A stretch of 35,602 nt of DNA from Verrucomicrobiota bacterium (GCA_021209225.1 JAJOIW010000041.1:1-35602); one strand, 5' to 3'; numbered from the stretch's first letter, positions 1 through 35,602 are shown. Notes: a model not told the origin generated them from the sequence alone. Program-made: numbers and translations.

Positions 1-768
1 CGTCATTCCCAAAATCGTCGTCTGTATCATCAGCCTGATCATTCTGTCCAGTATCAGAATCATCTTCCAAGCCAAGTTCTTCAATGACCGTGTTCAAAAA
101 GTCTTTCCTGGATGAAATCTTTTGAACTTTTGGCCGCAACTCAACAGTGTCGCCTTCTTCTGAATCTCCGTGGCTCAGGTCCTCATCCTCATCGTATTGA
201 TGCTTGCCCTCGTATTTGGCTCTTTTCGATTTTGGCAATGGAGAAAGCATCATGCTGATGGATCTCCCAACCAGCTTGGGACGGGAATCAGGATTGGCGA
301 ATCCTTCGATATCTTTAATAAATTGATTCACTATGTCAAACCCAGTGGCGGTGTGTGCCATTTGCCGGCCTTTGAATCGAAGAGAAAGCTTAACTTTCAT
401 GTCCTCTGAAAGAAATTGCTTGGCTCTATCCAGTTTGTATCCGTAGTCGTGTGGATCGATCACCGGGCTGAGTTGAATTTCTTTCAGCTTGTTGGATTGT
501 TGATGCTTCTTCTGCTCTTTGAGTTTTTGGATTGTTCGTATTGGTATTTACCAAAATCCACGATGCGACAAACCGGGGGCTTGGCAGTTGCAGCAATCTC
601 AACGAGATCAACACCATGCTCTCGCGCCAGCTTGATAGCCTCGTGAACAGCCAAGATGCCCACCTGCTTTCCATCATGCCCAACAACCCGGACTTCTCTG
701 GCTCGGATTCGCTCGTTTACCCTTATTTTAGGGATACGACTATTGTTTCGCTTAGAAAATGAACTCAA
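1..768 (-). CDS. infC: Translation initiation factor IF-3, 3' end beyond the window; frame broken by an apparent 1-nt deletion at the T5 run 524-528
   Basis: ORF 484..768 gives [37 protein letters not shown]...[20 protein letters not shown]. The next frame continues [99 protein letters not shown], open to position 1, with an acidic C-terminal extension. Confidence 0.93.
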
Positions 769-910
769 GACTGGGATAATTTTAATTCACCGTTGAAATT
801 CAGGACTCTTCGTCACTCATTTTGCGGCTGAATTTAAGACTAGTGAAGCGTCTATATTTTAGCAAGTCTTATTTGTCTCTCAATTTCCGGGATATATGAG
901 GTGGGCTTTT

Positions 911-1300
911 CTATCTGGCAGTCTCATCCATGAGTTTCCAGAACTCTGGATTGGACTCTAACTGACGGTCTTCTGGGACTGGAAGATTGCTTCGGTAAAG
1001 AAAGTCCTTCACAGTATTCCGATTTAAAATTCTGACAACTTGTATGCCCAGTGGATGACGTTCGAAGTAAATCCTGTATTCTTCCCAACGAAAGCGATAT
1101 AGGGTATGTCCTTCGCGATGCAATTGACCATACTGGGTTAAATCCGTTTTCATCGCTTCTTCTGGTAATCCCTTGAAATTTCCCAATATTTTAAGCTGGA
1201 TATCCTTAGGCAGCCCCGCCAGCTCAGCGGAACTCACCTGGTTAAAAATAATCTGGAATGGGCCCATACGTCGCTCCGAATTTCTATCTCCTGTATTCAA
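911..1300 (-). CDS. RelE/ParE-superfamily-like protein (cytotoxic translational repressor type), no adjacent antitoxin seen
   Basis: 129 aa; '...YGQLHREGHTLYRFRWEEYRIYFERHPLGIQVVRILNRNTVKDFLYR' resembles the RelE-type toxin core strand pattern. Confidence 0.55.
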   Translation of the reverse strand: MNTGDRNSERRMGPFQIIFNQVSSAELAGLPKDIQLKILGNFKGLPEEAMKTDLTQYGQLHREGHTLYRFRWEEYRIYFERHPLGIQVVRILNRNTVKDFLYRSNLPVPEDRQLESNPEFWKLMDETAR

Positions 1301-1422
1301 CCCCTGGGAATGTCCCCGAATCCCCAGTCAAACTCAAGTAACTAATCCATACCAATCCATTAATTAAATCAAGTATGCAAATGATACGTTCTGAATGATA
1401 ATGCACAGAGATAAGAGTACAC

Positions 1423-1449
1423 AAAAAAAACCACCCGGAATGGGTGGTT
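1423..1449 (-). terminator. Rho-independent terminator downstream of the PEP-CTERM gene
   Basis: Minus strand AACCACCC-ATTCC-GGGTGGTT followed by a T run; arms at 1429-1436 and 1442-1449. Confidence 0.85.
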
Positions 1450-1471
1450 GTGAAAATCTGATTGGAGAAGA

Positions 1472-1993
1472 TTAGGCGCGGCGGCGGCGCATGAAGAAGG
1501 CGCCAGCTCCGACGAGACCAAGAGCGAGAACGCCTGGCTCAGGAATGACAACGACTTCAGAGAAACCACCAGCAGCAGCGATAGCAGCGCCAAGACCAGG
1601 AGCTGGAGTAGGAGGAGTTCCGCCACCACCGAGAGTGATGGAGAAATCAGACTTGAAAGCAACGTTGGCGCCGGAAGCAGTAGAGGCGGCAACAGCGGCA
1701 TCCCAAGAACCGAGATCGGTTTTGAAGACGCGGACAGTCAAGTCAGCAGCAGATCCGGAAGCGATACCGTCGATGGTAACTTCACCAGGAGCCTGGAAGA
1801 AGCCAGCAGCGAGGACCTTGGTGGTAGCGAGAACAGAAGCACCTGAGAGCAGTTCAACTGAGAAAGAAGAATCTGCGGTGAATCCGTTAACGGTTACTGG
1901 AGCGGTGGGAGCGTTGCTGAAAGATACTTTGCCTTGAGCGAAAGCACCAGTAGCAAGAACCAGAGAGGTGAGTCCGATGAGTAGTTTTTTCAT
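1472..1993 (-). CDS. PEP-CTERM sorting domain-containing secreted protein
   Basis: N-terminal signal peptide MKKLLIGLTSLVLATGAFAQ; C-terminus VIPEPGVLALGLVGAGAFFMRRRRA (PEP motif, TM helix, Arg cluster). Confidence 0.88.
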   Translation of the reverse strand: MKKLLIGLTSLVLATGAFAQGKVSFSNAPTAPVTVNGFTADSSFSVELLSGASVLATTKVLAAGFFQAPGEVTIDGIASGSAADLTVRVFKTDLGSWDAAVAASTASGANVAFKSDFSITLGGGGTPPTPAPGLGAAIAAAGGFSEVVVIPEPGVLALGLVGAGAFFMRRRRA

Positions 1994-2039
1994 AGTCAGA
2001 ATGTTATTAATGAAAAATTTGTTAACTGTTCAAGAAAAA

Positions 2040-2669
2040 TTATTCAGAAACAGTAAAATTACGAGTCCAGTTTCCGGCGGCGGAAGCTTCGAGGAAGACA
2101 GCTTCACCGATGGCGACGGTTGGTTCAGTGAGGAATCCAAGGCCTGGGATTGGGGTGAATGTGCTGTAGGACTGGGTAGCGTTGTCGAAGGTGTAGACGT
2201 TGCTGACGGAAGCTGGGTTGAGTCCGAGGTCGGTTGCGATGAGACCAGCCTGAGGGACCTGGGAAGAAGCGAGGGAGAATCCGGCAGGGAATTCGGTGAC
2301 GAGGTTACCTTGAGGAACTTCTCCGACGAAGATAGCTTCAGCAGTGGATCCGGCAGGAACGTTGATGAAGGCACCTTCACCAGGAACGAGAGTCATGGCG
2401 GAATCGAGCCAAACACCGACGAAAGTGTTGGAGGAGAATCCGGTGGCAGGATCGAATTTGTAGACGACGGTTCCGGTTGGGACTCCTGGGAGGAGGGCGG
2501 CAACGGTATTGTCTTCAGCCATCAGAGGATTGCTGAAAAGAGAGAAGCCAGCTCCGAAGGTTTTTTTGACATAACCAACTGCGTTGGCAGAGGAAACCTC
2601 TTGAGCTTGTCCCTGCAGTGCACCGGCAGCGACAAGAAGTGAAGTGATAGCAAGCGCTTTGATTTTCAT
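2040..2669 (-). CDS. Secreted protein of the 'NAVGYV' type, function unknown
   Basis: Signal peptide MKIKALAITSLLVAAGALQGQAQ followed by EVSSANAVGYVKKTFGAGFSLFSNPL...; low-complexity hydrophobic/Gly-rich body. Confidence 0.65.
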   Translation of the reverse strand: MKIKALAITSLLVAAGALQGQAQEVSSANAVGYVKKTFGAGFSLFSNPLMAEDNTVAALLPGVPTGTVVYKFDPATGFSSNTFVGVWLDSAMTLVPGEGAFINVPAGSTAEAIFVGEVPQGNLVTEFPAGFSLASSQVPQAGLIATDLGLNPASVSNVYTFDNATQSYSTFTPIPGLGFLTEPTVAIGEAVFLEASAAGNWTRNFTVSE

Positions 2670-2868
2670 GGTTTTTTAGTATTTTTAATTTCCGTGTGTA
2701 TGACAACTATTTCAGACAGGAAATATCCTGTCAACAGTAATATCCGCCAAGCCCACCCAAACTTTCACATTTTTTTTCGGGTCATCGAACAGATTCTGCT
2801 GCGAGGTAATCGGCAAAGCGGGATGGCCAATTAAGTAATTTGTCGAAAATGGGGATAAATCAGGCATA

Positions 2869-3957
2869 TCAGCGTCTTCTGACATAGAGGATGTCTATTT
2901 TTTGTGGGCTTTCGCGGCGGAGGAGAGCCTCGAATTTTTTTGTGATTGAGTTGATGGTGACGTCGACTTCGACAAGGAAGTGGAGGCTTCGCACGGCGAG
3001 AAACTGGGATGCGAGGTTCATGATATCCGGGTTGATGGGGACCATGTTGGGAGAAGGGAATGGGGTATCATCGGCGGAGCCTTCGATGCCATCTGGTCCG
3101 GCGCGCTCCATGATGATCTGGTTGACGGAAAGTTCATCGAGGCCGGGAACCATTTTCAGGACATGGGGTGGAGCGGTGTTGATGTTAATGGAACCTGAGG
3201 AGATGGGGGTGAAGAAGTCTTTGAGGCCGAAAGGATAGGCGATAGCTGCCGCTTCGAACTGGTAGAGGTCCGGATTATCCTGAGAAGTCAGATGGAGAGA
3301 GGGATTGAATTCCGGGCCGTAGAACATGGGTGGGGTGATACCGCGGATGAGGAGGAGTTCGGAAATATCATCGATGGGCCCATCTTTGGCGGAATATGGT
3401 GGGTTGAGAGCAAGGTAATCATCGGATTCAGCGCCACCGGGGCGGGTAATGTCATCCGGGTCAGTCCAATCGAGGATGGAGTCGGTCAGGGAGGACATTT
3501 CGGAAAGGTCGACACCGAGCTGGATGAAGCATTGTTCCAGGATGTCCTCATTTGCGGCGTTGAGGTTCCATTTTCTTTCCATGTCGGTGATGGAGATTGA
3601 GAACTGGCCATTGCCGAGGGGGTTATTTTTGAGAGAAACCATCATGAGTTCCTCGTCCTGGGGGAAGTTTTCACTTCCGGGTCCTCCGGCCCAGACCTGG
3701 TGAAGACCATCAAATGGTTCGAAGGTCATGGTGGTTGAGGCTTCGAGAGCGAGCACATACCGGGCATATTCGATGCCGGAAAGACCGATGATTTCAAAAT
3801 CGGCGTCGTATCCGGAGTTTTGTGCCAACTTCATTTCGACCTTCATATTGGATGAGAAGTGGATGGCGATGCCACCGAGGATCGCGATGACCACCATGAC
3901 GATGATGAGGGCGAAGCCGTTGGAGTGTCGGAAATGGTGGATCGAGATAAGCCTCAT
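2869..3957 (-). CDS. gspK: Type II secretion system minor pseudopilin GspK-like
   Basis: Prepilin-like N-terminus NGFALIIVMVVIAILGGIAIHFSS lacking Glu at +5 (typical of GspK); 362 aa; 'MERKWNLNAANEDILEQCF', 'SSLTDSILDWTDPDD', 'ININTAPPHVLKMVPGLDE'. Confidence 0.85.
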   Translation of the reverse strand: MRLISIHHFRHSNGFALIIVMVVIAILGGIAIHFSSNMKVEMKLAQNSGYDADFEIIGLSGIEYARYVLALEASTTMTFEPFDGLHQVWAGGPGSENFPQDEELMMVSLKNNPLGNGQFSISITDMERKWNLNAANEDILEQCFIQLGVDLSEMSSLTDSILDWTDPDDITRPGGAESDDYLALNPPYSAKDGPIDDISELLLIRGITPPMFYGPEFNPSLHLTSQDNPDLYQFEAAAIAYPFGLKDFFTPISSGSININTAPPHVLKMVPGLDELSVNQIIMERAGPDGIEGSADDTPFPSPNMVPINPDIMNLASQFLAVRSLHFLVEVDVTINSITKKFEALLRRESPQKIDILYVRRR

Positions 3958-3978
3958 GGGATTGGGAACAGGAAAAAA

Positions 3979-4833
3979 TCAGGGGTTTTGCGGGGATGGC
4001 GAGCGAAAGTCGGAAATCCCACCTGTCCCTTGAGCCCCAGGAACTGGTTGAGGGGGATTGGGGGAATTGGGGTTTTGAACACCTGGGTTCCGGGAGAGGT
4101 TTCCAAGGCCCGGGCGCTGGATCTGGATAGGGATTGCGGAGCTGGGAATAGTGACAACCCGCATTTCGGCATCGGGTTTCACTTGGGTTGATGGAGAATT
4201 TTCGGAACGGTTATTGAAGACGATAGCGAAACGGACCTGTTTGGGCAGTGCGTTGGTATTGTCCCAGGCAGCCAGCCATTCACTGAGGCTTTCGTCATAA
4301 AATTCAGCCCCGAAGACGGAGACATCCTGGGCCAGTTTTATGGGTATGGGTTCGGACATGGCGTCTAAAGCGGCGAGCACAGGCGTCTGATAGAGAATGA
4401 GATTTTGTTGACCATTTTTATCCACATCGAGAGCAAAGGTGACGCGGCGCATGGGAGACCCGGGAAAAAGTCCACTGCCCGGGAAGGAATCGGGCAACAA
4501 TGAAACGAAGCTCAGAAGTGCGGCTTCCGGCTGGGTGGTATCGGCCAGGAAGTAGTGATGACGCAGATTGGCGGTGGACATCTGAACGCCAAACAGGGCG
4601 TTTTGTATGGTTTCCACAGCATTGCGTCGGCGCTGAGCCTCGGCAGCAGATTTGAGTCCGACCTGTGAGGCATTGATGATGACAGTCCAGGCGGAGTAGA
4701 TGGCCAAGGTAAGCATTCCGAAAATAGCCATGGAGATCATGATTTCCAGGAGGGTGAATCCCGGACTGAAGGGAAGTCCCGGCCTGAAAATGGATGGGGA
4801 TCCTGGTTTGGAGAATGGGGAATTGATTTGCAT
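3979..4833 (-). CDS. gspJ: Pseudopilin GspJ-like, prepilin-type N-terminal methylation site
   Basis: SPGFTLLEIMISMAIFGMLTLAIYSAW; start chosen at internal Met (MQINSPF...) because the upstream part of the ORF overlaps gspI. Confidence 0.75.
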   Translation of the reverse strand: MQINSPFSKPGSPSIFRPGLPFSPGFTLLEIMISMAIFGMLTLAIYSAWTVIINASQVGLKSAAEAQRRRNAVETIQNALFGVQMSTANLRHHYFLADTTQPEAALLSFVSLLPDSFPGSGLFPGSPMRRVTFALDVDKNGQQNLILYQTPVLAALDAMSEPIPIKLAQDVSVFGAEFYDESLSEWLAAWDNTNALPKQVRFAIVFNNRSENSPSTQVKPDAEMRVVTIPSSAIPIQIQRPGLGNLSRNPGVQNPNSPNPPQPVPGAQGTGGISDFRSPSPQNP

Positions 4834-4838
4834 ACTGG

Positions 4839-5297
4839 CTATCGGGTTCTGGATCGGGAGGGAGACATTGGGGCTGGACTGGAGGCAGCTGGATTTCCCA
4901 ACCCGGTTGCCATAGAGGGCTTGAAGAGCAGCATGTTGAGTTCCGTGGACCACTCTGACTCGGCAAGGCGGATCCGGACATCGACTTGGTACAGTCCGTT
5001 GTCATTTTCACTGGTTGTGGCGCGGGACACGGTGCGCTCCCAGACATAGCCCTTGAATTGGTCCCCGAAGTCGCCACTTTCGCTGATTTCCTCGAGTTGG
5101 TTGGTCATAATGAGATCACCCAGGAGTTCTCTGGGATCCGGGGAGGGATGGTGAAGCAGGAATACTGAGCGAAGGGCGCTGGATGAAATTTCGAGAATCA
5201 CAAAAATGGCCATGAAAAAAATACCCATGGCAATGACCACCTCGAGCAGAGAAAAAGCCTGTCGGGGAGGTGAGGAATGAATGAGTGAGGTTTTCAT
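4839..5297 (-). CDS. gspI: Pseudopilin GspI-like
   Basis: RQAFSLLEVVIAMGIFFMAIFVILEISSSALR; position between GspH- and GspJ-like genes. Confidence 0.72.
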   Translation of the reverse strand: MKTSLIHSSPPRQAFSLLEVVIAMGIFFMAIFVILEISSSALRSVFLLHHPSPDPRELLGDLIMTNQLEEISESGDFGDQFKGYVWERTVSRATTSENDNGLYQVDVRIRLAESEWSTELNMLLFKPSMATGLGNPAASSPAPMSPSRSRTR

Positions 5298-5347
5298 ATT
5301 GGGAGAGCGGTGACTCGCAGCGGGAGGAAGATGGGAGAAAGATCGGT

Positions 5348-5971
5348 TCAGTCCTGATTATCGATGAATTTTGCGGGATCCACTTCAAAATCCGCCAATC
5401 CCGTCATCATGTCGAGCCGGATGAGGCGGTACTCACCTTTGCCATGATTGAAAATGAAGGTGAATTTATCGGATGTCCCGTTGGGGTAAAAGCGGACAAC
5501 TGCCTCGGGTAGATCCTTTTTTTCAAGATAATTGACAGCAATCATTTCGATGATGATTTCCTCGGGGATTTCATTTGCCTTGCCTGTTGAACCCACCGGA
5601 AGTGTTTGGGTTTCGGAGATCTGAGGAGACCCGACAGACAGACTTTCGACTCCCCCTGAGGCAGGAAGGTTGTTGGGAGACACGCTGGACACCGGCCGGA
5701 CAATCATTTTGGACTCGCCGGGAATAATGACAAACTCGTGGATTCTCCCAGTGAGGATGGCTTTGGCGCGGGCCTGTTCCAGGAGAAGCAGGGTGTTTTT
5801 GGTCATGTCGCGAATGGGGTTCTCATTGAAGAGTCCTCCAACAAAAGGGACGCTCATGGTGACCAGCAATGCTGCAATGCCCAATACGATCATGATTTCG
5901 AGCATGGTGAATCCACTGAACTGACGACGATTAAGTCCTGTGCTGGGTATGATTTTCATATGAACGTGCAC
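5348..5971 (-). CDS. gspH: Pseudopilin GspH-like
   Basis: FSGFTMLEIMIVLGIAALLVTMSVPFVGGLFNENPIRDMTKNTLLLLEQARAKAI. Confidence 0.72.
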   Translation of the reverse strand: MHVHMKIIPSTGLNRRQFSGFTMLEIMIVLGIAALLVTMSVPFVGGLFNENPIRDMTKNTLLLLEQARAKAILTGRIHEFVIIPGESKMIVRPVSSVSPNNLPASGGVESLSVGSPQISETQTLPVGSTGKANEIPEEIIIEMIAVNYLEKKDLPEAVVRFYPNGTSDKFTFIFNHGKGEYRLIRLDMMTGLADFEVDPAKFIDNQD

Positions 5972-6007
5972 TCGAAATGGAATGGGAGAAATTGTGGCGG
6001 CATCCGG

Positions 6008-7357
6008 TCAGGATGAAACGCTGCGGGTGATGGCCATCATGGCGGAGAGTACCGAGAACATGAGACCGGCAACCAGAACGGCAATGACGATAATCATCAC
6101 AGGTTCGATAAGATTTGTGAGAACCTTGAGTTGGTTGGTCAGTTCATTCTCATAGGTGTTTGCGACGTTTTCCAAGGCTCCGGGAACGTCTCCGGTTTCT
6201 TCACCGATACGGAGCAGATCGATCATCAACTGGGGGAAAATCCGACTTCGAGCCAAAGGTTCGGCCAAGGTTTTCCCATCGGTCACATCGTCGCGGGTGC
6301 GGGCGATGGCCTCGCGGATCACCTGGTTGGAAATGGTTTTTTCCGTGATTTTCAAAGCGACCAGGACGGGGACCCCGTTGACGAGAAGAGTGGATAATGT
6401 TCGGGCAAACTGGCCGAAGAGGTTGAGTCGGACGACTTTTCCAAACAGAGGCAGTTTCATGGACCATTCGTCGATTTGGCGTGAGCCATCCGGTGTTGCT
6501 CTGTAGCGGATGAATCCCATCACAATCAAAAAGAGACTCCCGAGAATCACCCACCAATACACGTTGACGAACTCACTGACCCCGATGAGGATTTTTGTGG
6601 AGGTCGGGAGTTCCACATTCACTCCCTCAAAGACAGTGAGAAATTTAGGAAGCATGAACTTCATGAAACACAACACCAGAATGACACCGACACTGACCAC
6701 GACAGTGGGGTAAATCATGGCCGAAGTGAATTTCTGCTGTACTTCAGAGAATCGTTCGTAGTGATCGGCGAGGCGTTTCAATACCTGGGTCAATGCACCC
6801 GACTGTTCCCCGGCCCGCACCATATTGATGTAGAGATCGGAAAAGATGCGGCCTTTCCGGGCCATGGCATCGGATAAATTGGACCCTTCGGTTATTTCCT
6901 GTTTGAGATCGAGGCACAACTGCCCGGAAATTCCTTTGGAACCGATGTAACTCATGCTGTTGAGAGCTGCAGTCAATGGCATACCGGATGAAAGCAGGTT
7001 GGAGAATTGCCGGGTGAATGTGGCAATTTCCATGAGTTTGGGTTTTTTCCCCTGCGGGCGTGGAGCTTCTTTCTTTCCGGATGGCTGAGGTTGGCGCTGT
7101 GAGGCAATCGCGGTTTTTTTTCTTTCCGGTGTGCGCCCAGCACCGGGAGAAGGCGCTTTTTTGGATCGAGCCGGAATGGCCTTACTGATCGAGTCGCCGG
7201 TGGACTTGGTGCCGCCTTTGGAGGATGGGTCCACACGCAATGGGTAGAGCCCCATTTTTCCGATTTGAGCAAGAACTTGGGATCGATCAGCTCCATTGAG
7301 AACTCCCTCGACTAAATCCCCGCTCTTTTTACGAGCTTTGTAGACAAATTCCGGCAT
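6008..7357 (-). CDS. gspF: Type II secretion system inner membrane protein GspF (PilC family), with a Lys/Pro-rich linker
   Basis: MPEFVYKARKKSGDLVEGVLNGADRSQVLAQIGKMGLYPLRV ... ATFTRQFSNLLSSGMPLTAALNSM ... DLYINMVRAGEQSGALTQVLKRLADHYE ... LLRIGEETGDVPGALENVANTYENEL. Confidence 0.92.
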   Translation of the reverse strand: MPEFVYKARKKSGDLVEGVLNGADRSQVLAQIGKMGLYPLRVDPSSKGGTKSTGDSISKAIPARSKKAPSPGAGRTPERKKTAIASQRQPQPSGKKEAPRPQGKKPKLMEIATFTRQFSNLLSSGMPLTAALNSMSYIGSKGISGQLCLDLKQEITEGSNLSDAMARKGRIFSDLYINMVRAGEQSGALTQVLKRLADHYERFSEVQQKFTSAMIYPTVVVSVGVILVLCFMKFMLPKFLTVFEGVNVELPTSTKILIGVSEFVNVYWWVILGSLFLIVMGFIRYRATPDGSRQIDEWSMKLPLFGKVVRLNLFGQFARTLSTLLVNGVPVLVALKITEKTISNQVIREAIARTRDDVTDGKTLAEPLARSRIFPQLMIDLLRIGEETGDVPGALENVANTYENELTNQLKVLTNLIEPVMIIVIAVLVAGLMFSVLSAMMAITRSVSS

Positions 7358-7409
7358 GATTATCGACCATTCATTAAATACTGTAATACGTTCGGAGAAT
7401 TCAAATGTT

Positions 7410-8258
7410 TCAAAAGGCCTGGTGATGAGATATTTTCTGAGTTTCGACTGGGGGGACAGGCCGGCCTCCTTTTTTATATCCACCCAGATCGAGTGTCACG
7501 AAGAGAAATCCAGCCTGACGAATGCCTGCTTCAACCTGATGCGCCCGGTTGAGATCGTTCAGCAAGGACATCTCAGATGCCGGAAGTTCAATCCGAGCCA
7601 GGTAGCCACCAGTCACCTCATGGCAGCGGACCCGCGCACCGGAAATTCCCATCTGTCGCAGAAATTCTTCAGAATCTTCAATTATTTTGAGTTTTTCAGC
7701 ACTGACAGGTTCGCCGTGGGGAATCCTGGAACTCAGGCAGGCCATTTGTGGCTTTTCAGCGGTGGGCAATCCGAAATACCGCGACGCCTCACGAACGTCC
7801 GACTTGGTGAAGCCACATTCCCGAAGGGGGGCTCGAACACGGAATTCGCTGGCAGCGCGCCCACCAGGCCGGATATCCCCAAGGTCGTCCACATTCTCAC
7901 CATAAACCACTACAGCGAATCCCCGTTTTTCAGCCAATGGACGCAGAACCTCGAATAGGGCACTCTTGCAGAAATAACACCGGTCCGGCGCATTCTTCAG
8001 GTAAGATTCGTTCTCAAATTCGCGGGTCTGAACCAGCTCGACCGGGAATCCATGATTCTGGCCAAGCATTTGTGCTTCCTCCAGCTCGCTTCGGGCAAGA
8101 GATGGCGAATCCGCAATGACAGCTAGACTTTTATCTCCCAGTGTCTGGTGGCAGATGAAGGCCAGAAATACCGAATCAACGCCCCCGGAATAGGCCACAA
8201 TACACGATCCATAGGATCTGATAACCTGCTTCAAGCGCTCCAATTTGCCTAAATCCAT
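7410..8258 (-). CDS. larE: ATP-dependent sacrificial/Fe-S sulfur transferase LarE
   Basis: P-loop SGGVDS (IVAYSGGVDSVFLAF), NAPDRCYFCKSALFE, GENVDDLGDIRPGGRAASEF, RAPLRECGFTKSDVREASRYFGLPTAEKPQMACLSSRIPHGEPV. Confidence 0.9.
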   Translation of the reverse strand: MDLGKLERLKQVIRSYGSCIVAYSGGVDSVFLAFICHQTLGDKSLAVIADSPSLARSELEEAQMLGQNHGFPVELVQTREFENESYLKNAPDRCYFCKSALFEVLRPLAEKRGFAVVVYGENVDDLGDIRPGGRAASEFRVRAPLRECGFTKSDVREASRYFGLPTAEKPQMACLSSRIPHGEPVSAEKLKIIEDSEEFLRQMGISGARVRCHEVTGGYLARIELPASEMSLLNDLNRAHQVEAGIRQAGFLFVTLDLGGYKKGGRPVPPVETQKISHHQAF

Positions 8259-8329
8259 GAGGATCTATCCTCTCTCTGCTGAGGATGTTTGTCCAGACTC
8301 AGCTTGATCGGAGCAGCCCCCATCCCCTA

Positions 8330-8950
8330 TCAGGTGTATAATTCGGGAGAAAACAGGGCGGGTTCCTGCACCGTCCATGGAGATCCGTGTGCAAAGAGGC
8401 AGGTGACAGGTTCTTTTGGCAGGCCGCAGAAAAATTCGGTCAATTCAGCCTGGAGAATGTCAGAATTGGCACAGTACTTTCGGGGAAGCAATTCTGGATC
8501 TGAATTTTTGAGTCGGATGAGGGAATCCCCAAAAACGGCGAGCCTCATTTCCTCATGATAGTAGAGAACCTCACCCGGAGCAGCTCCGTAAAGTGGCTTG
8601 AACTGCCAGCCTCCAGGAAGAATCGGCACTGCCTCAACGAGTTCAAATTGAAAATATCGGGAGGAAAACCGGCACCTTCCCGAGGCATAAACCGGATAAT
8701 GAGCGAGCGACTGAAGAACTGCCGCTCCGCGCTGGTGGTTCTCATTGGTCAGAAAAATGGAGCCCACCGGATCATTCCCGGAAGGAGGAAGCCAGGCACT
8801 GACAGGGTCAAAAAAGTAGGACTCAGCGCCATTTTGAATCCTGTGCGCCGAGAGCTCCACTTTGTGAATAGGGGAGAAATATTTCCACCGTTGGATGTTG
8901 GGATGGACCCAGTCAGTGGCATAAGGATCGACAGATACTGTGCCAAGCAT
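8330..8950 (-). CDS. Metallo-beta-lactamase-fold-like protein with degenerate metal motif
   Basis: 'SIFLTNENHQRGAAVLQS' sits where THxHxDH would be; terminal 'VTCLFAHGSPW'. Family assignment by pattern only. Confidence 0.4.
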   Translation of the reverse strand: MLGTVSVDPYATDWVHPNIQRWKYFSPIHKVELSAHRIQNGAESYFFDPVSAWLPPSGNDPVGSIFLTNENHQRGAAVLQSLAHYPVYASGRCRFSSRYFQFELVEAVPILPGGWQFKPLYGAAPGEVLYYHEEMRLAVFGDSLIRLKNSDPELLPRKYCANSDILQAELTEFFCGLPKEPVTCLFAHGSPWTVQEPALFSPELYT

Positions 8951-8996
8951 CGGCAGGAATATGAAGTATCCACCCGCAATGCGCCACAGTATTTAT

Positions 8997-9689
8997 TCAG
9001 AGGGAATGGGTCAGGGACTGGCCATTCTCGGCTCTGGAAAGTGTGAGCAGATAGCGTGCTGCGGATTGAGCCCACGTTTTTGGATCGACGTGATTACCGG
9101 CGGCGGTACCAAAGCAGGTTTCCAGCATCTGTGTGTTGACACACCCTGGATTCAGGGCCACCGCAGCCAGAGGATCGGGCAATTCGAGTGCAAGTGATCG
9201 GGACAATCCCTCGATAGCCCATTTGGAAGCGCAATAGGGAGCGACCTCAGCATCGACAGACCTGCCCCATCCGGAACTCATGTTGACAATGATGCCCTTT
9301 TTGGCACGGATCATGGCTGGCACAAAATTCCGGATGATATTCGCCACACCCTTGATATTCACATCAATGATTCTGGAGAACTCATCATCCTCTATGTCCC
9401 AGAGTGGATTGGAGAGATTGATGAGCCCCGCATTGTTAATAATGAGGTCGGGAGCGCCGTGCGAGTTGAGCACAATACTCGCCCAGGATTTGACCTCATC
9501 GTGGGATGCGACATTGAGGGAGTAAAAATCATGCGGCTCGCCATGCAGCTCCCGCAGTTGACGAATCCCTGAAGTGGTTCTGGCGCATCCCAGGACACAG
9601 TGACCCATGCCGATGAACTGGTCCGTCAAAGCGAGCCCAATCCCCCGGGTGACTCCCGTGATCAGAATGATTTTTTGGTTACCTTGCAT
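8997..9689 (-). CDS. Short-chain dehydrogenase/reductase (SDR)
   Basis: LITGVTRGIGLAL (TGxxxGIG), IINNAG (NNAG), YCASKWAIEG (YxxxK), NPGCVNTQM. Confidence 0.92.
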   Translation of the reverse strand: MQGNQKIILITGVTRGIGLALTDQFIGMGHCVLGCARTTSGIRQLRELHGEPHDFYSLNVASHDEVKSWASIVLNSHGAPDLIINNAGLINLSNPLWDIEDDEFSRIIDVNIKGVANIIRNFVPAMIRAKKGIIVNMSSGWGRSVDAEVAPYCASKWAIEGLSRSLALELPDPLAAVALNPGCVNTQMLETCFGTAAGNHVDPKTWAQSAARYLLTLSRAENGQSLTHSL

Positions 9690-10020
9690 TTTCAGGGACA
9701 GCCATTATGTGCTCCAAGTAGTTTCAGGTTTCAATTTAATATTCCGGAAAAAGTGAGAAGTCTTTCATTCGCCACGGATTTTGGACATTTCAAAGTGATT
9801 GATTGTGCGATCAGGAACTCAAATGAAATGTGAGAAGCGGGAATCCTGATCCCAGGCATGCGACCAGAGCTCGATTCAGCAGTCTTTTCTGGAGCTGAGA
9901 ATTCAGCGAACTATGGATGGAACCCTCGGAGGTTATCGCAGGTCAGACCGATCGGCAGCAACCAGGGAATTTCGTGAAATCCGCTTTCGGGTTTATGCCG
10001 GCTGTGATAATGGGGGACAG

Positions 10021-10995
10021 ATGGAACGCGCGTTGTCAGTCGAGATAGGGGGTACAAAACTCCAGGCCGCCGTGGGTGGTTTGAATGGAAAAATAGAGTT
10101 GATATCGTCGGATACTGTGTATCCTGCCCGCAATGCGCACGAGATTTTGGACAAAATAGCCAGACTGGTTGAGAACCTGATGGGCGGGGGATGCTTTCGA
10201 GGTATCGGGGTCGGTTATGGTGGACCGGTTGACAGGAGGTCAGGCAGGGTGGTCTGTTCCCATCAGGTTGCCGGATGGGAGGGTGTTGAATTGAAATCCT
10301 GGTTTGAAAATCGATACAGGATTCCCTGCACAGTTGAGAATGATGCCAATGTGGCTGCACTCGGGGAATCCAGATGCGGCTCAGGCGTTGGATTCAAGCG
10401 GGTATTTTACCTGACTTTAGGCAGCGGGGTTGGTGGCGGATTTATCATCCATGGGCGCATTTACCAGGGAGCCAGTCCCACTGAAATGGAAATTGGACAT
10501 ATCCGACTGGACCGGACTGGCACCCGGGTTGAAGACATCTGCTCGGGTTGGAGCGTCGATCAGGCCGTCAAAAATGCGGCAGTGAAACACCCATCCAGCC
10601 ACCTGGCCAGGAGAGTGAAAGATTTCCAGGCTCTGAATCATCATCCCGGCGGTGAGGCCGCAGTGTTATTGAGCGCATTGGATGATGGGGATCCATACGC
10701 CGGGGAAATCTGGATGGCGTTGACCGGGTCCTTGGGGTTTGCCCTGAGCCATGTTGTTCACCTTCTGAACCCGGAAGTGATCGTGATTGGCGGAGGACTG
10801 GCAAAAACCGGCCAGCGGTTGGCTGAAGCCGTGAGTCAGCAAATGGATCAATATCTCATGAATGCCATATCTCCACGGCCGGAAATTATTCCAGCCTCGC
10901 TGGGTGCGGAAGTGGTTCCCGTCGGGGGGCTACTGCTCGTTGGATCCCATCAGGAGCTGGACGGAGTGGAATCCGGGGGCCCCGAAGGTCTCTGA
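10021..10995 (+). CDS. ROK family sugar kinase/regulator-like protein
   Basis: LSVEIGGTKLQAAVGG, GVGYGGPVDRRSG, VENDANVAALGE, YLTLGSGVGGGFIIHGRIYQGAS, EIGHI; the canonical ROK Cys zinc motif is reduced to EDICSGWSVD. Confidence 0.88.
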   Translation: MERALSVEIGGTKLQAAVGGLNGKIELISSDTVYPARNAHEILDKIARLVENLMGGGCFRGIGVGYGGPVDRRSGRVVCSHQVAGWEGVELKSWFENRYRIPCTVENDANVAALGESRCGSGVGFKRVFYLTLGSGVGGGFIIHGRIYQGASPTEMEIGHIRLDRTGTRVEDICSGWSVDQAVKNAAVKHPSSHLARRVKDFQALNHHPGGEAAVLLSALDDGDPYAGEIWMALTGSLGFALSHVVHLLNPEVIVIGGGLAKTGQRLAEAVSQQMDQYLMNAISPRPEIIPASLGAEVVPVGGLLLVGSHQELDGVESGGPEGL

Positions 10996-12584
10996 TAACT
11001 TTCAACTACCCAGCGGCTCAGAACTTTTTCCAGGTCACCCACATCCTCCAGGCGCAACTCAAAGGATTTTCGGCCTGTATTGCGATGCACAAGTTGCAAT
11101 CCAAAATGAAAATCACGGAAACGTTCCTCGCAATGGCGGGTCACAGAAATCTCAAGCGCCTTGGCCTGCTGAATGAGAAAAGCCTCTGCATCGGAAACCA
11201 GAGATAATTCCAGCCCGTGTTGGGACTTGAAGGATTTGAAAAAATTCCTCAGATCCTGGATTTGCTGCTGATCGATTTCTGTGCGCACGGATTCAAGCAG
11301 CGAAGCCAGAGCTTTCTCAGGGAATTGAACCAGATCCCTGGTGACTTCCAATGAACGCAGAGATGTGGAGGGTAATTCATATTTGAAGGAGCGGAAGATT
11401 CTCTCGCATACCGTCATGAGTCCCCGTGCGCCGGTTTTTTCCTGCTCAGCTGCTTCAGCTATGGCCATCAATGCCTGATCATCAAAATGAGTGTCTATGC
11501 CATAGGAGGCAAATGCGTCCCGGTATTGTTGGAGAATACTTCCCGCAGAATACTTCAGGATCTGGAACAAATCCGAACTGCGCAACTGATGACAAATGAC
11601 CCGGACAGGAAGGCGTCCAGTGAACTCCGGCTCGAATCCATACTTTATGAGGTCGCGAGTCGCCACATGCCGAAGCACATCATACTCCTCATCCGCGTTT
11701 TCAATGGGCGGTTGCGCTGGGGAGAAGCCTATGCTCCCGGTGGTCCGCCTTTGCGATATGATGCGGGTCAGACCTTCAAAAGCCCCACTAACAACAAATA
11801 GGATGTGGCGGGTATTGATGCTGGTTCTGGCTTTTCTGGCTTTCCCGCCCCCAGGCTGGGACATGTGCATCAACATCTGGAATTGACCGGAAATGTCGTT
11901 GGGGGATCGGGTTGGAACCTCAGTTTCCTCCATCAGTTTCAACAGGTTTGTCTGCACCCCACGACCACTGACATCCCGCCCGCCACTTTCGCTGGCACCG
12001 GCTATCTTATCGATTTCATCGATATAAATGATGCCATATTCCGCCTTTTCCACATCCCCATCCGCTTGCCTCACCAGATCCCTCACCAGATCATCCACAT
12101 CCCCACCCACATAACCAGTCTCAGAGAATTTAGTGGCATCCGCCTTCACAAATGGAACACCAATCAAATCCGCCAGGCTTCGGATCAGATACGTCTTCCC
12201 AACACCCGTCGGCCCGAGCAGCAATATGTTCTGTTTTGTGTAATTTCTCGAAAACCTGGCCGGATCCTCCCCTCTCTTCTCAGCCTCAAGCACTTTGTGC
12301 ACATGGTTGTAATGATCACACAACGCGACAGCCAATACTTTTTTAGCCTCATCCTGCCGGATAACCCACTGATCCAGATGCTCCTTCACATCCTTCGGCT
12401 TATATTCAAAGCGGAATTCATCCCGGAGATTTCTTTCCTCTGGCGGATGTGCCCCTGCTGGCTGCTGTCCCGCAACACTGCTGCCAGAGGCATTGGACGC
12501 TTCCGAATAGGGTCCAAATGGACCATTAACCCCCAGGCGCTTCATCATCTCCTGCATCTGCTTTTGAAATTCTTCCGGTGTCAT
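10950..12584 (-). CDS. ClpX-like AAA+ ATPase without N-terminal zinc-binding domain, long C-terminal extension
   Basis: Walker A LLLGPTGVGKTYLIRSLADLIGVPFVKADATKFSETGYVGGDVDDLVRDLV, Walker B GIIYIDEIDKIAG, RGVQTNLLKLMEET, 'TGSIGFSP', 'FEPEFTGRLPVRV', 'TGARGLMTVCERIF'; no Cys4 domain in the N-terminus. Confidence 0.88.
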   Translation of the reverse strand: MTPEEFQKQMQEMMKRLGVNGPFGPYSEASNASGSSVAGQQPAGAHPPEERNLRDEFRFEYKPKDVKEHLDQWVIRQDEAKKVLAVALCDHYNHVHKVLEAEKRGEDPARFSRNYTKQNILLLGPTGVGKTYLIRSLADLIGVPFVKADATKFSETGYVGGDVDDLVRDLVRQADGDVEKAEYGIIYIDEIDKIAGASESGGRDVSGRGVQTNLLKLMEETEVPTRSPNDISGQFQMLMHMSQPGGGKARKARTSINTRHILFVVSGAFEGLTRIISQRRTTGSIGFSPAQPPIENADEEYDVLRHVATRDLIKYGFEPEFTGRLPVRVICHQLRSSDLFQILKYSAGSILQQYRDAFASYGIDTHFDDQALMAIAEAAEQEKTGARGLMTVCERIFRSFKYELPSTSLRSLEVTRDLVQFPEKALASLLESVRTEIDQQQIQDLRNFFKSFKSQHGLELSLVSDAEAFLIQQAKALEISVTRHCEERFRDFHFGLQLVHRNTGRKSFELRLEDVGDLEKVLSRWVVESYQRPSGPPDSTPSSS

Positions 12585-12706
12585 TTTCTTTAATCTTCCC
12601 GCACGAATCGTGCTCAGGTAGGATGCTCCAAATTACCCGCATCGGAAATTATAACTTCCCACGGATTATAGAACCATCCAGAATCCTGGATAAAGGTCAC
12701 ATTCCC

Positions 12707-14416
12707 ATGAGCGACCCGTCCATTCCTAATGAAGCGAACAAACAGGCGATTATCAATGCCCATCAAAAGGGATTCCTCGCCACTTTATCAACTTATACCC
12801 GACTTTCGGGCCCGGGCTGGCTTCAGAGTGCCATCACCTTGGGCGGAGGATCCCTGTCCGGGGCGCTCTATCTCGGCGTCATTTCCGGCTATTCCCTATT
12901 ATGGGTGCAGGCGCTGGCAATGATCCTGGGCATTGTCATGCTTTCAGCCATCGCCTGGTTCACTCTGACAACCGGACGGCGGCCGTTTCATGCGATCAAT
13001 GAACATGTCAATCCTGTACTGGGCTGGGCCTGGGCCATCGCCACACTCATGGCCAATATGGTTTGGTGTCTCCCCCAGTTTACTCTCGCAACCGATGCGA
13101 TCACTCAGAACCTGAATCCCGCATTATCCGCCAATGGAGGCCCGTCCACCGCCACCAAGTTGATCATTGTCGGCTCCCTCTTCGCCCTCTGCTCCATCAT
13201 CATCTTCTTTTATGAAAAAGGATCCCGGGGTGTGCAGATCTTTGAAATCATCCTGAAAATCATGGTAGCCATCGTCGTGGTCAGCTTTTTTGGCACTGTT
13301 GTGAAAATGTCCATCTCCGGGGATGGACTGCCCTGGGGGAAAATCCTCAGCGGGTTTATTCCTGATTTCCGGTATTTCACCTCTCCTTCGGGAACTTTCA
13401 CCCCATTTCTTGAGGCCACCGGTGCATTCAGTGGATTCTGGAAGGATAAAATTGTCGCAAGCCAGCAGGACATCATGATCACCGCGGCCGCAACCGCGGT
13501 GGGAATCAATATGACATTCCTCCTTCCGTACTCCATGCTCAAAAAAGGCTGGTCCCGCGAATTCCGGGGCCTCGCGGTTTTCGACCTTTCGACAGGACTC
13601 TTCATCCCTTACATACTCGCCACCTCCTGCGTCGTCATCGCCTCGGCATCACAATTCCATGGAGTCACACAGAGTGACCTCGTTGGGAACTTCTCCAACA
13701 AAGGATACAGAGAACTCCTGACCGATCGGGTCCTGCATAACTCAGAGACTCCGGCATCCCCACTTCAGCTCAGTGAGCAGGAAATCGATGCCCGTCTGAA
13801 GGCCTTGCCCCATGCCGACCTTCAGATTGCCTCCATGCTGGTTCGCCAGAACACCAAAAAACTGGCGGCTTCCCTCGAACCCCTCACCGGCCCAACCATC
13901 GCCAATACCGTTTTTGGCATCGGCGTGCTCGGAATGGCCGTCTCAACCATCATCATCCTCATGCTCATTAATGGTTTCACTCTCTGTGAAATCCTCAATA
14001 TCAAACCCGAAGGAACACCTCACTTCCTCGGAGCCCTGGTTGTCGGCCTGGTGGGGATGACAGGCCCCTTCATCTGGGCCAAAGCTGGACCGGAACTCGC
14101 CGTTCCCACCTCAATATTCGGTTTTGCCCTGCTCCCGATCGCATTTATCACCTTTTTCCTGCTGGTCAACCATAAAGGACTCATGGGCAATAACCGGCCC
14201 AAAGGACCCATAGGATTTGTGTGCAACGCCCTCATGATCGTCGCTGTCGCCTACGCCACCATCGGCGCTCTCACTAAACTTTACAGCACCAGGATCTATG
14301 GCGTCCAACACGGTGGAATTTATTTTGTATTTTTTCTTGTCTTGGCAGCCATGATCGTGCATAAGATCAGGCCACCTAAAAAAGTGGAAAAGGTAGGACC
14401 GGACTCTGGTCAGTGA
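12707..14416 (+). CDS. NRAMP-like multi-TM transporter, divergent
   Basis: SGPGWLQSAITLGGGSLSGALYLGVISGYSLLWVQALAMILG resembles NRAMP TM1-TM2 (GPG...GYSLLWV); about 11-12 hydrophobic segments. Confidence 0.6.
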   Translation: MSDPSIPNEANKQAIINAHQKGFLATLSTYTRLSGPGWLQSAITLGGGSLSGALYLGVISGYSLLWVQALAMILGIVMLSAIAWFTLTTGRRPFHAINEHVNPVLGWAWAIATLMANMVWCLPQFTLATDAITQNLNPALSANGGPSTATKLIIVGSLFALCSIIIFFYEKGSRGVQIFEIILKIMVAIVVVSFFGTVVKMSISGDGLPWGKILSGFIPDFRYFTSPSGTFTPFLEATGAFSGFWKDKIVASQQDIMITAAATAVGINMTFLLPYSMLKKGWSREFRGLAVFDLSTGLFIPYILATSCVVIASASQFHGVTQSDLVGNFSNKGYRELLTDRVLHNSETPASPLQLSEQEIDARLKALPHADLQIASMLVRQNTKKLAASLEPLTGPTIANTVFGIGVLGMAVSTIIILMLINGFTLCEILNIKPEGTPHFLGALVVGLVGMTGPFIWAKAGPELAVPTSIFGFALLPIAFITFFLLVNHKGLMGNNRPKGPIGFVCNALMIVAVAYATIGALTKLYSTRIYGVQHGGIYFVFFLVLAAMIVHKIRPPKKVEKVGPDSGQ

Positions 14417-14490
14417 ATTTTAAGCGGTTGACAGCCAAAAGATTCCAGTCCATCCTCTTCCAGGGCTAGGGAGAAAATAGGATTTAGATT

Positions 14491-15210
14491 ATGAACAAAC
14501 TCGTAAACTCAGCAATGAAGCTAGGATTCGGCGCAGCTATTGTTGTGCTCGCATCTGCAAACGGATTCGGACAGCCTGTTGTCGCGGATACTATCCTCTA
14601 CTCGAACTCGGCTAATTCAACTGGCCAGGTTTTCAACCCAGGGGCAGGAGTCGCTGAATTCGGCGACCAGGTCAACCTCAACAACGCTGGCGTCGCCGGA
14701 ATGAGCTATCTCGTCAAGAGCTTTTCATTCGAAACATTCGGATCCGGCATAGGCGACTCAAACACCAGCCCAGCTACAGCTATCCTTCGCTTCTACGGAG
14801 CTGACAGCACACAAACTCTTGGGCTTGGGGCTCTCGAAGTGAAAACTTTCCCATTTCAAGTCGTTGACGGTTTCCAAACCCACACCATCGACCTTCCAAC
14901 CCCATTCTATGCAATAGGTGATGCCGGAACATTCTTCTGGACAGTTGAATTCGAAAACGTTCCAGGTGCCGGATCGATTGGCTTGACCCTCGCAGACCCT
15001 CCAACAATCGGATCCAGCTTGTCTGACTTCGTTCAATTCACCACTGCGGAAGACGCCTCAACATTCTCACTGAAAACTTTTGGTGATTCATCCAACGCCA
15101 ACTTCACAGCAACTGTGTTCGGTGACATCGTAACCATCCCTGAGCCAGGAACCGCTGCCTTGGCCTTACTCGGTGGTTTCGCACTCCTCGGACTTCGCCG
15201 CAAACGCTAA
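14491..15210 (+). CDS. PEP-CTERM sorting domain-containing secreted protein
   Basis: N-terminal signal; C-terminus VTIPEPGTAALALLGGFALLGLRRKR. Confidence 0.9.
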   Translation: MNKLVNSAMKLGFGAAIVVLASANGFGQPVVADTILYSNSANSTGQVFNPGAGVAEFGDQVNLNNAGVAGMSYLVKSFSFETFGSGIGDSNTSPATAILRFYGADSTQTLGLGALEVKTFPFQVVDGFQTHTIDLPTPFYAIGDAGTFFWTVEFENVPGAGSIGLTLADPPTIGSSLSDFVQFTTAEDASTFSLKTFGDSSNANFTATVFGDIVTIPEPGTAALALLGGFALLGLRRKR

Positions 15211-15237
15211 TTTTTAATGACAGTTCATTTCTCCCGA

Positions 15238-15264
15238 GGGCGCCTAGTGCGTCCTTTTTTTATT
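15238..15264 (+). terminator. Rho-independent terminator after the PEP-CTERM gene
   Basis: GGGCGC-CTAGT-GCGTCC (one G-U pair) followed by a T8 tract. Confidence 0.75.
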
Positions 15265-15292
15265 TTATCTCATAAGATTGAAACTTGACTGG

Positions 15293-16513
15293 ATGAGCAA
15301 ACTTTCGACTACATCAACATTTCAGCACCGCCTTGAGAGCCAAATGAATCACTGGCGGAATGAGGGATTGATGCGGGAGATTTCCTGGTTTGGGATGTGT
15401 GAGAATCAGGATGGGGACCCGGTTTTGCGATACGAGGGAAAGGATCTGATTGATTTTTCTTCGAATGATTATTTAGGATTCAATCGTTCTCCGGAGATTC
15501 AGTTGGCGAGTCGGGAGGGAATGGAGGAATTTGGGAATGGGGCAAAGGCCTCCCGCCTGATTTGTGGGTCGACATTTCCATTTCAGGAATTGGAAGCGAG
15601 ACTGGCGCAATGGAAGGGCACTGAGAGTGCTTTGTTTTTTTCGACCGGCTATCAGATGAACGTTTCGATTCTTCCGGCTCTGACAGAATCCGGAGACATC
15701 ATCCTGATGGACCGGTTGGTTCATGCCAGTCTGGTGGATGGTGCCCGCCTGAGTGCTGCCAGAACTCACACATTCCGCCACAATGACCCGGGACATTTGG
15801 TGTCCAGAATCGAATCTGCGGTCAGGTTTTTACCTGAGGGTCGTCACATCTTTGTTGTGACGGAGGGATTATTTTCGATGGATGGGGATTATGGGATATT
15901 GCGCGAGATTGCCGAATTAAAAAGACGGTTTCCCCTGGTGGTGGTGGTGGATGAAGCCCACAGCAGCGGAATCATGGGACCCTCCGGGCGCGGGATGGCT
16001 CATGAATTGGGAGTCTCTGAGTCGATGGATGTACTACTGGGAACAGGCGGCAAGGCCATGGGTGTCTGTGGAGGATTTATTTGTGGAAGCAGCGTGATGA
16101 TCCGCTGGCTTCAACAAAAAGCCAGGGGATGGATGTTCTCGACCGCACCGCCACCCGGCGTGGTCGCAGGTCTGACTACCTCCCTGGCGCTCATGCGATC
16201 CAGCCTGGGCCAGGAAAGGAGAGAAAAATTGTGGCAGAATGTCAGACTCCTCTCGCAACTGCTGAATAAGGCTCCAGACACAGCCTCGCCCATCATTCCC
16301 ATTGTGGTGGGTGATGAATCAGCGACCATGAAAGCCCGCCAGGAATTATCTGATGCGGGATTCTGGGTGGGGGCCGTCCGCTATCCAGCTGTCCCTAAAA
16401 ACCAGGCACGCCTGCGCATCACTCTCAGCGCCATACACTCAGAAAAATCCATCTCACGGCTGGCTCACATTATCAATAAAATGGATTGCATGCGAATCTC
16501 AAAAGCAGAATGA
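15293..16513 (+). CDS. bioF: 8-amino-7-oxononanoate synthase (BioF-type alpha-oxoamine synthase)
   Basis: DFSSNDYLGFNRSPEI, GNGAKASRLICGSTFPFQELE, FSTGYQMNVSILPAL, VVVVDEAHSSGIMGPSGRGMAHELG, LGTGGKAMGVCGGFICGS. Confidence 0.88.
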   Translation: MSKLSTTSTFQHRLESQMNHWRNEGLMREISWFGMCENQDGDPVLRYEGKDLIDFSSNDYLGFNRSPEIQLASREGMEEFGNGAKASRLICGSTFPFQELEARLAQWKGTESALFFSTGYQMNVSILPALTESGDIILMDRLVHASLVDGARLSAARTHTFRHNDPGHLVSRIESAVRFLPEGRHIFVVTEGLFSMDGDYGILREIAELKRRFPLVVVVDEAHSSGIMGPSGRGMAHELGVSESMDVLLGTGGKAMGVCGGFICGSSVMIRWLQQKARGWMFSTAPPPGVVAGLTTSLALMRSSLGQERREKLWQNVRLLSQLLNKAPDTASPIIPIVVGDESATMKARQELSDAGFWVGAVRYPAVPKNQARLRITLSAIHSEKSISRLAHIINKMDCMRISKAE

Positions 16514-17951
16514 CTCCAACGGAACATCGGCGGACTCTCGAGCAGGACCGCAACTTTTCCTGGCACCCATTTACCCAGATGTCTGAATGGATGGCCAGCG
16601 ATCCGATCGTGATCAATTCAGGATTTGGGGCATATTTGTATGATGCTGAAGGCAATGCCTACCTCGATGCCAATGCCTCAATCTGGACAAATCTGCATGG
16701 GCATCATCACCCGACGATGAATCAGGCGATAATCCAGCAGCTGGACAAAGTCGCACATATCTCATACCTCGGATTAGCACATCAGCCGGGCTCAGAGCTC
16801 GCGTCAGAACTGGCCGCCTTGCAGGGTGTTTCCCAACCAGACGATCAAAAACTCCAACGTGTCTTTTTTCCGACGACGGAAGCACTGCGGTGGAAGCAGG
16901 CCTGAAAATGGTGTATGAAGCGGCAAAACGGAAAAAAGGCATGAGAAATCCCGGTTTTATTTCTCCGGATTCGGCTTACCACGGGGATTCCATTGGAGCC
17001 GTGAGTCTTGGTCAGGTGGGCATTTTTCACCAGAGTTTCCAGGGTCTCCTATTTCCTGTGGACAAGTTTATGAATCCCTACTGTTATCGATGTCCATTTA
17101 ATCGGGGGAAGCCCGAACCAGGCATTTCATCCATTCACTGGAAAAAGTGCCATTGGGAGTGTGTGGATCAGTTTCAGAGTGCCTGCGAAATGCGTTTGAG
17201 ACAGACGGATGAAGCCTATGCAGCTGTTGTGATTGAACCGGAAATTCAAGGAGTCGCAGGTATGGTCTCACAACCTCAGGGTTGGTTGGAAAAAATCAGC
17301 ATGATTGCTCGACAACAGAACAGCTGGCTCGTTTTTGATGAAGTGATGACAGGCTTCGGACGCACTGGACCAGACTTTGCCTGGCAGAATTCAGGAATGA
17401 TGCCGGACATTTTGTGCCTGGCCAAAGGCTTGACCGGTGGCTACCTCCCCTTGGCTGCAACACTTGCCACCCAGGAAATCTTTTCGGCTTTCCTGGGTGA
17501 GTATCAGGATCAGAAAACTTTTTTTCATGGCCACAGTTACACCGCAAATCCACTTGCCTGCGCTGCGGCATTGGAAAGTTTGCAGCTTCTCCGCAGCACA
17601 CATACCCAATCCCATCGGGAAATGCTGTCCCAATTGCTGAAAGATGCATTGAATCCGCTCTGGGATCATCCCAATGTGGGGGACATCCGCCAATCCGGGA
17701 CAATCGCAGGCATTGAAATTGTCCGGAATCGCTCTCAAAAAACACCATTTCACTGGAAAGAAAAAGCGGGTATACGCGTCTGTCACAGATTGTCACAACT
17801 GGGCGTTCTCACCAGGCCAATAGGAAATGTCATAGTCGTCATGCTGCCGTATTGCGCCAATCAGGCCGATTACCAGAAGCTATCCTCAGCACTCGTCCAG
17901 GCCCTCCATGAATTCTCCTCAGCCACTCAACTGAATCACCTCAATGGATAA
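16510..17951 (+). CDS. bioA: Adenosylmethionine-8-amino-7-oxononanoate aminotransferase; frame broken by an apparent 1-nt deletion at T6 16864-16869
   Basis: WHPFTQMSEWMASDPIVINSGFGAYLYDAEGNAYLDANASIWTNLHGHHHP..., then after adding one T 'RVFFSDDGSTAVEAGLKMVYEA', then SAYHGDSIGAVSLGQVG, VFDEVMTGFGRTG, LCLAKGLTGGYLPLAATLAT, HGHSYTANPLACAAALESL. ATGA overlap with the bioF stop. Confidence 0.92.
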
Positions 17952-18035
17952 AACCGGGAGATACCTGCTGAAATATGGAAATCCGGCTTTGTCCCAGGTA
18001 CACCCCGGCACGAATTCCCATGCTCCGGAGATTGC

Positions 18036-19022
18036 TCAGAACTTTGACGGGGAAACGCCTTGACGCCAGTCGGATTCAATGGGGCGGATCCATGTCGAGT
18101 TGAGAGGAATGGGCACGTCATTTGTTTTCAGGATCTGGGTCAACATGATGGAGTTGAAGTCGTCAGACCGGAAATAATATTCGATAAAGTCGTCAATATC
18201 CGACGGGGTGCTGTCGCCTTTAACAATCAATCGCAGCTCTGTCGACATCGAGCGGGTCGCTGTCCCCGTGGAGCCATCCCGGTTGGTATAGCTCATGACC
18301 GTGTTGACAAAAAACTTTGGCAAATAATACGAAGTCTCCGAGGATTGCCAGCCTTGAATCTCTTGAGTGGTCTGGATTGTATAGGGAATTTCCCCCAACT
18401 TTCTCAAATTAAAAGCATCTGATTCTTTGAGCGTGGTATCATGAATGACATATATCTCACAGATGAAAGTATCGGTGAACCTCAGGCGCACATACTGGTC
18501 GCTGTATCCATAGCCCGGGCGCCAATAGCCTTTCAGTGGATTTGTGAAGTCCACGGGGCCACGATCGCGGTCCAAATCCCTCATTGAGCGCAGTTCAATG
18601 CGTGTGATGTTCCCATTGTTGGCCGCCGCAACATTCTGCACTGCTTCCTGCTGGGCATTGCCGGGGTTATTTCCTGAGCTGCCAGGTCTGGTGCGGGTAA
18701 GCTTTTCAGCCAGCGTTGCATTCGGGTCAGATGACCATCCTTTAATGGATTCCAATATCTTTTGATCCTCCTCATCCTTGATCACATTCGGATCCGGGCG
18801 AAAAATAATAAAAGCAATAAACCCCACCACCAGCATGGGCAAAACAAACATAGCAGGCTTTCCCGAGGTGGATGTTTTGGGGAGTTTAATTCCCCCACCC
18901 TTGCGGGACTTGCGCTTGCGACGAACCGATTTTTCTTTGATGACTGTCAAGGATTGGCCCCTATGATTTAGCGTGCAATCTAGACTGGAAAGGACTGCTT
19001 GTCGATGCAGATCTCCCCCCAT
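18036..19022 (-). CDS. Hypothetical single-TM protein with a basic N-terminal segment
   Basis: KRKSRKGGGIKLPKTSTSGKPAMFVLPMLVVGFIAFIIFRPDPN; long globular C-terminus; just downstream of the DinG-like gene on the same strand. Confidence 0.6.
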   Translation of the reverse strand: MGGDLHRQAVLSSLDCTLNHRGQSLTVIKEKSVRRKRKSRKGGGIKLPKTSTSGKPAMFVLPMLVVGFIAFIIFRPDPNVIKDEEDQKILESIKGWSSDPNATLAEKLTRTRPGSSGNNPGNAQQEAVQNVAAANNGNITRIELRSMRDLDRDRGPVDFTNPLKGYWRPGYGYSDQYVRLRFTDTFICEIYVIHDTTLKESDAFNLRKLGEIPYTIQTTQEIQGWQSSETSYYLPKFFVNTVMSYTNRDGSTGTATRSMSTELRLIVKGDSTPSDIDDFIEYYFRSDDFNSIMLTQILKTNDVPIPLNSTWIRPIESDWRQGVSPSKF

Positions 19023-19037
19023 CAGATTGAACAGGAT

Positions 19038-21173
19038 CTAGACTATTTCTACCGGGACCTCCGGAAGGGAGTCCAGAAACATCTGACCATACTTCTTGGT
19101 CAGTATGCGGTTATCCAACACAACAACTATACCTTTGTCTGTCGATGAACGGATCAATCGCCCAAATCCCTGCCGGAATTTCAAAACCGCTTCAGGAAGT
19201 GAATACTCGAAAAAAGGATTGCCACCACGTGCTTCAATAAATTCAAGTTTTGCTTCAATGAGCGGGTGATCGGGCACAGAAAATGGGAGTCGCGTCAGAA
19301 TGACATTGCTCAAGGCCTCACCGGGGACGTCCACTCCCTGCCAGAAGCTATCAAGTCCAAAAAGCACGGATTTACCGTTGGATTTGAATAATTCCAGCAT
19401 TGTCGAGCGAGGTGTTCCACGCCCTTGAATTAAACAGGGAAAACCAGCTGATTCAATCTCACCCTGGATCCTATCCGCCACCCGATTCAGCAGATGGGAA
19501 CTGGTGAAAAGCACAAATGCTTTCCCCCCGGTCATCGATACAAAATGCGTGATCCACCTCCCCAGTTCAGTGGAATATTCGCGGGATCGCGGGTCCGGCA
19601 TCTGCTGAACTACATAAAGTTTTGCCTGCCGGGCATAATCAAATGGAGAACCCACTTGAGCGCATTCCAGCCGGGCAGCTCCGATGCGGTTGCAGAAATA
19701 CCGCAAACCCCGCCCAATGGATTTGTTGCCGGATGGAAAAACCGAATCAGTCCCAATGGACTTTTCTTCAGTGGTCGACAATGTGGCAGACGTCATCACA
19801 ACGGATGTCCCCGACAGGAATAACCGCGCCTTCAAAAATTCTGCAATGTCCGCGGGTGCCGAATTCAGGCTGAAATTCTTCTGATGCCGGCCCGTCCGCT
19901 CCACCCAATACACAAAATTCGATGGCTCCTGGCGCAGAAAATCCACCAGAAGTTTCTGAATTTCCAGCAGCCTTTTTTTTGCTTCCTGAATCTCCTCCGC
20001 CCAGGACCTCTCATCTGAAGCCTGAACGAGTTCCTGGAGCTCCGCACAGAGGTGATGGATATCCAGACTGAGTGAATCAGCCACAAGTTCCGGTCGCCGG
20101 ATACGGATTTCTTTCCACATTCTGGACTCCATCTCCCCATCGTCTCCGGATGTTGAGGCCGGGGTCGAGTCCCGATCTCCAGCCAGAGCATCACACGCCT
20201 CCTCAACTGCGGAAAAAAAATGGTCCACCGATTCCAGCAGATCAGAAACCTTTCGTGTGATGGATGTTTCGGTTGTAGCCGTGACCAGGCCTTTGAGCGT
20301 CCTGGGGTTCCAAAGCCGATGCAATGTATATCGGACATGCCCACTGGTCAGACTCATTCCCACATGCTTTGATGCCACGGATTCAACAGTGTGGGCCTCA
20401 TCAAAAATCACAAAATCATTCTTGAAAAGTATGCCCTCCGCATTGCGTTCCTCCTGGATCCCACCCAGATGAACAAAAAATAAAGTATGATTGAGCACCA
20501 GCACATCTGAAGAAAGGATCTGTGAACGGACCGCCTGGTAATGGCATTGGCCATTCTCATCCGCAAATCTCGTTCCTGCACCACACTTTCTGGGGGCACA
20601 TATCCCACGCTCCGAACAAACCTGCGCCCATACTTTGGAATCCGGCTCAATTGCCAAATCCGATAAACTCCCATCCTCAGATGATTTGGACCATTCATAT
20701 ATCCGTTGCAGTTCGAGAATCTCTGAGGTGGTGAAAATGCGGTCCGCCATGCGGCGGGCCCGATGCAACCGCAATCGACAAAGGTAATTCTGACGTCCTT
20801 TGAGCAATAAAAACTGGAATGGGATTTCAAGCAATTCCTGCAGGAGCGGAAGGTCCTTGAAGCAGAGTTGTTCCTGAAGATTGATGGTATTGGTCGAGAT
20901 GATGGCCTTGCGACCCGCCTGCTTGGCATAAAGAATGGATGGGACGAGATATGCGAGGCTCTTGCCGACGCCCGTTCCAGCTTCAACCACGAGATTCCTC
21001 CTGGCTACAAGTGCCTCAGCCACTTTCACCGCCATCGATTGTTGCTGGGGGCGGTATTCAAACACCTTGAACCGCGACAATGGGCCGGTCGGAGAAAAGA
21101 AATGACGCACATTCTCAATCAGGTCATCCCCACCCGTTTTCTCTGCTCCATCAAACTCATTCAATCGAATCAT
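19038..21173 (-). CDS. dinG: DinG/XPD-family ATP-dependent DNA helicase
   Basis: EYRPQQQSMAVKVAEAL, Walker A EAGTGVGKSLAYLVPSI, four-Cys cluster VCSERGICAPRKCG...GQCHYQ, FVIFDEAHTVE, FGLDSFWQGVDVPGEALSNVILTRLPFSVPDHP, KFRQGFGRLIRSSTDKG. Confidence 0.88.
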   Translation of the reverse strand: MIRLNEFDGAEKTGGDDLIENVRHFFSPTGPLSRFKVFEYRPQQQSMAVKVAEALVARRNLVVEAGTGVGKSLAYLVPSILYAKQAGRKAIISTNTINLQEQLCFKDLPLLQELLEIPFQFLLLKGRQNYLCRLRLHRARRMADRIFTTSEILELQRIYEWSKSSEDGSLSDLAIEPDSKVWAQVCSERGICAPRKCGAGTRFADENGQCHYQAVRSQILSSDVLVLNHTLFFVHLGGIQEERNAEGILFKNDFVIFDEAHTVESVASKHVGMSLTSGHVRYTLHRLWNPRTLKGLVTATTETSITRKVSDLLESVDHFFSAVEEACDALAGDRDSTPASTSGDDGEMESRMWKEIRIRRPELVADSLSLDIHHLCAELQELVQASDERSWAEEIQEAKKRLLEIQKLLVDFLRQEPSNFVYWVERTGRHQKNFSLNSAPADIAEFLKARLFLSGTSVVMTSATLSTTEEKSIGTDSVFPSGNKSIGRGLRYFCNRIGAARLECAQVGSPFDYARQAKLYVVQQMPDPRSREYSTELGRWITHFVSMTGGKAFVLFTSSHLLNRVADRIQGEIESAGFPCLIQGRGTPRSTMLELFKSNGKSVLFGLDSFWQGVDVPGEALSNVILTRLPFSVPDHPLIEAKLEFIEARGGNPFFEYSLPEAVLKFRQGFGRLIRSSTDKGIVVVLDNRILTKKYGQMFLDSLPEVPVEIV

Positions 21174-21344
21174 CCAGTCTCTGCCAGGTCACCATCTTAT
21201 CGCCTGCAATGCAGCCGACAACTCACAATTTTCTCCCCGATTCCCAGCTTGGTAGTCAGCCCGGAATCTGCCCCAATCAGATTTTATCGGAATTATTACT
21301 GCCAGGAATTGCCGGATCAAAATGAAATAGATAGCTTCCTGGCT

Positions 21345-22352
21345 ATGAAAGCCGCATTTATCCGATCCAAAGGTCCGGTTGACAACCTGGAAGTGGGCGA
21401 ATTTCCAAATCCTGAGCCGGGAAATGACGAGGTTGTCATACGGGTTGTGATTTCCGCCGTCAATCCAATCGATGTCTATATCCGAAGTGGAATGGCTCTC
21501 ATGAACGTTCCCATGCCTTTTATTCCGGGTTGCGATTTTTCCGGAGTGATTGAATCAGTCGGAAACCAGGTCCAGGGATGGTCCGCAGGCGATCGCGTGT
21601 GGGGATCCAATCAGGGATTACTCGGAAGACAAGGAACTCTGGCTGAAAAAGTGGTTTGCCATCCACAATTTATTTATCCGATTCCTGATGGGGTCACTTT
21701 TGAATCCGCCGCAGCAGGCGGTTTGGTGGGAATTACTGCCGCTATCGGACTATTCCAGAAGGCACAATTGATGTCCGGCGAAAGTATATTTGTCTCTGGA
21801 GGGGGCGGGGCTATTGGCTCCACTGTTATCCAGATGGCACGTGCCGTGGGTGCACATGTCGCTGCCACCTCATCTTCCGATGAAAAAGTTCGTGAATGCA
21901 CCGGGCTTGGCGCCCGATTTGTTCAAAAATATACAGATCCTGGTTGGATGGATGCCATCCGCCATGCCGTCCCCGCCGGGTTTGATGTTCTCTGGGAAAC
22001 ATCCCGCTCGCCCAACTTCGATGCACTTGTCTCATTGGCTGCCGACAATGCGAGACTTGTCCTGATGGCCGGACGTGATGCCAGACCCGAATTCCCGGTC
22101 GGGCCATTTTACGTCAAAGGATGTGCCTTGTTCGGATTTGCCATGTTCAAATCCCCCCCTCACCAGCAACGCGAAGCCGCTCATTTAGTCAATGACCTCA
22201 TGGCTCATGGAAAACTGCTGCCAAAAATCGCCGCACATTTCTCCCTTCATGAGGCCGCCAATGCCCACTCACTCCAGGAATCCATGACCCTCAACCCATC
22301 ACCAAACTCACCCACAGGAAAAATCCTCGTTCACATCAGCGACACATTATAA
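21345..22352 (+). CDS. NAD(P)H:quinone oxidoreductase, zinc-independent MDR family
   Basis: MKAAFIRSKGPVDNLEVGEFPNPEPGNDEVVIRVVISAVNPIDVYIRSG, PFIPGCDFSGVIESVG, IFVSGGGGAIGSTVIQMARAVGAHVAATSSS. Confidence 0.88.
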   Translation: MKAAFIRSKGPVDNLEVGEFPNPEPGNDEVVIRVVISAVNPIDVYIRSGMALMNVPMPFIPGCDFSGVIESVGNQVQGWSAGDRVWGSNQGLLGRQGTLAEKVVCHPQFIYPIPDGVTFESAAAGGLVGITAAIGLFQKAQLMSGESIFVSGGGGAIGSTVIQMARAVGAHVAATSSSDEKVRECTGLGARFVQKYTDPGWMDAIRHAVPAGFDVLWETSRSPNFDALVSLAADNARLVLMAGRDARPEFPVGPFYVKGCALFGFAMFKSPPHQQREAAHLVNDLMAHGKLLPKIAAHFSLHEAANAHSLQESMTLNPSPNSPTGKILVHISDTL

Positions 22353-22529
22353 ATACTTCCTACTCACCCATGCCTGTGAAAAAAATGAACCACCCCATCC
22401 CTGAGGTGGCGAAAAGATTGATTTAAAATTCTCAACATTTATCGAGAACCGCGCTGCACAGACCCATCACGATATAAATAATAACTGTGCCATGGACATT
22501 CCAATATCACACCCGCAACATCAGTTTCT

Positions 22530-23564
22530 TTATCGTTGTGCTTCATCGAATAACCTTCCAACTATGGGCAGGTCTGAAAGTAATGGAACTTTAGATGGCT
22601 CAGTGGGCCGCCCGAACTTATCCACATACCTCTTGACCGCCTCGCGGTGAATCTCCGGTATTTCCTTCAAATAGGACTCATCAGTCCCCACTGGCCCCTG
22701 GAAAATGATTTCGCCAGATCTCTCTTTCACCGTCAGTTCAACTTCCCCATCTTTACCGGATATAGTGACCATCCTCTGGCCATCGTTAAACATTCTCGTC
22801 TTCTGCATGCCCGATGGCGAGGGCATCGTCTGATTAATTTGCTTATTAAGAATTTTCCCCAACGCATCCATGGGAACAGTGGGATCAACCTCCAATCGAA
22901 TGGGATTGCCTGATGATTTATCCAAAAGCAAGGATTGAACTTCTGATGGATCCTCCCTCCATACCGGCGCCTGAAACTCTGAATCCACAACAAAACTCTT
23001 CTCCTCCAATTGAACAACGACAACCTCGGGCCTCGCCTGCCGGATATAGTGCACCTTCACGCTGGCCCCAGCATCAAATGTCGATAACAAAGAAATAAGA
23101 TGTTCTTTATTGATCAGAATCTGATCATCTATATGTGTCAATATATCAAATTGCTGAATGCCAGCTTTTGATGCCGGAGAGTTCTCCAGCACCCTCTCAA
23201 CAAGAACTCCGGAATTTTTGCGGATTTTCAATTGGGAACGAAGCGCTGGACTCAAATCACTCAACAAAACTCCAAGGTAAATCCTTGTCTCCTCCATCTT
23301 ACTGGCCGCACCTGCTGAATTGTATACTTCATCTACATAATACACCACATTTCCGGCCACATGGATTCCAGCCCCCTCCAATCCCTCACTTATATTTATC
23401 TTCCCTGGCTGAAGACTATGCACATCCGGCCTTGTTATCCCGTCAGACTGCCCAAGGACCCATGAACCACTCAGAATCGGGTTCAGCACCATGAGACTCA
23501 CGAACCCGCGGGCCAGTATCGTCCCAACTGCAGATTTCCATACTTTCCAATTATTTGTATTCAT
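22530..23564 (-). CDS. Exported PDZ-domain protein
   Basis: YLGVLLSDLSPALRSQLKIRKNSGVLVERVLENSPASKAGIQQFDILTHIDDQILINKEHLISLLSTFDAGASVKVHYIRQ; hydrophobic N-terminus. Confidence 0.8.
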   Translation of the reverse strand: MNTNNWKVWKSAVGTILARGFVSLMVLNPILSGSWVLGQSDGITRPDVHSLQPGKINISEGLEGAGIHVAGNVVYYVDEVYNSAGAASKMEETRIYLGVLLSDLSPALRSQLKIRKNSGVLVERVLENSPASKAGIQQFDILTHIDDQILINKEHLISLLSTFDAGASVKVHYIRQARPEVVVVQLEEKSFVVDSEFQAPVWREDPSEVQSLLLDKSSGNPIRLEVDPTVPMDALGKILNKQINQTMPSPSGMQKTRMFNDGQRMVTISGKDGEVELTVKERSGEIIFQGPVGTDESYLKEIPEIHREAVKRYVDKFGRPTEPSKVPLLSDLPIVGRLFDEAQR

Positions 23565-23608
23565 ATCATCAATATACAGATTTCAATTAAATTTTTCAGT
23601 TCACTATA

Positions 23609-24172
23609 TCAATAAACCCGGGCAGATCTGAATCTCAGGGCCTGAAGAGGAATGGAAACTTCGATGGGTGTCTCCCCGATTTCATTGGGAATCCAATAAC
23701 GCGCATATCCAATCTGACGCGTCAATTCCACCGGATGGTCAGAAAAGTCTCCACTTGTTAAATACTGCCGGTCTTCAAAAACCACCCCTTCAACCAGGGA
23801 GTAAAGTGAAGCGGAGTCAGGATCACCCACGACATCATATTCCTCATGGATTGAAGCTGTTTCGGAGCCAGTCTCACTCGCGGCAATTTCCGATGTTATT
23901 GTCGATTCCAATTCCCCACTGCCCTCAAACATCACAGCCATCAGCCACACAATTCCTATGAGCAATGAAGTTCCAATCGTGGCGCGTTTCCATTGAGTCA
24001 ATCCCATCCAGAAATTCTGTATATCTACAAGAAAAGGATTGGTTTCACGCCGGGTTGAGTGCCCAAAATGCCTTGGGATATTTTTCAGACGTTGTTGGGA
24101 TTCCTCAGACAAGGCACACGGAATCATGTGGCTCAATCGCGACTCGATATCATTTAGTGGTTCAGGTTCCAT
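23609..24172 (-). CDS. Single-TM protein, candidate anti-sigma factor
   Basis: Central TM RATIGTSLLIGIVWLMAVMF; 12 nt downstream of the ECF sigma gene; no recognisable zinc-binding anti-sigma motif. Confidence 0.55.
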   Translation of the reverse strand: MEPEPLNDIESRLSHMIPCALSEESQQRLKNIPRHFGHSTRRETNPFLVDIQNFWMGLTQWKRATIGTSLLIGIVWLMAVMFEGSGELESTITSEIAASETGSETASIHEEYDVVGDPDSASLYSLVEGVVFEDRQYLTSGDFSDHPVELTRQIGYARYWIPNEIGETPIEVSIPLQALRFRSARVY

Positions 24173-24184
24173 GGTGATGAAAAA

Positions 24185-24757
24185 TTATTTATTCCGGATG
24201 TCGGGGATGGCTGCTTCATCCAGCTGGATTCTGATTTTTTCCAGTCCATATCGGTACAGCGAGGTGACGGAATTCTGACTGTATCCCAGAACTTCAGCAA
24301 TTTGCTGGAATGTCAGATGTCCCCATATTTTGAGAACGATGACTTCCCGATACCTGGTGTCTATACTGTCCAAAGCTTTGACTAAATGCTCCATGGATTC
24401 TCTTCGAGCCGGATCCGCATCAAACCATTCACTTGAAATGGAATGGACATCCTCAATACTCACCCCTTCACGACGCTGCCTTCGACAAAACGATCGGTAT
24501 CGATCAATGGCACCACGTCGAATCCGAATTATCGCCGCTTTGACCCGATCCTCATCCTGAAGCTGTCCTTTTACCCAGAATTTCCAGACATGAACCAAGG
24601 CATCCTGAAGAACGTCCTCCGCTTCTGATTCCAGCCGGCACTGATGCCTCGCATAAAGCAGAAGGGAGGCACTGTGGTCTTCCAGCCACTTCTCCCAGTC
24701 GTGCAACCCTGATGCCCGGTCGGTTTTCATCTCAGAAGGATGTCCACTCACACCCAA
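24185..24757 (-). CDS. ECF-type RNA polymerase sigma factor
   Basis: Region 2 LESEAEDVLQDALVHVWKF; region 4 LDSIDTRYREVIVLKIWGHLTFQQIAEVLGYSQNSVTSLYRYGLEKIR. Confidence 0.88.
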   Translation of the reverse strand: MGVSGHPSEMKTDRASGLHDWEKWLEDHSASLLLYARHQCRLESEAEDVLQDALVHVWKFWVKGQLQDEDRVKAAIIRIRRGAIDRYRSFCRRQRREGVSIEDVHSISSEWFDADPARRESMEHLVKALDSIDTRYREVIVLKIWGHLTFQQIAEVLGYSQNSVTSLYRYGLEKIRIQLDEAAIPDIRNK

Positions 24758-24829
24758 TCTGCGTCACACACTCCCTCGTTTGAGAAAATTTCTGAAAAAT
24801 TCTCCAACCAGAGGATTCAGAAAGCACAC

Positions 24830-26403
24830 TTATGGAGTCAATCGGGATTCTTTCCTCGGAAACAATGGGATCGGATCGCCCACTTGATGCCCTCCCTGTA
24901 ATTGCCCCCATTTCAAAGCTCCAAACTGGGGATAGGGTTCCACCATAGCCAGCTGCTGGCGGATTTTTTCCGACGTGTTGGGCAGAACTGGTGCAATCAG
25001 AGCGCCTATCACCCGAACGGATTCCACCGTATTATAAAGAATCTCCTCCAACCGGACCGCCTGGCCAGCATCCTTGGCCAACTTGAATGGCGCTGTCTGG
25101 TCGATATACTGGTTCACCCGTGTCACAAACCCCCAGATTGTCTGCAGCGCCGCCTGAAATTTTCAGGCTTTGATAGTTTTCCGCGTGCGACTGAGATTGC
25201 GTGCTCCGCATCTGCTTTCAAATCATCATGCACCGCTGAAAGCACTCCACCCCGATATCTCCTGATCATGGACAAAGAACGGTTCACCAGGTTGCCCAAT
25301 CCATTGGCCAACTCACCGGAATACCTCGCCTCAAATCCATTGTCCGTCCAATTGCCATCCGGACCAAGATCGAGTTCACGTATGCAATAAAAGCGAAATG
25401 CGTCCAGACCCCATTCTTCAATGACCTTCACCGGGTCGACAATATTGCCTGTTGTCTTGCTGATTTTCTGCCCCTCCTTCTGCCACCATCCATGAACTGT
25501 GATTTGCCGGGGCATCGGCAATCCCATAGCTTTTAACATGATCGGCCAGTAAACCGCATGAAACTTGATGATGTCCTTGCCAACCACATGGTGATCCGCA
25601 GGCCATAACTCCACTCCAGGCTTCCCGGAACAATCCAACCCCAACGCGCCACAAACAACAGGATCCCCCAGAACCGCAGGAATCGTCACATAGTTCGAAA
25701 GCGCATCAAACCAGACATAAGTCACGTAATCCCCATCAAATGGCAGGGGAATCCCCCAGTTCAATCGGCTCAGAGGCCGTGTGATACACAGATCCTCCAG
25801 TTCCTGGCTCCTCAGAAATCCCAATACCTCATTCCGCCGGTATTCAGGGTAGATAAAGTCCGGGTGCGCCTCAATATGCTCAATAAGCCATTCCTGATGC
25901 CTCCCCAGCCGGAAATAATGGTTGGTTTCAGTCAACTCGACCACTGGCGCAAATATCTCATCAAACTCTCCTGATTCGTTCCTGTCCCTGTCCGTTAAAA
26001 ATGTTTCCTGCCGGGTGGAGTAATATCCCCGATACTCCGAGGTATAAAAATGCCCCTCAGCCTGGAGTTTGTTCAGAATGGCCTGCACCACCTGTTTGTG
26101 ACGGGACTCCGAGGTCCGTACAAAATCGTCGTGACTTAACTCCAGCCTCTCCGTGAATGCCCGCCAATCCACCGCCAGCCTGTCACAATATTCCTGCGGA
26201 TCCAGCCCATGATCCTCCGCTGCCTGCTGCACCTTTTGCCCATGCTCGTCCAGTCCCGTGAGAAAAAATGCTTCCAATCCCTCCATTTTCCGACTCCGGA
26301 CCAACACATCCGTCCAGATCTTTTCATAGGCATGTCCTAAATGCGGTTGCCCATTCACATAATCTATCGCCGTTGTCGCGTAAAATTTTTTGCCCATCCG
26401 CAC
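24830..26403 (-). CDS. metG: Methionyl-tRNA synthetase; frame broken by an apparent 1-nt deletion in the AAATTTT run 25157-25163
   Basis: KKFYATTAIDYVNGQPHLGHAYEKIWTDVLVRSRKMEG..., KISKTTGNIVDP (KMSKS equivalent); after adding one base the frame runs SKPE(K/N)FQAALQTIWGFVTRVNQYIDQTAPFKLAKD. Confidence 0.92.
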
Positions 26404-26604
26404 CCCATTCTAGCCAGTTATCCCACCACTGAAAATAAAATACCTCAGTAATTTCTCTTCATTTCCACCCACTTTCGCCGCTTCCTCATTGGATATTTCT
26501 TACCAAAATGTTTGATTGAGAAAACAATCCAGAAGAATATGCCATTGACAAAGCTTTCTCAGCAGAGCACTATCTCAGACAAAGTGATTCAATCAGGAGT
26601 AAAC

Positions 26605-27443
26605 ATGAAATTGGTTCGATCAGCACCACTAGCAGTTGTCGCAATGTGCGTAGGTCTCTCATTGACCGTCAGCACATTCGACGCCCAAGCCCAATATAAA
26701 CAGAATATGGCCTTCGTTCGCGCTATCGAAGGCTCAGCCACCTATAACGACGGTGCCAAATCTGGAAGTGTAACCCGCGGACTGTTCCTCCATCAGGATG
26801 CCCGGATCACCACCAGTGCAGGTTCATATGTCGATCTATTCCTCGGTGAAAACGGTCCATTTGTCAGAGTCACGGAAAGCTCCAATCTGACTCTCGATCG
26901 CCTCGCTTTCCGTGAAACAGGTGAGGAAATCGTAGTCGAAACCAGCCTCAACCTGCGCAAAGGTCGTATTCTTGGTCAAGTCAAGAGAACTTCCCCAGCT
27001 AGTCGTTATGAGGTCGTGACACCTACCATGGTCGCAGGAATACGTGGCACCGACTACGACATTTCCGCCGATGGAACCACAAAAATTTATGATGGCACCG
27101 CTGTTGTTGCCTATTCCCTCGATGGCCAAGTCCCAACTTTCCTGGTCAACGCAGGATTTAAATTCGACCCAGCCACCCAGCAGGTAGTTCCCATGACACG
27201 AATTTGGACGGCTTCTTCCCGGAGTTCCCCGACCTGACGTTAGAGGAATGGCAACTCATCACCAATAACGGAAACGCACGTTTCCGCCCAGAAGGTACTC
27301 CTGGACCAACTACCCCAACCTCCGTGCTCAATCAAGCAAGGTTGATCGATACGGATCCGGGGACAAGTTTCATCTCCCCCATTCAGGATGTGAAATCAAC
27401 TACAGAAACCACAGAACACGGCGATCCAGTTGGAGACCGTTGA
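26605..27443 (+). CDS. FecR-domain exported protein; frame broken by an apparent 1-nt deletion near 27200-27205
   Basis: SD AGGAG upstream of ATG 26605; signal peptide; VRAIEGSATYND...VTRGLFLHQDARITTSAGSYVDLFLGENGPFVRVTESSNLTLDRL...GRILGQVKRTSPASRYEVVTPTMVAGIRGTDYDIS; continues in the next frame LDGFFPEFPDLTLEEWQLITNNGNARFRPEG. Confidence 0.85.
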
Positions 27444-27476
27444 TTCCCAGTTCCTCCCTGATTTTGAAATGATCTG

Positions 27477-27506
27477 ACTCCGGAATTTTATTCCGGAGTT
27501 TTTTTT
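27477..27506 (+). terminator. Intrinsic terminator between FecR gene and cyclase
   Basis: Perfect 10-bp inverted repeat ACTCCGGAAT-TTT-ATTCCGGAGT followed by T8 (27499-27506, sharing one T with the stem). Confidence 0.9.
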
Positions 27507-29965
27507 GTGAATATGTTTCAGATGAAGAAACTGGATAAATCTGTAACTCAGGCGTTGTGGATTGCCATAGCTACTCTGGTGATTCTGGGTGGACTCACAT
27601 ATCTTCAACTGCAGCAAACCGGTTTTCGCCCCATGGAAAGGCTTGAAAACCTTACATTTGACTGGCGTGTCAAGTCAGCACCATTGAATCCAGACCTGGT
27701 TTCAACCAATCTCGCCATGATTTTCCTCGATGATCACACCGCTGAAGTTCTTGGAACCGGGGTTCTGGGAAGTCATCGAAACTACGGTCAATATCGCACC
27801 GGATTACCAGTTCCCCGTTATATCCATGGAGATTTCCTTGATCTCATTCAAAATGCTGAACCGGGTCTCATCTGTTATGATATTCTATTTCCCGATCGTC
27901 GTGATGACCATCCCAGTTTCTCTCTGCCAGGCGGAGGCATTATCGCTTCAGATGAAATTTTCGCAAATGATCTGCTCACTGCAGGCAATGTCGTCCTGGC
28001 CATGACCGATGGACTGCTTCCCGATATTCTTTTCCGCGATGCCTGCTACCAGATTGGACACATTTCTGCCGAACCTGACTTTGATGGAATCCTTCGACGC
28101 ATTAAACCCATCCAGAAAGCGAAAGTTTGGCATGAGATCTTTGAAATCATGATCGCTGAAGGCGCCGGGCTCCCCACCGAACAGGCAATCGTGGAAAAAT
28201 CCCGCATCTACTGGCAGGAAAAATCCCCGGATGGATCAACTCCCCAGATCCTATTTGAAATTGAACTCGATGATCAGGGTCGATTTGATGTTCTCAACCC
28301 CAAATTCGATTATGACGGCCAAAGCGATGAATTCGTCGTCAATTCCTTCGGAGGCATCCGATACCATAAACCATTCGAAGAAAAATCCTTCTGGCACATG
28401 GGATTCCTCATGGCAGCAGCCCAAATCAATCTGCAACTGGATAAAGCGGAATTCATGCCCGATTCCCACCAAATCCATATTCCCGACTCACAAGGCAATA
28501 TACTGAAAATCCCTCTGGATGCGGAAAACAATATGGTCATCAATTGGAAACTTCGCATCGATAGCCCACAAATCCCAAAAGCTTCTCTCTCAGATTTTTC
28601 GATTCCACCATGAACAGCCCAGGGTTCTTTGAAATGTGGAAAAATAAAAGCATTCTGTTGGGCTCCAACGCGAGCGGCAACAACCTGCGCGACATCGCCT
28701 CAACACCAGTCAGCCCGAAAGATTTCGCCATGATGACCCATCTGAATATCGCCAATAGCCTCATCAACAGATCTTTCATCCACTCCACTTCAAACCCGGC
28801 AACACTTTGCATTACAGCTTTCGCCATCCTGATCGCCTCAATATTGTCTCTCCAGCTCAAAGGACCATGGGACTCCATTCTTCTGCTGATCATTGCCTCG
28901 ATCTACACAGCCTTTGCCTTTATTTCCTACTCCCGCTGGGGCTTATGGATACCTGTCGCCATGCCAGTCGTGGGAGGCCTCGGACTAACTCACATCCTCA
29001 ATGTCGCTAACCGAGCCGCTCAGGAACAAAAGGAAAAAAGCCGCATCCGCAGAATCTTCGGCCAAACAGTTTCTCCCAATGTCGTCAATGTTTTGCTCAA
29101 AGAAGATTCCAGCCAGATCCGCGGCTCATCGGAAATCATCACCACCATCTTTTCAGATATCCGGGGATTCACTGACATGACAGATTCTCTCGAATCCCGA
29201 TCCGTTTCACACGCGGTATCTCTGGGATTAACCGGATCACAAGTGGATGAATTCGTCGAACTCCAGACCAGATCCATGCTCGAAGCCGTCAATGAACACC
29301 TCTCCATACAAGCCGAATCCATCAAAATTTATAACGGCACTCTCGATAAATACATCGGAGATTGTGTCATGGCTTTCTGGGGCGCCCCAACTGCAGACCC
29401 TCTCCATGCTCTCCATTGTGTCTACGCCACCGTTGCATCCCACAAAGCTATGCTCCAAATCAATATCCGCCGCGAATCTCACAATAAAAAACTCCTCAGT
29501 GAAAATCCTCAACGACTGAAAAACGGACTTCTTCCCATCCCTCTCAAACCCATGCTGGATATGGGTGCCGGCATCAATTCAGGAAAGGCTTTGGTCGGAC
29601 TCATCGGATCCACACGCCATATCTCCAATTACACCGTCTTCGGTCGCACTGTAAACCTCGCAGCTCGATTGGAGGGCACATCAGGGCGCGGTCGTATCCG
29701 CATCGGCGAATCCACTCGAAACGACCTCATCAAATCAAACCCGGATTTTAATCAGTGGCTCAAATCCCATCCCCCAACCCTACTCAAAGGTTCAGTGACC
29801 CCATCCCCAGCTATGAAGTGCTCTGGTGGAATATACCCCACTCAGTTGTCCCCATACCTCCAATTCATGAGGATACTTCCTCAAATCAATTCACCAATAC
29901 ATAATCCAATCCGGAACCCTTACCCCCACCTCAAAGTCGAATCCTTTATAAACAGATTCCTCTGA
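27507..29965 (+). CDS. CHASE2-domain class III adenylate/guanylate cyclase; frame broken by an apparent 1-nt deletion at T5 28595-28599
   Basis: CHASE2 N-terminal part (RPMERLENLTFDWRVKSAPLNPDLVSTNLAMIFLDDHT...), then FFEMWKNKSILLGSNASGNNLRDIASTPVSP in the next frame, three TM helices, cyclase motifs FSDIRGFT, LDKYIGDCVMAFWGAP, NYTVFGRTVNLAARLEG. Confidence 0.9.
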
Positions 29966-30043
29966 AATCGGAGCAGAATTCAAATCACCGGACGCAATCG
30001 CACCCAAATATGATCGACCAAATTGACTCAATAAAAATATTCG

Positions 30044-31465
30044 TCACCAAGGGAGTGAAAATGTTTTTATGTTCGACATGAATTTCATGGCCTCAATGAC
30101 GCCTTCCTTGATTCCCAATCCAGAGTCTTTAATGCCTCCAAATGGACTGGACTCAATCCGGTATCCAGGCACCTCATTTATATTACATGTCCCCACCCGA
30201 AGTTTCTTGACTGCATAGATCGCCTTATTGAGATCCCGCGTGACAATCCCGGACGAAAGTCCGTAAGCGGTCGAATTTGTTAATTGAATCGCATCCTCTA
30301 AATCATCAACCACCATAATGGGTGCCAATGGTCCAAATGATTCCTTCACCACCATCTCGCAATCACGCGGCACATCCACAATGATCGTGGGTTCCATCAG
30401 CGCCCCAAGACGCTTCCCACCCAGGAGCACCCGCGCACCTGAGGCCACTGCTGCTATAACCCGTTCTTCCAACACCTTCGCCGCAGCCTCGTCAATCACT
30501 GTCCCTACCACAGTTTCTGGATCTCTGGGGTTACCACTCCGATATGACCTCGCCATTTCCACAAACTTTCCCACAAACTCATCCAAAATGCCTCGCTCAA
30601 CCAATATCCGCTTCACCGCAGTACACCGTTGTCCAGAATTCCGGAAACTTCCTTCACATGCCAGCTTCACTGCCAACTGCATATCCGCATCCGACAACAC
30701 AATCAATGGATCATTCCCACCAAGCTCCAGGACAACCTTCTTGTAACCAGCTTCCCTCGCTATGCGTTTGCCTACTTTTTCACTGCCGGTGAACGACACC
30801 ATTTCAACCAGTGGATGCCGAACCAATCCCTCAGCTATCACCGAATCAACCCCCGTCAATACAGACAACATCCACCCGGGTAATCCACAAGAATAAAGCA
30901 ACTCAACAAAACGTATCGCAGTAAGCGGTGTCTTTAAACTGGGCTTTAACACAGTCGGAGCACCCGCCGCAATGGCAGGGGCCACCTTGTGCGCAACCTG
31001 ATTCAATGGATGATTGAACGGAGTAATCGAAGCAATGCACTGCAACGGTTCGCGGAGTGTGAATATCTTACGCGCCTTCCCATGCGGAGTTAAATCACAA
31101 CTGAATATCTGACCATCATCCTTCAGCGCTTCCATGGCAGCAAACTGAAGAACATCGCTGGCCCTCCCAACCTCATACCGGCTTTCTCTCACGCATAAGC
31201 CAGACTCGCTGGTGATTAATGCTGAAAATTCCTCCGCTCGCCGGCTCAACTCCTCTTTGGCCCGATTCAATATCTCAAACCGCTGAAACCTGGTCAAAAC
31301 TTCACGCCCCCTCAAATGCGTCGCCTCAACCGCCCGATCCAATTCCTTTTCTCCCAATGACGGCACTCGACCAACAATCTCTCCAGTATACGGATCATTG
31401 ACATCAATCCAATCCGATGATTCCACCGCCTCACCAGCGATATATACACAATACTTCTTCATCAA
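30044..31465 (-). CDS. phnY: Phosphonoacetaldehyde dehydrogenase-type aldehyde dehydrogenase
   Basis: ALDH motifs ITPFNHPLNQVAHKVAPAIAAG, VSFTGSEKVGKRIA, LELGGNDPLIVL, GSFRNSGQRCTAVKR; overlaps phnA by 4 nt (ATGA). Confidence 0.86.
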   Translation of the reverse strand: MMKKYCVYIAGEAVESSDWIDVNDPYTGEIVGRVPSLGEKELDRAVEATHLRGREVLTRFQRFEILNRAKEELSRRAEEFSALITSESGLCVRESRYEVGRASDVLQFAAMEALKDDGQIFSCDLTPHGKARKIFTLREPLQCIASITPFNHPLNQVAHKVAPAIAAGAPTVLKPSLKTPLTAIRFVELLYSCGLPGWMLSVLTGVDSVIAEGLVRHPLVEMVSFTGSEKVGKRIAREAGYKKVVLELGGNDPLIVLSDADMQLAVKLACEGSFRNSGQRCTAVKRILVERGILDEFVGKFVEMARSYRSGNPRDPETVVGTVIDEAAAKVLEERVIAAVASGARVLLGGKRLGALMEPTIIVDVPRDCEMVVKESFGPLAPIMVVDDLEDAIQLTNSTAYGLSSGIVTRDLNKAIYAVKKLRVGTCNINEVPGYRIESSPFGGIKDSGLGIKEGVIEAMKFMSNIKTFSLPW

Positions 31466-32721
31466 TTCTGCACTCCATTCAACGTGAAATCGAATATGTC
31501 AAAGTTACGGATATCTCCCATCGATCGTTGCCTATACTTCTCATTCAGTGGCCTGGACACAAAAAAAGGAACCATCTCTTCATAACGCCCACCATGTGAA
31601 CGCAGCGGAGCTTCAAGCTGGCTCAAGTCATGATGCCCCGGCGTCCGCCCCAACACAACATTCCTCCCAGACATCACTATGATATCTCCAGTCCGGTCTG
31701 CAGGAAGCTCCAGCTTGCTCACAGCTATGGATCGCGGCAATACTTCCGTCACCCCATCCAGTGACCAGATTGCTTGCATCACTTCTTCCTTTCGATCCTC
31801 ATATTTTTCTGGAAGATGCACCACCCCAAAAGATCCCAAGGCTCCATGATGCTTCACATACGGATCCGTTATCGGAAGAATAACACTGAACCCATCACCA
31901 AATTTTTCTGTCAGAAATGTTTCCAGATATATGACATGAGGACTCCCATCTTCATGAGTTTTCCCATTCATTCCATGATCAGCTGTCGCTCCAACTATCA
32001 CTCCCATCGCAATCAGCTTTCCTATCTCTGCATCCAGTTCCTCATAAAATCGAATCGACTCCTCCGCATCCGGTGCATAGGTATGCTGCATGAAATCTGT
32101 CAGGGATAAGTAAAGAAAATCCGCCAATCCTGCCGCAACCAGGGAGACGCCACTCTTTAATACATACACGCTGGCATCTCCACTGTATATCGGCGGCGTC
32201 TTCCCTACCAATTCCTCCACATTTGCTATTCCATTCTTCTCAATCGTCGCTTCACCCGCTTTCTCACTCGAAAAGGAAATCCCACTCATGCCAATGGACA
32301 GTAATTCCAACAACTTGTTTTTCGCTGTCACAAACGCCACTTTCCGTCCCGCCAATGAAGCCGCTGCCAGTATCGTCCCAGCCCTCAAATACTTCGAGGA
32401 ATTCATCATCACTTCCTCCCCATTCTCAGGATTAAGAAAGAAATTGCCAGGTAACCCGTGAACACATGGCGCCGCGCCAGTCACTATCGAGGCATTATTC
32501 ACATTCGTGAACGATGGCAAGGCTCCTCGCGCCATTCCCCGGAATCCTTCGCGGGCCACTCTCGCCAGATGCGGCATCCGCCCCATCGATATACCCACAT
32601 CAATATATTCGTCCGCGCAGCCGTCAATGCATATCACCGCTATGGGCGACGCTGGCAGTCGATATTCCCGTCCATTCACCTCAATAGACCCAGTTGCGCA
32701 CGTCTTGCTTTGTTCCAACAC
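31462..32721 (-). CDS. phnA: Phosphonoacetate hydrolase (alkaline phosphatase superfamily)
   Basis: VICIDGCADEYID, GALPSFTNVNNASIVTGAAPCVHGLPGNFF, LSLTDFMQHTYAPDAEESIRFYEELD, ATADHGMNGKT. Confidence 0.9.
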   Translation of the reverse strand: MLEQSKTCATGSIEVNGREYRLPASPIAVICIDGCADEYIDVGISMGRMPHLARVAREGFRGMARGALPSFTNVNNASIVTGAAPCVHGLPGNFFLNPENGEEVMMNSSKYLRAGTILAAASLAGRKVAFVTAKNKLLELLSIGMSGISFSSEKAGEATIEKNGIANVEELVGKTPPIYSGDASVYVLKSGVSLVAAGLADFLYLSLTDFMQHTYAPDAEESIRFYEELDAEIGKLIAMGVIVGATADHGMNGKTHEDGSPHVIYLETFLTEKFGDGFSVILPITDPYVKHHGALGSFGVVHLPEKYEDRKEEVMQAIWSLDGVTEVLPRSIAVSKLELPADRTGDIIVMSGRNVVLGRTPGHHDLSQLEAPLRSHGGRYEEMVPFFVSRPLNEKYRQRSMGDIRNFDIFDFTLNGVQN

Positions 32722-32769
32722 TATTTTTTATTAAAAAGGTTTGATTTGTGTAAACAGGTCGAATGCCTC

Positions 32770-33912
32770 TTAGAGACTTACCCCCATCTGGTCCAATGCC
32801 CGCTTGATAGCCTGAACCAGTTGTCGAATGTCATGTTCAAAAATACGACCGATGTTTCCAATACGAAAACACTCAGTCTCAGTTAACTTCCCAGGGTATA
32901 TGATCATTCCTTGATCACTTAATAATCTATAAAATTTCTGGAATTCAAATCGACTGTCACCAGGAAAATAAAAAGCTGTGATGATTGGACTCTGATACTT
33001 GCTCTCCAAATATGGACGGAATCCAATCCGCTCCATTTCTTCCATCAGGACAGCATGGTTCCTGCGGTATCGTCCCTCCCGGCCCGCGAGTCCACCTTCC
33101 GCTTCAAACTCCAATAAAGCCTGATGAAACGCCAGCAGGGTGTGGGTCGGTGGTGTATACCGAAACTGATTCTTCTGATCAAAATATTCCATTTGATGCA
33201 GAAGGTCCAGACTCAGGCTTCGCTGATGCCCACGATTCGCCTCCAATAAAGCCCGGCGCAGGATCACATACGTGAATCCAGGAACTCCTTCCAGACATTT
33301 ATTCGGAGAGGAAATCAAAAAATCAATTCCCCCACGCTGAAAGTGAATTGGCAATGCCCCAAATGAACTCATCGCGTCCACTATATACTGCCGGCCATTC
33401 CGCTGAACAACTTCACCAATCTCATGTATCGGATTCAGGATGCCAGTCGTGGTTTCGCAATGCACAACCGCCACATGGGTAATCCCAGGATCCGCTTGTA
33501 AACGATTCTCCACCTCTTCCACTGTTGGAGGCTCATTTTCGGGAGTTCTCAGCACATCGTGATCTATACGCATCAGCTTGAGCATGGCGGACATCCGCTC
33601 ACCATAGGCTCCATTCGAGATCACAAGAACTTTCCCGGACATCGGAACACAGGAAGCAAAAACCGACTCCACTCCGAATGTTCCACTGCCCTGAAGTAAC
33701 ACAACTTCATAACCATCGGTGTGACGATCCACACCAGCTATCGCTAATAACCGATCCCGAATCGAATTGACAACAACGTGGAACTCATAATGCCACGACC
33801 CGGCATCTCGAAGCATCGCCTGTTTCACACTCAGACTGGTGGTCAATGGACCAGGGGTGAACAAAGTCTTATCGCGGTGCCAACATATCTCGTATGGTTC
33901 ATTCATCTTCAT
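32770..33912 (-). CDS. phnW: 2-aminoethylphosphonate--pyruvate transaminase
   Basis: LFTPGPLTTSLSVKQAMLRDAGSWHYEF, LQGSGTFGVESVFASCV, HCETTTGILNPI, VDAMSSFGALPIHF, SSPNKCLEGVPGFTYVI (PLP lysine). Confidence 0.93.
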   Translation of the reverse strand: MKMNEPYEICWHRDKTLFTPGPLTTSLSVKQAMLRDAGSWHYEFHVVVNSIRDRLLAIAGVDRHTDGYEVVLLQGSGTFGVESVFASCVPMSGKVLVISNGAYGERMSAMLKLMRIDHDVLRTPENEPPTVEEVENRLQADPGITHVAVVHCETTTGILNPIHEIGEVVQRNGRQYIVDAMSSFGALPIHFQRGGIDFLISSPNKCLEGVPGFTYVILRRALLEANRGHQRSLSLDLLHQMEYFDQKNQFRYTPPTHTLLAFHQALLEFEAEGGLAGREGRYRRNHAVLMEEMERIGFRPYLESKYQSPIITAFYFPGDSRFEFQKFYRLLSDQGMIIYPGKLTETECFRIGNIGRIFEHDIRQLVQAIKRALDQMGVSL

Positions 33913-34011
33913 TTATCAGACCGTCCACACCATCCCCGAAAACGTGACTCGACTCAATAAAATCTTTGCAAGGCAAACGGAGCATAAATCAGAGCGATCC
34001 ACCAAATCCCA

Positions 34012-35399
34012 TCATCTTTTCTCCCTTTTTCCATATCTCAAAAAATACACCAGAGCCCAACCTAGCATAATCAGAGAAACCCAACCAACCGAAACAGAAA
34101 ACAATTTGAAAAACTCCAAATGCGATGAACCGGCAAATAGTCGATCCTTAATCAACAGCAGTATCACCGACCCAGTATATCCAATGGAGTCCGCCAGATA
34201 TATGGCAAATACCGCAGTTCCGGAAAATCTCGTGAATGCTATGATCCGATCAAATAACATGGAATTAAATGGAACATAAATTAAATATGATCCCAATCCA
34301 GTCATCACCATAAACTGATATGGTGTCACAGAACCATTCGTTATAAATATGGAACCTGGCAACAAAAACAAACATCCTATCCCCATTACCAGAAAGGCAG
34401 CAGTCAATCCGCGCCGATTGTCCCGGATGATATTCAGCCCCGCCATCACTGCCATCACAATAAACGCCACCATGGTTTCTGACTTGGAGATCACCCCCCT
34501 GTCCTCCACCTTTAAATCCTCCAATATATTCACTTGAAAGTTATCACGGTAATCACGATATGCCGTGGCTATAAAATACACAAAACACAATAGCCCCAAA
34601 CCCAATGCAAATTCCCGGATAAATCGCCACCGATCGCCGGCATACATCTGAGACCGCTTCGATCGTTCATCCTCATCCTGGGCAGTTGGCCCAGGAAGCC
34701 GCGATAATAAATAAACAGAAAATAAGAATAGAGGCAGAAAATGCAGACCGACTATGAACGGCATCCACGACTCACTCACACTCCCGAGCCAGCTCCCAAT
34801 CCAATCTCCAGCAACAGGTATTTGACTCCATTGCCGGGCAATTCCCCCATCCATGAGGCTGACACCAAAATCCTTCACAATCCCACTGCTCATGATAAAT
34901 GAACAGCTGAGCCCTGCTAATAAAATCTCAGATGTCCGCCGCCCCTCCAGATACCAGACTACCAACCCCCACACCATACCCAATGAAGGCCCGTTGAAAA
35001 ATATCGGAACCACCTTCCACGAACCAGGAACCACTCCATAAAGTATAAGGATGTCTCTGCAATAAGTATCAACCCAACCATCACCCATGCTCGTCTCCCG
35101 GGAGATACTTCAGAACATACCTTCATTCCTATATACTTTGAAATCGCATACCCAAAGATCTGACTTATCACAAGCGCACTCTTCAATGTGATTTCACCTG
35201 GTAAAAAACCAAATATTTCCCCATCAAACTTCGCCGATGAAAATGGCTTCCGAAACGCATACATACAAAAATATGTGCAAAAGGCAGCCGCCGTCGCATA
35301 AAAAACAAATACCGCCTGAGGCACTCGCATCAACATCCGATTCAATATCCCTCCTCCGCTTTCGTGCGCACTTTGTCCATTTCTCATAATATAATCCAT
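34012..35399 (-). CDS. DUF5690-type multi-TM protein (MFS-like), candidate phosphonate-associated transporter; frame broken by an apparent 1-nt deletion near 35042-35050
   Basis: QAVFVFYATAAAFCTYFCMYAFRKPFSSAKFDG...LKSALVISQIFGYAISKYIGMKVCSEVSPGRRAWVMVGLILIAETS then in the next frame ILYGVVPGSWKVVPIFFNGPSLGMVWGLVVWYLEGRRTSEILLAGL...; upstream of phnW on the same strand. The N-terminal start is uncertain. Confidence 0.72.
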
Positions 35400-35602
35400 T
35401 TTTTTCCAACTAACCTTACCGTCGTCAGGATGCCCCCCAAGCGGAACACACAAATACTTAACCCAATCCTATACTCAATCCGCAAGCAAAGAAATCCTTC
35501 CACCCATTTCATCCCAACACAACCCCGCCTACCTCCCCCTTTGCCTGATCGTCCTCATTCTCAAGGCTCCGATAGGACCTGAATGAGTGTGCAAGCCATT
35601 TT

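Follow-up and report, generated by a model that had tools for sequence, protein, structure and literature searches.

A DUF5690 membrane protein as a candidate aminophosphonate importer beside phnW, phnA and phnY in a Verrucomicrobiota bacterium

By which route does 2-aminoethylphosphonate (AEP), the commonest natural phosphonate according to the literature, reach the enzymes that degrade it when the only transport-like gene beside them encodes a domain of unknown function? This question is raised by one end of contig C25 of a Verrucomicrobiota genome, which in its entirety (35602 bp) forms the stretch of DNA analysed here, referred to as the window. On its minus strand lie, in this order, a gene for a multi-TM membrane protein of the DUF5690 family (PF18943; 34012..35399), phnW for 2-aminoethylphosphonate:pyruvate transaminase (32770..33912), phnA for phosphonoacetate hydrolase (31462..32721), and phnY for phosphonoacetaldehyde dehydrogenase (30044..31465). 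The spacing is operon-like, with 99 nt between the DUF5690 gene and phnW, 48 nt between phnW and phnA, and an overlap of 4 nt between phnA and phnY.

The sequence-only reading of this DNA had proposed such a cluster, and profile matches bear it out. PhnW scores 475.8 bits against TIGR02326 (cut-off 400.8) and 504.7 against NF010006, and PhnA scores 488.8 bits against TIGR02335 (cut-off 407.6). TIGR03250 is the best family for PhnY, with a score marginally below its strict NCBIfam cut-off (632.5 versus 635.7 bits). Judged by these NCBIfam matches the three enzymes are named without doubt, and PhnW and PhnA above cut-off together with the best family of PhnY, all in one cluster, identify a PhnWAY pathway. 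The DUF5690 protein was recognized from genome matches in two frames and from alignment to intact relatives. Its N-terminal part lies in the frame of an ORF at 35453..34959, with an ATG at 35399, and scores 52.7 bits against PF18943; its C-terminal part lies in an ORF at 35088..34012 and scores 313 bits, so that both parts exceed the curated cut-off of 25 bits. The gene had been described as lying about 100 nt upstream of phnW on the same strand. The distance stands; the reading frame, however, is split by a one-base shift at about 35010-35050.

Neighbourhoods in other genomes link this family to phosphonate catabolism well beyond the window. GTDB genome contigs scanned with a DUF5690 alignment yielded at least 589 relatives, from which 80 loci were retained; neighbours were counted in the 68 with at least 10 kb of total flank. 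The catabolic set comprised PhnX, PhnW, PhnA, PhnY, Phn-HD, and PbfA, with bit-score thresholds for local genes taken from gaps in the scores and an NCBIfam check on representatives and some borderline cases (the PhnW of L076 and L140 lies outside that check). Under strict thresholds, 35 of the 68 loci carry a phosphonate-catabolism gene. They occur in Verrucomicrobiota, Planctomycetota, Pseudomonadota, Ignavibacteriota, and Poribacteria, and are scattered throughout the DUF5690 tree, not confined to one clade. The placement of L076, L128, L137, and L140 in this tree was disregarded because these rows represent an incorrect reading frame, with 0 TM segments and long branches; the neighbourhood counts are independent of it. 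The window sequence belongs to a 15-row group with good support, in which four members are phosphonate-linked. Of 38 local cases, 14 have their nearest phosphonate gene on the same strand at a distance of no more than 300 bp. Clustering of neighbouring ORFs recovered TIGR03364 FAD oxidoreductases, PhnX (TIGR01422), PhnA, PhnY, PhnW, and the Phn-HD oxygenase (TIGR03276), along with a PhnR-type GntR regulator, a TIGR03339-type LysR regulator, PbfA (NF049939), and TonB receptors.

Several of these neighbourhoods hold further genes. In Pseudoalteromonas and Thalassotalea (L112, L129, L142, L143, and L144), a TonB receptor lies about 150 bp or less from a DUF5690-phnX pair, hinting at a matched uptake step in the outer membrane. 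At L138 (4033-18311), and also at L070, L083, L086, and L094, genes for a Rieske oxygenase, a DAO oxidoreductase, and a dimethylglycine-dehydrogenase-like protein (DAO+GCV_T) come after phnA-phnY-phnW-DUF5690. The Rieske oxygenase resembles the glycine betaine monooxygenase GbcA, with a score far below the cut-off, and the module looks suited to demethylating N-methylated (betaine-like) aminoethylphosphonates for PhnW. In three phosphonate clusters (L019:4049-5935, L020:6614-8578, and L022:5759-7648), DUF5690 adjoins large Laminin_G/Metallophos proteins whose N-termini look export-like and which may release phosphonates from polymers ahead of uptake.

The association is also seen at the level of whole genomes. 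Across 388 Verrucomicrobiota genomes, DUF5690 was found in 11 and PhnA above its cut-off in 12, with both present in seven (Fisher 1e-9, or 2e-8 when the genome of the window is left aside). PhnX and PhnW were each found in 17. Again leaving that genome aside, at least one of PhnA, PhnX, and PhnW is present in seven of 10 genomes with DUF5690 and in 22 of the 377 others (p 7e-7). Phosphonate genes are missing from the neighbourhood of about half the DUF5690 loci, and PhnW exceeds its cut-off elsewhere in 16 of 34 genomes with such an unlinked copy, compared with 17 of 388 in the Verrucomicrobiota background; the p value of 3e-11 is indicative, as the background is one phylum and the 34 genomes span several. 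The phn clusters of these genomes are of PhnWAY or PhnWX type, often with PbfA, and mostly lack an obvious membrane importer, which fits a distant DUF5690 serving importer-less phn clusters. The remaining 18 have no PhnW above the cut-off, and part of the family may have another role.

Plasmid records give a compact version of the same arrangement. DUF5690 occurs in only four records of the plasmid collection, and in all four it is followed by phnX, either immediately or with a single FAD oxidoreductase gene in between. Novosphingobium sp. EMRT-2 has DUF5690, a TIGR03364 oxidoreductase, and phnX. Three Bacteroidales have an operon of DUF5690, phnX, and phnW with no further genes; these are annotated in Parabacteroides distasonis and Bacteroides finegoldii, and in the unannotated record of Phocaeicola massiliensis phnX and phnW were identified by HMM. 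The NCBI label of the protein is only ‘DUF5690 family protein’. Co-occurrence with phnW, phnA, and phnY, the check suggested by the sequence-only reading, is thus clearly positive in Verrucomicrobiota, in neighbourhoods across phyla, in genomes with unlinked copies, and in gut Bacteroidales.

Which transporter serves these clusters can be approached by looking at what DUF5690 stands in for. A scan for motifs and TM segments found no phosphonate ABC importer within 8 kb at the 38 local DUF5690-phn loci. In Verrucomicrobiota, all nine phnA clusters that lack DUF5690 contain a GlpT-like MFS gene, whereas among the four DUF5690-phnA clusters it is present in one (L020) and absent from three. A PDB profile search places this MFS group with OPA-like carriers (GlpT 1pw4, 1.9e-70). 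Genetic work by Murphy et al. established AepP, a GlpT-related MFS protein, as an AEP permease, and AepP is reported beside PhnWAY and PhnWX in Verrucomicrobia (PMC8316502). In phnA clusters DUF5690 thus stands where a known type of AEP permease is otherwise found.

The predicted structure is consistent with a carrier of this kind. An AlphaFold2 model of the relative L079, built with a 68-sequence alignment (pLDDT 94.3, pTM 0.91), has a predicted 12-helix MFS fold and gave 321 PDB matches at E<=0.001, the top ones being MFS carriers. The best Foldseek matches are to the human glucose-6-phosphate transporter SLC37A4/G6PT (E 5e-8), with GlpT 1pw4 further down; a sequence-profile search of DUF5690 against the PDB found no relative. 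Alignment by hhalign to an OPA-like MFS set is colinear, with a probability of 23% in local and 84% in global mode; a control with single sequences failed to separate other multi-TM proteins, with low scores even for known OPA-like proteins, and was not counted as support. Fold and global profile alignment support the suggested structural relation to the organophosphate:phosphate antiporters. Two arginines, R23 (motif YAFRKPF) and R253 (motif TAYRDFRDN; L079 numbering), are invariant in all 68 sequences and are kept in the window copy and in two Bacteroidales sequences that were checked; R256 is Lys in the latter two. At the level of profile alignment, hhalign puts R23 and R253 on the GlpT-type phosphate-binding arginines, which we take to be R45 and R269.

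Taken with the co-occurrence, linkage, and slot replacement, this fold strongly supports the earlier proposal that DUF5690 is an AEP or phosphonate permease; from these observations we infer transport itself, its substrate, direction, and coupling. We consider it likely that the cluster is a self-contained AEP pathway in which DUF5690 is an MFS-fold importer of AEP or a closely related aminophosphonate. The protein would act as a 12-helix inner-membrane carrier that brings this substrate into the cytoplasm, with the phosphonate group most likely held between the two membrane-buried arginines, R23 and R253, much as phosphate is in GlpT/UhpT-type carriers. The carrier would rock between two states, and uptake would be driven either by exchange with phosphate or by symport with H+ or Na+. 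PhnW would then remove the amino group of AEP to give phosphonoacetaldehyde, PhnY would oxidize this to phosphonoacetate, and PhnA would hydrolyze its C-P bond, yielding acetate and phosphate.

Different models of what DUF5690 does in these clusters need to be weighed. In one of them, the cargo is a related phosphonate or a phosphate ester rather than AEP, such as 1-hydroxy-AEP, N-methylated AEP, or the products of a neighbouring secreted phosphoesterase. DUF5690 is paired with PbfA, a 1-hydroxy-AEP ammonia-lyase, at L015, L104, and L131, and with TIGR03364 FAD oxidases at some loci; the Rieske/dimethylglycine-dehydrogenase-like module at L138 and the secreted Laminin_G/Metallophos proteins of L019, L020, and L022 would also suit such cargo. 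We nevertheless judge this unlikely, given that the minimal gene sets recurring most often beside DUF5690 encode PhnX/PhnW or PhnWAY, which have AEP as their substrate, and that the Bacteroidales operon consists of DUF5690, phnX, and phnW only. Loci without phosphonate genes show other company. DUF5690 stands beside secreted purple-acid-phosphatase-like proteins at L021 and L023, and further loci adjoin methyltransferases or TrkA-like genes. At L084, L085, and L087 (Planctomycetota and Verrucomicrobiota), it directly follows a SAM-methyltransferase-like gene with no phosphonate genes nearby, and a different function is possible there. A wider role of the family in organophosphorus uptake is also possible.

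The frame shift leads to a second model, in which the window copy is a genuine pseudogene and phnDE genes elsewhere in the source genome serve the cluster in its place; the relative L024 is also broken, by two TAA codons. The metG gene of the window is likewise split by a frame shift, as are phnD and phnL on another contig of the genome (C173), which argues that the indels are a property of the assembly, and the key DUF5690 residues are kept on either side of the shift. Because metG, phnD, and phnL are split too, the break in DUF5690 is read as probably an assembly indel, and a pseudogene seems to us quite improbable. The source assembly is 57.7% complete in 248 contigs, and about 200 nt lie between the start of the DUF5690 gene and the end of the contig. 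Within the window, metG and possibly a CHASE2/cyclase pair (24185-26403 and 27507-29965) are frame-shifted, a sign of assembly indel errors.

The phnDE genes also bear on a third model, in which DUF5690 exports phosphate (or an intermediate), giving relief when AEP used as a nitrogen source piles up phosphate, while AEP itself is taken up in some other way, for instance by phnDE. OPA-type carriers do handle phosphate, and export of phosphate during growth on AEP is reported for Stappia stellulata (PMC8316502). Against this, most DUF5690-phn loci, and the phn clusters of genomes with unlinked copies, have no other importer, and DUF5690 swaps places with AepP-like MFS genes; we regard a pure exporter as very unlikely. 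Exchange of incoming phosphonate for outgoing phosphate would unite the importer and exporter readings. The idea that DUF5690 and the phn genes are chance neighbours is rejected by the co-occurrence statistics and by the spread over phyla.

The uptake genes of the source genome qualify the importer reading without displacing it. Contig C173 (L148:3628-11822) carries phnE and phnD with the C-P lyase genes phnG, phnH, phnK, phnL, and phnM and a hexapeptide transferase (TIGR03308); phnI and phnJ would be expected in between, where profiles gave no confirmation. It had been noted that the window contains no ABC phosphonate importer or LysR regulator. This is true of the window, but it weighs little, as the window is a whole contig and phnDE lies on C173. 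Because the cluster runs to the contig edge, the absence of either gene means little, and the missing regulator was rejected as informative. A dedicated AEP transporter elsewhere in the genome had been named as evidence against a DUF5690 permease; phnDE partly answers that description, but beside C-P lyase genes it is a broad C-P lyase importer and not a dedicated AEP system, and the permease proposal is not overturned. With these genes present, DUF5690 would not be the sole phosphonate route of its genome.

We give about even chances to a broader proposal, that DUF5690 represents a founding family of aminophosphonate importers made of a single component, differs in sequence from AepP and from every ABC system, possibly works by phosphonate/phosphate exchange, and is the main route of AEP uptake in many Bacteroidota, Verrucomicrobiota, Planctomycetota, and sphingomonad/caulobacter lineages. 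A literature search on DUF5690 and PF18943 in open-licence articles found no paper naming the family or assigning it a function. What would be new is the transporter family; the pathway that it would serve is already known. If correct, the proposal would let a widespread family account for substrate uptake in phosphonate degraders that lack known importers, gut Bacteroidales included. Transporters are used as markers of AEP consumers, and environmental surveys limited to phnD, phnS, aepX, and aepP would change. A domain of unknown function is given a specific, directly testable role.

Comparison with known systems places DUF5690 closest to AepP of Pseudomonas putida BIRD-1 (PMC8316502). Like AepP, DUF5690 would be a single-gene MFS-type carrier beside phnWAY or phnWX; the two take the same place in Verrucomicrobiota phosphonate operons, and in the profile alignment the arginines of DUF5690 fall on the phosphate-binding pair. 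They differ in sequence: AepP and GlpT share 28% identity by BLAST, whereas DUF5690 forms its own Pfam family, matches neither MFS profiles nor PDB chains by sequence, and connects to the GlpT group through fold and profile alignment only. With the OPA carriers GlpT, UhpT, and SLC37/G6PT it shares the predicted MFS fold, SLC37A4/G6PT being the top PDB matches, a colinear NGL..GM.W motif, and, as placed by profile alignment, the two arginines, although identity in the structural match is 14-18% and the TM-score about 0.6. The ABC importers PhnCDE, PhnSTUV, AepXVW, and AepSTU work with the same catabolic genes elsewhere among bacteria, but they are driven by ATP and consist of several proteins, one of them a binding protein, while DUF5690 would be a single carrier. 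The PhnWAY pathway of Sinorhizobium meliloti 1021 has the same three enzymes in one operon; there the operon includes a Na+ symporter and an ABC transporter (PMC10574752), whereas here the candidate for transport is DUF5690.
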